Assembly: GCA_028703495.1 (NCBI GenBank)
Contig: JAQVMT010000001.1
Location: 215,117-279,116 of the forward strand
Reading direction: 5' to 3'
Source of the DNA: Clostridia bacterium
GTDB lineage: Bacteria > Bacillota > Clostridia > Christensenellales > CAG-314
Length of the DNA stretch: 64,000 bases
In this document: piece after piece, positions 1-64,000 of the stretch
How the letters are laid out: the number at the start of each line of letters is the position of its first letter
Numbering within the stretch: the first letter of the stretch is position 1
Translations under genes and position numbers: made by a program
Notes under the pieces: model-generated
What the model saw: only the letters and a program-made list of their open reading frames with translations
The model's database searches: none
Told to the model about the DNA's origin: nothing

Positions 1-1095
1 TACGCGGAGGGCTATCCCGGAAAAAGATATTACGGCGGTTGCCAATTTGTTGACAAGACCGAAGAGCTTGCGCGCGAACGTGCTAAGGAGCTGTTCCACG
101 CCGATCACGCCAACGTACAGCCGCACAGCGGAGCAAGCGCGAACATTGGCGTATACTTTGCGTTATTGGAACCGGGCGACACGATTTTGGGAATGAATCT
201 TGCTCACGGAGGACACTTGACGCACGGAAGTCCCGTAAACCTTTCGGGAAAATACTTCCATGTTGTGCCTTACGGCGTAAGCCAAGCCGATTGCAGAATC
301 GATTATGACGAGTTGAGAAAAATTGCGATCGAAGCTAAGCCCAAGCTGATTGTTGCAGGTGCAAGTGCATATCCGAGAATTATCGATTTTAAGCGTTTCA
401 GAGAGATTGCCGACGAAGTGGGTGCGATTTTGATGGTAGATATGGCGCACATAGCAGGACTTGTTGCGACAGGACTTCACCCCAGCCCCGTTCCCTACGC
501 CGACGTTGTTACAACGACCACGCACAAGACATTGAGAGGTCCGAGAGGCGGTATGATCCTTTGCAAGGAGGAATACAAAAAGGCAATCGACAAGGCAATA
601 TTCCCCGGAATCCAAGGCGGTCCTCTTATGCATATTATCGGTGCCAAGGCGGTTTGCTTAAAAGAAGCGATGAGTGACGATTTCAAGGTTTACCAACAGC
701 AGATTATCGACAACGCCCAAGCTCTTGCCAACACTTTGCTGCAAAACGGCGTAAAGCTTGTCAGCGGCGGTACGGACAATCACTTAATCTTGGTGGATTT
801 GAGCGAAACCGAGATGACCGGAAAAGAGCTGGAAACCTTGCTTGATGACATTCACATCACCGTCAACAAGAACGGAATTCCTTTCGATCAAAGAAAGCCC
901 ACTATCACAAGCGGAATTAGAATCGGCACGCCAAGCGTAACCACAAGAGGCATGAAGCAAGCCGAAATGCAAACAATAGGTGAAATTATCGCTGATATTA
1001 TCCACAACGGAGAAGCCGCCAAGGAAAGATGCGATGCTAAGGTTTTGGAGCTGACAAAGCGTTTCCCGCTTTACGAAAACGATATTTTGGATTAG
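1..1095 (+). CDS. glyA: Serine hydroxymethyltransferase, 5'-truncated by window edge
   Basis: Frame 1 is open from base 1 ([24 protein letters not shown]...HPHSGASAN-like...) into the listed ORF; motifs [13 protein letters not shown] and [14 protein letters not shown] (PLP lysine). Confidence 0.97.
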
Positions 1096-1299
1096 TCGTT
1101 TTTGTTCGCATTACGAATACGAGATTTTAGAATAATTGATCGATTCGCATTACGTAAACTAGTTTTTAGAGTATTCATATATGCTTTACGAATGAGATTA
1201 AAGCTTATTACGTTCGTTTTCGCGTTATTAACGTGATATTATTGGTTTTTCTATGTAAATTCAATATTTAACATCGTTGTTTGGCGGTGTTGCTTAAAT

Positions 1300-1339
1300 A
1301 AAAAATGTCTTTCTCGAATCATCGGGGAAGACATTTTTT
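1300..1339 (+). terminator. Intrinsic terminator downstream of glyA
   Basis: AAAAAATGTCTT...AAGACATTTTTT 12-bp perfect stem with T-run. Confidence 0.85.
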
Positions 1340-1520
1340 GTTACTTATTTATCTAAAAGCTATAATGCAAATAAACGACTGCAAAAAGCTGCACTATGTG
1401 CAACCGATTGTATGAGTCGTAGCCTTTTGCCATCGAAGCCTTGAAGCGCAAAGCCCACGGTAAAAGGTTACACTTATGCGACCGATTGTATGCGTCGTAA
1501 ATTTTCGGTGAGGCTAAGTG

Positions 1521-2534
1521 TTAAACACTGGGAACGGGTTCAGCATCCAAACAAGCCGCCGTAAGCTTAGCCGTTTCGATGACGTCGAATACGGAGCAAG
1601 TTTCCACGGGTGTATGTATATAGCGTGTGGGAATGGAAATACCGCCTGCCAATGCACCGCCGTGCGCCAGTTGAATTGCACTGGCATCGGTTCCGCCGTA
1701 TCTAAGCACCTCAAGCTGATATTTAATGCCGTTGCTCTCGGCACATTTTTTCATCATTTCCACAATGTCCTTGGAACAAATAAGGGACGAATCCTTTATT
1801 TTGATTGCTGCGCCCTTGCCAAGAGCAAGTGCGATCGGAGGTTTGGTTGTTGCCGGATAGTCGCCCACCATAGTAACATCGATGCAGAATCCGAAATCGG
1901 CGTTTACTGTATATGATGCGGTTTTTGCGCCACGGCAGCCGACTTCCTCTTGGGTAGTGAAAGCCAGATAAATATCGTTCTTGTTGTCCTTCAACAGAGT
2001 AAGAGCGTACAGCAAAGCGGTGCAGCCGATAAGGTCGTCGAGGTACGGTCCCATAATCAAATCATCGTTAAGCATAACGGGAGAGCCCTCATAAACGGCG
2101 GTGTCGCCGATAGCCACGAGTTTCTCGGCTTCTTCGCGACCTCTTGCGCCTATGTCGATATAAAGGTCGGTCTTTTTGGGAGCAGAGCCGTCCTCCTTGT
2201 ATTCGGACGTGATAAGTCCCTTTTGTCCGTTCAGAAACTTAATCGGGCGGTGAATAAGGTTTTGAGGATTAAAACCACCGATTGTTTCGAAGTGGATAAA
2301 TCCCTTATCGTCGATGTCGGTTACCATAAAACCGATACAGTCCATATGTGCGCAACATATTACCTTTTTGCCTTCGCCCTTTTTATGAACGAACAGATTG
2401 CCCAGTGCATCGGTGAATATTTCGTCTGCGTATGGTAAAGCGATTTCCGCGATTGTGCTTGCTATAGCTTTTTCGCTTCCCGACGGGCAGGCCGAGGCGA
2501 CCAATTTCTTTTGAATTTCGAAAATATTAAGCAT
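1521..2534 (-). CDS. M42 family metallopeptidase (paralogue 1)
   Basis: AHMDCIGF, YLDDLIGC, TTQEEVGCRGA, IPTRYIHTPVE motifs; start chosen at MLNIFEIQ. Confidence 0.9.
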   Translation of the reverse strand: MLNIFEIQKKLVASACPSGSEKAIASTIAEIALPYADEIFTDALGNLFVHKKGEGKKVICCAHMDCIGFMVTDIDDKGFIHFETIGGFNPQNLIHRPIKFLNGQKGLITSEYKEDGSAPKKTDLYIDIGARGREEAEKLVAIGDTAVYEGSPVMLNDDLIMGPYLDDLIGCTALLYALTLLKDNKNDIYLAFTTQEEVGCRGAKTASYTVNADFGFCIDVTMVGDYPATTKPPIALALGKGAAIKIKDSSLICSKDIVEMMKKCAESNGIKYQLEVLRYGGTDASAIQLAHGGALAGGISIPTRYIHTPVETCSVFDVIETAKLTAACLDAEPVPSV

Positions 2535-3558
2535 TATAATACTCCTCCACATTATTGATGATTAGTTTTGCCAGCGTAAGCGTTTGTTGAATGTCGTCTA
2601 AATTGGCGACACACGCGGGCGAGTGAATATAGCGTACGGGAACCGATAGCCCGATTATTTTTGATCCGGCGTTTGTCACATGAAGTCTGCTCGAATCGGT
2701 GACGGCGTTAGCGGATGTTCTGAATTGATACTTCACATCGTTATTTTTCGCTAAATCCATAGCGTACTTTCTTGCATCTGCCGAATAAATAGTGCCGCCG
2801 TCCATAAGAGAAAGCGCACCGCCCCCGCCGATAAACGTTGAGCGTTTTACGGGAGTACATTCGGGCAGATCAACCGCGCTGGTACCCTCGAGGACCAAGC
2901 AAAGCCCCGGATTGATACGCTTTGCCGCGACGGTTGCACCGCGCATACCTATTTCCTCTTGAGCGGTAAAAACGAACCAAGTGTCGTACTCCAACTCGGT
3001 AGCCAAAGCTTTCATCATAATTGCGCAGCCCACTCTGTCGTCGAGAGCCTTCGCAGCGATCATATTGTCGCCGAATTCCTCGAAGGGAGTATGGAAGCAA
3101 ACCATATCGCCGACATAGGTAAATGCTTCAACGGCACCTTTGCTCATACAGCCGGTATCCAAGCTCAAATCCTTGAGCGATGGTGCGGCCTTTCTTTCCT
3201 CGGGACGAGTAAGGTGAATGGCTTTAATACCCAAAACACCTCTCGTTCTGTCGGTGCCGACATCGAGTGTTTTTCCCGGAAGTACACGTGCATCAATATT
3301 GCCGCTTGCCGCCAGCTTGATGTATCCGTCCTCGGTAATCTTTTTTACATAGAATCCTACCTCATCGGTGTGAGCGGCAACCATAATCGGCATTTTGGGT
3401 TGTTTTTTACCTTTTTTAAACACAAAAAGGTTATTAAGTGCATCGGTAAAGATGTCATCGGAGTATTGCTTGCAAAACTCTGCAATGTATCTTATGACCT
3501 CGTATTCGTAACCGGCAACCGCGTTAAGAGCGGTTAATTCCTTCAATAACTGTTTCAC
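2527..3558 (-). CDS. M42 family metallopeptidase (paralogue 2)
   Basis: AHTDEVGF, ALDDRVGC, TAQEEIGMRGA, VPVRYIHSP; GTG start preceded by GGGAGG, overlapping the upstream stop by 4 nt. Confidence 0.9.
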   Translation of the reverse strand: MKQLLKELTALNAVAGYEYEVIRYIAEFCKQYSDDIFTDALNNLFVFKKGKKQPKMPIMVAAHTDEVGFYVKKITEDGYIKLAASGNIDARVLPGKTLDVGTDRTRGVLGIKAIHLTRPEERKAAPSLKDLSLDTGCMSKGAVEAFTYVGDMVCFHTPFEEFGDNMIAAKALDDRVGCAIMMKALATELEYDTWFVFTAQEEIGMRGATVAAKRINPGLCLVLEGTSAVDLPECTPVKRSTFIGGGGALSLMDGGTIYSADARKYAMDLAKNNDVKYQFRTSANAVTDSSRLHVTNAGSKIIGLSVPVRYIHSPACVANLDDIQQTLTLAKLIINNVEEYYNA

Positions 3559-4595
3559 AGCGCACCTCCCAACATCGACATATCGAACGCCTTGCAGTAT
3601 TCGCAAATCAGCTTGGCAACATTTTGGATATCCGAAGTGCTGATGACCTCCACGGGCGTGTGCATATACTTAAGCGGCAGGGACAGCACCAAGCAGGGAA
3701 CGCCCAGGTTGGTTATCTGCACCTCGTCGGCGTTGGTACCGCTGAAGGAGGGGCTGACCTCCACAACGTAGGGAATCTTCTTGGCACGCGCGATTTCGCA
3801 CGCTTTATTCGCGTACTTCGTCAAGCTCCTCGAGCCGTAAAGTATCATAGGACCGCAACCGATAGTTTCCAAATCGGGCGCATCCGAAGTCTTTGCGTGA
3901 GAAACGTCCACAACAATGGAAAAGTCAGGCTTGTCCGCGGTCGCTCTGCAAAACGCACCGTCTCCGCCGATTTCTTCCTTTGTCGAACCGGATATGTAAA
4001 TATCAACATTCATATCCTCTTTGTTCATAAGCTCCAAAGCCTGCATAAGCGTAACAAAGCACGCTCTGTCGTCGAACGACTTGCCACAGATTTGTCCTCC
4101 CTTAAGCTCGAAGGGCTGCATATCGTAGCATATGTAGTCGCCGACCTTTATGGTTTCTTTGACCTTTTCGGCGGCAAATCCAACGTCGATAAACAGCTTC
4201 TCAAAGGGAATACTGCTTTTCATACTTGCCACATCAGTAAGGTGTGGAGTCACCGTGGAAACGATACCCTTGACAAATCCCGTCGCGGTGTTAATGAGCA
4301 TACGCGCGCCCGGCAACATTCTCGGATCTACGCCGCTCGGCAAGAAACGGATGAAGCCCTCATCGGTTACCTCCGTTACGACAAAGCCGATTTCGTCGAG
4401 ATGCGCATCTAACAGAATTTTCGGTGCGTTGGGCTTGTTACACCTTTTCACTCCGAAACAATTTCCGAATTTGTCGACACCGGCTTCATCGACGTATGGC
4501 TTGAGCATTTCACAAGCGGCTTTTGCGACCGAAAACTCGTTTCCGGATACGCCGAAAAGCTTGGAAAGCTCAAATATTTTGTTAACTACTTCCAT
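3555..4595 (-). CDS. M42 family metallopeptidase (paralogue 3)
   Basis: DAHLDEIGF, FDDRACF, STKEEIGGDGA, LPLKYMHTPVE; start MEVVNK after GGAGG. Confidence 0.9.
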   Translation of the reverse strand: MEVVNKIFELSKLFGVSGNEFSVAKAACEMLKPYVDEAGVDKFGNCFGVKRCNKPNAPKILLDAHLDEIGFVVTEVTDEGFIRFLPSGVDPRMLPGARMLINTATGFVKGIVSTVTPHLTDVASMKSSIPFEKLFIDVGFAAEKVKETIKVGDYICYDMQPFELKGGQICGKSFDDRACFVTLMQALELMNKEDMNVDIYISGSTKEEIGGDGAFCRATADKPDFSIVVDVSHAKTSDAPDLETIGCGPMILYGSRSLTKYANKACEIARAKKIPYVVEVSPSFSGTNADEVQITNLGVPCLVLSLPLKYMHTPVEVISTSDIQNVAKLICEYCKAFDMSMLGGAL

Positions 4596-4860
4596 TTTAT
4601 CCTCCATTATGTTAATTATGTAAATATGTTCAGGCGAATAATCCGCCGTAAAGAGCTTAAATAACATAAATCAATATATTTCGATGTATATCTAACCGTA
4701 TACAGTATGCGGCAAATAGCTAAAATTGTCAAGCATTTTGGAGTAATTAGGTGAATATGTCCACACTGCTTTTTCGCCAAATAGCAAAAGTAGTAAACAG
4801 CGAAATCAGGCTTAACGCCAAGCTTCGTTTTAAGTACATTCGCATTCAGACACGCAGACG

Positions 4861-5919
4861 TTAGGCAATCTCGTCCAAAAGCACGATTGCAGCTGCGGCT
4901 TCTACTATGGGGCAGGCGCGTAGTGCTATGCAGACGTCGCTCGGGCTTTTGCGCTCGATAACTGCGGTTGTCATATCCGCGAGATTAAGTCCGCGTACGG
5001 GAGCGGCGATTGTCGGAGTCGGCTTGAAGCATACATTGAATAAAAGCGGCATACCATTGGATATTCCGCCGTTAACGCCTCCGCAGTTATTGGACGAAAG
5101 GGATACCTTGCCGTCACGTACGACAAATTCGTCTACGGCGGCTTTGCCCGTCATATTCGCGAAATCGAAGCCGCGTCCGAACTCCACACCCTTAACCGCG
5201 GGCAACGAAAAAAGAAAACCGCCCAGCCTTGCGTCTAGCCCGTCGAACCTCGGAGAGCCTACGCCGACGGGAAGTCCTACGACGCAGCACTCGACAACGC
5301 CGCCGCAGCTGTCCTTTTCGGCAGATAGCCTGTTCGTTAAAGCTTGCACCCGATCGGCAATGTCATCGATAAAGGGATACGACGTAAAAAGACGTTCGTA
5401 AAGCGATAGAGGATTGTCATAATTCGCAAAGCTCCTGTCGCAAATATCCAAAATCGATTTTACGTGTGAAATTATGCGAATTTTGTGCTTTTCGTATAGG
5501 GCTTGAGCGCATAATGCTCCCGCAAAGGTCAACGGTGCGGTAAGTCTGCCGCTAAGGTGTCCACCTCCGCAAATGTCTGCAAAGCCCTTATATTTGACAA
5601 AAGCCGTGTAGTCGGCGTGTGACGGACGCGCAACCGTGCAATCGTCATTTGAGTATGCTTTGTTTTGGAAAATAACCGTAATCGGAGATCCGTTGGTAAA
5701 GCCGTCGGACACGCCCGATATAATCTCGTAATTGTCTTTTTCTGCTCTTGATGTGGCGTTAAACAACGGATTGGGCGTGCGCCTTGCTATAAAAGCGTCG
5801 ATATAGTCGAAGTCCAACTTCATTCCGCACAAAAAGCCGTCGATGGTTATTCCCATTTGGCGTTGATGAGATTGCCCGAACAGTGATATTTTAAGATTGT
5901 TTCCCCAAATTGAAGACAT
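4861..5919 (-). CDS. aroC: Chorismate synthase
   Basis: GNNLKISLFGQSH, RPSHADYTAFVKY, GGGHLSGRLTAPL; operon with aroA/B/E. Confidence 0.92.
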   Translation of the reverse strand: MSSIWGNNLKISLFGQSHQRQMGITIDGFLCGMKLDFDYIDAFIARRTPNPLFNATSRAEKDNYEIISGVSDGFTNGSPITVIFQNKAYSNDDCTVARPSHADYTAFVKYKGFADICGGGHLSGRLTAPLTFAGALCAQALYEKHKIRIISHVKSILDICDRSFANYDNPLSLYERLFTSYPFIDDIADRVQALTNRLSAEKDSCGGVVECCVVGLPVGVGSPRFDGLDARLGGFLFSLPAVKGVEFGRGFDFANMTGKAAVDEFVVRDGKVSLSSNNCGGVNGGISNGMPLLFNVCFKPTPTIAAPVRGLNLADMTTAVIERKSPSDVCIALRACPIVEAAAAIVLLDEIA

Positions 5920-5986
5920 TTTTCCCCTCTATAACGTGCTGAATTTCATAATCAGAATATTTTGTATCTACAAGGTTACATTTATG

Positions 5987-7297
5987 TTACGCGATTATCT
6001 CCGAATTTGATTTGGCTTCATCCGTGCTTTGACCGTTGTTTGCACACAAAAGCTTGGTCTTTCCCCCCAGTCTGTTGTATTCGGGAAAGTAGTCCCTAAA
6101 GCTCTTATTTACGCATTCGTAGTCCTTGATGACAATCGGGTTATCGCAAGCCAAGGCAAGCACCGAAAGCATCATAACTATGCGGTGGTCGTTGAAGGAA
6201 GGGAAAGTGATACCTCCGTTGAAGGAAGGCTTGCCGCAAATTGTGATCTTGTTATTGGAAACCGTAGTTTTGACGCCCAACTCGGAAAGAATATATATCA
6301 AAGCATCCATTCGGTTGCTTTCCTTGTGGACAAGTCGTCTTACGCCTCGAATAGAGCTTACGCCGTCCGCGGTTGAAAGCAGAGCGCACACGGGAAGTAT
6401 TAGGTCCGGGCAATTGGACATATCCACATCTATCGGTTTTATCGTGCTTTTTTCGACCGTAACGTTCAGGTCGGCAAGCAATACGGACGAGTGACATGAT
6501 CTGGTCTTGATATCGAAACTCGCACCCAATTCGGGCAATAAATCGATTATTCTTCTGTCGGGTTGAAGGCTAAGGCTGTGCAGATTGTTGCTTGTAACCT
6601 CGCCGCTTAAAAGTCCGCAGGCAATGAAGAAAGCATTGTTGGAATAGTCGTTTTCAAAGCAGGTTTTACGATATCCGTACGAGCTTTTATGGGTGTAATA
6701 GGTATTGCGGTCGCGTTTTACGGTTACGCCGAAGCGTTGCATTTCACATACGGTCATATCCGCATAACCTCTCGAGTAAAACGGAGGTGTAACGTATAGC
6801 TTACAATCTCCGTCTAGGAGAGGCAGTGCCAAGAGCAATCCGCTGACATATTGCGAGCTTAGGTTGCCGCAGATTGTATAATCGCCGCACACGAGTTTTC
6901 CTCTTGCGATAATTAGGTTGTTTTCGATGGTAATATTGGCTCCCATTCTGGTTAATTCGTCTATAAGCAAAGAATGCGGACGGTGTGCCAGAGAATCGGA
7001 AAGCAAATAGTTTACACTAAGTCCCAACGCGCAGGTAACGGGTAATAGGAGCCTTAAAAGTGTGGCGTTATCACCGCAGTTTATTTCCGTATGCTCGACC
7101 TTATCCCTCTTTCGAAGTATCTTTCGCAGACTTTCCGTAGCCTTATATGTCAAATCTATATCGTCCGACTTGATATCGAAAATCGGAGGCTTGGTTTTTG
7201 CCAGCATACAGCAAATGAGATGCCTAACGATGTATGATTTATTATAAAGTAAATTCGGCGTTCCGTATATGGAGCTTTTTTCAATTTGAATATCCAT
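5987..7297 (-). CDS. aroA: 3-phosphoshikimate 1-carboxyvinyltransferase (EPSP synthase)
   Basis: LSSQYVSGLLLALPLL, CPDLILPVCALLS, RRLVHKESNR, FNDHRIVMMLSVLAL. Confidence 0.9.
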   Translation of the reverse strand: MDIQIEKSSIYGTPNLLYNKSYIVRHLICCMLAKTKPPIFDIKSDDIDLTYKATESLRKILRKRDKVEHTEINCGDNATLLRLLLPVTCALGLSVNYLLSDSLAHRPHSLLIDELTRMGANITIENNLIIARGKLVCGDYTICGNLSSQYVSGLLLALPLLDGDCKLYVTPPFYSRGYADMTVCEMQRFGVTVKRDRNTYYTHKSSYGYRKTCFENDYSNNAFFIACGLLSGEVTSNNLHSLSLQPDRRIIDLLPELGASFDIKTRSCHSSVLLADLNVTVEKSTIKPIDVDMSNCPDLILPVCALLSTADGVSSIRGVRRLVHKESNRMDALIYILSELGVKTTVSNNKITICGKPSFNGGITFPSFNDHRIVMMLSVLALACDNPIVIKDYECVNKSFRDYFPEYNRLGGKTKLLCANNGQSTDEAKSNSEIIA

Positions 7298-7347
7298 TAT
7301 TCCTCTTATGTTACCTGTTTACCCTTGTGTTGTGCAATTGTAGTATT

Positions 7348-8400
7348 CTAACGGCTGTTGCTGATCCAACCCAACAGGGTGTTTCTTTGAATGGAAACAA
7401 CTCTGCAATCGCCGATATTTATCAAGAACGGCATATAGATGTCGTCACCTTCTTGCTTTTTGTCGAAAATAGGCACGTTCTTTAGGACATTGAGGTTGGG
7501 GAGCAATCTAAATCCGAATCTTTGTATGGCATTATATACGTTGTTAAAGGTATAGTTTGGTACGATTCCGTAGTCGCATCCCAGTTTGGTTTCGAAATAA
7601 ATTCCGTTTACGACGGCTTCCCCGTGCGTTATGGAATAACCGAAGGCGGTTTCAAGTGAATGACCTATTGTGTGACCGAGGTTAAGGATATGTCTGATAT
7701 TGTTGTCATAATAGTCTTTGTCGACATAGCTCAATTTAATCGTAATACAGCTTGCGATTGCTTCCTTTACGGCAGAAGTGCTGTTGAACACGCCTGAATA
7801 GTCGTTACCCGAAATAAGCGAATACTTCAAAATCTCGCCTTTTCCGCTGGAAAACTCTCTTTGATTGAGAGTTTTTAAAAAGTCGGTGTCAATCAAAACG
7901 GCGGTTGGATTATAAAACGTTCCTATGGCGTTTTTTCGGTTATTGAAGTTAAGCCCATTCTTTCCGCCGATGCCCGCATCTACCATTCCCATAAGGGTAG
8001 TAGGAACGATCGCGTAATGCGCGCCTCTTAAATATGTGCTTGCCACGAAGCCGCAAATGTCGGAGGTAATACCCCCGCCTATGCTTATAAGAAGACAATT
8101 CTTGGTAATTGCGTTCGCAACCAAAAAATCGTACAGTCTGCAAGCCGTTTCCATGGTTTTGGATCGCTCGTCACAGCGTAAAATGAACGTCCGAACTCTG
8201 TCACCCAAAGCGCGAAACGGAGCGATTAGTCGGTTTTGCCACAGCCCGAAGACGTTTTGATCGATGACCAATACGATTTGATTGAACGTAAGCTTACTCA
8301 CCGAAGTTGAGGTGAGTAGCTCCTCATAGGGCAAAAAGTATACGTTGTGTTTTGCCAGCGTGTCTTTGATGCTGCCCTCGCCGAAAAAATTACTGTCCAT
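7348..8400 (-). CDS. aroB: 3-dehydroquinate synthase
   Basis: GGGITSDICGFVASTYLRG, PTTLMGMVDAGIGGKNGLN, LNLGHTIGHSLE. Confidence 0.95.
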   Translation of the reverse strand: MDSNFFGEGSIKDTLAKHNVYFLPYEELLTSTSVSKLTFNQIVLVIDQNVFGLWQNRLIAPFRALGDRVRTFILRCDERSKTMETACRLYDFLVANAITKNCLLISIGGGITSDICGFVASTYLRGAHYAIVPTTLMGMVDAGIGGKNGLNFNNRKNAIGTFYNPTAVLIDTDFLKTLNQREFSSGKGEILKYSLISGNDYSGVFNSTSAVKEAIASCITIKLSYVDKDYYDNNIRHILNLGHTIGHSLETAFGYSITHGEAVVNGIYFETKLGCDYGIVPNYTFNNVYNAIQRFGFRLLPNLNVLKNVPIFDKKQEGDDIYMPFLINIGDCRVVSIQRNTLLGWISNSR

Positions 8401-9454
8401 AATAGCCTCTTGTAATTAGTTCACTTTTTACCTTGTGGAAAATGCGATCCGAATTGAATTTTTTGCTTTGCCATATGCTTTCGGATTTTATCGCCTGAAA
8501 GATTAGCATATCCAATCCGTCGGAATATGCAATATTATTGTCATGTGCGTATCTGGACAATTCGCATTCTCCGATATGCAGATCGAATATCAACCCTTTT
8601 TTACTTATGTGTCCGTCTAAAATCCTCGGGTTTTCAACTCCCAAAGAGCAGTCGACGACCAAATCAAAGACCAATCCGTTTTCTTTTTTGCGATTTGTAA
8701 CACTCGATGAGTTATTCACGTCGGATAACTGCTGCGCAGTTGAATCGACAATGAAAACGGTTTCGGTTGTTTGCTCGTTCGAAACTTTCGATTTCTTAGC
8801 CTTCGAGATACGGCAGAGCTCCAAATCGGGCGGAGTAAGTTCATTGTTTAGGTATATCGGCGTATAGCCCCTGCTTTTTGCAAATAGCTTCGCTCTTTCT
8901 ATAGATGAAGACAGGACGTATAAGTTGCTTGTGATTGACATAAGCTCGTAAGCAACAGCCTTTGCCGCGCCTCCTGTTCCGATGACAAGTGCGTTCTTGA
9001 AGATAGCGTTACTTAGGTAAGCTTGATTGGTGCGTGAATTCAAGCCTTCGATGGTTCTCAATACGATATTGTCGAGGGCGCATCGGAAGCCGAAGATGTC
9101 GGTGGAGAAACCGATTTTAAGTAAACCGCCGACAGAAAGGTGCTGAACGGTATTGATACTTCGATAGTATTTGGCAGGTCCGCAAGGCTCCGAATACGCA
9201 ATTTCTATCTCCTTAAAGGGCGTCGTAACGTTGTATCCGTCCATGAAATTAAGTATCGGTATACACTTTTTTCTAAGTGCGCATTTTTCTGCGAAAGAAA
9301 GCTTGCGGACATCGATAGTTGAGCCAAAAAGAGCCGAAGCATCCACGAGGCGGTACACGGCATCAAAGCCCGTTTCTTCAAATATTATCTTATGTATTAT
9401 GGGCGAAAGCGACTTTTGTATGCCGCAACCGACCAGCCCGTAATTTTCGCTCAC
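8390..9454 (-). CDS. aroE: Shikimate dehydrogenase with an internal insertion
   Basis: GCGIQKSLSPIIHK, YNVTTPFKE, VIGTGGAAKAVAYEL; 354 aa, longer than usual; overlaps aroB start. Confidence 0.88.
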   Translation of the reverse strand: MSENYGLVGCGIQKSLSPIIHKIIFEETGFDAVYRLVDASALFGSTIDVRKLSFAEKCALRKKCIPILNFMDGYNVTTPFKEIEIAYSEPCGPAKYYRSINTVQHLSVGGLLKIGFSTDIFGFRCALDNIVLRTIEGLNSRTNQAYLSNAIFKNALVIGTGGAAKAVAYELMSITSNLYVLSSSIERAKLFAKSRGYTPIYLNNELTPPDLELCRISKAKKSKVSNEQTTETVFIVDSTAQQLSDVNNSSSVTNRKKENGLVFDLVVDCSLGVENPRILDGHISKKGLIFDLHIGECELSRYAHDNNIAYSDGLDMLIFQAIKSESIWQSKKFNSDRIFHKVKSELITRGYYGQ

Positions 9455-9784
9455 AGCTTCCTCCGTATGTCAAGCCCTATGATCTCATGATTTTAGCTCA
9501 CTATTTCGTATTAATGTAAGCAATTTTATCGTATAACTTTATCGGTATTGTTAAATCGGGACTTGTTGACGATAAATTTGGATATTGCCATCAATCAAGC
9601 TACAGTATACCATAATGCTTTAGTTAATTCAAGCAATGCAACAAAAAAAAATCAAAATACTCCCCAAACACTTTGAAATACGCGGTAAATGTGCTAAAAT
9701 ATAAAACCAAGCGTAATAGAGCTGTTGCGCGAGGGCGGATTTCGGGTAAGCTCGGCAAATGTAGTGTTAAATCAATCGGTAATA

Positions 9785-10321
9785 ATGAAAAAGAGTAATA
9801 ACGACCCAATTCAGAATAAGCTGTTGATGCTTTTCATTTTCGACAAAATGGAAATGCCGATGTCGGAGGATACTCTTACCAATTTTTGCACTTGCGATGA
9901 TGCCTTGATTCCCTATATGGACTGCAAGTGGTCGTTTGGGGACTTGCTAAAGACGGGCTATTTGTGTGAATACAAGTACTCTTGCAAGGATTTACCGCTT
10001 TACATAATATCCGAGGAGGGCAGAATTTGCTTAGCGCATTTCTTTGCCCGTATCCCTATAAGCCAAAGGGAGTTGGTGTCGGCGATCGTCAAACGTGACA
10101 GAATGACGTTTAAAAGGCAACAGGAGTATTTCTCAAATTACAGCAAAAACTCCGACGGCACATATAAGGTTTCACTTAAGATAAACGAGCCGGAAAAGCC
10201 CGTTATCGAAATCAGTATGAACGTGCCTTCGAAGGAGATTGCAAAATCGATGTATGACAGTTGGGAAGAACGCGCACCCAAGGTGTTTTCTTCGATATAC
10301 GATATTTTGGTGGACGGTTAG
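9785..10321 (+). CDS. DUF4364-family protein
   Basis: NKLLMLFIFDKMEMPMSEDTLTNFC...DLPLYIISEEGRICLAHF resembles DUF4364 proteins; start at MKKSNND. Confidence 0.7.
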   Translation: MKKSNNDPIQNKLLMLFIFDKMEMPMSEDTLTNFCTCDDALIPYMDCKWSFGDLLKTGYLCEYKYSCKDLPLYIISEEGRICLAHFFARIPISQRELVSAIVKRDRMTFKRQQEYFSNYSKNSDGTYKVSLKINEPEKPVIEISMNVPSKEIAKSMYDSWEERAPKVFSSIYDILVDG

Positions 10322-10704
10322 TGTCAAACGGCGCAATCCGTCTTTTATTTAATGTGACAATTCGCGCTTCTTCGGTCAACTTATACAAAGAGCGCACCAA
10401 TAAAAATTATTGCATCTGCCGTCGGGCTTTTCCTTTTGCAAAACGCAAAGGGATATAGGTTTGCATGAGGTATGATTTTAACAATAAGGCGAAGGCTTTT
10501 ATTGTCTTGAAACAGTTAGAACGTTTGCTTTGCGGCATTTACCTTTAACAAAATGCGAAATGGATTTAGCTAATCCTGTACGAGGTTATCTTTTGAATGA
10601 TGCTAAAGGGATATTTTACTGTACGAGGTTTGCTTTGCGACATTTTATGCTGATACAATCACGCGTTTATAAGCGATAAATAATTATTTTTTCGGAGGAA
10701 GATT

Positions 10705-11007
10705 ATGGAATACGTAGAAATTATCAAAAACTTTTTGGATTCGGAGCAAAGATTGAAGGATTATCCTGCCAAGAGGAAGATGCAGGTTGCATGCTTGTTT
10801 TATTTGGCGACCAAGTTCGAACCCGACAGGAAATACAAAGAAATCGAAATCAATATGATATTGAAAAAGTGGAACACCTTCGGCGACCACGCGACCTTGC
10901 GCCGAGATATGATCGATGCCAAGATAATGCAAAGAACGGACGACTGTCGCGAGTATTGGTTGGCAAATCCTCAACCGACGCCCGCCGATTTGGGCTTTGA
11001 GTTTTGA
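10705..11007 (+). CDS. DUF2087-domain protein
   Basis: FLDSEQRLKDYPAKRKMQVACLFYLATKFEPDRKYKEIEINMILKKW...LRRDMIDAKIMQRT; GGAGG RBS. Confidence 0.75.
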   Translation: MEYVEIIKNFLDSEQRLKDYPAKRKMQVACLFYLATKFEPDRKYKEIEINMILKKWNTFGDHATLRRDMIDAKIMQRTDDCREYWLANPQPTPADLGFEF

Positions 11008-11251
11008 TGCACCGATTGTCGGCGCGCCCCTATTCGATTGTGCAAGTAATTTGCCATAGCTTTGTTTGAGCCGCATACCCGTGCTTATAAGATAGTATTT
11101 GGGTAGAGAATACTAATCATTTAACCGTCTACCGAATTAGATTGTGCGTGCTAGTTATCTGCACAAGCTTTGCTTGAGTTGTAAACCTTGGCTTGTAATA
11201 TCGAATTCGCATATTCAAATACGTATTTACAGAAAACGTTAATAATAATTT

Positions 11252-11286
11252 AAAAGGACTGTTGCATTCACGGCAACAGTCCTTTT
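11252..11286 (-). terminator. Intrinsic terminator for the 2747-aa protein gene (probably bidirectional)
   Basis: AAAAGGACTGTTGC-ATTCACG-GCAACAGTCCTTTT, 14-bp perfect stem. Confidence 0.9.
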
Positions 11287-11341
11287 TCGCATTAGGGCAA
11301 CGCGCTAAAAGCAACGTTACCCAATCACATCGGGAATAAGC

Positions 11342-14300
11342 CTATCCGACGATTGTCGGAACTTGTTTATCCTCGGGTAAAACCGCGAATTGATCGGCTG
11401 TATTATCTACGTCGTTTGCTTGGGGGTTTACGACTTCGCCGTCCTCGTTGACCTCGCAACGAACGGTAAAGAAGCTACTCCAAATCATGTTGTAGTAATG
11501 TGCGCCAAGGTAGGGGTGATAGATCGTCAATTCTCTTGTCATATCTTCCATATAGCAATCGAAGTTTGCGTAGTAGTAAGAGTAATCCTTGTTGTATTGA
11601 CATTCCAACGTAGGAGCCTCAAACGACGTAAATACATAGGTCGAAAGAGCGGGAGTATTGAAGAATGCCTTATCGCCTATTGTTTTGAGGTTGGAAGGCA
11701 AAGTGACTTTTTCCAAATATACGTTATTTCTGAATGCGTTAGCCGCAATCTTTAAGACACTTTCGGGTACAACAAACTCAACATCGGTCTTTTCGCGTGA
11801 GTAGAATAGGAGAACCGACATATCGGAGTTGTATAAAACGCCGTCAACATACTTAAAGTAAACGTTTTTGGAGGAAACGTTAATGCTTTCGATGGCTTCG
11901 CAACCATAGAACACGTTAGAGAATCCGAAGTCACCTGTTTTCTTTGAAATGGTAATGTTTTTGATGGCGGAATTTGCGAACGCTTTAGAGCCAATGTACT
12001 TGATACTGTTAGTCAATACCAGGTTTTCAATTGCTGTTCTCATAAAGGCTTGATCCATGATTTCGGTAACACCGCCGAAGTCTACGCTCTTAAGGTTTAT
12101 TGCGCCTGTGAAAGCGTTAACGGATAAGGTATTAAGGCTATTTGAAAGCACAACGCCCTGTAGCAGCTCTTTGGAGGAAAGGTATCCGGTTGTGTTGTAC
12201 AAGATTGCGCCGTTTCCGTAAGTAACAAGAGCCGTAAGGAGTTTATTAGAGCAAGAGAAAGCATAGTCGTCCATTTCGATAACACTATCGGGCATAATGT
12301 AAATGCCGTCGAAGTCCCATCCGTCGGGCTGTCTGTAAACTCTTGTCATCTCTGCGTTATAAAGTACGTTGTATTCGTCGTTAACGAGATATTCGTTAGC
12401 CTCGCCTGCCGTAAACATAGAAAGCTTCGGGCAGTTATTAAACGCACCGCTTCCGATATATTCAACGTTTCCGTTAAAGGTAACCGAAGCAAGGTTGGGG
12501 TTGGTTTGGAAGGCTTTTCCGTCGATAGCTCCGATATTGCCGTTGAAGGTTACGGTTTCCAAGCATTCGGAAGCTACAAACGCATAGCCATCGATCAAGT
12601 CGATATCCGCATCGATTACAAGGTTCTTGATAAGATATAGATATGCCATATCCTTACCGTCGGAGCTTCCGATAGAAGCAACATGACCGTCGAGGTAGAA
12701 TTCCTCGAGAGCAGGCAAATTCCACAGCACATTTGATATATCGAGGTTATTAGAGTGAATTGTGATCTTTTTGAGCGAGCTGCAAGCAGAAAGCGAATTT
12801 CCATAAAGCAGGGTAACCGTATCGGGAATTTCGATTTGCTCTATACCCGAGAGATTGAACACGCTGCCCCAAATTTGCTTCAAGCCATAAGGCAGCTCAA
12901 TCGATTTCAAGCTTGTACAGGACAAGAACACGCTGTTTTTAAGAATTTGCAGGTCCTTGCTCAATACAACTTCATTAAGAGCACCGCAGTTGCTGAAAGC
13001 TTTATTGCCGATTGTTGTTACGCCGTCGTTCATAATAACCTTTTGGAGCGATGTACAATCGGAGAAAGCTTCGTCCGCAACTTCCTTAACCGTGCTCGAG
13101 AATACGATCGATCGCAACGAGGTATTACCCCTGAATGCGGTGGAAATGGTGGTAACGCCTTCGGGGATAACTAAGTCGATTTCCTCGCCGTAGTATGCCA
13201 AAAGCACGCCGTCGATGATTACATAGTTGCTGACTTCCGAGATGTAAGCAGCGTAGTTAGCCCAGTTGTCGAAAGCCACATACTCATCGCCGTAGGCTTC
13301 GGGAACATAGATCTTAAAGTTTTCGGCAACGTTTGCAAATACGTTTACGCCAATTGTCGGAGGAACTTTTCCTTCGAACGTTACGGATTCGAGAGCAGTG
13401 CAGTTTGCAAACGCACCATCGTCCAGCGAAGTCAAGTCGCTGTTGAACGTGATTGCTCTAAGAGCGGTGCAGCCTGCAAAAGCCGATGCGCTGATGTTTT
13501 GAACATCGCGGAGGTAAACCTGGAACAAAGCGGTACAGCCTTCGAATGAGGACGCTCCGATAGAGGTAAGGAAAGAATAGGTATTGATTTCCTGGATTGT
13601 CGTGTTGTCCTTAAAGGCATTATCTCCGATCGCCGTGATTCCCGCGGGGACCAGAACCCTTGTAGCTTCTCCCGTATATTCCGTCAAGACTCCTTCGTTT
13701 ACGGTGAAGTCCTTCATGGAGTATACAAGTTGCGAGTAGTCGGGCATAAAGTTGTCACCGAATCCCGCCCAAGCTGCTACGTAAGCATCGTATGCTTCTT
13801 CCTTAACGTAGACGACAAGGTTATTTCTGATATAGCAGAAGAAAGCGAATTGGGTTAACGTGGGAGGATTTGTTCCGCCCATAGTGATTTGTTCAAGGTC
13901 GTTGTAGGTAAACGCCTGTCCGCCGATAGTGGTAATGCTTGCAGGCAGATAGATGGATTCCAAACTCGTGAACATAAAACAGCTGAAGCCCAATGTGGTC
14001 ATCGTTTCCGAAAGTCTTACGTTTTCGATTGACGTACAGTTGTAGAAAGTATAGTCGGGAACGGATTTAAGCAAACCATCGACGAAAGTTACGTTTCTAA
14101 GCGATACACAATCGTAGAAGACATAAGTTCCCATAGAGGATACGCCCGAAGGTATGATAACCTCTGTTATCTTTGCACAATTACGGAAGGCTCCCGTACC
14201 TATTGTGGTTACGGATGCGGGGATAACGAAGTTGTTCAATTGCGAGCAGTTCATAAAGGCTTGCGCTCCGATAGTCACAAGTGACTCGGGGAATACTATT

Positions 14301-17300
14301 TTTTCTATATTGACGCAGCCTGCGAATGACGATTTGCCGATGGAAACAAGCTTGTCGTGGAATACGACACCCGTAACCGTCAGATTGTTTTCAAACACGT
14401 TATCGCCGATAGAAGTAACCTTGTCGGGGATTACGATTACGCCGCCTTCGCCTGCGTAAGCAATCAATTTACCGCCAACGATCTCGAATTCGGATTCTTT
14501 AAGTAAATTTTTGTATTCGTTCCAATTGGAATAAGCGACGTAAGTATCGATTGATCCGATAGGAACGTAAATTACAAGATTTTCCTTGCAAGTATCGAAT
14601 ACGCCCGTGCCGATTGCACAAGGATCGGAAGTATTAAACGATACATCGTAAAGATTTGCACAGCCCTTGAATGCACCGTCTTTGATTTCCTTTACACATT
14701 CGGGAATACTCAAAACCGTCAGCCCTTCGCAGCCCTCGAATGCGTTAAGTCCGATTGACTCGATACGTGTAAAATCGATATCGGTTACCGCGGTATTTGA
14801 AAATGCTCCTTCGCCTATAATTTCTACAGATGCAGGGAAGGTTATCAAAGTACTCGTGCCGGCATACCTTGTAAGCACGTTTCCTTCAATGGTGTATCCC
14901 TCCATAGTTTTTACAATAGATGCGTAGGACGAGAATACGGATTGAGCTAAGTAGAAAGTCTTGGCTTCCTCGTTAACAACCCAAATCGTCAAATTATTTA
15001 CCGATGCGAACAAGCCGCCTCCGATAATTGTCATATTCGAACTCATAAAGTCTATTGCCTTAAGGTTACTGCAAAGGTAGAATACCATCTGTCCCATTGA
15101 TTCGACCGACGCGGGAATAATGATTCTATCCAAAGATGAGCATACGCCGAAAGCCTGTCTGTCGATTGAAATCAAGGTATCGGGTAAAATGACTCTCGTA
15201 AGGTTAGTGCAGTTATGGAAGGCTTGAACACCGATTGAAGTAATTTTTGTGTTACTCATATCGATTGAAGTAAGAGCTGTATTATTGGCAAATACCAATT
15301 CTGCGATCGAAGTGATTGAATCGGGCAGAACAACGTCGCCGCCCAAACCTCTGTATTCCACCAATACGCCGTTTTTGACGACATACTCCAATTCAAACAA
15401 CAAGCTCTCATATGCTTTCCAGCTGTCGTTTGCTAAATATCTGTCTTTGGTATCAACGGGAATATTGACCACAAAGCCTTCGGCGGTGCCATCGAACACG
15501 TCAGCTCCGATTACAGGTGCTTCCTTTGTGACCAAGGTAATTTCGCCTAAAGCCGAGCAATTTTTGAAGGCATTGTCGCCTATCGATTGAAGGGTATCGG
15601 CAACGAATTTGACTTCCGACAGAGCGGTGCAGCCCTCGAAGGCCGATGCGCCGATGTTTACGGTGTCATACATAGTGACGGATGTTATGGCGGTATTGTC
15701 CTTGAAGGCGTTTTCGCCAATAGTCTTTATACCGGCGGGAATCTTCACCTTTGTATCGGTTCCCAGATATCCCGTAAGTGCGCCGTTTTCGATAGTGAAT
15801 ACATCCTCGAGCTTCGTTATTCTCGATTTATACGGCGTCAGCATACCATAGTTATAGAATGTGTCATAACCGGCGGCGGGAACATAAATAGGAACGGTCG
15901 TTGCAACGCCCGTGAACATACCTCCACCCAAAGTAGTGAAGTTTACATTCCAAAACACGATCATTTCAAGTGCCTTGCAATTATTCCAAGTTACGTGGCT
16001 GATGTTTTCCACACCGGCGGGGATTGAAGCATACTTTAGAGCACTACAGCCCGCCCAAACCTGCGTTCCGATAGTTTTAAGAGATTCGGGAAGTACGCAG
16101 TATTCCAATACGGTACAATTTCTAAACGCCGTATCGCCGATAGCCGTACAGCCTTCATTGATAACGACGGTCTTTAGAAAGGAACCTGCCGATGTAAAGG
16201 CGTTTTTGCCTATGGAAGTTACGCTCGAAGGAACGATAACGTCGGCAGCTTTTCCGGTATAAGTAACCAATACTCCGTCAACGATAGTAAAACCTTCGGT
16301 ATTTTCGGGATCCTCGGGATCCTCGGGCTCCTCGGCGGGGGCGCCAAAGTTAATGGAATAGAGGCTTGCGTTATAGGCGTAGTCCTGCAAATACAGCACA
16401 AGAACGTCGTCGATAAGCAAGGGCTTCAACTCGGTGAAATCTATGGAAATATTCCAGGATTCACCGGAACCTTCGGTAACGATAGGCAGAGGATAATCGT
16501 AAATAGAAGTGATTGTTCCGTCCTCTTTCATCGTATAAAGCTGCATATCCATTAAGTAGAAGTTGTCGTATGCCTGCACAATCAAGGAGGACTGATCGTC
16601 CAATTCAATAATTGTTGCTCCGTTGAGTGTGGGAGCTTCCATATCGATGTAGATCGGGAAGGAATAGCTTTGGGCACACTGTTCGCCGTTTAAGTAAGCG
16701 GTAAGAGTGACAGTAATTTCTTGGTTGTTAGCTAGTCCGAGAGTATATGGCATAATCTCGAGCAAGTCGTATGATGCAATAATTTCACCTGACGTAGTAT
16801 TGTAATAGGTTTTGGTTTTATTGCTCACGGTGGTAGTCCATATTTCGTCACCGCTCCAGGTATCGGTAATTGTGTAAGTCATGTAATCCACATTTCTGAG
16901 CAAGCCGAACTGAACGCAGTAGAGTTGTGTCATAGCTCCGCTAAGCTCGGACAGAGCGGATTTTTCCAAGCTTGCTTCAACCTTACTGAAGCCTTCGGGG
17001 AGAGTGTATGGGTATGCTCCCAAAGGAAGCAGGTATTGGGATTGATAAAGTCCCAAAGGAGTCAAGGGATACAGCTGGGCGGTTTGCTCGGAGTAATAAT
17101 CCTCGTCGAACACGGGAACATCTTCCCAATCGCCGTAAAACGCCAACCAAGGAATGGACAGGTCCACGCCTTCGACAGCCGTTAGCTTTACAAAACCTTC
17201 TACATACATTCCGTTTTCAAAGGTTGCATCGATGTATTTCTTTTCGGAATCGGCAAGAGTAACCACGATTTTAAGCGCGGCTGTTTGTCCCGCGGCAACC

Positions 17301-19585
17301 GTAACATAACCGTTTTCCAAAGCTCCGTTTACAACGGATACTGCGGTCGTTCCTTCTGTCAGCATATAAGCCAAGCCGTCAACCGTAACCCCATCGGTCG
17401 ATGAGTCGGTCATAACAACGGTGTTTATATAATACGTCAAGTCGATATCGCCGAAGTTGACGATATTGAAATTCAAGGTATAAACGCCGGATTTGGATTC
17501 GTCATCGCCCAATTCCATTTTCGGCCTTGCTTTATCCGTAACGGACAAGACTGCGGTGGTATTCAAGGCATCTTCCAAGCAGGCGACACCTGCGCCCTGT
17601 TTGCGAATAAGTGCGGGATTGCCGTTAACGTCGTACGCGCTCGATGCCGTGGACATCAAGAGAGCGTAAACCATATTCTGTATTTCCTTGTCGGACAGTC
17701 CCGACGTCTTTTCGCTTAAATACTGTCTTAAAGCCGTAGTAACGCCCGTAATATTGGGAGCTGCCATACTCGTACCGCTCATCGATGCGTATCCGCCGAT
17801 TACTGACGAATAGATAGATTCACCGAAGCTTACGATTTCGGGCTTTATGGACAAGTCGTTGATGGGTCCCCAAGAGGAGAAGTCGGACATTTCGTATACG
17901 CCGTTGTCCTTATCGATAACAATGGATCCATTGGAGTTTTCTGCCAAAACCGAGCCTTTATTCAAAGTGATTGAAGCCGAGGGTATAACCAGGTTTGCAA
18001 TCTGCATGGTTATTTTGCCCGAAGTATTATTGAATACGATACATCCGATCGCGCCGTGATCTGCGGCGTATTGCTGTTTCAATTCAAAGCTTATGCTACC
18101 GCGCTTTACGAGTACGATTTTGCCCGATACGTCCAGTCCCTCATAATCGGCTTCCTCGCCACCGTTGGGAACAAAGACATATTCCAATTCCACTTTAGAA
18201 TTGTTGCCGAGCAAGCTTCCGAAGAAGTTATAGTATTCGGAGTCGGCGTTAACCGCGTTATTGAAGAAGATTCTGTCGGATACTTCCACGTTTCCGTCGG
18301 CAGTTAGGTAATAGGTTGCGGTTGTATTTATGGATGCGACCGAAAAGGCTTGAGAATAGGAGGAGCTTGACGAAATAACTCCGTTGTCGGGGTTGGATGT
18401 CAGATTTCCGCCGTAGTTGCTTTGCAAGCCGCTGTTATAGGAATTGCCCGCAGATACACAGAGCGTGATTCCCACGCTGTCGACCAACTCGTATATTTCG
18501 TTGATGAAAAGATAGTCCTCGCCTCTTTCGTAGGAGAATCCGCACGGAGAGCCCAAGCTCATATTAATGGAATCGACACCCAACATAATCGCGTCGCCCA
18601 ATGCTTGAATCACTCTTGAGGTATAGCCTGTACCGGAGTTTGTGAATACCTTCATAATGGCAAGCTGCGCGTTGGGAACGACTCCCGTAACCTCATCGTC
18701 ATCGCCCGCAAGTATTCCTGCGACGTGTGTTCCGTGAGGATTAGCCGCGTAAACGTCTGCATCGTTGTCACCATAGTCGTACGAGAAAGGAATTTTGGAG
18801 CTTATGTAACGTCCATTGATGCCCAACTGCGCCATAGCGGCAGTTATTTGCTCGTAGGTGTAAGCAACTTCGGTAAGCTCTCCCGCAAACGCGGAATGAG
18901 TGTAATCGATACCTGTATCGAGAATGGCTACGATTTTGCCTTCACCTTGGTATTCGGTAAGGTTTTCAAAGATTCCCGATCCGTTGTCGATGGTTGTAAA
19001 GTCGTAGACTGTGTCAGGAGCGGCGTATTCTTCGGATATAACCACTCTTTCCACGCCGTTAATGTTTTCCAAAGCCTCGATGTCGCCGTAGTTGACCACA
19101 GCGGAGAAGCCGTTAAGCAGATCCGTATATTCGAAGCCGTATTCAATGTTGATTTTTGCAGAGGATATACGTGCCTTTACGCGTGCCTGCTCGATTAAAA
19201 AAGCATTTTCCAAAGCAACGGCTTCGTCACTTACTTTGTATTCGGTAATATCGGTATAAACCGATTGACTCTGATAATGAGAAAGCAGAGATTGACCGTT
19301 GATAACGACGATAACCTCTACCGAATCGGTCTCGGCAAGCGATCCGGATTCGATAAGCAAGTCGGAGTTTAAATAGCTTGTCAGTATTTTCTCCATATCG
19401 CTACTGTCATATTCTTTCGTAATATCATTCAACGTCAGTTGAGTTATCTTACTGTCGGTAGATATTTGCGTTTCCGATTTGTTCACGATTGTGTTGTCGG
19501 GAGTTTGTCTGACCGAACAACCGCAAATAACCAACACGGCACTGAGCATCAGTATCAATAGCAGCATTAGATTTTTGTTTTTCAT
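11342..19585 (-). CDS. Giant lipoprotein: S8 subtilisin-family protease with PA domain fused to BspA-like LRR_5 repeats
   Basis: Lipobox VICGC; AILDTGIDYTHSAF (D), PHGTHVAGILAG (H), MSGTSMAAPN (S); PA-like YEGLDVSGKIVLVKRG; long array of IG..AF..C..L..I LRR units. Confidence 0.92.
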   Translation of the reverse strand: MKNKNLMLLLILMLSAVLVICGCSVRQTPDNTIVNKSETQISTDSKITQLTLNDITKEYDSSDMEKILTSYLNSDLLIESGSLAETDSVEVIVVINGQSLLSHYQSQSVYTDITEYKVSDEAVALENAFLIEQARVKARISSAKINIEYGFEYTDLLNGFSAVVNYGDIEALENINGVERVVISEEYAAPDTVYDFTTIDNGSGIFENLTEYQGEGKIVAILDTGIDYTHSAFAGELTEVAYTYEQITAAMAQLGINGRYISSKIPFSYDYGDNDADVYAANPHGTHVAGILAGDDDEVTGVVPNAQLAIMKVFTNSGTGYTSRVIQALGDAIMLGVDSINMSLGSPCGFSYERGEDYLFINEIYELVDSVGITLCVSAGNSYNSGLQSNYGGNLTSNPDNGVISSSSSYSQAFSVASINTTATYYLTADGNVEVSDRIFFNNAVNADSEYYNFFGSLLGNNSKVELEYVFVPNGGEEADYEGLDVSGKIVLVKRGSISFELKQQYAADHGAIGCIVFNNTSGKITMQIANLVIPSASITLNKGSVLAENSNGSIVIDKDNGVYEMSDFSSWGPINDLSIKPEIVSFGESIYSSVIGGYASMSGTSMAAPNITGVTTALRQYLSEKTSGLSDKEIQNMVYALLMSTASSAYDVNGNPALIRKQGAGVACLEDALNTTAVLSVTDKARPKMELGDDESKSGVYTLNFNIVNFGDIDLTYYINTVVMTDSSTDGVTVDGLAYMLTEGTTAVSVVNGALENGYVTVAAGQTAALKIVVTLADSEKKYIDATFENGMYVEGFVKLTAVEGVDLSIPWLAFYGDWEDVPVFDEDYYSEQTAQLYPLTPLGLYQSQYLLPLGAYPYTLPEGFSKVEASLEKSALSELSGAMTQLYCVQFGLLRNVDYMTYTITDTWSGDEIWTTTVSNKTKTYYNTTSGEIIASYDLLEIMPYTLGLANNQEITVTLTAYLNGEQCAQSYSFPIYIDMEAPTLNGATIIELDDQSSLIVQAYDNFYLMDMQLYTMKEDGTITSIYDYPLPIVTEGSGESWNISIDFTELKPLLIDDVLVLYLQDYAYNASLYSINFGAPAEEPEDPEDPENTEGFTIVDGVLVTYTGKAADVIVPSSVTSIGKNAFTSAGSFLKTVVINEGCTAIGDTAFRNCTVLEYCVLPESLKTIGTQVWAGCSALKYASIPAGVENISHVTWNNCKALEMIVFWNVNFTTLGGGMFTGVATTVPIYVPAAGYDTFYNYGMLTPYKSRITKLEDVFTIENGALTGYLGTDTKVKIPAGIKTIGENAFKDNTAITSVTMYDTVNIGASAFEGCTALSEVKFVADTLQSIGDNAFKNCSALGEITLVTKEAPVIGADVFDGTAEGFVVNIPVDTKDRYLANDSWKAYESLLFELEYVVKNGVLVEYRGLGGDVVLPDSITSIAELVFANNTALTSIDMSNTKITSIGVQAFHNCTNLTRVILPDTLISIDRQAFGVCSSLDRIIIPASVESMGQMVFYLCSNLKAIDFMSSNMTIIGGGLFASVNNLTIWVVNEEAKTFYLAQSVFSSYASIVKTMEGYTIEGNVLTRYAGTSTLITFPASVEIIGEGAFSNTAVTDIDFTRIESIGLNAFEGCEGLTVLSIPECVKEIKDGAFKGCANLYDVSFNTSDPCAIGTGVFDTCKENLVIYVPIGSIDTYVAYSNWNEYKNLLKESEFEIVGGKLIAYAGEGGVIVIPDKVTSIGDNVFENNLTVTGVVFHDKLVSIGKSSFAGCVNIEKIVFPESLVTIGAQAFMNCSQLNNFVIPASVTTIGTGAFRNCAKITEVIIPSGVSSMGTYVFYDCVSLRNVTFVDGLLKSVPDYTFYNCTSIENVRLSETMTTLGFSCFMFTSLESIYLPASITTIGGQAFTYNDLEQITMGGTNPPTLTQFAFFCYIRNNLVVYVKEEAYDAYVAAWAGFGDNFMPDYSQLVYSMKDFTVNEGVLTEYTGEATRVLVPAGITAIGDNAFKDNTTIQEINTYSFLTSIGASSFEGCTALFQVYLRDVQNISASAFAGCTALRAITFNSDLTSLDDGAFANCTALESVTFEGKVPPTIGVNVFANVAENFKIYVPEAYGDEYVAFDNWANYAAYISEVSNYVIIDGVLLAYYGEEIDLVIPEGVTTISTAFRGNTSLRSIVFSSTVKEVADEAFSDCTSLQKVIMNDGVTTIGNKAFSNCGALNEVVLSKDLQILKNSVFLSCTSLKSIELPYGLKQIWGSVFNLSGIEQIEIPDTVTLLYGNSLSACSSLKKITIHSNNLDISNVLWNLPALEEFYLDGHVASIGSSDGKDMAYLYLIKNLVIDADIDLIDGYAFVASECLETVTFNGNIGAIDGKAFQTNPNLASVTFNGNVEYIGSGAFNNCPKLSMFTAGEANEYLVNDEYNVLYNAEMTRVYRQPDGWDFDGIYIMPDSVIEMDDYAFSCSNKLLTALVTYGNGAILYNTTGYLSSKELLQGVVLSNSLNTLSVNAFTGAINLKSVDFGGVTEIMDQAFMRTAIENLVLTNSIKYIGSKAFANSAIKNITISKKTGDFGFSNVFYGCEAIESINVSSKNVYFKYVDGVLYNSDMSVLLFYSREKTDVEFVVPESVLKIAANAFRNNVYLEKVTLPSNLKTIGDKAFFNTPALSTYVFTSFEAPTLECQYNKDYSYYYANFDCYMEDMTRELTIYHPYLGAHYYNMIWSSFFTVRCEVNEDGEVVNPQANDVDNTADQFAVLPEDKQVPTIVG

Positions 19586-19600
19586 TTCCTGTAACTCCTT

Positions 19601-21349
19601 TTATATTATCTTTTCGACGGCTTTTATCGCCGTTAGTGTGCTTTCGTACGCGTTAATTAACTCACGGGTACCGACTGCATTTTCGATGGATTCAATACCC
19701 TTGGCGAGTAAGCTTTGTACTTCAGCATAGTTTTCTTCGGTATACTCCTCTTTGACAAGAGAATTTACATAATTTTGAAGATCGAAGATATATCTGTTCT
19801 TTTTGTACTCCGTGGTAGCCACATCCTCCTCTTTGGTAAGTACTTTGTCCATTGCTAAAATCGCATCGGAAAGTATCTTGGAGGGCTCGGGTGCTCCGAC
19901 CGTATACGTACGCAGGTCGTTCAAAGCATCTTGGAATATGCCGACGATTGTTTGATAATCCTCGGCAAAGTACTCGTTTTCGTCGATACCGTCGAAGTAT
20001 TCGATCAAACTCGTAATTTGCTCGTACGCGACAACCTTCACAAATGCCCTAATGCCGGCGTTGGCATTTTGGAAACACTTTTCTATGGCTCTCGTTCCCA
20101 CGGCTTCCGCCATATCCGCAACAGCCTCTTTGTAAAGCGCGGTGATATCGTTCCAGTCGCTTTCGACATACCAAAATTCGATAAGACCGAAATAGAGATT
20201 ATCCAGTTCTCTTGATCTTTTGGAGTAGACATACTTGCTGAGCTCGATATCTTCTTCCATTGTCGTAACCGCTGCCATAGCTTTAACTGCATCGGTGTAG
20301 ATGGGTACGGGATAGGGCGAGCCGCCGTTGTACGAGTTCAGTTTTTCCATGCCGTTTTCATACGCGCCAACCAAAACAAGCCAATCCTCGGCAAAGTAGT
20401 CTTCTTCTACATAACCGTTGAACATCGCCCTCAATTTTGCGAATACATCGGGAATAAGCATTGCTTCTTCCTTAAACGAAGCGACTGTTTCGTCCATCTC
20501 CGCCTTGGTGTCGCAAACGCCTAAATAAAGATAGAAGTAGTCGTAGGCTTGGTTTATTGCCCTGTAGTCTTCAAAGACATAGAAGTATTTATCGAAGGCA
20601 GCCAAAAGCGAAGCTAATTCCTCGCGCTTGATTATGAGCATTTCCTCCATGATGACTTCGTATTTGCCGATGATAGTGATATCTTCGTTGATAACCGTAT
20701 TCGGATCGAATATCTCTCCGTTTATGTACCAACCGATAAACTCGTATCCGAACCGCTCTGCTTCGGGATACTCTGTGACGAAGGAATTATAGTCTACATA
20801 AGTTACAATGGTTTCGTCCAACATAACGAATGTCACGGTCATAGGAAGGGGCTTCCAAGTCGCCGTAAGCCTAATGTGCTGCACTATGGGTTGGTCGAAG
20901 TCATATGCGGATTCGGCGTCGTACCAACCTTCGAAGGAGTATCCCTTCAAAGTGGGATCTTCGGGACACTCGGCCCTTGTTCCGTACAAAACGGTTTGAT
21001 TTGCCACCTCGCTGCCACCCGAAGAATCGTAGGTTATCGTCAGATATTTTTCTTCGACAACGACATAGTCAACAGTAATCTCATATTCGCCGTAACGTAT
21101 CGTATAGGTAAACTCGCCTAGCTCGTCTGTCTTAAGACCGGAAACGAACAATTCGATCGACCTATAATCGATCTCGCTTTCGGAGTAGCGAATTAGAAAC
21201 TCATACTGCGACAAATCGGGTTTTTCACCCAGTTGAAATACGGTGGGTAATTCCAATGCCTCGATGGCGATCGCCCCGTTACCCGAACAGGAAACAATCA
21301 CTGCCGTCAATGCAATCAGAAGAACCATCAGTAAAATCCTCTTTTTCAT
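19601..21349 (-). CDS. Lipoprotein with InlB B-repeat-like (Flg_new) domains and C-terminal helical repeats
   Basis: Lipobox VIVSC; ITYDSSGGSEVANQTVLYGT...KGYSFEGWYD; FGYEFIGWYINGEIFDPNTVI; repeated EDYFAEDW.../EYFAEDY... modules. Confidence 0.85.
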   Translation of the reverse strand: MKKRILLMVLLIALTAVIVSCSGNGAIAIEALELPTVFQLGEKPDLSQYEFLIRYSESEIDYRSIELFVSGLKTDELGEFTYTIRYGEYEITVDYVVVEEKYLTITYDSSGGSEVANQTVLYGTRAECPEDPTLKGYSFEGWYDAESAYDFDQPIVQHIRLTATWKPLPMTVTFVMLDETIVTYVDYNSFVTEYPEAERFGYEFIGWYINGEIFDPNTVINEDITIIGKYEVIMEEMLIIKREELASLLAAFDKYFYVFEDYRAINQAYDYFYLYLGVCDTKAEMDETVASFKEEAMLIPDVFAKLRAMFNGYVEEDYFAEDWLVLVGAYENGMEKLNSYNGGSPYPVPIYTDAVKAMAAVTTMEEDIELSKYVYSKRSRELDNLYFGLIEFWYVESDWNDITALYKEAVADMAEAVGTRAIEKCFQNANAGIRAFVKVVAYEQITSLIEYFDGIDENEYFAEDYQTIVGIFQDALNDLRTYTVGAPEPSKILSDAILAMDKVLTKEEDVATTEYKKNRYIFDLQNYVNSLVKEEYTEENYAEVQSLLAKGIESIENAVGTRELINAYESTLTAIKAVEKII

Positions 21350-22294
21350 TTGTCCTCCTTAAAAAATGTATTAATACTATTTACAGTCCTTATATCAATG
21401 CCTTAACGTTGTTGCGATATTTGTTTTCCCACCCGCCTTATTTCACGAGTTTATGAAATTTGGCATGAAGGACAATTGCCTCGGCTCATCTTTTGATGTT
21501 TCGAACTGTCATAAGTATGATCTTCGGAATGTCGAGCCGATAGATAGCGATATATTACAGCAAACGCACTATCCCAACTCAACGCTTCGACATCGGACCG
21601 TTACACATGAGGTGTTTTCGGAATATCGAGCTACATCGATATTTACACATTATTCCATACAACCTCTAGGACGGCTTACCAAGCACAAATACTATTCCGC
21701 GCGCCGCGCCTTAAGCAAGTACTGCCGCCGCCCGTATCCGATTACGCTTAGTTATCCGCAAGTCCAACTTCATGTAATTCGCATAACGAATATATGCATA
21801 CATTATGCAATATCTTACTATGAAGAATTTAGAGTCTTCAGTTTAACACCATTATTTGGTTTCGTCAAGCTATTTATCGCAAAGCAGAGAAGTTTTTTAA
21901 GGGAATCGACAATATTTTTTGGTAAAATCTTCTAAAGAAGATATTATGCACATAGCTATTGATTTTGGGATAAAAATTTTTCAAAAAACATTTTTTTGTT
22001 TGACTTATCGAATAATTGCTGATATATTAAAAGCGATTATGGTAAAGATTGACATCGGCATGGCAAGTCGCAAAATAGTAGTTGTAAATTCAAAACATTA
22101 TTAAGAGCGTACTGGTTATGCAAAAACTTACCAAAAAGCTTAATTGCTCATGCGTGATTCGGACATTGATTTGGAAACGGAGTAAAAGCAGAGGTTGTTT
22201 GGAAGCGATTACGAAGTGTTCAAACGAGAGCGAGCTCGACACCTTAAAAAGTCACACACAAGCCGTAGTATGGAAACAGAGAAGGGACAATGAA

Positions 22295-22933
22295 ATGACA
22301 ATCCAAAAGGATAAAGAGATAATCGAAAGGCTTAAAAAGGAAGTTGCTACGCCGAAATATGATTCGGAGTTTATCGGTGCCTACAGCATAGGATTCGTGT
22401 TGGACTTTTTTAGAGCGTTGACTACCAACAAGATATACAGTCCGATAAGAGAAAACGCATCAAAATACAAACACCCGTATGCGAAGCTCACGCCGTCTAT
22501 GAAAACGATTATGGATGCTCTGTACAATCTAAAGACCTGCGAATCGATCACAAAGCTGGCGCAATATACAGGCTTGTCTTATAAAAACATATACAGAGTG
22601 CTTGACAAGCTTGTAAAAATCGGCTATGTGGAGTTGCAGCACAAGCCCGATTCGGTTTCCAATACAAAAGAAATCACGATGACCAAGTTGGGAATGGATT
22701 CAATGCAAACTCATTCGGATTTGGCGTTATATTTTATTAAGGATAGATTGAACAGGTATTTAACCGAAGACGAGCAGAAGGAGCTTGTGTACCATTCCTG
22801 CAAGGTAAGTCAGCTTTTGCGAAAGATCAGTCCTTTCGGTTCTGACGAAGAACAGGCGGAAGCCGAGAATGGCAATGATGTAAATAGCCAAACGGAGGAT
22901 ACGTCGGACACGGAACAAACGGACGAGGAATAG
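22295..22933 (+). CDS. MarR-like winged-helix transcriptional regulator
   Basis: SMKTIMDALYNLKTCESITKLAQYTGLSYKNIYRVLDKLVKIGYVELQ...ITMTKLGM; start MTIQKD favoured over the ORF's 5' end. Confidence 0.7.
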   Translation: MTIQKDKEIIERLKKEVATPKYDSEFIGAYSIGFVLDFFRALTTNKIYSPIRENASKYKHPYAKLTPSMKTIMDALYNLKTCESITKLAQYTGLSYKNIYRVLDKLVKIGYVELQHKPDSVSNTKEITMTKLGMDSMQTHSDLALYFIKDRLNRYLTEDEQKELVYHSCKVSQLLRKISPFGSDEEQAEAENGNDVNSQTEDTSDTEQTDEE

Positions 22934-23087
22934 GCAAGCTACATACAAAAAGTCACGAGCACGGTTGGCATAAAAGTGCAAATAAAAGCAGAGGCGACGG
23001 TGAAAGCATGGAGATACAATCGAACGCTGTCCTACATATATTGATTTATCGATGTACGAATAATTCTAGTAAACGACACGAATTATG

Positions 23088-23270
23088 TCGGTATTCTACA
23101 AGTAGAACAAACCCGAAATCAATCGGTATCCTTAGAGCATGAAAACCCGAAATCAATCGGTATCCTTAGAGCATGATACCCCCCAAGTTTATCGGTATAC
23201 TTAGAGCATGAAAATCCGAAGCCAATCGGTATATTTAGAGCAAGAAAATCCGAAGTTATTCGATATTCAG
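23088..23270. repeat. Minisatellite, period 34-35 bp, about 5 units
   Basis: TCGGTATCCTTAGAGCATGAAAACCCGAAATCAA-type units; TCGGTAT at 23088, 23123, 23157, 23192, 23226, then a degenerate copy. Confidence 0.9.
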
Positions 23271-23313
23271 CAAGTGGTGAGAACCATGGCGAAAGTTAAA
23301 TATTCGGTTTGTG

Positions 23314-23937
23314 TTAAAGGTTTTGAATTGCGTCCATAAACTCGAAGGCTTTATCGATATTGCCGTCCTTGTCGCGAAGTATTTTATAGATGTCAGAAAT
23401 CACGAAGTCGAAGTCGTCTTTTCTCAATCGAAAGATCAAGCGGACGTCGTTTGCGGAGAGTCTTAAAGCCACGCAGAGAGCTTTGCTCATCTTCGACCAA
23501 GGGCTGAATGCACCCAATATAGCCTTCACGGAGATAATTGCAAGGACGATCACCAAACAGGCGAAGACGATTCCCCAAGTTCTCCAATTCTTCAGGGCGT
23601 CGGTAAGTTCTAATTGAGAAGCGCAAATGAGGATAAAAATACCGCAGGCCACAAACACCGCTATCAAAGCGATATAGAATGGCAACTCGTATTTTCTGGA
23701 TTTTTCCTTAAGCTGACAAAGCTTGCCTTTAAGCTTTTTCCGTAATTCGAATTGCTTGACCTTTATTTCGGGATCCAGCTCGACCGTTTCTGCTTTTCTT
23801 TCTACTTCGGTTATTCGAGGTTTACTGCCGATAACGTTATCGCTCACCTCAAAGCCTTCGATTATCGCGGATTTTTCGCGCGCGCCTTGCTCGTCGGCAA
23901 ATTCGAATTTTTTCTTGTCATCAGGTTTTTTGCTCAT
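23314..23937 (-). CDS. Hypothetical two-TM membrane protein
   Basis: 207-aa ORF; hydrophobic FYIALIAVFVACGIFILICAS and WGIVFACLVIVLAIISVKAILGAF; charged N-terminus. Confidence 0.65.
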   Translation of the reverse strand: MSKKPDDKKKFEFADEQGAREKSAIIEGFEVSDNVIGSKPRITEVERKAETVELDPEIKVKQFELRKKLKGKLCQLKEKSRKYELPFYIALIAVFVACGIFILICASQLELTDALKNWRTWGIVFACLVIVLAIISVKAILGAFSPWSKMSKALCVALRLSANDVRLIFRLRKDDFDFVISDIYKILRDKDGNIDKAFEFMDAIQNL

Positions 23938-24186
23938 AAAAACTCCGTGTATTTTCCGAAGCGTGTTTTACAACGCTCAAAGCGGCGATAATGCCGCAAA
24001 TAACTATCTATTGTCAATCAATCTCAATCTCAAGCTGTTTGCCATAACTGCAATATTGGATTTGTCTTATCGATTTTTCGGTATTGCACATTTAAACATC
24101 GTTAGCTTAGACCGGCTTGCATAAATGTTGTAAATAAAATTCAATCGCAAGCTGTTTGCTATAACTGCAATACAGGCTTTGTCGTA

Positions 24187-25221
24187 TCAATTTCCCAGCC
24201 TTACACATTGAGAACCGACGTCGGCGCAGAAGATTCTTTGCATCGGATTAACTCTTGCCGATATCGTAAACTGTCCGTCGTAGAAGCAGGAAATGACGTC
24301 TTGTACGGCGAGGGAGAAAGCCTCCTTAGTAAGGTCGCAATCGAGTATTTTAAAAACATAGCGTTGGTCTACGCTTTTGATCTTGGCGATTCTGTCAAGG
24401 GCTTGCGATAAATTCTCAACGATGTTGCTGCATCTGTAGAACCAATTACACTGATACGCCTCGCACTTAATGCTTTCAAGCTCGAAAGCGTGATCTCTAG
24501 TAATGTTGCTGTCGTCAAGGCAGAAGTAATCGAAAGCGATTTGGGGTTGTCCACGGCTGAAGAATTTATCCAGGGCAATATCGATGTGGTAAAACTCACC
24601 GTCGAGGCAGGCGATATTCCAAACGTGCGGTCTTGCGGTCCCATTGACAAGAGCCGAGCCGTAAACGATCATATTGTCCACCTTCATACCGTCGAATAGG
24701 TACTTGCCCGCCATCGCGAAGCCCTCCGCATCGGTAGCTCCCTCGTAAAGAGCCGCGTCCACGGTTCCCTCGCCCTTTTTAAGCAGGTCGAATTCCGAAT
24801 ACTTTAGGTTAGATATAAGATAGTTGTGAAGCTTATACGCTTTTCGATAGTCGCTGGCTTGCACATTCACGCCGTACAGAGCTGCTTTGAGCTTGGCATT
24901 AATTGCGACGCAGTCGATTTCGTTCAATCTATATGGAATATGAAATGCGCTTTTCACCACCAAATCATCGACGGCGATCTGCTTTTTCCAATCCACATAG
25001 TAAAACTCGGGATGCTCATACCTCAATGCCTGCAACACGTCCGAAGGATTCATGCAAGGTACGGTAATAATCAGATTTTTAAATCCGCAAATGCCGTCCG
25101 CGAGAGTATCGTAGACGGATTTACCCAAATTGTCGAGCTTATCGTAATAGTACTTTCCCAACTCCATATTTACTCCATATTCAATGCCGTTAGCGAAAGT
25201 ATCGCAGACATTCCAAGTCAT
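24187..25221 (-). CDS. Transglutaminase-like fold protein lacking the expected catalytic Cys
   Basis: ALYEGATDAEGFAMAGKYLFDGMKVDNMIVYGSA...HVWNIACLDGEFYHIDIALD matches the C-x-GYA...HxWN...D pattern except Cys->Ala; exact start uncertain. Confidence 0.65.
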   Translation of the reverse strand: MTWNVCDTFANGIEYGVNMELGKYYYDKLDNLGKSVYDTLADGICGFKNLIITVPCMNPSDVLQALRYEHPEFYYVDWKKQIAVDDLVVKSAFHIPYRLNEIDCVAINAKLKAALYGVNVQASDYRKAYKLHNYLISNLKYSEFDLLKKGEGTVDAALYEGATDAEGFAMAGKYLFDGMKVDNMIVYGSALVNGTARPHVWNIACLDGEFYHIDIALDKFFSRGQPQIAFDYFCLDDSNITRDHAFELESIKCEAYQCNWFYRCSNIVENLSQALDRIAKIKSVDQRYVFKILDCDLTKEAFSLAVQDVISCFYDGQFTISARVNPMQRIFCADVGSQCVRLGN

Positions 25222-25490
25222 CGGTGATTTATCGTATGTTCCCGATTCTGTTAAATGAAAATACAGTCGGAATGAACGTCGCAGACGGAAGAATTCAAGC
25301 CGTCGATATGATTAATCAAACGGAATTTCCAAGCCGTCGAGACGCAAAGGGACATACAAAATGCCGTATATGTGCCCGAAAGCGCATAAATTAGCTTGCG
25401 GATATTGGCTTATTATAACCTCTTGCAATGGCGTTGTCAAGCATTCAAGCCTTATTGAATTTTTATGTCTACTTTATAAGTGCGGAGTAA

Positions 25491-25536
25491 ATTGCCATAG
25501 TACATTCCACTGTGGAACTTACTTTTGCAATTAACT
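25491..25536. repeat. Palindromic dispersed element, copy A
   Basis: ATTGCCATAGTACATTCCACTGTGGAACTTACTTTTGCAATTAACT; reverse complement of its right arm matches copies B and C (26/27). Confidence 0.85.
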
Positions 25537-25580
25537 CTCCCAAAAGATGCACGCATTTTTGAAAAAACTACGCAAAATAC

Positions 25581-25609
25581 TTGACAGAGGTTGTTTTATA
25601 TGATAATAT
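25581..25609 (+). promoter_or_regulatory. Promoter upstream of rpmG-secE-nusG
   Basis: TTGACA, 17 nt, TGA-TAATAT (extended -10). Confidence 0.75.
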
Positions 25610-25693
25610 AACTAAGCACTTCCTTGGGGAGTGTAATTTTTTGACGGACTTTTTGAGTGCGTGGCTACACGCAATTACAGGAGGAAGAAATAA

Positions 25694-25861
25694 ATGGCAA
25701 AAGCAAAAGGCGCAAGAGTTAAGATTACTTTGGCTTGTACTGAGTGTAAGCAACGCAATTACGATAATATGAAGAACAAGAAGACTACGACAGACCGCGT
25801 TGAATTGATGAAATACTGTCGTTTTTGCAAAAAGCACACCCTGCACAGAGAAAGCAAGTAA
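25694..25861 (+). CDS. rpmG: 50S ribosomal protein L33
   Basis: [63 protein letters not shown]. Confidence 0.96.
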
Positions 25862-26047
25862 TACCGTAAGCCGCCTGATTCACATGGCGAAGCGGCTCGT
25901 TTCGATCGATTTTTTATCGAGCCTCGTCAAAGTGGTACTATGTCGGAAGCGCGATGAGGTATGCTTCGAATAGGCTCACTCGATTGTGTGTATGGACGGA
26001 ATTAGGTATAAGGCTTTATTAACTTGCTTAGGCAAAGGAGAAGGCAC

Positions 26048-26260
26048 ATGGCAGAAAAGAAAAAGACTAATGTTTTCAGACGTATCGGATCTTGGTTTAA
26101 AAAGAGCTGGTCCGAATTTAAGAAAGTATCATGGCCTACGTTCAACGAGGTTGTGAAGGCTACGGGTGTTGTTTTGCTCGTTGTCGTTGCTTTTATTATC
26201 GTATTGACCGTATTCGATTTGGGATTGACCAAGTTGCTTGAACTGCTTGTACAAGCGTAA
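26048..26260 (+). CDS. secE: Preprotein translocase subunit SecE
   Basis: FKKSWSEFKKVSWPTFNEVVKATGVVLLVVVAFIIVLTVFD; between rpmG and nusG. Confidence 0.95.
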   Translation: MAEKKKTNVFRRIGSWFKKSWSEFKKVSWPTFNEVVKATGVVLLVVVAFIIVLTVFDLGLTKLLELLVQA

Positions 26261-26274
26261 TTAGGAAATAGACG

Positions 26275-26820
26275 ATGAGTGAACACAAGTGGTATGTTCT
26301 GCATACTTACGCAGGTCATGAAGATGTTGTAAAAGCCAATTTGACACAAATGGCTATAATTAACGAGCTGACCGACGTGATTACGGATATTCAGATACCG
26401 ACCGAGCAGTCTGTCGAGGTGCACAACGGTAAACGTAAGGTTGTCGAGACCAAAATTTACCCCTGTTACGTCTACATCAAGATGGTCTACTCCCCACAGC
26501 TTTGGTATATGCTTACCAACACACGCGGCGTAACCGGTTTTGTCGGACCGCAGGGCAAGGCTTGGCCCTTGACCGATGAGGAGGTCAAACGGTTAAGGCT
26601 GGAGCAAAGCACGGTTGAATTTAATCTCAACATCGGTGACCGTGTGAGAGTTATTGCCGGTCCGTTTGAGACTATGGCGGGCACAATACGCTCAATCGAC
26701 ACCAATCACGAGAAGGTGTCCGTGTTTTTAACGCTGTTCGGAAGGGAAACCAACGTCGAACTGGGTTTTTCGGAGGTCGAGGGGCTCGACCGTCACGAGG
26801 AAAACGACAAGCCCGATTGA
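26275..26820 (+). CDS. nusG: Transcription termination/antitermination protein NusG
   Basis: KWYVLHTYAGHEDVVKANL...YPCYVYIKM...NTRGVTGFVG; KOW GDRVRVIAGPFETMAGTI. Confidence 0.97.
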   Translation: MSEHKWYVLHTYAGHEDVVKANLTQMAIINELTDVITDIQIPTEQSVEVHNGKRKVVETKIYPCYVYIKMVYSPQLWYMLTNTRGVTGFVGPQGKAWPLTDEEVKRLRLEQSTVEFNLNIGDRVRVIAGPFETMAGTIRSIDTNHEKVSVFLTLFGRETNVELGFSEVEGLDRHEENDKPD

Positions 26821-27101
26821 TTCTTTCTCGACGCACGTCTCGTAAGGGCGTAGCCTGAAGAAGATCCTTTCGGACAAACCGCGCTTATTAAGATAACGTG
26901 GAAATTTTGGTTAAATCAAGACAATTGTCTTGTTTAATTGTCGCATATGCGGCAGATTATATATGGATGTGGAAGAGCAAGCCGCCGACTTCGGTTGCGT
27001 ATAAACGTATACGGCTATTCGGTGTCGATTCAAAGCGAGATGGTTTTCGTTTCGAGTAATTGCGGAAAAAATGCTCGATATACCACAGATAAGGAGGAAA
27101 A

Positions 27102-27527
27102 ATGGCAAAAAAAGTTACAGCGGTTGTAAAATTACAGCTACCCGCCGGAAAAGCTACTCCTGCTCCGCCGGTCGGATCTGCTTTGGGACCGCACGGAATC
27201 AATATTCCGGGATTCACAAAGGAGTTTAACGCAAAGACAGCGGACAAAGCGGGATTGATTATCCCTTGTATCATTACGATTTATGCGGATCGTTCGTTTA
27301 CATTTGTTTTGAAAACGCCTCCCGCACCCGTTTTGATTAAGAAGGCATGTAAAATCGAATCCGCCTCGAGCAAACCCAACAAGGATAAGGTTGCTACTAT
27401 CACACGTGCGCAGATCGAGGAGATCGCAAAGACCAAAATGGAAGACTTGAACGCATCGTGTTTGGAAACTGCCTGCTCGATGATCGCAGGAACCGCCCGT
27501 TCTATGGGCATTGTAGTGGAGGACTAG
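27102..27527 (+). CDS. rplK: 50S ribosomal protein L11
   Basis: [36 protein letters not shown]. Confidence 0.98.
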
Positions 27528-27529
27528 AT

Positions 27530-28219
27530 ATGAAAAGAGGAAAGAAGTATATTGAGTCCGTTAAGCTATACGATCGGGCAAAACAATATGAGGTAGAGGA
27601 CGCACTTAAGCTTGCAATCGATACCGCAAAGGCTAAATTTGACGAAACAATCGAGTTACACATTAGATTGGGTGTTGATCCACGTCACGCCGACCAACAG
27701 GTAAGAGGCGTTGTCGTTCTTCCCAACGGAACAGGTAAAACCGTTAAGGTTTTGGTCATCACCAAGGGCGCGAAGGCAGATGAAGCTACCGCCGCAGGTG
27801 CAGATTTCGTAGGCGCGGAAGATATCGTCGCCAAAATTAAGGATGAGAACTGGTTCGGATTCGACGTTTGTATCGCAACTCCCGATATGATGGGCGTTGT
27901 CGGACGTATCGGTAAAATCTTGGGACCTAAAGGCTTAATGCCCAACCCGAAAAGCGGTACTGTTACTATGGACGTTGCAAAGGCTATCAACGACGTTAAG
28001 TCAGGTAAGGTTGAATACCGTGTGGATAAAACCGCGATATGCCACGTTATTTTCGGAAAGAAGAGCTTCGGCGTGGAAAAACTAGGCGAGAACTTCAATG
28101 CGCTTATGGATGCTATCGTTAAGGCAAAGCCCGCCGCATCCAAGGGCACGTATATTAAGAGTGTTGCTATCGCTGCAAGCATGGGACCCGGTATCAAGGT
28201 TAACTATCGTCAGGCGTAA
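27530..28219 (+). CDS. rplA: 50S ribosomal protein L1
   Basis: [26 protein letters not shown]...[14 protein letters not shown]...[19 protein letters not shown]; start inside the listed ORF. Confidence 0.98.
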
Positions 28220-28439
28220 TCGGCTTGATTTCGAAACGAGCTTAAAGTTTAAGCTTGCTAACCGAATGGTATTCGGATCAATGCTAAAATGCGTATTGCT
28301 CGTAAGATACCGCTTAATCTCCACCGTTGTTATTATGGTGGAACAATTCATTCCGACACTTCGGGAAGGCTTCAAAGCTTAACTTGTCGGAAATAACATT
28401 TGAATAATAGCTCTTTTCCAAAGACAGCAAGCGTCGATT

Positions 28440-28597
28440 TTCGACTGAAACTGTGCCTAGCGGAAGGTGAAATTCAATTTTGATTGAGTTATTCGCCGTA
28501 TGCTGCGCAAGCTTGCCGAGGTGCAGAGATTTAATCGGAGTATAAGCCGTATGGTTGAAATCGATTCCCCTGTGCCGAAAGGACGGGGGATTTTTTT
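28440..28597 (+). promoter_or_regulatory. Probable L10 (rplJ) leader with terminator-like hairpin
   Basis: About 450-nt gap before rplJ; conserved-looking CTTGCCGAGGTGCAGAG; TCCCC...GGGGGA followed by T7. Confidence 0.6.
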
Positions 28598-28677
28598 CCA
28601 CCAACGAAGGGCTGTTAGGGCGTGTATCCCGCGAGCAATTGCGAGCTATCGCCCGAAATATATAAAGGAGGAATACA

Positions 28678-29172
28678 ATGAACACAATCAGAGAACAAAA
28701 AGAGCAAGTGGTTTCCGAGATTAAAGAGAAGATTGAAAAATGTGCTTCTTTTGTGGTTATCGACTATATGGGACTTACCGTTGATGCCGATACCGCTTTC
28801 AGAAAGGAGTTCCGCGACGCTAAGATCGAGTATAAGGTTGTCAAAAACACTATGCTTAAAATCGCTTTGAACGAGTTGGGATATACCGAGTTCGACCATG
28901 CGTTGAATGGTCCGACCGCTATTGCGTTTTCTTACGATGACATCGTCGCTCCCGCCAAAATCAGTGCGGAAAAAATCAAGAAGCTCAATAAGATGGAAAT
29001 CAAGTGCGGAATGATTGAAAAGGTATACGCGGACGCTAATATGGTTAACGCTCTTGCGAATATACCTCCGAAGCAAACGTTGCTTTCTATGCTATGCAAC
29101 GTACTGCAGGCGCCTATTCGCAATTTAGCGGTCGTTATCGACCAAGCTGCAAAAAAGGCGGCAGAAGCATAA
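28678..29172 (+). CDS. rplJ: 50S ribosomal protein L10
   Basis: REQKEQVVSEIKEKIEKCASFVVIDYMGLTV...FRKEFRDAKIEYKVVKNTMLKIAL. Confidence 0.97.
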   Translation: MNTIREQKEQVVSEIKEKIEKCASFVVIDYMGLTVDADTAFRKEFRDAKIEYKVVKNTMLKIALNELGYTEFDHALNGPTAIAFSYDDIVAPAKISAEKIKKLNKMEIKCGMIEKVYADANMVNALANIPPKQTLLSMLCNVLQAPIRNLAVVIDQAAKKAAEA

Positions 29173-29202
29173 TAATTAATTAAAATTAAAGGAGAAATTA
29201 AA

Positions 29203-29571
29203 ATGGCTGAAATTCAGAAATTGGTTGAAGAAATCAAAACGTTATCCGTTTTGGAGCTTAATGAGTTAGTTAAAACATTGGAAGAAACCTTTGGAGTATC
29301 CGCTGCCGCCGCAACCGTTGTTGCAGGTCCTGCCGCAGATGCACCTCAAGAGGTTGAAAAGACAGAGTTCGACGTTGTTCTTACAGAAATCGGAGCAAAG
29401 AAAATCGAGGTTATCAAGGCTGTTCGTGAAATCACGGCTCTTGGTCTTATCGAAGCTAAAAACCTTGTTGAAAAGGTTCCCAGCGTTATCAAAGAAGGAT
29501 TGGCTAAGGATTTGGCTAATCAATACGCAGAGAAGCTTAAGGCTGCAGGCGCAACCGTTGAATTGAAATAA
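29203..29571 (+). CDS. rplL: 50S ribosomal protein L7/L12
   Basis: [71 protein letters not shown]. Confidence 0.98.
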
Positions 29572-29652
29572 TTCATTACGGTATGTTTGACGTTTTGTGA
29601 CAAACACACGCAAATGCCAAGTCGGATCGGTTAAATAATATTCCGATCGCAA

Positions 29653-29696
29653 TTTAAAACCGCTTTCGTAGCATTCAGCTTGAAAGCGGTTTTAAA
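29653..29696 (+). terminator. Intrinsic terminator after rplL
   Basis: TTTAAAACCGCTTTC...GAAAGCGGTTTTAAA. Confidence 0.88.
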
Positions 29697-29803
29697 TATG
29701 TAATTAAAGACTTGAGTCAAACTCTGTCTTTTCAACCTTTTGATTGCATACGCGACGCAGGCCGCAACAATAGTAGCGGTGGTAAGGATTGTGCCGACTT
29801 ATT

Positions 29804-30745
29804 TCACCGCCCGTCGTAGTCTTTGTCAACCTTAGCGGTAAGCTCCTTCATAAGGGCATACGCTCTTTCTATGTCATCGGGATTCAGCTTATTTGCGGGC
29901 ATTTTGTTAATTTTGGGATAGCCCCAAGCATGCACGAAGCCCGAGGGCTCCGACCAGCAGTCGGCAGGATAATCCTTGAAAATTGTCAAAAGCGAGGTTA
30001 ATGCTGCTTTTGAGGGCGACATACAAAAGATTTTAAGAAAAACCAAAGCGGTTGCGTTGAAAAACTTGGAAAAACCGCCTTTGCTTGCATTGAACAGCTC
30101 GGTTCCGCAAACGCCCGGGTGAGATAGCCTAACCCTCACTCCAAGTGGTTCGGCTTCGCGGTTTAGACCAATCATCGAGAGTGTCAAAAATAGCTTGCTC
30201 CTTGCATAAATTGCAGTCTTATTTTTAATCTTTACGGAATTAATATCATCGAAGTCAACACCGTCGAAGGTGTATGAAATACTGCTCGTCGAAACGACCT
30301 TTCCTCTGCCGAGTAGCGGAAGCAGTTTCTGCGTCAAATAAAAGGGGGCAAAGCTGTTTGTAGCAAAATGAATATCCATTTCTTCCTTGTTAAGGCGCGG
30401 TTTTAGGTGGTAACAGCCTGCGTTATTAACTAAATAATCGATTCTCTCGTACTTGGCGTATATTTTTTCCACCAAATCCACAAGCGAACGATTGTCAAAT
30501 AAATCGGCGGTCATTATGTCAACCTTTTTGAAAAAACATATACCCAAATCCTTAACAATACGCCGTGCCTTGCTTTCATCTCTGCATAAAATGACAACAA
30601 AAGCATTACGGAATAATAACACCTTCAATATTTCGCTCCCGATGCTTCCCGTGGCACCGGTTATCAAGACGGTCTTACCGCTTAAATCCTCGGTGTTTTC
30701 CAGAGTCCAACGCAGTATTTTGTTTTTAAGCAATTTTTTAGACAT
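29804..30745 (-). CDS. SDR-family NAD(P)-dependent oxidoreductase
   Basis: KTVLITGATGSIGSEI, YLVNNAGCYH, YARSK active-site motif. Confidence 0.88.
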   Translation of the reverse strand: MSKKLLKNKILRWTLENTEDLSGKTVLITGATGSIGSEILKVLLFRNAFVVILCRDESKARRIVKDLGICFFKKVDIMTADLFDNRSLVDLVEKIYAKYERIDYLVNNAGCYHLKPRLNKEEMDIHFATNSFAPFYLTQKLLPLLGRGKVVSTSSISYTFDGVDFDDINSVKIKNKTAIYARSKLFLTLSMIGLNREAEPLGVRVRLSHPGVCGTELFNASKGGFSKFFNATALVFLKIFCMSPSKAALTSLLTIFKDYPADCWSEPSGFVHAWGYPKINKMPANKLNPDDIERAYALMKELTAKVDKDYDGR

Positions 30746-30934
30746 AGCTACACCTATAATCGTCACATATCGATACCAAACCACCCACGACAGCCAAGAC
30801 AGGCACACGGCACAATCGCTTATGTAATTGTATCTACCTTCTTACGATACTCAAATAATTCGCGGTCAATTCTCTAAATCATTTGCGTATTCTCGAGGCA
30901 TATTATCCAAAGCACTCGGTGTCGGTTATTCCGA

Positions 30935-31378
30935 CTACTCCGCAACCACGGATACAAAGAAGTCCGCACTTATGTTGGCGTAAAGCTTAGCAGACACGGA
31001 ATACCGTCCCAATTGTTTGATAGGCTCATTTAAATTAACGCTTCTTTTATCCACGTTAAATCCCAAGTTGTTCAGTTCGTCGGCAATTTCACGTGTAGTG
31101 ACACTGCCGAAAAGACGACCGTTTTCACCGCACTTAATAGAGATGGTAATTTCCTGCCCTTTAATTTGCTTGCACAAGTCCAGCATACGCTGACGCTCGA
31201 GAAGCTCGGCTTTTTTCTTGTTCTCGTTTTGTACTTTCACCATATTGACAGTGCTTTCAGTAGCGATACTCGCAAGCTTCTTTGGTATGAGCAAATTCTT
31301 GGCGTAGCCGTCGCTTACATTGATGATCTGACCTTTCTTGCCCAACGTTTTTACGTCCTCAAGTAATAAAACTTTCAT
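30935..31378 (-). CDS. rplI: 50S ribosomal protein L9
   Basis: MKVLLLEDVKTLGKKGQIINVSDGYAKNLLIPKKLA. Confidence 0.97.
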   Translation of the reverse strand: MKVLLLEDVKTLGKKGQIINVSDGYAKNLLIPKKLASIATESTVNMVKVQNENKKKAELLERQRMLDLCKQIKGQEITISIKCGENGRLFGSVTTREIADELNNLGFNVDKRSVNLNEPIKQLGRYSVSAKLYANISADFFVSVVAE

Positions 31379-31578
31379 AACAGCCTCCGAATCGATATTT
31401 TACGGCAAACAACCGTATTCCTCTTGCATCAATCTTATTGTTAATTATACCACACCGCCATAGCCATGTCAACCGTTCGGTTTATAAATCCTATTTAATG
31501 CAATGCGGACTCTTTGGAGTAATATATCGCCGATTATCGGCATAAAATATTCCGATATTGCTATTATTCGGAGGAATT

Positions 31579-32997
31579 ATGAGATCAAAACTTTTGCTTT
31601 TATGTATTCTCGCCGTGGTTGCGTTTTTCTTGCTCGGCTGTTCTCAAAACCCCTTGAAGCAAGCCGTCAAGAAAGCCGATGATGTGACCTTGACGCTTAC
31701 ACTCGATACGCAAACCAACACGCTCTACGGAGCAATGCTTCATAGGCTCACCAACAGAACGAATTACAATATACAATGCGCAGTCTATACACTTTTTCCC
31801 AATGTATATAGGCAAAATGCGCTAAATCCCGCCGTCAACAAGGAGTTCGGAGGTACCGCCTACGTCAACGGCGAAAGCTTCGGAGGAATTACCATAAACT
31901 CGGTTTTCGCAAACGGGAACACAAAATTCCACTTATCAGGCGATGACGACTATTTTTTGGAGATACCGATAAACGCCCCCTGCGGTTCGGTTACCGAAAT
32001 AGAGATCGTCTTTGAGGTCGCTTTGGCAAACGTTATACACAATTTGGGTTATGTCGGTTCAACCTACAGTTTGGGCAACTGTTTTCCGTTGCCCTGCGTT
32101 TACTCGGGAAACGGCTGTGTGAAGAACGCTTTCAGCTCGATCGGCGACAGTCGGTATTCGCCGAATATAAACTATTCGGCTACGGTAATCGTACCCTTTG
32201 ACCTGTCCGTGGTTTCTACGGGGAACACCTCGGCGGTAGTAGAAAGCGACGTGAAAACCTACAAGCTTCAAGCCGATTGCGTGAGGGATTTCTATGTTTG
32301 CGCTTCGAACGAGCTTAATCAAGTCGACACCACCATAGATGAAGTCGCCGTGAGATATATCTATGTCTCGGATTCCGCACCCGAAGATACTCTATCGCTG
32401 ATAACCGCCGCCTTCTCGTTTATGAACGAGCTGTACCCTTATCCATATTCTGTGGTCAACGTAATGCAGAGCAACGTTAGCGACGGAGTTTACCCGAACG
32501 TGGCAATCGTAAACGCAGATTTGTCCGACGGCGATAAAACGCACACGATTGTTCATGAAGTCGCACGCCAATGGTTTTACTCGATAGTTCACGTCAATCG
32601 CGCGGAATATTCCTTTATGGAAGCGGGGCTTGCCGAATATTTTACATACCTGTTTTTCGGGAAATATCCCGATTACGGAGATGTATCCAAAAAAATGAAG
32701 ACGTTGAGAACAAACGAAAAAGCATATGCAGAATTGCTCGACGGAACCGACGTCGGAATCTGCAGAAATATATACACCTTCGAAAACTACTTGCCTTATG
32801 TGTATTGTAATTATATCAAGGCACCGATAATGTTCGACGACTTGGTAAATACCGTGGGAATGAAAGCATTTTTAAAGGGTGTTGCCTGTTATCTGAATAC
32901 GTACGCATTCGATTCGCCGAAACCGCAGAATTTAATCGACTGCCTAAGCAAAAGCGCAGGAACGTCTTTAGATAAATGGTTTGATAATTATCTGTAA
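31579..32997 (+). CDS. Lipoprotein with M1-peptidase-like domain and degenerate zinc motif
   Basis: Lipobox FFLLGC; TIVHEVARQWFYSIVHVNRAEYSFMEAGLAEYFTYLFF resembles HExxHxW...NEGxAxY. Confidence 0.7.
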   Translation: MRSKLLLLCILAVVAFFLLGCSQNPLKQAVKKADDVTLTLTLDTQTNTLYGAMLHRLTNRTNYNIQCAVYTLFPNVYRQNALNPAVNKEFGGTAYVNGESFGGITINSVFANGNTKFHLSGDDDYFLEIPINAPCGSVTEIEIVFEVALANVIHNLGYVGSTYSLGNCFPLPCVYSGNGCVKNAFSSIGDSRYSPNINYSATVIVPFDLSVVSTGNTSAVVESDVKTYKLQADCVRDFYVCASNELNQVDTTIDEVAVRYIYVSDSAPEDTLSLITAAFSFMNELYPYPYSVVNVMQSNVSDGVYPNVAIVNADLSDGDKTHTIVHEVARQWFYSIVHVNRAEYSFMEAGLAEYFTYLFFGKYPDYGDVSKKMKTLRTNEKAYAELLDGTDVGICRNIYTFENYLPYVYCNYIKAPIMFDDLVNTVGMKAFLKGVACYLNTYAFDSPKPQNLIDCLSKSAGTSLDKWFDNYL

Positions 32998-33077
32998 ATT
33001 TTTGCAAAGTAAGAAATTAAAGGCTCTAACTGAAGTCGCACCAAGCATTATAAAAGTTATTTTACGTTCTATAACAC

Positions 33078-33243
33078 GGGCGAACACATGGGTTCGCCCC
33101 TACAGTTGAAAAGAGCGCACATATAGGTTCGCCACGACAGTTAATAATACTATTTTATTTAAAAGGGCGAACACATGAGTTCGCCACGACAGTTAAATAA
33201 CACTATTATGTTAAAAGGGGCGCACACATAGGTTCGCCCCTAC
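33078..33243. repeat. Four degenerate palindromic GGGCGAACACATGGGTTCGCCC-type units
   Basis: Units near 33078, 33115, 33164, 33218, each an inverted repeat GGCGAAC/GTTCGCC or variant. Confidence 0.85.
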
Positions 33244-33280
33244 CGCCAAAAGAACAATTTCGTTGGAAATATTGCTGTTT

Positions 33281-33450
33281 GCATCAGCCGATAAAAACAG
33301 TTCTGCTGTCGGGCAAGGGGGCATCATATGGTAAAACAGTTCTGCTGTCGGGCAAGGGGCATCAGCCGGTAAAATCAGCTGTGCTGTTGGGCAAGGGGCG
33401 TCAGTCGGTAAAAACAGCTGTGCTGTCCCGTAATTAAAGCTCTGCTGTCG
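33281..33450. repeat. 39-bp tandem repeat, about 4 units
   Basis: GCATCAGCCGGTAAAAACAGTTCTGCTGTCGGGCAAGGG-type units; TGCTG at 33304, 33343, 33382, 33421. Confidence 0.9.
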
Positions 33451-33454
33451 GTAT

Positions 33455-34537
33455 CTATTGAGCTTCTGCGAGGTTTGCGACGTACTGTTCATAGCTGATG
33501 ATTTTGTCCTTATACATCTGTTCCAAGCACTTATCCATAAGGTTCATACCCACGCCCTGACTCATACTGATTGTGCTTGCTATCTGGTGATTTTTGCCCA
33601 TACGGATAAGCGAGCGAATAGCGGGATTCATTATCATGACCTCGTAGGCGGCAACTCTTTTATTGAGGGTATAGCTGGGAATCAGCATTTGCGACACTAC
33701 GCCGATAAGCACGGAGGATAGCTGTGTTTTTACCTGAGCATGTTGTGTTTCGGGGAAGACGTCGATAATTCTGTCGATTGTGGAGGTCGCGCTTCTGGTG
33801 TGCAAGGTGCTTAACACAAGGTGTCCTGTTTCTGCGGCGGTCAGCGCAGCTCCGATTGTTTCCAAATCTCTCATCTCGCCGATTACGATAACGTCGGGAT
33901 CCTCTCTGAATATGGAGCGAAGCGAGTTGGCAAAGTCCAAAGTGTCCCTGCCTACTTCCTTTTGCGTAATAATGCTCTTTTTGGGCGAATATATGTACTC
34001 GATAGGCTGTTCAACCGTGATTATATGACAGTTGCGTTCGCTGTTTATTACGTCCACCATCGCCGCCAAGGTCGTGCTTTTGCCGCTTCCCGTGGCACCT
34101 GTGACAAGCACAAGCCCCGTAGGACGTCTGCAAAATTCGCGCAATTTGGAGGGCAAGCCCAGCTCCTCCAAGCTCTTGATTTTATTGTTGAGCAGTCGGG
34201 TTGCGATTCCGAAGTGTCCCATCTGCATAAAGACGTTAATACGAAAGCTGTAACCGTAAGCAGTGTAGTTTTTGTCAACTTCCTTTGCATTTTCCACGCT
34301 TGCCACCTGTTCGGGCGTGATTATCTGCTTTGCGAGCTCCTTTGCATCGGTTTCGGTGACTATATAGTCGTCGTATCGCCTGTAATCTCCCATTACTCTG
34401 AAATTTACGGGCAATCCGACCGATATCAAAATATCCGAGGCGTTGACCTCGATTCCTTTCTTCAACAGCTCGTCATAAACCAAAAACGTGGACACACTTT
34501 TTATATCGTTTACCTTCAACCCCTCAAATTCCGCCAT
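33455..34537 (-). CDS. pilT: PilT-type retraction ATPase
   Basis: ASDILISVGLPVNFRV, Walker A GATGSGKSTTLAAM, FANSLRSIFREDPDVIVIGEMRDLETI, AAETGHLVLSTLHTRSA. Confidence 0.9.
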   Translation of the reverse strand: MAEFEGLKVNDIKSVSTFLVYDELLKKGIEVNASDILISVGLPVNFRVMGDYRRYDDYIVTETDAKELAKQIITPEQVASVENAKEVDKNYTAYGYSFRINVFMQMGHFGIATRLLNNKIKSLEELGLPSKLREFCRRPTGLVLVTGATGSGKSTTLAAMVDVINSERNCHIITVEQPIEYIYSPKKSIITQKEVGRDTLDFANSLRSIFREDPDVIVIGEMRDLETIGAALTAAETGHLVLSTLHTRSATSTIDRIIDVFPETQHAQVKTQLSSVLIGVVSQMLIPSYTLNKRVAAYEVMIMNPAIRSLIRMGKNHQIASTISMSQGVGMNLMDKCLEQMYKDKIISYEQYVANLAEAQ

Positions 34538-34768
34538 GTTAACCTCTGCTCCTTCTTCGCACCAAATACGTTGATGCGTTTTGTATATTTCTCACCATAA
34601 ATCAGTCAAATTCAGTTGAATACTATCTTGAACCATATTTACGAAAAGATTGATGCGCTTCGAGTTTTATTTAAACATCATCTTTTACTAACAGTTTAGG
34701 CATTTGAATGCCATATGCAAGCTTGACAGTAGCTTTTTCAAAATATTCTTTAATAACCGACATCAATC

Positions 34769-35314
34769 CTATAATTCTGCGTTATTAATCCTTTGATATT
34801 CATCCCTTAAAATGGAATAGACATTCTCGTCCTTGACAACGCCGTCTGCGGTTATGTACGAGCTTCTCAGTTTACCTTCGTATACAAAGCCGCATTTTTC
34901 GATTACTCTTTTACTGCGCTCGTTGCCGTCAAAGTGTCCGACAGACACGCTGAATGCCTCTAAATCCTCGAAAAGATACTTTAAAACGGCTGTTACCGCC
35001 TCGGTCATCAATCCCCATCCCCAATAGTCCTTGCTTAACGAATACCCGATGTTGTACGCGCCGTCGAACCTGCGAAGCTTGTCGGGACGAAAGCCCACCG
35101 ACCCGATACACTTTCCGTTTTCCTTAAGCTCCAAAGCAAGCTCACCCTCGCTCTCGATAAAGATATCCAATATTACTTTGGATTCTTCGATGCTTTCGTG
35201 TGGGTGAAATCCCGCATTCAGCCCGATATCTGGCACCCTTGCATATTCGTAGAAGTCCTTTAAATCCTCCGTCTTGAACCGACGTAATACCAATCTTTGA
35301 GTTTCCGTTTGCAT
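34769..35314 (-). CDS. GNAT-family N-acetyltransferase (RimJ/RimL-like)
   Basis: TQRLVLRRFKTEDLKDFYEYA...NIGYSLSKDYWGWGLMTEAVTAVLKYLFE...NERSKRVIEKCGFVYEG. Confidence 0.88.
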   Translation of the reverse strand: MQTETQRLVLRRFKTEDLKDFYEYARVPDIGLNAGFHPHESIEESKVILDIFIESEGELALELKENGKCIGSVGFRPDKLRRFDGAYNIGYSLSKDYWGWGLMTEAVTAVLKYLFEDLEAFSVSVGHFDGNERSKRVIEKCGFVYEGKLRSSYITADGVVKDENVYSILRDEYQRINNAEL

Positions 35315-35534
35315 ATATCCCTCCGACAACAATTACCTTAATCCAACCGATATCGGCTGTAATTTAATCCGACATTCCCGATGCAACGATTCGCACATGC
35401 AAAAGCCACGCACCGTCAACATTTTGTTTGCCCTTTGACCGTTCGGCCGATTGGCATATTTGTTTGCCCTTTGACCATTCTACCGATTGGCATATTATTG
35501 CCAATAGAAACCTTCGCGCATGGCCCAAGTTAGG

Positions 35535-36848
35535 TCAATCCTTTTTTGCAAACATGCAAAGTGCGAGAGTGTGTTTGGTTTGCGGCAAAAAGTCGTATGG
35601 CTTGACGTATTTGAGAGCGTAACCCGTCTTCTTCACGGCAAGCAGATTTTCCTCCAAAAACTTGCTTTCTATAAGGCAGATAACCCTTTGGGCATCAATG
35701 CGCTTCAGCCAACCTAAGGTTTCGCCCTGAGCGTAGCTTCCCCGAACGTCCGCGACAACCGTTTGCGCCAGCTTACCATAACGTCTTTCGTGCGCAACCG
35801 CAAACAGACTCTCATCGCAAAACTCGGTTATTACGCTTTCGCGGTTTCTCTTTTCTACCTCATAAGCCAACGTCTTTTCCTTTTGCCTATCGATGCACAG
35901 CGTTTGAAATCCGCGTTTGGAAAACTGCGTTGCCAAAACACCGTTGTCCTCGCCAATAACAATCATATTCTCCTCGTCACGGCAGATATCGGAGATTTTG
36001 TCGATAATAAGCTCGGATATTTTCTCGTTTACACGATATTTGCTTCCGACAACGAGCGGCATAACGGCTTTGCCGCGTTTTGCCCAAAGCAACTTCTCTC
36101 CGCATACGAAAATCGGCTGTTCAAAATGAGTTTGATCGGCAAATACCCGCACCCACAAGCCGACGTTGGTTTTAATCTTCGAAAGCTCCTCCTTGAGTGT
36201 GTTTAAGCCTCTCAATTTGCCACTGCTTATATCCAAAAGCACCAACAAGCTATCTTCCGCACCGAGTAAATGCACGCCTCGAAGCATTCCGATTTGACTT
36301 GTTTTATTATAGGCGGTTACGTCGAATTTGCCGCAAAAAGTTTTAATTGCGGCGATGACATCGATGTGCCACCTTTCGCACACCTTACAATCGCAAATAT
36401 CCAAGGTTTTCTTGGTCTTTTCGCGGTAGTAACCTATGGCAATTTCGCCTTTTTGGTACTCCACATCGAAGGAAAGCGCGTTTCTGTATCTGTACGGATA
36501 GAAGATACCCTCGCATACGTCCGCGCCACACCAGAATCCGCAGTTTTTCAAAACCTTTTCAACGCTTTCGCGCTTCAGTAGCAGCTGTTTTCCGTAATCG
36601 ACAAACTGCAGGGCGCAGTTACTGCACTCATAAAAGTAAGGACATTCGGGCTTCACTCTGTCGGGCGACGGCATAGTAACCTTAACATTCTTGCCGTACG
36701 ACACCTTGCCGCGCTTGTCCTCAATCTCACACACGATCTCCTCTTGCGGTAAACAGAAGTCAACCACCGTAATCTCATCGTTGCCCTTGCAAACGCCGCG
36801 AAAATCCTCCGTAAGATAATCAACCTTGCCTATGAAAGTTTTTTTCAT
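35535..36848 (-). CDS. TrmA/RlmD-family RNA m5U methyltransferase homologue with degenerate catalytic motifs
   Basis: CPYFYECSNCALQFVDYGKQLLLKRESVEKVL (FeS region) and YDFLPQTKHTLALCMF C-terminus; DPPRKG and SCNPxT motifs absent. Confidence 0.75.
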   Translation of the reverse strand: MKKTFIGKVDYLTEDFRGVCKGNDEITVVDFCLPQEEIVCEIEDKRGKVSYGKNVKVTMPSPDRVKPECPYFYECSNCALQFVDYGKQLLLKRESVEKVLKNCGFWCGADVCEGIFYPYRYRNALSFDVEYQKGEIAIGYYREKTKKTLDICDCKVCERWHIDVIAAIKTFCGKFDVTAYNKTSQIGMLRGVHLLGAEDSLLVLLDISSGKLRGLNTLKEELSKIKTNVGLWVRVFADQTHFEQPIFVCGEKLLWAKRGKAVMPLVVGSKYRVNEKISELIIDKISDICRDEENMIVIGEDNGVLATQFSKRGFQTLCIDRQKEKTLAYEVEKRNRESVITEFCDESLFAVAHERRYGKLAQTVVADVRGSYAQGETLGWLKRIDAQRVICLIESKFLEENLLAVKKTGYALKYVKPYDFLPQTKHTLALCMFAKKD

Positions 36849-37004
36849 TAATCCTCCGATATTTGATTTGTAGTATGCTCTTTTACTAAAGAATAGGGGC
36901 AAAGCTACACTAGTGAATGCTTAATTAGCTTTGTTTTATTTTTATTTGCCAATCATACTTGAATTTATTGCGAAGTCAGCCCTTAAGTATTTTGCTGTTA
37001 GCGG

Positions 37005-39371
37005 TTATTTGTACCTTTTTTTGGATTTGAACAGCTCAATCAGGCTGCAATAGCTGTTGGTCTTGAGCATTTTGACTATAGGCTTTACGCACCCGTAATT
37101 GAGCATCCCGCCCGAGAATATACACATAGCTCTAAGCGGGGTATAGTCCAACGCTCTTATTAGTCCAAGCTCTGCTTCTGCATCGTTCTTATTGGTCTTT
37201 TGAATCTCTGCAACAGCCATTTTATACATTCTTCTGCCAAAGCGTCTGCGTTTCATCTCCAAACCGACCGAGCTTCCGTCAAATTGGCGGTTTATAATGT
37301 TTTCATCTTGCGGCACGAATCCACAAACCCTTGCGAAGCTCTCCTCGGTGAAGCCACCTTTGAGGTAGTCGACAGTCCTTTCTGGGACTTGCACACCTTT
37401 AACCTCGATTTCGGCTCTTCCGACGATATTTTGACTGCTGTTTCCAACAAGCAAAGAGTACGCTCCCTCGTCTACGCACCAACCCAGATCGATATCGTAA
37501 TGCTTGAAGGTCCCGAAATCGGTAGTAAATTTCACCTGTTTGGTTTCGCCAGGCTCCAAAAACACTTTGGAAAAGCCCTTAAGCTGTTTATCGACCGAAT
37601 AATACTTGTCGCTTCTATGGCTTACGTAAAGCTGAACGACTTCCTCTCCGCTAACCTTGCCGCGGTTTGTAACGTCGCATGCAACCTCGTAAGTATAATC
37701 GCCCGAAAGCTTGGTCACTCTCACATTCTCAACCGAAAAATCGGTATAACTCAACCCGAATCCAAAGGGAAACAACGTAGGCACATTCGCACTTTGGTAG
37801 TATCTGTAACCTACAAAAATACTCTCTTTATAGTGAACGGCGTTGTTGCCGCCCAAAACCTCCGCGCCGAAGGGATAATTTTCGGCATAGGGAAAGCTTT
37901 CGGACAGCTTTCCTGACGGGTTAACCTCGCCCGAAAGCACATTCGCGAGCGCACTGCCGCCTGCCTCTCCGCCGACTCCGCCGTAGACCAAGGCGTTGAC
38001 CGAATCCACCCATCTTACATCAACCGCACTTCCGCAGCATAGCGTCACAATAACCTTTTTTCCCGAATCGATGGCAATTTTTAATAGGTCGCGCTGATTT
38101 TGCGGCAACAAGAGGTCATCTCTGTCTCTGCCCTCGTACTCATAGCTGTCGGGAAGACCCAAATTCAGAATAATTCTATCATAAGAGCGGACGAATACCT
38201 CGGCAGTTTTCCTTTCGTCCTCGCTCAAGGTATTTGCCTTTAATGAGCAACCTTTTATAACGCGCACATTTATGCCTTTTTTTGCCAAGGCATCGAAAGC
38301 ATTTTCGCATTTATCTGTTTCTGTGTGTCCGCTTCCTCCGCCCTGTATCTTGGGCGAGTCGTAAAACGGATCCAAAACGCCTATGCCCCCGACGCCGTTT
38401 AGTGGCAAAATACCATCGTTTTTAAGTAAAACTATAGACCTTTCGGCAACCCTTCGAGCAATCGCAAGATGAGTTTGCCTGTTGACGGGCGTTTTTTCCT
38501 TAACCTGAGTAACGCACCTTTTTACCATGTTTATAATGTTGATTACTGCCTTGTCCAATTCATCCATCGACAAGTCGCCTTCGGCAAGAGCGTTGAGAAT
38601 TTCTTCCGCTCTGTAACTTCCCGAATAGGGCATTTCGAGGTCGCAACCCGCCTTCAATGCCTTCACTCGGTCGTCGATCGCCGCCCAGTCGCTTATAACC
38701 GCGCCGTCAAAGCCCCACTCCTTTCGCAGAAGGTCGGTTAAAAGCAGCTTGCTTTCCGATGCGTAATCTCCGTAAATGCGGTTGTACGCACTCATGATAG
38801 TATATGGCTTGGAGCGTTTAACACACTCCTCAAACGCATAAAGGTATATCTCACGCAGGGCGCGCGTGTCAACCTCCGCGCTGTATCTCATTCGGTAGGT
38901 TTCCTGATTGTTCAGCGCAAAATGCTTTAAACAAACTCCCACTCCCTTTTTTTGCATAGCATCGGTGTAGCTCACGGCAAATTCTGCGGTAAGGTATGGA
39001 TCTTCGCTCACATATTCGTAATTTCTGCCACAAAGCGCAGTCCTTTTTATATTGAGTGCAGGTCCGAGCACAATATCCACGTCGGCGCAAATCGCCTCCT
39101 CTGCAATAGCCGTGGCAAGCTCGGCAATAAGCTCTCTGTCGAACGAGCATGATGACAGCGAAGCAGGCGGAAAACAAGTTGCCTTTGCCGTCTTTCCCAA
39201 AGCGTTTACCCCGTCGGTATTGATTTCCTTTCTAAGACCGTGAGGGCCGTCGGACATCCATATTTTGGGCAAAAGCTCTGTTTCGACGGTTTCCCACGAA
39301 TTGGCCCCCATAACTATTTTTGCTTTTTGTTCCGTAGATAGGCTTTCGAGTATCTCCAATGTCTCTTTCAT
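37005..39371 (-). CDS. Glycoside hydrolase family 3 (beta-glucosidase-like)
   Basis: MSDGPHGLRKE, GVGVCLKHFALNNQET, GFDGAVISDWAAI (nucleophile Asp), Fn3-like C-terminus. Confidence 0.92.
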   Translation of the reverse strand: MKETLEILESLSTEQKAKIVMGANSWETVETELLPKIWMSDGPHGLRKEINTDGVNALGKTAKATCFPPASLSSCSFDRELIAELATAIAEEAICADVDIVLGPALNIKRTALCGRNYEYVSEDPYLTAEFAVSYTDAMQKKGVGVCLKHFALNNQETYRMRYSAEVDTRALREIYLYAFEECVKRSKPYTIMSAYNRIYGDYASESKLLLTDLLRKEWGFDGAVISDWAAIDDRVKALKAGCDLEMPYSGSYRAEEILNALAEGDLSMDELDKAVINIINMVKRCVTQVKEKTPVNRQTHLAIARRVAERSIVLLKNDGILPLNGVGGIGVLDPFYDSPKIQGGGSGHTETDKCENAFDALAKKGINVRVIKGCSLKANTLSEDERKTAEVFVRSYDRIILNLGLPDSYEYEGRDRDDLLLPQNQRDLLKIAIDSGKKVIVTLCCGSAVDVRWVDSVNALVYGGVGGEAGGSALANVLSGEVNPSGKLSESFPYAENYPFGAEVLGGNNAVHYKESIFVGYRYYQSANVPTLFPFGFGLSYTDFSVENVRVTKLSGDYTYEVACDVTNRGKVSGEEVVQLYVSHRSDKYYSVDKQLKGFSKVFLEPGETKQVKFTTDFGTFKHYDIDLGWCVDEGAYSLLVGNSSQNIVGRAEIEVKGVQVPERTVDYLKGGFTEESFARVCGFVPQDENIINRQFDGSSVGLEMKRRRFGRRMYKMAVAEIQKTNKNDAEAELGLIRALDYTPLRAMCIFSGGMLNYGCVKPIVKMLKTNSYCSLIELFKSKKRYK

Positions 39372-39604
39372 ATATATACATTCTCCGTTCACGAAAATTA
39401 CTTGGGAAAAGGTCGCGTATCAGGCGAACAGGTGTCGCCGTTACAAAGTGAGTGTAAAACGTACACGACCAAGGCGGGGAGGCACGCGCAACCCGCATCG
39501 AGATGAATTTGTTCGAAGTTTCCTCCAAAAAGAAATTGCGCCCAACGCAAAGCGTCAGAACGCATATGAAGGCGAAGCCGAGATATAACTGCGGACGCCC
39601 GTAT

Positions 39605-40345
39605 CTATGCCTTGCCCGCAACCGCGTTTTGCAAAATAATCTTGGATATTTCGTACTGAGCTTCCTCGCAAAGCAAGGACTTTGTCTCCAGCTCCACGCA
39701 ACGGAAAAGCTTGTTTGCTTGAACGATGTACTCCGCACTCTGCTTGGTTTCTTTGCTGTGCCTGCCGCCGCAAATCACTGCGCCTCCGACCTTTAAAGCA
39801 TCAAAATTGACGTTTTTAGTACCAAACACATCAAGCATTCTGTCCACGTTGTCTGATTGAGTATAACGTGCATACTCAAAAGAAACATCAAAAGCCTCCT
39901 CGGACAAGCCTTGCCGCTCCTTAGTTATTCTGCTCAACAAACGAGCGGCGGACCGCCACTTCAGCCTAGCAATTTTATAAACACGTCTGATTCGCCTTTT
40001 CCTGCGAGCAGACAAAAACAAGTCCAAATCGGACAACACACAGCTGCTGAATACCTGCGGGCATTTCTTTATCAACGAGAAAGCCACTAATGCGCCCATC
40101 TCGTCACCGAAAATTGTCACTCCGCTCGACTTGAATCTCTGTATAAAAGACGTCAAATCATAGGTCAAATTGGTTAAGTCAAAGGTTTCGTTGACTTCTT
40201 CGCCGTTGCCGTACATATGCGGCAACAAAACGTGGCAATCCTCCTTAAGCCTATCGATAAGCTTGTCATAAACATTAGGCATACCTATCCTGTGCAGAAT
40301 CACAACAGTAGGATTCTCACTTTTTCCAAACTCATAATAAAACAT
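39605..40345 (-). CDS. Alpha/beta-hydrolase-like protein lacking nucleophile Ser
   Basis: NPTVVILHRIGMPNVYDKLIDRL...VTIFGDEMGALVAFSLIKKCPQVFSSCVLSD resembles the fold; GxSxG replaced by GDEMG. Confidence 0.65.
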   Translation of the reverse strand: MFYYEFGKSENPTVVILHRIGMPNVYDKLIDRLKEDCHVLLPHMYGNGEEVNETFDLTNLTYDLTSFIQRFKSSGVTIFGDEMGALVAFSLIKKCPQVFSSCVLSDLDLFLSARRKRRIRRVYKIARLKWRSAARLLSRITKERQGLSEEAFDVSFEYARYTQSDNVDRMLDVFGTKNVNFDALKVGGAVICGGRHSKETKQSAEYIVQANKLFRCVELETKSLLCEEAQYEISKIILQNAVAGKA

Positions 40346-40589
40346 AATTAATCTTCCTCTTTAGCAGTTCTGTTCATACTGCCCGAAAAGGGATACGGAG
40401 TTTCGCCGTATATTTTAGCATCTGTCAAAACATATCTTTGTTTTGGCAAAACGTCTTTGCACGGAGCAAAGACAAAAGCCTTATCGGCATCAGTTCCCAG
40501 CCGATATTCATACTCTCATTTTCTGAGCTTCCCATATTCCCAAAACGATTCCGAATACAATGCGTTTTTCTTTATTCGGTTGGCTCGCC

Positions 40590-42755
40590 TTATTTCTTTC
40601 CGTAGACGTAATCGTAAACCGAAATCAAATTCGAATAGGACGAGTCGTTGATAACGTCATCGGCATCTGCGCGCTTGTTCCTGCCAAGCAAACCGCCGAT
40701 AAAGTTCTTAACCTTTTCGATACCACGCGCTTTCGGAGGTGCGAACGGTACAAGTCCGCCGTCGCCGTAGCTCTCGTCGATGTCTTCCTTTTCCAACGTG
40801 AAGCTCTCTATCTCTTCACTGCCGTTTACCCCCGATCGGCTGTCGAGTCCGTTATCATCATCATCGAATAAGTCGTAAGTGCGGTTATTCTTTGAAGTTG
40901 CTCGATCGCCTTGTTGTGCACCCTTTGCTTCTCGGTCATTTGTACGATTACTTTCCGCGGCTCTTTCGCTCTTCGGTTCATTGAAAAGGTCCTTGTAATC
41001 CTTGTCAACGGATGCGTTATTCTTATTGTTCGATGTGCTTGATACGTTATTTGTTTTACCCGAGGCACTTTTTGTGTTTGGCTCCACACTGTCAGCAGCA
41101 GGCGAGGTTCTTGCAGTTTGCGCAGCACTTGCCGCACCGTCCAAAGCGTTATTTTGCATCGGCATATCGACTTGGCTTGTATTCGAAGTCGCAGACTCGG
41201 TAGCTTTCGCTGCTCGCAAGTTCTCGGAGGTATAGGCTTTGCCTTGACCGACATCGGGCGTATCGTCTCGGTCGGACGATTTTGCATTACTACTGCTAGA
41301 AGCTTGCGCGTAAACGTTTCCGTTTCGGTTATCCGACTCGCGTTCGGATTGAGCTTTATCGCCGTTGATTCTGCCAACTTGTTCGTCGCCGCCTAAAATA
41401 ATTACCGTTTCGCCGTCCTCGTTTCGGGTAAAGCTTTTATTTCCGACACTCGAAGCCGACTGCACAATCCTTTCGGCAAGCAGTCGAGCCTTCTCCTCAT
41501 CGGATAGATCCTCGGGTAAATCGTTTACGGGAACGGCAACGTAGACAGTACCGTCCTCCTTCCAAATCTCTCCGTTTGCGTTACGGTTGTTATTAGCGAA
41601 GGGATTTGAGGCGTTACCGTAGTTAGATTCATAGCCGTTTTGACCGTTTGGGTATTGACCGCCAAAGTTTCCGTTAATCGGCTGTTGATTATATCCGTTG
41701 TTGTACGTTTGTCCGAATCCGTTGTAATCGGGCTGTCCGTAACTGTTATTTTGCCCGTTTTGCGGATTCTGTGCATAGCCGAAATCCGAAGCGGGTCTGT
41801 TAAATGGATTCCCATTTGCTCCGTTGCCGTTTTGTCCGTAGGGCAAATACTGTTGAGGATAGCCGTTCTGACCGTAGGAATATCCACCCTGATTGTTACC
41901 GCTCGGATTATTAAAGCGATTCAAATAACCGTCAGGACGGCTGTAGTCGGGTATACTGCCGTTGCGATAATCGCCGAAGGTCCCGTTGTACGGCGATCCG
42001 AATTGCGAATATGGCTGTGAATTGCCGTAGCCGTAATCGTTTTGCCCATAACCGTAAGGATTTTGCTTGATGACAGGTTCGACCGAGATCACGGGATTAA
42101 TGGTTATCGGTATCTCGATTGCATTAGGCCTTTGCCCGTAACCATTCGAAAACATGTTTTGACCGCCGAAGGGATTCGCCTGAAAACCTCCGTTAGGCGC
42201 ACTGTTTTGATTCTGATAACCGTTAGGTGCACCGTTTTGATTCTGAAAGCCGTTTGGATTATTTTGCGCGTTATAAGGGTTGTTTTGATAACCGCCCTCA
42301 ACGCTACCGCCATCGCCATTATTGCCGCTTTTTTTCGTGAAGCTCTTAATGTGGGGATTAATGTCAATCTTTTCCCCTTCTATATGATAATTCTCGCTTA
42401 TATTTTTTTCCTTGACTGTTTCCTGCTCCTCATCGAAATCCTCGGTAGCGTTAACCTTGTCCATAAAGCTTTCACCGCCTGTGGACATCGCGCGATTCTC
42501 CCTTTTGACCGCTTCCCCTTTCGAATTTGTGGCAAGGTCGATATCCTCGACAAAAAACATGTCCCAACCCTCAAATTGCTCGGACTTTAAAATGTCTTTT
42601 ATGTCGATTTTATGCTTTGCACCCTCGTTGAGATAATTCAAGCTTTGGTTGACGTCTACATCTCCGAACATAAAACTCGGAAGCGCAAACTTACCGCCTA
42701 CCTCCACAATCGGTTCAACCTTTTTTTCCTCTTTTGCAAACACCGATTTAAGCAT
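40590..42755 (-). CDS. 721-aa N/G/Q/Y-rich low-complexity (prion-like) protein
   Basis: Long uninterrupted ORF; central region of GYQNQN/YGQNGY/NPF motifs; no signal peptide or TM; acidic/polar C-terminal part. Confidence 0.8.
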   Translation of the reverse strand: MLKSVFAKEEKKVEPIVEVGGKFALPSFMFGDVDVNQSLNYLNEGAKHKIDIKDILKSEQFEGWDMFFVEDIDLATNSKGEAVKRENRAMSTGGESFMDKVNATEDFDEEQETVKEKNISENYHIEGEKIDINPHIKSFTKKSGNNGDGGSVEGGYQNNPYNAQNNPNGFQNQNGAPNGYQNQNSAPNGGFQANPFGGQNMFSNGYGQRPNAIEIPITINPVISVEPVIKQNPYGYGQNDYGYGNSQPYSQFGSPYNGTFGDYRNGSIPDYSRPDGYLNRFNNPSGNNQGGYSYGQNGYPQQYLPYGQNGNGANGNPFNRPASDFGYAQNPQNGQNNSYGQPDYNGFGQTYNNGYNQQPINGNFGGQYPNGQNGYESNYGNASNPFANNNRNANGEIWKEDGTVYVAVPVNDLPEDLSDEEKARLLAERIVQSASSVGNKSFTRNEDGETVIILGGDEQVGRINGDKAQSERESDNRNGNVYAQASSSSNAKSSDRDDTPDVGQGKAYTSENLRAAKATESATSNTSQVDMPMQNNALDGAASAAQTARTSPAADSVEPNTKSASGKTNNVSSTSNNKNNASVDKDYKDLFNEPKSERAAESNRTNDREAKGAQQGDRATSKNNRTYDLFDDDDNGLDSRSGVNGSEEIESFTLEKEDIDESYGDGGLVPFAPPKARGIEKVKNFIGGLLGRNKRADADDVINDSSYSNLISVYDYVYGKK

Positions 42756-43106
42756 CCCCCTTTATTCCATCGATCAACCGCTCCGTTCGAGCGTAAAATA
42801 TCGACCTTCGCCGATTCACACTCCCGTCCGTTACGCATTCGCGGAAGACCGTGCACATAGTTATATTTTGCGCATCGCACAATGCAGCGCCGTCCCGATT
42901 CCCTACAATACGCGCATTGTACAATAATATATTCACATAGTATGGTAACATAACCGACCGCTTTTTGCAAGCATAATAAAGAATTTTTTATAAAAATAAC
43001 CCGAAAACGGAGCAATTACCGCCTTTTGGGTAAAATTGCTTATAACTGAAGCCAAAAAACAAAGAGCAGAAATTCGGCAAAATCTCCGAAAAAATAGTAC
43101 AAACCA

Positions 43107-43135
43107 AAACGGAGTGTAAAAATCACACTCCGTTT
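43107..43135. terminator. Intrinsic-terminator-like hairpin downstream of the ferredoxin gene
   Basis: AAACGGAGTGT...ACACTCCGTTT. Confidence 0.75.
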
Positions 43136-43266
43136 CGATAAATCGATAAGCTCGAAACGCTTCCTAAGGCACGGAAATTACTCGCTAAAGTCAGCTATTA
43201 TCCAAATGAGTCGGAAAACGTTTTCGATTCTATCGGGACTTAAATTAGATCAGTCCCTCCTACTTC

Positions 43267-43434
43267 CTAACCCTCGATAGCGTTAACGGGGCAAGAAGCA
43301 GCGCAAGCGCCACAATCCACACAAACATCGGGGTCGATAACATAGGTTTCGTCGCCCTCACTGATCGCGCTAAAAGGGCAAACACCCGCGCAAGTTCCGC
43401 ATTTAATGCAAGTCGATGTAATCTTATGAGCCAT
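43267..43434 (-). CDS. 2[4Fe-4S] ferredoxin
   Basis: MAHKITSTCIKCGTCAGVCPFSAISEGDETYVIDPDVCVDCGACAASCPVNAIEG (two CxxCxxCxxxCP); below the ORF-track cutoff. Confidence 0.96.
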   Translation of the reverse strand: MAHKITSTCIKCGTCAGVCPFSAISEGDETYVIDPDVCVDCGACAASCPVNAIEG

Positions 43435-43608
43435 GTTCTTTTCTCCTTACTTCAGCCGCAAAACCCAACCTAGCCTTAATACATGGCTCAGGTGAGGTTC
43501 TATGACCATATTTGCTCTCGCAACTAAGATTATAACATACAATCGGCTGTTTGTCTAAAAAAAACAGAGGGTTTTCAAAAATTTTCCCGACGAGCGATTA
43601 TTAAGCTA

Positions 43609-43667
43609 ATTGCCAAAGTAAGTTCCACAGTGGTATTTAGTTATGGAAGCTACCTTGGCAATTAACT
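43609..43667. repeat. Palindromic dispersed element, copy B
   Basis: ATTGCCAAAGTAAGTTCCACAGTGG...CTACCTTGGCAATTAACT; TA flanks on both sides. Confidence 0.85.
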
Positions 43668-43711
43668 AAGGGAAAAATCGTGAAGTTTTGGATAAATACA
43701 CAGAAAAACGT

Positions 43712-43741
43712 TTGACAGAGGGTGGAGTTATCTGCTAAAAT
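43712..43741 (+). promoter_or_regulatory. Promoter of infC-rpmI-rplT
   Basis: TTGACA, 18 nt, TGC-TAAAAT. Confidence 0.75.
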
Positions 43742-43822
43742 ACATAGGCTAAGCGGAAGTCCACCTTCTCACCAAACGGTTTCTGTATTGTTTGGTATAA
43801 TTATGATAATATGTTTTCATAT

Positions 43823-43856
43823 TGTGTGGATTTTTGCGTCCGCACATTTTTATTTT
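43823..43856 (+). promoter_or_regulatory. Terminator/attenuator-like hairpin in the infC leader
   Basis: TGTGTGGA-TTTTTGCG-TCCGCACA followed by TTTTTATTTTA, just before the Shine-Dalgarno. Confidence 0.6.
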
Positions 43857-43872
43857 ACGGAGGTATAATACT

Positions 43873-44397
43873 ATCAAAGAACTTCAGATCAATGAACAAA
43901 TCAGAGACAGCGAAATTCGCCTTTTGAACGTAGACGGCGATATGGTCGGTATTGTTAACATCAAGGAAGCTCAAAGAACAGCAAGAGATATGCAACTTGA
44001 TTTGGTAAAGATCTCGCCTAATGCGAATCCGCCCGTGTGCAAAATAATGGATTACGGAAAATTCCGTTATGAGCAGATCAAGAAGGAAAAGGAATTAAAG
44101 CGCAATCAAAAGATTGTGGAGTTAAAGGAAGTCCAACTATCCATGACGATCGACGACGGCGATTTGCAAACGAAGATGAAAAATGCGAGAAAGTTTATTG
44201 CCGAAGGTAATAAAGTCAAGGTTTCTTTGAGAATGAAGGGACGGCAAATTGCATTTGCAAAAAATGCCGAAGAGGTAGTGAAAAAATTCGGAGAAATGCT
44301 GTCGGACGTGGCAACGGTCGAGAAAATGCCGTTGCTCGAGGGTAAGAACATCAAAATGATTCTTGCTCCCGTTGCAGACAAAAAGAAAAGTAAATAA
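43873..44397 (+). CDS. infC: Translation initiation factor IF-3, probable AUC start
   Basis: (M)[39 protein letters not shown] at 43859-43863; the only upstream ATG lies before the SD. Confidence 0.92.
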
Positions 44398-44411
44398 CGG
44401 AGGAAAGCTAT

Positions 44412-44606
44412 ATGCCAAAACAGAAATCCCACACAGGTGCGGCAAAACGTTTCAGCGTGAAAAAAAGCGGAAAGGTAAAGCGCGCGCAAATGGGCAAGAA
44501 CCATATTTTGAACAAAAAGACAACAAAAAGAACTAGGAACCTAAGAGGACCTGCATACGTTGATAAAACGCAAGAGAAGACGATGAGACGTCTGCTGCCC
44601 TATTAA
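44412..44606 (+). CDS. rpmI: 50S ribosomal protein L35
   Basis: [45 protein letters not shown]. Confidence 0.97.
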
Positions 44607-44617
44607 GGAGGGAATAA

Positions 44618-44968
44618 ATGAGAATTAAACGTTCGGTTAACGCGTTGAAAAAGCGCAGGAAGATATTAAAACTCGCAAAAGGCTATTTCGGACTGAAGAG
44701 CACGAACTACAGAATTGCCCGCGAAGCGGTTATGAAGAGCGGCAACTACGCATATGTCGGAAGAAAGCAACGCAAACGCGACTTCAGAAGACTTTGGATT
44801 GCTCGTATCAACGCCGCATGCAGACACAACGGAATGAGTTATTCTACATTCATCAACGGCTTGAAGAAGGCAAACGTCGAATTGAATAGAAAGGCACTTG
44901 CCGAAATCGCAGTAAGCGATGCTAAAGGCTTTTCGGAGCTGTGCAAAACCGCTAAAGCCGCTTTATAG
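44618..44968 (+). CDS. rplT: 50S ribosomal protein L20
   Basis: [67 protein letters not shown]. Confidence 0.98.
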
Positions 44969-45210
44969 GCTTAATCGGTGCGCCGTTTCCTAACCCAATT
45001 TTGGGCGGGAGCTGGCTCACAGGCATTTGTGACGACCATTTCAAGCTCGGAAGCACGGTTTTAGTATTAAACCGTGGAATAAACGCAGTTTATTATGGTT
45101 TCAAGCGTTAGCGCAGAAATCATCTTACGATAGTTTCTATTATATAGATGAAAGCACATAAGGGGGGACAGATCGACTGTCCTCTTTGCATTAAAAGGAG
45201 TTTTGTTGTG

Positions 45211-45963
45211 ATGCTTTTGGGGAAGAACAGCGTGATACTTGCCGATGCAAGGAAGCTTTTGCAAAAGAAGTACAGACAGTCTTACGGATTGTTCTTAATC
45301 GAGGGAGAAAAGCTTGTTCGCGATGCCGTGCGCTTTGGAATAGAACTTAAATCGATCTTTATTGCGGCATCCAAAGAGGAGGCTTTTGCAGACTTGACGG
45401 CTTCGCTTTCGTGTTCGGCTTATGTTATAGCCGATGCGGAAATGAAAACGCTTTCGGATACGGTTACGCCGCAAGGGGTGGTTGCCGTGTGTAAAATTCC
45501 CGAAGAAAGCATTGGAACAGGCGATATGCTCGTGCTTGACGGAGTACAAGATCCGTCGAATATGGGTGTGATACTGCGGACGGCTTGCGGCGCGGGTTTT
45601 TGCAACGTTTTTTGCATCGATTGCGTGGATCCTTTCTCGCCGAAATGTATCAGAAGCGGAATGAGCTCGCAATTCGTTTTAAATATTGTGTGCGGTTCTG
45701 CGGACGTTTTATACGGGCTGTTAAGTGGCAGAGAGGTAATTGTTGCCGATATGGGCGGTGAGGACGTAGCCGACTACGCGAGGAGTAGAAATAAGAACGC
45801 GCCTATCGCGTTGGTTTTGGGGAGCGAGGGTATGGGAGTTTCGCGGATTATGCGTGAACGCGCCGATCGTTCGATTTCCGTTCGTATGGAAAACGGTTTG
45901 GAGTCGCTCAATGTCGCCGTAAGCGCGGGAATTATTATGTATATTCTAAAAATATACTTTTGA
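45211..45963 (+). CDS. TrmH/SpoU-family RNA 2'-O-methyltransferase
   Basis: VQDPSNMGVILRTACGAGF, ALVLGSEGMGVS, SVRMENGLESLNVAVSAGIIMY. Confidence 0.92.
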   Translation: MLLGKNSVILADARKLLQKKYRQSYGLFLIEGEKLVRDAVRFGIELKSIFIAASKEEAFADLTASLSCSAYVIADAEMKTLSDTVTPQGVVAVCKIPEESIGTGDMLVLDGVQDPSNMGVILRTACGAGFCNVFCIDCVDPFSPKCIRSGMSSQFVLNIVCGSADVLYGLLSGREVIVADMGGEDVADYARSRNKNAPIALVLGSEGMGVSRIMRERADRSISVRMENGLESLNVAVSAGIIMYILKIYF

Positions 45964-46096
45964 TTCGTTCTATGTAACGTAACAAATAAATTCTTTTGGT
46001 ACTTTCTATGTTACGTAACAAATAGAAAGAACTTCTGAATCGTTCTAAGCAACGCAACAAATTAAAAAAACTTTTGATTCGTTCTATGTAACGTAA
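45957..46096. repeat. Tandem repeat, period 36-39 bp, 4 units
   Basis: CTTTTGATTCGTTCTATGTAACGTAACAAAT-type units starting 45957, 45993, 46032, 46071; overlaps the methyltransferase stop codon. Confidence 0.85.
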
Positions 46097-46543
46097 GAAC
46101 TCCGATGCTTACTTACGCCGGGAGTAGTCGTTTTGCAAATGCAAAGTGATTGCACAAGATTGAACAAGCGTGGGGCTAACCTCGCGTTTTTTACGGATTA
46201 TGGCGTATTTGCGGCGCATATGGTTGACATACGAGGATTAAAAGCGTATAATTTCACCGATAATATGAAAATGGAGGAAGCCGACTGTTTAGATTTTTTA
46301 CATGCACGCGTATAAGCTGTTCTTGTCGGGAGCGATAAACGATTGAGCTATCGATGCAGACGCTGATATTACCCTTCGGGTACATAAGGCGTTTTTACGG
46401 AGCGAGAAACGCTGTCGAAGGAAGGTAACGCGATAAATATCGGAGCCGACGATGCGGATATAAAATGAATGTCTAGCGAGTAGGGCGAGCTTTTGTGGGC
46501 GCGGTGCAAATGAATATCGGATAGATTTTCGGCGATTAGAGGT

Positions 46544-47287
46544 ATGTCAGGACATAGTAAATGGGCAAACAATAAGGCTAAGAAAGAAAAAGGTGACGCC
46601 CAAAGGGCAAGGATTTTCACAAAAATTGCAAGAGAAATCGGAGTGGCGGTGCGTGCCAGCGGCGCGGATCCCGACCACAACAGCAAACTTTACGATATTA
46701 TATTGAAAGCTCGCGCCAATAATATGCCTAACGACAATATCGCCAGAAGTATAAAAAAAGCTGCGGGCGACAACGACGGAGCTGTGTATGAAAGCCTAAT
46801 TTACGAGGGCTACGGTGTCGGAGGAAGCGCGGTAATCGTGGATGTCTTGACCGATAAAAAGAACAGAACAGCGGGAGATTTGCGCCATCTGTTCGATAAA
46901 TACGGTGGAAGTATGGGAACCACCAACTGTGCGCTTATAATGTTCGACAAGAAGGGAGTTATCGTATGCAAACGTCCCGACGGGGCATCCGAAGACGATA
47001 TCTACGAAATTGCCTTGGATTCGGGCTGCGACGATGTCTTGATTGACGAGGAGGTTTACGAGGTGTATACCGCGCCGAGCGACCTAAACGCAGTCAGAGT
47101 TTCACTCGAACAAGAAAAACAAACCGTAATGCAGGCTGAAATTGCCTATATGCCCAACAACACCGTGGATTTGACCGAAGAAAATTTGGAGCGTTTCACA
47201 AAAATGATTGAGCTTATGGAGGACAACGACGACGTCCAAAACGTTTACCACAACGTCAACCTTCCCGAAGAACCCGAGGAGGAATAG
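46544..47287 (+). CDS. YebC/PmpR-family regulator
   Basis: MSGHSKWANNKAKKEKGDAQRARIFTKIAREI...NMPNDNIARSIKKAAG...YEGYGVGGSAVIVDVLTDKKNRT. Confidence 0.96.
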   Translation: MSGHSKWANNKAKKEKGDAQRARIFTKIAREIGVAVRASGADPDHNSKLYDIILKARANNMPNDNIARSIKKAAGDNDGAVYESLIYEGYGVGGSAVIVDVLTDKKNRTAGDLRHLFDKYGGSMGTTNCALIMFDKKGVIVCKRPDGASEDDIYEIALDSGCDDVLIDEEVYEVYTAPSDLNAVRVSLEQEKQTVMQAEIAYMPNNTVDLTEENLERFTKMIELMEDNDDVQNVYHNVNLPEEPEEE

Positions 47288-47556
47288 GACTTTTTCGTCC
47301 ATATTCACCGATCCCCTGTTCTTGTGAAATTAGTTTCGGCATTTGCACTTGCCATATTTGATCGGTTTTAGGTGCTCTAACGCCATTGCATTGCATTCGA
47401 CAAGCTTCGCTTGGCTTTCATTCTCGGTGAGTATACTAAAGGAGTAAGCCCCCGTAGGTTTTGAGAGCTAATTATAGATGATCAGCTTCAATGTGCTAAC
47501 CGAAGGCATAAGGGATACGTTGTTTAATTATTATTTAATTGATTGAGTTTTTAGAG

Positions 47557-47584
47557 TCCCCTCGGAAAACCGAGGGGATTTTGC
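47557..47584 (+). terminator. Intrinsic terminator after yebC
   Basis: TCCCCTCGG-AAAA-CCGAGGGGATTTT. Confidence 0.85.
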
Positions 47585-47760
47585 GTGTTCTATGAGACCT
47601 TATTTATTCTCCGCTTGCCCAAAAGTGCTATGCTACAATAAGTTGGATACGAAAGTGAAAAGTATCTCGAGGTGCTTTTTTTGCATATCCTTTGTATTAT
47701 TCATAAATTTTATCGAAATAAATAAAGCCGTAATCTCCATACTTTATGAACGAGACGTTT

Positions 47761-47901
47761 TCGATTCTATTTGTACACATTTCAGCTCTTTTTTGAATTT
47801 TATTCTCCAAGCTGTACGAACAAAGCTCCTTTCGATTCTATTTGTACACTTTTCAGCTCCTTTTTGATAATTATTCTCCAAGCTGCACGAATAAAGCTCT
47901 T
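47761..47901. repeat. 71-bp direct tandem duplication
   Basis: TCGATTCTATTTGTACACATTTCAGCTC...CCAAGCTGTACGAACAAAGCTC at 47761 and again at 47832. Confidence 0.9.
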
Positions 47902-48559
47902 ATCGGCTCGGTTAAAACTCTTTTTTTATCTTTCTTGGTTAAAATATCCGCAAATATTCAGATACAGGAATTATTGCGCGCTTTTAGAGTGTGAATTTTG
48001 ATAATACCTAGTAATAAGATAAAGCGAAAAAACAAGTACAAGTTTTTCTAATGAGCCATTGACTTTGAGATGAAAGTGTGCTACAATGCCGTAAATGCAA
48101 AAAATTTTAATTATTGCAATATCTTAGTGCTAGGAGAACACAAAGACATCACGTGCAAAAGCAGCTACTTTGAATCAATTCCCGATAACGATGAGGTTGA
48201 GATAGCGGTCGTGCAGGCAAAAGCAGCTACTTGGAATAAAATACACATTCGGTATGCTGTAAAAGTTGTCTTACGAGAAACAGCACGATACAAACATAAC
48301 AAAAGCCGACTGCGTTCCCACGCAATAGTTGATGTGTTTACGGTGATAAAAACGAAGTTTTGCGGATTCACTCTATGAACCGCTTGATACGCATATAGAA
48401 TACGGATTTTCGAGAGAAGCTTTCTTGCCGAAGCATTATAAAGCAGAGCTATGTGATTTAAGGTGAAGGGAGGGATGCTCAAGCTGCGTGTTCGACTCGG
48501 TGTATTTATCGGTGATTGGTCTTTATTCGCTTGACAATGATTTCTTAGGAGGTAACACA

Positions 48560-51500
48560 ATGAAAGGCAAAACAAAAGTAGTGGTCTTGATGCTTATCGC
48601 GGCAATTGTATTCAGTTGCACGGCGTTTGGCGCGGGCTTTGCCGAAGATGCAAGCGGTTCGACGATATTGAACATACGCAAGGCGGATGTGGCTGTCGAC
48701 GGGCTTAAGCTTGCAGGAGAGGCGGTAAACGTAACACAGAGCGAGTTGTTCGGTGACGACGATCTACTGTGGGTTATGGTCAGACTGGACGAGGGTTTGG
48801 TCGGACTGTATCTGGATGGAAACGTGAGAGGCACATTTGCAGACTATGCGAAAAGCAAGGAAGGGCAAATGATTACCGAACAAATGCTTGACGAGCAGGC
48901 GGCGGTGCTGGATTTGATGAACGGCAAGGGAATCGATTACACGATATCTCACAGATACACGACACTTTTAAATGGTATGGCGGTGCAAATCAAGCATTCG
49001 CAAATCGATACATTAAAAGCGATTGCAGGTGTGAAAAATGTGTACATATCGGAGTTTTACGATGTACCCGAGACGACTTACGGAACTAACGGTTCGATAT
49101 CGAGCGCATTTGACCTTAACGGAATGATGAGCAACGAAACAGGCTATAACGGTGAAGGCACGGTTATAGCAATTTTAGATACAGGCTTGGATTATGAACA
49201 CTCGGCTTTCAACAGTGCGATATCCAATCCTACCATCAATTTTGAAAATTTGAGTGCGCTTACGCAATCTTTGTATTGCACCCAATTGGTGGGAGCCGAT
49301 AACATTGCCGAGTATGCTTATATAAATGAAAAAGTACCGTTCGGTTTTGACTATGCCGATATGGATAACGATGTTATTCCCGATATAGGTGCAGTGTGGG
49401 ATTACGGCGGATACCACGGAACGCACGTTGCGGGTATTGCCGCAGGCGACGACGATCAAATTACCGCTGCAGCAAGTCAGGCGCAGCTAGCAATATTCAA
49501 GGTATTTAGTGACTATTCGGGTGGAGCATATATGACAGATATCGTTGCCGCATTAGGTGACGTTTTGGTATTGGGTTGCGATGTTGCCAATTTAAGTTTG
49601 GGTTCGGCTGCAGGCTTTACAGCCGAGGATCCCAATGCTGCCGCATTCATCAACGAGATATACGATCTGATTGCGCAAACAGGCTTGATAATGTGCTGCT
49701 CGACGGGTAACGACAATCCCCAAGACCAGTCGCTTCTGAATCTAACGAGTAATCCGGACAACGGAATTGTGGGAAGTCCCGCTTCCTACAACGGAACACT
49801 GGGAATAGGTTCTATCGACAATGCGGTGCTGATGCTTGCCGACTTTAACGGTACTGACATCTATTTGGTTAACGCCGTGGATTCGGACAGCAAAAAGTAT
49901 GATTTTTATTCGTTGCTGGGCGAAAAAACGACGGCTGCTTTTGACTTTGTGGCTTTAGATGCTTTCGGATACGAAGCAGACTATGAGGGATTGGACGTTA
50001 CGGGTAAAATCGTATTGATTCCTCGTGGAGAGATATCCTTCCAAGAAAAGCAAGAGATTGCCGCTCAAATGGGCGCGATTGCCTGCTTAGTTATCAATAC
50101 GGACGAAAACGAGATAGTAAATATGGTTATAGGGGATCTCAAGATACCTACCGCGTGCGTTGTGCTAAATGAGAATTCGTTAGCAATGTTTGAGGCTGCA
50201 ACGGGTTCGATGACCTTTGACAAGAGCGCGATGATGCTCAATATTTCGTCTTATTCATCGGCGGGTGTTTTGTCCGATTTGACGATCGGCGTCGATGTTG
50301 TCGGCGTCGGCGGAAGCGTAAGATCTTCCATTAACGCATGGTTCGATATGATTAACGATACGGAAGGCTACGTTGTTATGAGCGGAACGAGTATGTCTTC
50401 GCCCAACGTTGCGTCTACCTTTGCGGTATTGAAGGGCTATTTGAAGCAGATGTATCCCGAAAAGTCAAACATAGAGTTGAGGGAGCTTTGCTATCAGGTA
50501 ATGATGAGTACGGCTTATGCCATGACGGATGCGGACGGCAATTATGTATCGCCGCGTTATCAGGGCGCAGGTTTGGTCGATGTAAACAATGCTGTTGCCG
50601 CAGAGGCTTATTTGACGGTTACAGGAAGCGACAGAGTTAAGCTCTCGCTCGGCGATGACGAGGAGAAGACAGGTATTTATACCCTTAGCTTCAATTTGGT
50701 AAACGTAAGCGAGAACGCAAAAACCTTTGACATTAAGGCGACTGCCGCAACGGCTTTGGCTGCAAACGATAGAATTACCGCTGGCACATATGCGTTTGAG
50801 GGATTCGACGTGACCTACAGTGCCAAAAACGGAGTTATCGAAGGTAACTCCATTACGGTTGAAGGCGGACAAACGGCAAAAGTAAAGGTTGTTATCGTTT
50901 TATCCGAAAATAACAAGGCATATCTGGAAGAAAACTATGTAAACGGCGGTTACGTCGAGGGCTACGTGGTTTTGGCGGAAGCAGACGGAATCGATTTAAG
51001 TATTCCTTATGTCGCTTTTTACGGCGATTGGGAACAAGCTCCTATCTTCGAGCCTACTTACTTTGAGTATTTGGAAGGTGCACCAGTTCAGGGTACGGTT
51101 GTCGATATTCTCGCGGCTATGGTTCTGGGCAGCGCCGGAAATATCACGATTATAACCACATACGGCTTGGGCAGATATTACTATGCGACCGACTTCGGTG
51201 TGGAATCTCCCAAAGGCTCCGAGGACTATATCTCCTTGGGATATACCGGATCGGTTTACTGCTTGTCGTTCGGAACCTTGCGTAATCTCGACAATATGGA
51301 GATCAAGATTTTCGACAAGTACACGGGCGGCGAGGTAATATGTGATTATCTCGTTAATATCAAAAAGAATTTTTACAGTGATGGCTGGACAATAACAGAG
51401 ATTGAAGTTTCGTTTTCGGGTTTATCTCCCAAGACTATGGGCTTTATGAACAATCAATCGCTGATTTTGAAAATCAACGGCAGCTTTAACGGCGTATGGA

Positions 51501-54500
51501 GTGAAGATAGTATCGAATTCCCGATTTTCATCGATATGGAAGCGGCTACACTCAACAGTGCGGAGCTGAGAACAGAGGAAGAAAACACATTGCTTGACAT
51601 CGATGTTTACGACAATCACTATTTGCAGTGCGTCGGTTTCTACACAAGTAACGGTGAGGGCGGATTGTCGGCATTAAGCGATTACGCAGCTCCCGTTTAC
51701 GAATTTACACCGTTTACAAACAATAAGCTTACATTGAATATCACAAAGTATATGGATGATATCGTTGACAACACGTTTGCAATCGGACTTATCGACTATG
51801 CAAACAATAAATCCATATATTATATCGAGCTTCCGAATGAGGGGGAAGAAGTTAATGCAGTTACAATAACCGAGGATTACGAAATAAGCGAGGATGCAAT
51901 TGTTCATTCTTTTTCGAACGAGGAAGAAATGAAGTCGATCTTTGCCAATGCAAAAGTGCAATCCAAGCTTTTGAAGGAAAAGTACTCGGTTAACGCCGAA
52001 GGCGAGGATGAAGTTGAAGAATTCGTGGTCGAGAACGGCGTGCTTGTCGCTTATAACGGCGAAGGCGGCGACGTTGTAATTCCCGGAGATTTGGGTATTA
52101 CGACAATCGGCCAATACTGTTTCTTCGATACAGGTCATATCACGTCGATGGTTATTCCCGAAGGTGTAACAGTAATCGACAGCTATGCGTTTTTCGCAGC
52201 GTATTCCATCAAGACGATATCTCTTCCCACCACCTTGGAAAAGGTGAATGATTTGGGAATGTATTGTATGAGTCAGCTTACCGAGTTGGATTATTCTAAC
52301 ACGAAAGTAAACTACTTCGGAAGAATGGCGTTAGGCGGAAACAACTACATTAAGAATTTGATTATACCTGACAACGGCACGGTAATCAATGTTGACGGTT
52401 GGCAATTGATGACCGCCTTGGAAACGTTGGAATTCAAGTGTGAAGTCGGAATTATGAGAAGGGCGTTAAGCGGATTCGTAAGCCTGAAGACATTGGACTT
52501 CGATAAGAATGTTAACAGAATAACCGGAGTGACGTTATTGGGCGCGAATAAGCTTACGACCATTACTTTCCATGGAAACCTCAACAGTTTTGGCGACGAA
52601 GATGGTTGGGAGTCCACTTGCCCCGCCCTGACTTCTATTACAACTGTTAATTTTATGGGCGATGTTGGAAGTATTGCGGGCGTATCGTTTAGCAAATGTC
52701 CTCAGCTTCGTGAAGTTAACTTCTATGGCAACTTAGGAAGTTTGGGTACGAAAGCTTTCGGACACAGCGATAAGTTGACATCCTTTAACGTAATGCCGGG
52801 AAACGAGTATTTGGTTAAGGACGATTATGGAATCGTATACGACAAGGCTATGACGACAACCTTCGTTCCTTCAAGCTGGGACTATGACGGAGAAGTTATC
52901 ATACCGGATACGGTTACTAATTTAAGGCTGGGCGAATCGGGTATGGCAATCGACAGCATAAGTATAAGCTACCAATGCGACGATTTCGGTAATGCCTTTA
53001 CGGGTTCCTTTGCCTTTAGCTCTTACACGACCTCGGATAAGCCTTTGCTTAAGAAGCTGACGTTGCCCGAGGGCATAACCGAGCTTCCTTACAACGCATT
53101 GAGAAACTTTGTAAATTTAGGTGAAGCTAATCTCGGAAATATTACGAGTTTCGGACAGGAAAGCTTATACAGAACGGGCTTCACATCGTTGATATTCGGC
53201 GATAAAGTCGAATATATCGGTGCTCAGGCTTGGTTCGGCTGTGCAAAGCTTACCGAATTGGTATTCGATGTAACAAAATATGATGTGGCAGAGCTGGGAT
53301 ATTACGGATTATACGGCGGCTTGGAGTCGATGACGGAAATTGTTGTTCCCGAGGAAATCGGTGCGTCCGAAAGGGGATTGTTTGTGGAATCTACGGGCTT
53401 GCAAAAGATCACATTCCTTAATACATCGGCTACTAGCTTGGGATCCTCCATATTCAACGGTTGTAGCTCGCTAACCGAGGTTATCGGCATCGAAGGCATT
53501 GCTACGGTTGGTTCCGCGGCATTCTACAGATGCTCATCGCTTAAATCCATCGATCTGCCAAACTTGGTACAAATTGCAGATGTCGGATTTGCCTCTTGTT
53601 CTTCCTTGGAATATGTAAATTACGGCGATAAGCTGGCTTCCGTCGGTTATAATGCGTTTTACCGATGCGTTTCGTTGAAGGAGATCTACGTTACGCAGTA
53701 TATGTCAAGCGTTGACTTCGACAATGTATACATTGACTGTAACGCACTGGAAAACATAAGAGTTAACGAAAACAACCCCTATTTTGCTTCCATTGATGGC
53801 GCACTTTACAACAAAGCAGTTACTAGGTTGATAAAGTATCCTTCGTTGAAGACCGATGATAGCTATGAAATTCCCGAGACCGTCAAGTCTGTGGGTTCGT
53901 ACGTATTCGCGGGCGCAATATACCTTAAGGAAGTAACCATGCTGGGAGTAATCGGTGTCAACTCGTACGCCTTTGACGGTTCTGCATTGGAGATTGCATA
54001 TGTAAGAGATTTGAAAGAAATCGATTATTTCGCCTTCTACAACTGCAACCTGAAGCAAATCGATTTGAGCAACGTTACCTATATCGGCGGTTGTGCGTTC
54101 AAGGGCTGCGACCTGTCCGAGGTAGTGATTAACGAAGTAGCTTGGATCGGAGTCGGCGTATTCGACGGCAACGTGAATCTCGAAAAGGTAACACTAAACA
54201 ACACCTTCCGCTTTGACTTCAGTATGACGTTTGGCGGTTGCACTGGCATTAAGGAAGTCGTTCTTGGCGACAACTGCACGGCGTTCGTTATCGAAGGCGA
54301 TATGCTTATGAGTGCCGATAAGGACGTTCTCTATAAGTATTTCGGTACTGCCGAGGAATTGACAATACCCGAGGGTATCGTAAAGGTCGGCGCAATTTCG
54401 TTCGTAAACAACACTACGCTTACAAAGGTAACCTTCCCGACGACATTGAAGGTTATCGGCGACAAGGCGTTCTTCGGTGCGACCAAGCTTACGGCTTATG

Positions 54501-55063
54501 AGTTCTTGGGAACGAATGCCCCGATACTTGAATGTGATTATGTGGAAGGACAAAGCTATATGTACGCAAACTTCTGCGATTATATTTTCAATGATATAAG
54601 CTTGACCGTTTATCACCCTGTATCGAACAGCTATGAAACGGTTATTTGGAATTTGTACTTTGACACTCATTATGAAATGACCGAAGAGGGCTATGTTCAG
54701 ATTGAGAATATTGCCGTTCTTCAGGTTAGAGCGCTTATCGATACTCTTTCCAAATTGAGTGGAGAAACCTACGAAAAGGCTGTTGCAAAGGCGAGAGCGG
54801 CTTACAACACGTTAAGCGTTAAGGAGCAGGCCGAAGTATCCAATTACAACCTGTTGCTTGTAGCAGAGCAAACAATAAGCAACACCGAAGACAAGGACGA
54901 GGAAACCTCGATGTCGCAAAATAACGGCGAATCCGATTCCGCTTTAAGCTGCGCAACTGTCGGCGGTAACGGAGGAAGCTTCGGAACGGGAGCTGCTATG
55001 CTGTTGCTGTGCTTGGGCTTTGCGGCTGTATTGCTTAAAAAGCGCGTAGGCGCGAACAAATAA
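48560..55063 (+). CDS. Secreted/anchored S8 subtilisin-family protease with PA domain and BspA-like LRRs
   Basis: Signal peptide MKGKTKVVVLMLIAAIVFSCTAFGAGFA; AILDTGLDYEHSAF, YHGTHVAGIAAG, MSGTSMSSPN; LRR_5 array; C-terminal TM AAMLLLCLGFAAVLLKKR. Confidence 0.93.
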   Translation: MKGKTKVVVLMLIAAIVFSCTAFGAGFAEDASGSTILNIRKADVAVDGLKLAGEAVNVTQSELFGDDDLLWVMVRLDEGLVGLYLDGNVRGTFADYAKSKEGQMITEQMLDEQAAVLDLMNGKGIDYTISHRYTTLLNGMAVQIKHSQIDTLKAIAGVKNVYISEFYDVPETTYGTNGSISSAFDLNGMMSNETGYNGEGTVIAILDTGLDYEHSAFNSAISNPTINFENLSALTQSLYCTQLVGADNIAEYAYINEKVPFGFDYADMDNDVIPDIGAVWDYGGYHGTHVAGIAAGDDDQITAAASQAQLAIFKVFSDYSGGAYMTDIVAALGDVLVLGCDVANLSLGSAAGFTAEDPNAAAFINEIYDLIAQTGLIMCCSTGNDNPQDQSLLNLTSNPDNGIVGSPASYNGTLGIGSIDNAVLMLADFNGTDIYLVNAVDSDSKKYDFYSLLGEKTTAAFDFVALDAFGYEADYEGLDVTGKIVLIPRGEISFQEKQEIAAQMGAIACLVINTDENEIVNMVIGDLKIPTACVVLNENSLAMFEAATGSMTFDKSAMMLNISSYSSAGVLSDLTIGVDVVGVGGSVRSSINAWFDMINDTEGYVVMSGTSMSSPNVASTFAVLKGYLKQMYPEKSNIELRELCYQVMMSTAYAMTDADGNYVSPRYQGAGLVDVNNAVAAEAYLTVTGSDRVKLSLGDDEEKTGIYTLSFNLVNVSENAKTFDIKATAATALAANDRITAGTYAFEGFDVTYSAKNGVIEGNSITVEGGQTAKVKVVIVLSENNKAYLEENYVNGGYVEGYVVLAEADGIDLSIPYVAFYGDWEQAPIFEPTYFEYLEGAPVQGTVVDILAAMVLGSAGNITIITTYGLGRYYYATDFGVESPKGSEDYISLGYTGSVYCLSFGTLRNLDNMEIKIFDKYTGGEVICDYLVNIKKNFYSDGWTITEIEVSFSGLSPKTMGFMNNQSLILKINGSFNGVWSEDSIEFPIFIDMEAATLNSAELRTEEENTLLDIDVYDNHYLQCVGFYTSNGEGGLSALSDYAAPVYEFTPFTNNKLTLNITKYMDDIVDNTFAIGLIDYANNKSIYYIELPNEGEEVNAVTITEDYEISEDAIVHSFSNEEEMKSIFANAKVQSKLLKEKYSVNAEGEDEVEEFVVENGVLVAYNGEGGDVVIPGDLGITTIGQYCFFDTGHITSMVIPEGVTVIDSYAFFAAYSIKTISLPTTLEKVNDLGMYCMSQLTELDYSNTKVNYFGRMALGGNNYIKNLIIPDNGTVINVDGWQLMTALETLEFKCEVGIMRRALSGFVSLKTLDFDKNVNRITGVTLLGANKLTTITFHGNLNSFGDEDGWESTCPALTSITTVNFMGDVGSIAGVSFSKCPQLREVNFYGNLGSLGTKAFGHSDKLTSFNVMPGNEYLVKDDYGIVYDKAMTTTFVPSSWDYDGEVIIPDTVTNLRLGESGMAIDSISISYQCDDFGNAFTGSFAFSSYTTSDKPLLKKLTLPEGITELPYNALRNFVNLGEANLGNITSFGQESLYRTGFTSLIFGDKVEYIGAQAWFGCAKLTELVFDVTKYDVAELGYYGLYGGLESMTEIVVPEEIGASERGLFVESTGLQKITFLNTSATSLGSSIFNGCSSLTEVIGIEGIATVGSAAFYRCSSLKSIDLPNLVQIADVGFASCSSLEYVNYGDKLASVGYNAFYRCVSLKEIYVTQYMSSVDFDNVYIDCNALENIRVNENNPYFASIDGALYNKAVTRLIKYPSLKTDDSYEIPETVKSVGSYVFAGAIYLKEVTMLGVIGVNSYAFDGSALEIAYVRDLKEIDYFAFYNCNLKQIDLSNVTYIGGCAFKGCDLSEVVINEVAWIGVGVFDGNVNLEKVTLNNTFRFDFSMTFGGCTGIKEVVLGDNCTAFVIEGDMLMSADKDVLYKYFGTAEELTIPEGIVKVGAISFVNNTTLTKVTFPTTLKVIGDKAFFGATKLTAYEFLGTNAPILECDYVEGQSYMYANFCDYIFNDISLTVYHPVSNSYETVIWNLYFDTHYEMTEEGYVQIENIAVLQVRALIDTLSKLSGETYEKAVAKARAAYNTLSVKEQAEVSNYNLLLVAEQTISNTEDKDEETSMSQNNGESDSALSCATVGGNGGSFGTGAAMLLLCLGFAAVLLKKRVGANK

Positions 55064-55594
55064 AACTATTTCGGCTTGATGTCAATCTCAAGCCTCTACC
55101 GCAACGATTCTACTATCGGCAATGACGATTCGTCCAACGGAATGGAAACAAACCGTTTAAGGTCGTCGGTGCAAGATAATCTCTTAAAATCGGAATCGTT
55201 GCGGCAACTAAATTATACGTACGTCGCATCGACTTGCGAATGTGCGAGCTTTTCGGAGTCGCAGCCCTTATCGTGTCGGTATCGGTTTGCGGCTCCTTTT
55301 TTAGATTATGGGTATCATAAAAATATAATACAAACACTTGACTTAAGAAAACTAATATGTTAATATTTAGTAAACTTTGTGAAAATTCGGTATTTTCGAT
55401 ATTGCCATCATTCACTCTTTGAGCCGATCGCAGATGTAATATAAGCGAGTAGCATGTCTATTATTTTTCGAAAAAATAGTGGAATATCGGGTCAATATAA
55501 TATGCGGTCGGATCGTCTAGAATGATTTGACTAAAAGGCGTGACTGTCGGAGCATGAGAAAAGAGGATTTTTGCATGGAAAAAGGAGGAAAAAA

Positions 55595-58500
55595 ATGAAA
55601 AAGGGAATTATTATCGCAATTTGTGCCGCTGTCGTGGTGTTGGCTGTCGTACTGATCTTGATCTTTACGTTGGGCGGAAACGGCATAACAGAGGGCGCGC
55701 AGGACTGGCCCGCATCGGGCGTGTTCAAGGGCTTGCCAAAGGCGGCGGATGCCGTGGACGATCTGAAGGTGGTTGAAGACGGAGACAAAACCACATACAC
55801 TCTCTACGTTAAATCAATGGCTTACAGTGACTATTATGCGTATTGCCAAAAGCTTGAGAATGATGGTTACGTCGGAACCGAAGGTACGGTCGAGCAGGTT
55901 TTGGGGGCAAAACCTACTTCGTTCAGATCTAATGAGTTCTCGGAATCTTATATACTTAAGGGAGAATGGAACGCAAAAAAGGATGGAAATTACGTCGGCG
56001 TCAACTATGATTCGAGCGGCGAAAACAATTTCGTCATGAAGGTAATGAATTACGACCCGAACGCACCCGAGGAAGGAGAATTACCGAGCTTTAACACGCC
56101 TGCCGAATACACCTTCACATTTGTTGAGGTCGACAACGGCGTGGAAACAAGTACCACGATCATCAGGGACGCTACTCGTTTATACATGGTTATCGAGACG
56201 GGGGACACCGCGGATCAAACCTATATGCGTAAGGAGGCGGACGGCTCCTTCACCTATGCATCGGGCAACGGTACAAGCTGGTTGAGTATCGAGCAAATCT
56301 CTGCAGGAGAAGAAGCGAATACATTGATTACATATACGGAGGCGCTTGCATCTGCATATTGGTTCATGTTCAATCCGAGCTATGTTTTGGCGTTAACACA
56401 ATACGATTTTGTAAAGGGAGCGAACGAAACTCTCACCGTTAACGGAAAAAGCGTCAAATGTGACACTTATTCGTACAGCGATGGTGACAATAATGCTAAA
56501 TTCTGGGTGGGTACATCAACCGGTATGATGTACAAACTGGTTGCCACCGAGGTTTCTGAAGGTGAAACCGATACTACCGAGTATGCGGTAACCTTTTTCT
56601 CCACGACGGCGGACTTTTCAAGTGTAAATGAGCCGGAAGCAGGTCAAAAGGTATCCTTGGATTTCACCCTAAAACTTCCCGACGAATACGGTTACACGAT
56701 GTTCTTCCAAAAATCTAAAGGCGGATTTGAAAAAGAGAGCTACTCCGCCGAGGTGCAAAAGGACAATGAAGCCAACGGAACAAACTATTATATTAAGCAA
56801 ATATACGAAACAAAGGGATCGTACTACCGCGATCTAGGCAACGGAACGTGGGAGATGTGGACGTATGAAAACGGTTGGAAGAATGAGTACGACAAAATTG
56901 TCGATAAGGCGTACCTTGACGCACAACTTGCCGATATTCATGCTTTGCTGTGTTGGCACACTATTTTGACCGAGGACGAGAATAACAAGGTTGAGTATTT
57001 GATGACACTCGAAGGCATCGAGTATTACTCTATCATGATAGACGATGAGGAGTACAGTTTTCAATTGTATTCCAATACCCGAGTAATTTGCGGCTATATG
57101 ACCTATGCGGAAAGCGGTTTGGACTACGACTATATCAGTTGCGAGCTTGTGGACGAGTGGACGCAGTTCACAAGACCGTTAAAATACAATCAAGGAGATG
57201 TAGACGGTGCCTTGCCCGAATATACTCTTCCCGACGTGTTCGAGCTGACCGCGGTAAAAGGCACTTATGTCGAGCGTTTGATGCGTTTGGAGAACGGCAG
57301 TATCTTCAAGCAGACGGGCTATGTACGCGACGGCAGCATCGATATCGATTATACCTACTACTACGAATTGCTGACCGACGGAAGCTACCAAAGCTATCAG
57401 TTTAAAAACGATGCTTGGAACAAGTCAACGGTAAAGACCTCCTCGGCAGTTGCTCAAGAGATAGAACAATTCGAGTCGAACTATGTTAAATGGGCGAAGA
57501 ACAACGCCTCCGAATACGAAATCGAAGACTTGGGCGATGTTCAATACAAAGGAGCCACGTGCGGCAGCTATAAAATGACCAACGAGTACTACGAGGACGA
57601 CTACGTTTTGGTTTACATCAACGACTTGGGAATGACCGTTATGGAGCTGTACCACGAGGAAGGCTACAAAGACGAGGTTGTATTCGAGGTTACCTTCAAC
57701 AGAAATCCTAATCCGTTGGACTATGTTGCCAATCTGCCCGAAACGATAGAGGTCAATAAATTCCCGACGAGCTATGCCGTGTCATATAACTATTCATTAA
57801 GCTACAATGGGGGATCGGCATTGACGGAATACACCGTATACGTTACGCCTTCAAGCGTGATGATACTTGTAATAACGTACGGCACTTCGCTTTACACGTA
57901 TGTCGAGCAGATCGACGGTGTTTACCATGAGTGGGGCGGAACTACTGCGGACGGCTTGGAATATTACGGTACGGTTAACAAAGAGGTTTTTGACGAGCTT
58001 GCGAACAAAGCGGCAAACGATTTTATGGATATTTCCGAATACAATTCGCTTGTCAAGGTAGGAAACGTTAATTATTTAGGTAAGGCTTGCGTTGAGTATA
58101 ATGCTCTTAAAAGCGGTGCAGACTGCAACATCTATGTGGACAACGAAACGGGTTTGGTATTTAAGTTTTCGAGTACATACGTGTACACATCGCTGTACGA
58201 GGTTACCTCCTATAGTACCACCGTACCCAAGATCGAAGTAACCGTGCCGGAAAAGGTTGATTTACCCGACTTTTCTTCGCCCGAATACTACACCTTGACA
58301 TTAATACAAACCGAGAACGACGAGACCGAAACGATTACCGCGATAAAGGGCGAGACAGAGCTTTGCATTGTCGAGTTGAGTTCTGATGGCGAGAAATACA
58401 TAACCTACATCAAACTCCACGAGGACGGAAGCTTCACATACGCGACGGGCAACGGAGAGGAGTGGTACAACATCGAAGAATACACAGAAGATGATATCTC

Positions 58501-58828
58501 CATTTACGAGGATATGCTAAGCAACATCGAAGCTAATTTAGATACGTTGAAATTCAATCTGGTTACCGAGGGTATGGCTAATATGCTTGTTAAGGGTGCA
58601 AACGAAACAGTCAAATGCAATGGCACGGATGTGGAGTGTGAGGTTTACTCCATCACACTCGGTACAGAATCCCTGAAGTATTATGTCAATCCCGAAACGG
58701 GAATGCTGCTTCGTTACGCCAGATTATCCGAAGGCTATGTCGTGTACGATGTTTTGGTTAGCGTGTATCTAGAAGAAGCCGATATCGAAGGCTTGAATCT
58801 TCCCGAGTTGGTAATGCCCGCGGATTAA
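55595..58828 (+). CDS. Membrane-anchored extracellular protein of about five divergent repeat domains
   Basis: N-terminal TM MKKGIIIAICAAVVVLAVVLILIF; repeated LP.F..P..Y..T...., EDGSFTYA(S/T)GNG..W..IE, KGANET(L/V).(V/C)NG..V.C..Y. Confidence 0.8.
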   Translation: MKKGIIIAICAAVVVLAVVLILIFTLGGNGITEGAQDWPASGVFKGLPKAADAVDDLKVVEDGDKTTYTLYVKSMAYSDYYAYCQKLENDGYVGTEGTVEQVLGAKPTSFRSNEFSESYILKGEWNAKKDGNYVGVNYDSSGENNFVMKVMNYDPNAPEEGELPSFNTPAEYTFTFVEVDNGVETSTTIIRDATRLYMVIETGDTADQTYMRKEADGSFTYASGNGTSWLSIEQISAGEEANTLITYTEALASAYWFMFNPSYVLALTQYDFVKGANETLTVNGKSVKCDTYSYSDGDNNAKFWVGTSTGMMYKLVATEVSEGETDTTEYAVTFFSTTADFSSVNEPEAGQKVSLDFTLKLPDEYGYTMFFQKSKGGFEKESYSAEVQKDNEANGTNYYIKQIYETKGSYYRDLGNGTWEMWTYENGWKNEYDKIVDKAYLDAQLADIHALLCWHTILTEDENNKVEYLMTLEGIEYYSIMIDDEEYSFQLYSNTRVICGYMTYAESGLDYDYISCELVDEWTQFTRPLKYNQGDVDGALPEYTLPDVFELTAVKGTYVERLMRLENGSIFKQTGYVRDGSIDIDYTYYYELLTDGSYQSYQFKNDAWNKSTVKTSSAVAQEIEQFESNYVKWAKNNASEYEIEDLGDVQYKGATCGSYKMTNEYYEDDYVLVYINDLGMTVMELYHEEGYKDEVVFEVTFNRNPNPLDYVANLPETIEVNKFPTSYAVSYNYSLSYNGGSALTEYTVYVTPSSVMILVITYGTSLYTYVEQIDGVYHEWGGTTADGLEYYGTVNKEVFDELANKAANDFMDISEYNSLVKVGNVNYLGKACVEYNALKSGADCNIYVDNETGLVFKFSSTYVYTSLYEVTSYSTTVPKIEVTVPEKVDLPDFSSPEYYTLTLIQTENDETETITAIKGETELCIVELSSDGEKYITYIKLHEDGSFTYATGNGEEWYNIEEYTEDDISIYEDMLSNIEANLDTLKFNLVTEGMANMLVKGANETVKCNGTDVECEVYSITLGTESLKYYVNPETGMLLRYARLSEGYVVYDVLVSVYLEEADIEGLNLPELVMPAD

Positions 58829-58960
58829 GCGGATAATTCGATTTTAATCGTCAACGCTATTACCTAACATGCCAAAAGAATAATTTTGAGTCCGTAAGAA
58901 AGTATAAGAGCGGGATTCAAATTACCCGATGAGCATTGACGATTGTTTCACTAAAAAATT

Positions 58961-58996
58961 AATACGCCTCCTTAGGGTGACCTTTGGAGGCGTATT
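58961..58996 (+). terminator. Intrinsic terminator
   Basis: AATACGCCTCC...GGAGGCGTATT. Confidence 0.85.
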
Positions 58997-59141
58997 TGCA
59001 TATCTGTCGTTTCAATGTCTGAAAGAATAATCACCTTGGCTTCTTTTTTATATAGGGATCCAAAAATCCGATAGTAATTATTATGTATTCGACAGTACGA
59101 TCGGTATTGTTTATCGTTTTGTCACGAAGCCCAAGCGATTA

Positions 59142-59618
59142 TCAGTCCTTGGTTTTTGGAGTATTATCCTTATCTTTTTGTGCAATATCGTTAGTATTTT
59201 CGCTGTTGCGATACACCCAAAACTTGCAAACCAAAAACTCGGTAACCATATTAATTATCATAGTTCCGCCAAGGACGATATATTCGAAGCCGCTCCAAGA
59301 AACGGCTTTTGTCAAGGCGATGCCCCACCAAATCGAAAGCGGTGTAAAAACGCAGTAATAAGCAAATATTTTCAGCATTGCGATAGGAATATTGTTTGCG
59401 GATTTGAAGGTGTATTTTCGGTTAAAAGTGAAATTCCAAAGCACGGAAAGCACAAGCGCGATAAAATAATTTGGTCCGTAATCGGTGTCGATAAATTTAT
59501 CGCCCCAAGTTACAAGCTCATTCAGCAAAGTAAAGCTAAGTACCTGAATCAAACCGGCGGAAGCCGAAAATAATACAAATTTACATATTTGAAGTATATT
59601 CTGTTTTTTCATACCCAT
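59142..59618 (-). CDS. GtrA-family membrane protein
   Basis: LQICKFVLFSASAGLIQVLSFTLLNEL...ALVLSVLWNFTFNRKYTFKS...MVTEFLVCKFWVYR. Confidence 0.85.
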   Translation of the reverse strand: MGMKKQNILQICKFVLFSASAGLIQVLSFTLLNELVTWGDKFIDTDYGPNYFIALVLSVLWNFTFNRKYTFKSANNIPIAMLKIFAYYCVFTPLSIWWGIALTKAVSWSGFEYIVLGGTMIINMVTEFLVCKFWVYRNSENTNDIAQKDKDNTPKTKD

Positions 59619-59713
59619 AATTTTGCCACCGTTATTGAATTGGCGCTAATCCGCTTAACCGTCAAAAGCCTAATCGGTATTACTCTAAAAACAGCTAAAC
59701 GAATCCGTGTCGC

Positions 59714-59811
59714 GTTGCACTTCAAGCATAAATGAAGCTTGAAATGACCAAACAATATGAAAAGTAGTATCCGAAGTCAAGTTGCACTTCAAGCATATAT
59801 GAAGCTTGAAA
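59714..59811. repeat. Hairpin-bearing direct repeat, period 67 bp
   Basis: GTTGCACTTCAAGCATAAATGAAGCTTGAAA at 59714 and 59781 (one mismatch class). Confidence 0.85.
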
Positions 59812-59862
59812 GCAAGTAGCGAGGGCTTTTGAACCCCCCCGAATATTTCTGTATATAATACA

Positions 59863-59886
59863 CCCGCGTACCATTCGGTACGCGGG
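59863..59886 (-). terminator. Hairpin downstream of rpsI
   Basis: CCCGCGTACC-ATTC-GGTACGCGGG perfect 10-bp stem; no strong U-tract. Confidence 0.55.
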
Positions 59887-59942
59887 ATAATATGAGAAGC
59901 AAGCAAATTGTAATCTGCATTTTTCTCGAGTATAAATAACGA

Positions 59943-60350
59943 TTAACGTTTTCTGAACTGAGGAGCGCGACGAGCCTTTTTGAGACCGTACTTTTTTCTC
60001 TCCTTCATTCTCGGGTCACGGGTTAAAAATCCCGCCTTTTTGATTGCATCCTTATCCTCGCCTGCAAGCACGAGAGCCCTTGCGATACCGTGCCTGATTG
60101 CGCCGGCTTGACCGGTGAAGCCTCCGCCGTTAACGTTGGCGATGACGTCGTATTTTCCGACAGTGCCGGATACGGCGAAAGGTTGACGACACATATACTT
60201 GAGAGTATCCAATCCGAAATACTCTTCAATATCGTGTTTGTTAACGGTTATTGCGCCGGTTCCGTTGGGAATCAAGCGAACGCGTGCAACCGCCTTCTTC
60301 CTTCTTCCTGTTCCCCAAAATATATTCTTTTTCTTACCTGTAATTTTCAT
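59943..60350 (-). CDS. rpsI: 30S ribosomal protein S9
   Basis: [33 protein letters not shown]...[24 protein letters not shown]. Confidence 0.98.
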
Positions 60351-60356
60351 ACCGCA

Positions 60357-60791
60357 CTACCTCACCAACTCAATCTTTTCGGGCATTTGAGCCTGTTGTT
60401 CGTGGTTGGCGTCCTTGTAAACGCGAACCTTTTTAAGCATTTGGCTTCCCAAAGCACTCTTGGGCAACATTCCCTTTATAGCCAACAAAACGACGAAGTC
60501 GCTTCTTTCCGCCATCAATTTTTTGTATTGCGTTTCGTGCAGGTTTCCGACGTTGCCGGTGTGAGTTCTGTGGAACTTTTGCTCCAGCTTTTTTCCCGTC
60601 AGGACAACCTTGTCCGAATTAATAATAACAACGTGTTTTCCCGTATCAACATGAGGTGTAAACGTAGGCTCGGTTTTGCCTCTTAAAATGCTTGCCACTT
60701 GACTTGCAAGACGACCGAGAACCATACCCTCCGCATCAACGATATACCACTTAACCTTTACTTCCTCAGGTTTAGCCATATATGATTTCAT
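60357..60791 (-). CDS. rplM: 50S ribosomal protein L13
   Basis: WYIVDAEGMVLGRLASQVASILRGKTEPTFTPHVDTGKHVVIINSDKVVLTGKK. Confidence 0.98.
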   Translation of the reverse strand: MKSYMAKPEEVKVKWYIVDAEGMVLGRLASQVASILRGKTEPTFTPHVDTGKHVVIINSDKVVLTGKKLEQKFHRTHTGNVGNLHETQYKKLMAERSDFVVLLAIKGMLPKSALGSQMLKKVRVYKDANHEQQAQMPEKIELVR

Positions 60792-60940
60792 GGTGTTTCC
60801 TCCAAATTATTAAACTCATTGCAAAAGCAATTTTGCCGTTCACGACGCCCGCTGCGCACCGCAAGTCACAAGTGGAAAGCGACAGGGATGGCGACCAAAT
60901 GCAGAGCTTAAATACATTCTCAGCAAGCACAGCTTAAGTA

Positions 60941-60969
60941 TTTTACACATATTTTCCCACTTTGTCAAG
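60941..60969 (-). promoter_or_regulatory. Promoter of rplM-rpsI
   Basis: Minus strand TTGACA-17 nt-TAAAAT with upstream TG. Confidence 0.7.
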
Positions 60970-61019
60970 CGTTTAGCGTCAATAAAAACCAATATATCCC
61001 TCTAAATCGCACAAAGTTG

Positions 61020-61101
61020 ATTGCCAAAGTAAGTTCCACAGTGGAAATGAAATGCACCCAAAAGTTAGTCTGCCATATGTGACTTTTTTGGTAATTAATA
61101 A
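61020..61101. repeat. Palindromic dispersed element, copy C
   Basis: ATTGCCAAAGTAAGTTCCACAGTGGAA...TTTTTTGGTAATTAATAAC. Confidence 0.8.
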
Positions 61102-61157
61102 CATTTTAATTTCTATCTGCAAATGCAATAAATAATATATATTTTGTCGGTTTTTCC

Positions 61158-61230
61158 TTGACAAGCTGAATTCGTTATGCTAGACTTAAATAGTCTTGAT
61201 ATAAGGACTAAATTTATTTAAGACTATATC
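61158..61230 (+). promoter_or_regulatory. Promoter and candidate MarR operator region
   Basis: TTGACA-17-TGC TAGACT; AGACTTAAATAGTCT inverted repeat overlaps the -10; further GGACT and AAGACTAT half-sites. Confidence 0.6.
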
Positions 61231-61339
61231 AAATCAAAGTAGTAGCGGAACACGCAAGAGTAACCGATGCGGCGACTTCGTAGAAATACGTGTGTCGGCT
61301 GTCGGTATCGGAAATTACGGAATCGATGAGGATAGACGG

Positions 61340-61846
61340 ATGGATAGAGAATTTAATGACAAATTAAGTCAAGCGATTGACGAGATGATGATGAAGATGT
61401 TCAGCGGGGTGCTTGTTCCGATACAGCGCAGCACGCGCAACAGCAATGTCGGTAGGGAATTTATGTCACTGCGCCCCGTGCAGCATAAGATTTTGAGCAC
61501 TCTTTCGATGAAGGGTGAAAGCTGCATTTCGGAAACTGCAAAGGCGGCGAGTACGTCATACAAAAATATGGCGGTAGTGGTAGATGATTTGGTTCAAAGA
61601 GGGTTGGTTGCGCGTAACGTTGATGAGAACAACAGACGGTTTGTGAAATTGCGGCTGACCGAAGCAGGTGAAAAGTTTGTGAATGAATTCGAGGATTGTG
61701 CATCTATTTATGCGGAAAAGCTATTCGATGAGGCACTTTGCCACGAGGAGCAAGAGGAATTATATAGATGCATATGCAAGGTCACGGAACTTGCATGCAA
61801 AATGGAGCAGGTTGCAGAGAAGAACGATTCGAGCTTTAGCGATTGA
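61340..61846 (+). CDS. MarR-family transcriptional regulator
   Basis: SLRPVQHKILSTLSMKGESCISETAKAASTSYKNMAVVVDDLVQRGLVARNVDENNRRFVKLRLTEAGEKFV; alternative GTG start at 61292. Confidence 0.85.
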   Translation: MDREFNDKLSQAIDEMMMKMFSGVLVPIQRSTRNSNVGREFMSLRPVQHKILSTLSMKGESCISETAKAASTSYKNMAVVVDDLVQRGLVARNVDENNRRFVKLRLTEAGEKFVNEFEDCASIYAEKLFDEALCHEEQEELYRCICKVTELACKMEQVAEKNDSSFSD

Positions 61847-62286
61847 GTTTTATTCGAGCTTCCATAAAGCGCGATAATCCGAAATCGACATTTTATCCAA
61901 AAGGTGCAAAGGCAAAGCAATCGCTAACCCGACGGAGCGAAGCTTACAAAGGATTAATGGCAAGCCGACTAAATATTTAAGTACAGTGCATAGATGTAGA
62001 GAGTACGTGGAGCGCGTGGAACGTATAATGGAGATTTAGACAAGCAATTACAATAAGGCAAGAGAAACTTGGAAAAATTCATCGTGTGATGCGTGCTACG
62101 TGTATCTTGTCTTGGTCGTGTATATCTATATATACTCCCTTCGGCCAAAGAGCCACCTGTTGCCCGCTTGGCGCGACTTATTCCCAAGAGGTTTTTGTGA
62201 CGGAGGCCATGTATATAAAAACGCAAGCTGAAAACTCGGTATTTAATTGCAACAGACTGCAATTGATATATAAAACGGAGGTATTT

Positions 62287-64000
62287 ATGAAAAACAAGAA
62301 ATTAATTATGTTATTGCTTCTAATGCTGGTGGCGGCGTTTGCCGTTACTATGTCATCGTGCGCAAAAGACCAAGTCTTTACCGTTGCGTTCGATGTTGAC
62401 GGTGGTACGCCGATCAATCCCATCGAGGTGAGCGAGGGCAAGCTGTGTGCCGAGCCGGTAACGACCAAGGAGGGATACACCTTCGGCGGATGGAGTCTCG
62501 AGGGAGTCGACTACTCGTTTGACAATCCCGTGATTCAAAGCATAACTCTTAAGGCAGTTTGGATTATCAACACATACACGGTTAAATTCGACTATGCCTA
62601 TCGTGCCGAAAGCGTTGAGGTGGAGTACGGAAATGCCGTTGCTCAACCCGAATTGCCCGAGCGTGAAGGCTACGAATTTTCGGGATGGTACGTTGACGAA
62701 GAGGCGTACGATTTTGACTTGCCTGTTGTTGCCGATTTGGTAATTAAGGCAGTATGGAAGGTTAACACCTACAAGGTAACATACATTGTGGACGGAGAAG
62801 TCTTTGCGGAGAAAACGGTGGAATACGGACAAGTTGCTCCTTATATAACTGCTCCGACAAAGGAATTATTCGATTTTATCGGCTGGTTCGATGAGGGCGG
62901 TGCATACGACTTCGAAATGTCGGTAAAAGCCGATATCGAGTTAACTGCGGCATACTCGTTGAACTTAGGCGCGTACAAGTCCGATTTATGCAGCAAGCTT
63001 TCCCTGTACAAATCCGAATTAGAGGGTGAGGGCTTCAGATACAACTATACTCAAGCAAATTGGAATATGATATGCGGGCTTTGCGATAACGGAATTATCG
63101 CGGTCAACGCTACAGAAACCGAAGCGGATGCTCTTGTCGCATATGAAAAAGCGAAAGGCGATATGGCAGCGGTGGAAACGCTTTCCGGCAAGCTGCAAAC
63201 CTATTACAATTCACTTTCTCAAGACAATTACTTCGATGAGGATTGGGCGAATATCCAATCGATTTACCAAACCGCCGTGGAAAATATGCAGGCATATGAA
63301 GGCGGAATACCATATCCCGAAACGATAGTTGATAACGCAATCGCCGCTATGGATGCGGTAACGACAAAGGCGGAAAACAGAATTATCGCCGCTTCCGAAG
63401 CCGACAAGAAAATCCGCGACCTCAATACTTACGTCGATTCGCTTAACCCGAGGAATTATCTGTTGAAGAACTGGGAAGCTGTGTTGGAAGCTAAAGCTCA
63501 GGGAACGGCAAACATCAAGGCAGCCGTCGAAAACGGCATTAATGCGGTTTGTGGTGAATATGAGACCGCATTGACTAAAATAAATGCAATCCCCTTCACC
63601 GACAATATTTATTATAGAGTAGAATTCGTCGTTGAAGGTCAAACGACATTCAAGATTGACGTAATCAGTGGTCAAACTGCGACCTATCCCGGCAGAACTC
63701 CTTCAAAAGCGGGTTGTACGTTCTTGGGCTGGTCGCTTGACGGTAGCATTTTTGATATGAAAACTCCCGTTACCGCCGATTTGACGCTCAATGCGGCATT
63801 CAGCGTGGCAAAGATAACCGTAACCTTTATGCTTAACGAAAGCGATGTATACAAAACGGTAGAAATCGAATCTGGAACGGCAGTGGCACAACCCGAAAAC
63901 CCCACAATGGACGGCTTCAAGTTTACATACTGGTCGACCTCGGTGGGAGCAAGCAAGGCATACAACTTTGCAACTGTCCTAACCGCAAACACAGTGCTTT
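62287..64000 (+). CDS. Lipoprotein with InlB B-repeat-like domains and helical repeat module, truncated by window end
   Basis: MKNKKLIMLLLLMLVAAFAVTMSSC lipobox; FDVDGGTPINPIEVSEGK...EGYTFGGWSLEG; EGYEFSGWYVDEEAYDFD; GGAGG RBS; frame open to base 64000. Confidence 0.87.
   Translation, partial: MKNKKLIMLLLLMLVAAFAVTMSSCAKDQVFTVAFDVDGGTPINPIEVSEGKLCAEPVTTKEGYTFGGWSLEGVDYSFDNPVIQSITLKAVWIINTYTVKFDYAYRAESVEVEYGNAVAQPELPEREGYEFSGWYVDEEAYDFDLPVVADLVIKAVWKVNTYKVTYIVDGEVFAEKTVEYGQVAPYITAPTKELFDFIGWFDEGGAYDFEMSVKADIELTAAYSLNLGAYKSDLCSKLSLYKSELEGEGFRYNYTQANWNMICGLCDNGIIAVNATETEADALVAYEKAKGDMAAVETLSGKLQTYYNSLSQDNYFDEDWANIQSIYQTAVENMQAYEGGIPYPETIVDNAIAAMDAVTTKAENRIIAASEADKKIRDLNTYVDSLNPRNYLLKNWEAVLEAKAQGTANIKAAVENGINAVCGEYETALTKINAIPFTDNIYYRVEFVVEGQTTFKIDVISGQTATYPGRTPSKAGCTFLGWSLDGSIFDMKTPVTADLTLNAAFSVAKITVTFMLNESDVYKTVEIESGTAVAQPENPTMDGFKFTYWSTSVGASKAYNFATVLTANTVL

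Follow-up and report, generated by a model that had tools for sequence, protein, structure and literature searches.

An orphan, prion-like N/G/Q/Y-rich protein from a Clostridia bacterium: sequence anatomy and a putative role as cytoplasmic scaffold

Prion-like domains and self-assembling proteins in bacteria

Known bacterial prion-like domains are mostly appended to proteins of known function, e.g., Rho or SSB, and the eukaryotic low-complexity domains of the FUS type combine G, Y, Q and N with few charges and scattered tyrosine residues. The mother-cell proteins of the spore coat lack a signal peptide and evolve rapidly, and the bacterial scaffolds PopZ and McdB are of a composition which differs from that of the 721-aa protein described here. 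One survey counted 27,472 N/Q-rich disordered proteins in 6,469 proteomes, with regions enriched for N and Q at once accounting for about 1% of its N/Q set (PMC6400439). The protein described here, encoded within a 64,000-nucleotide stretch of Clostridia bacterium DNA (the window), is another member of this large compositional class, yet an unusual one, as it stands alone, is FUS-like and had no relative that could be found. With other bacterial N/Q-rich domains, among them the prion-like one of Clostridium botulinum Rho, it shares N/Q-rich disorder, a cytoplasmic location and a sporadic distribution (PMC4703818, PMC6400439); it differs from C. botulinum Rho in possessing neither a Rho domain nor any other catalytic domain, and in having no homologue at all. 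Being G/Y/P-rich besides N/Q, its composition is nearer to FUS than to the Rho-type domains. The likeness to FUS-type domains is one of composition alone (G/Y/Q/N, few charges, scattered tyrosine), as no RNA-binding domain, RGG repeats or sequence homology were found. PopZ and McdB have in common with it a disordered cytoplasmic nature and a possible scaffold role (PMC9512792, PMC10554743); no sequence relation to them was found, and pole or cargo evidence is absent for the prion-like protein.

Gene and anatomy of the prion-like protein

The gene (P0001) occupies positions 40590-42755 of the minus strand, reading from an ATG to a TAA stop codon, with an in-frame TAA located three codons upstream of the ATG; the 721-aa ORF given in the initial annotation was recovered exactly. 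Codon usage backs the annotated frame, whose synonymous codon score (0.052) was the best of all six (others at or below -0.007), whereby this value belongs to the low tail of the genome (long-ORF median 0.097) and the low-complexity part alone gives no separation between frames. The stretch AAAGGGGG lies immediately 5' of the ATG, a spacing unusually short for a ribosome-binding site, so that translation may instead begin at the GTG of codon 5.

The prion-like low-complexity region extends over residues 143-395 (41571-42329, minus strand) and consists to about 70% of N, Q, G, Y and P. In residues 151-395 these five account for about 71% (N 22%, G 17%, Q 11%, Y 11%, P 10%) and charged residues for 7%; the net charge of the region is near zero. 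Its best 100-residue window reaches an N/Q/G/Y/P fraction of 0.81, as compared to 0.41 for the next-best among 216 non-overlapping ORFs of the 279-kb contig and to 0.52 for the best among 374 ORFs from 20 family loci. The PLAAC check recommended along with the initial annotation was carried out as a re-implementation with approximate foreground frequencies, hence its values are approximate as well; it was strongly positive, with a 60-residue core score of +38 and a maximal segment of 143-395, while 26 other proteins of the window scored at most +0.5. The N/G/Q/Y-rich, prion-like composition claimed earlier is thereby confirmed, and the protein shows the positive score over at least 60 residues that characterizes bacterial prion-like proteins by composition.

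Within residues 143-395 the motifs NP[FY], YGQ, QNG and NG[YF] recur, and enrichment over expectation was found for NP[FY] (5 versus 0.8), YGQ (5 versus 0.5) and NG[YF] (7 versus 1.5). This recurrence of tri- and tetrapeptides results in part from a local duplication, namely a 30-bp tandem repeat of 2.2 copies at 42190-42254 encoding GYQNQN[GS]APNG-like units. The 38 aromatic residues are spaced 6.2 residues apart on average, with an evenness not significantly above random (P 0.11). Embedded in the region is an I/V-rich, beta-like island (NAIEIPITINPVISVEPVIK, residues 211-230; 42066-42125, minus strand), as nine of the 14 I/L/V residues of positions 150-395 fall at 213-229, a clustering which none of 5000 shuffles reproduced (P<0.0002), and show an alternating pattern.

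The duplication bears on one alternative, according to which a young or fast-decaying orphan gene is present whose low-complexity region has grown by slippage and serves no assembly function, the product being a passive linker or neutral protein. The below-average codon fit likewise agrees with this explanation; against it, 721 codons have stayed open, homopolymer codon runs are absent, codon choice for N, Q and Y is as varied as in other genes, unlike after recent slippage, and the non-repetitive regions, the island and the C-terminal helix described below have been retained. This alternative is considered rather unlikely.

Outside of the low-complexity region, residues 1-115 (42411-42755, minus strand) form a non-repetitive, acidic region with 37% hydrophobic residues, whose composition resembles that of an ordinary protein. 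No family match above cut-off was obtained for it in Pfam, NCBIfam and PHROGs. A Saccharop_dh_N match at residues 13-83 (E 0.009-0.15) stayed under the cut-off, and an internal repeat in the N-terminal half (36-58 versus 118-138) was rejected as a weak echo (shuffle P 0.07). The description of this N-terminus as ordered-looking could not be substantiated, since AlphaFold2 run without alignment assigned it a pLDDT of about 40. For the whole protein the mean pLDDT was 37, with better values only at 397-453, 675-689 and 705-717; such a prediction is weak evidence of disorder and supports disorder outside of these short elements. Following the low-complexity region, composition is ordinary again at residues 396-470, and a putative small folded domain of beta-beta-alpha-beta-beta topology is weakly predicted at residues 397-453 (41397-41567, minus strand; block pLDDT up to about 66). 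A Phd-like antitoxin PHROG matching this mini-domain at E 0.005 over 25 residues was discarded. Residues 471-640 (40836-41345, minus strand) were assigned to a polar and charged, S/N/D/K-rich linker predicted to be disordered (pLDDT <45).

The C-terminal part (residues 641-721) is acidic and holds one hydrophobic helix, the cationic amphipathic KARGIEKVKNFIGGLLGR at residues 675-692 (40680-40733, minus strand; AlphaFold2 helix at 675-689). It possesses the highest hydrophobic moment of the protein, a moment equalled in 71% of the contig's proteins, and its HELIQUEST-type D value of 1.79 (residues 679-696; P 0.05-0.12 in tail shuffles) lies within the lipid-binding range. Considered as a possible targeting helix of the MinD/FtsA/SepF type, the segment 679-696 combines this D value with a shuffle P of 0.05 and with moments commonplace on the contig. 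The helix could bind membranes, which is taken only as a lead, as tail shuffles equal its D in 5% of cases. The protein ends with a Y/S/D-rich tail (residues 698-721; 40593-40664, minus strand) for which a helix at 705-717 was weakly predicted. As regards anatomy, the initial annotation overlooked the island, the mini-domain and the helix.

Neither a signal peptide nor a TM segment, an LPXTG-like anchor or other surface repeats were found in the 721-aa protein, the maximum KD19 of 1.11 arguing against a TM segment. The cytoplasmic location proposed before is supported by these findings. The same findings speak against a secreted or surface-exposed structural protein or adhesin, an explanation that would otherwise draw on bacterial prion predictions including many outer-membrane and receptor proteins (PMC6400439) and that is regarded as highly improbable.

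Search for relatives and genomic neighbourhood

Homologues were found neither in 41 same-family genomes nor in a search of 80 relatives. Queries with the N-terminus (297 order genomes), the C-terminus and the mid-domain (396 order genomes each) and the full protein (391 class genomes) returned no homologue, the same being true for the GTDB-220 contigs, IMG/VR, phages and plasmids, and no match above cut-off was obtained in PDB, Pfam, NCBIfam and PHROGs. Further copies of the gene were not found in the own genome, stretch-wise sampling of which covered contig 22. Weak matches in order genomes (E 0.0006-0.1) are at chance level for the number of genomes searched; where the ORFs behind the N-terminal, C-terminal and mid-domain matches could be read, the matches fall in proteins of no relation, such as a type I restriction methylase, an ABC ATPase, one resembling transaldolase and ankyrin repeats, or in non-coding frames. 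Judged by sequence comparison, the protein is an orphan within the searched collections, in which its genus is represented by this one genome; a family at genus level may exist.

Among 20 family genomes that were read, no positional orthologue beside infC and no comparable N/Q-rich ORF in the infC neighbourhood was identified; most of them carry upstream of infC an ORF of ~650 aa, fitting thrS by size and place. As the neighbouring alpha/beta hydrolase is likewise without clear orthologues in the family, the segment with the prion-like gene appears to be rearranged and lineage-specific, adjoining conserved genes. Both this rearranged context and the lack of homologues at any rank favour the above explanation of a young or fast-decaying orphan gene. 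Between the prion-like gene and the hydrolase, an open, coding-looking frame without start codon (40357-40530, minus strand; EYEYRLGTDADKAFVFAPCKDVLPKQRYVLTDAKIYGETPYPFSGSMNRTAKEED) was noticed, which had no plasmid match and is perhaps a gene remnant.

Upstream on the same strand lies an ORF of 55 aa (43267-43434) whose product is ferredoxin-like and contains two cysteine clusters of the 4Fe-4S type; it falls under the cut-off of the ORF list, and a sigma-70-like promoter was located for it at 43557-43529. By eye, a terminator-like hairpin near 43130 separates this ORF from the prion-like gene, which for this reason is probably transcribed from its own promoter. About 150 bp 5' of the start codon, the perfect inverted repeat TACAAT-N6-ATTGTA (42904-42921) occurs as a single copy in the window and in the 279-kb contig, and is a possible candidate operator of some regulator. 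No operon partner was identified, nor was a tRNA or Rfam element found near the gene. Elsewhere in the window, two huge secreted subtilisin-like proteases of 2747 and 2191 aa (11342-19585 and 48488-55063) were recognised by reading, both of which appear to be fused to BspA-type leucine-rich repeats.

Scaffold and spore-coat readings

Considering the data described so far, a lineage-specific, self-associating cytoplasmic scaffold, possibly tethered to the membrane, is suggested as the single most likely reading of the protein, a suggestion made with somewhat less than even confidence. The nearly uncharged N/G/Q/Y/P region of ~250 residues would engage in many weak, tyrosine-centred contacts, by which the protein would self-associate as a condensate or gel, with the I/V-rich island 211-230 as a possible core for local beta-pairing. 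The N-terminal region and the mini-domain 397-453 would bind partners, and the amphipathic helix 675-692 would anchor the assembly to the inner surface of a membrane. This reading draws on composition, its uniqueness on the contig and in the family loci, the PLAAC-style score, motif enrichment, aromatic residues, near-zero net charge, island, helix, AlphaFold2 disorder and the absence of export signals. Against it stand the lack of homologues, and with it of any conservation that would show selection on any part, as well as the low codon fit, the marginal helix, the weakness of the AlphaFold2 evidence and the lack of an operon partner. From the cytoplasmic condensate or scaffold proposed in the initial annotation, composition, location and disorder are retained, whereas the term condensate or scaffold itself is plausible on composition alone; condensation or amyloid formation, like membrane binding and the existence of partners, is inferred from the sequence features named.

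A serious rival, which agrees with the data almost equally well, arises from the fact that the genome encodes SpoIVA (SpoIVA_ATPase, 351 bits), the conserved coat base protein, which is present in 36 of 41 family genomes; judged by gene content alone, the organism forms endospores. The protein would then belong to the spore coat or spore surface, remaining in the mother-cell cytoplasm without need of a signal peptide and encasing the forespore, whereby its N/G/Q/Y region would self-assemble or become cross-linked and the amphipathic helix would touch the forespore membrane. In B. subtilis the coat morphogenetic proteins are mostly lineage-restricted, with only SpoVM and SpoIVA being widely conserved (PMC5607322), a restriction into which an orphan would fit; tyrosine richness, low complexity and the missing signal peptide agree with a coat role, too. 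With coat proteins of the SafA and CotB/CotG type, the protein shares the missing signal peptide, low complexity, lineage restriction and a spore-forming host; it differs from them in that it could not be matched to them in sequence and lacks a promoter of the spoIVA type. The latter comparison is based on the spoIVA upstream regions of 13 relatives, from which the motif GTTCTA-N16-CATAYAATnTA was derived; it is shared by the spoIVA promoters of the family (L055-L074) and as such is usable as lineage-specific sporulation promoter motif. The organism's own spoIVA promoter carries it in relaxed form (GTTCTAT with AATATAAT, score 16.9), whereas within 300 bp upstream of the prion-like gene it is absent (score -1.3, rank 140 of 214 genes), which argues against spoIVA-like control, a result that concerns sigmaE and not late mother-cell control. 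Furthermore, no coat family of Pfam or NCBIfam matched the protein, recognised sporulation genes are not adjacent to it, and SpoVM (PF08183) has no match in the own genome, the helix 675-692 included, so that a SpoVM context for the helix is lacking. The coat role is rated as possible, if somewhat unlikely.

The preferred scaffold reading has a more far-reaching version, which is held to be quite improbable: within one genus of spore-formers, a FUS-like condensate scaffold, tethered to the membrane and carrying its own beta core, would have arisen de novo or lost all recognisable similarity to its relatives. If true, bacteria would have arrived by convergence at an equivalent of the prion-like scaffolds of eukaryotes. 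More generally, an N/G/Q/Y/P protein that stands alone, is chemically FUS-like and is possibly anchored to a membrane would offer a clean example in bacteria of assembly driven by tyrosine, and would also test whether spore-coat or vegetative scaffolds reuse such chemistry.

As a separate observation, FtsZ of one family relative (L016:17072-18307, minus strand) was found to possess a Q/G/F/Y-rich, prion-like C-terminal linker, 57% of which is made up of N/Q/G/Y/P, as compared to 23-37% in FtsZ of its relatives.
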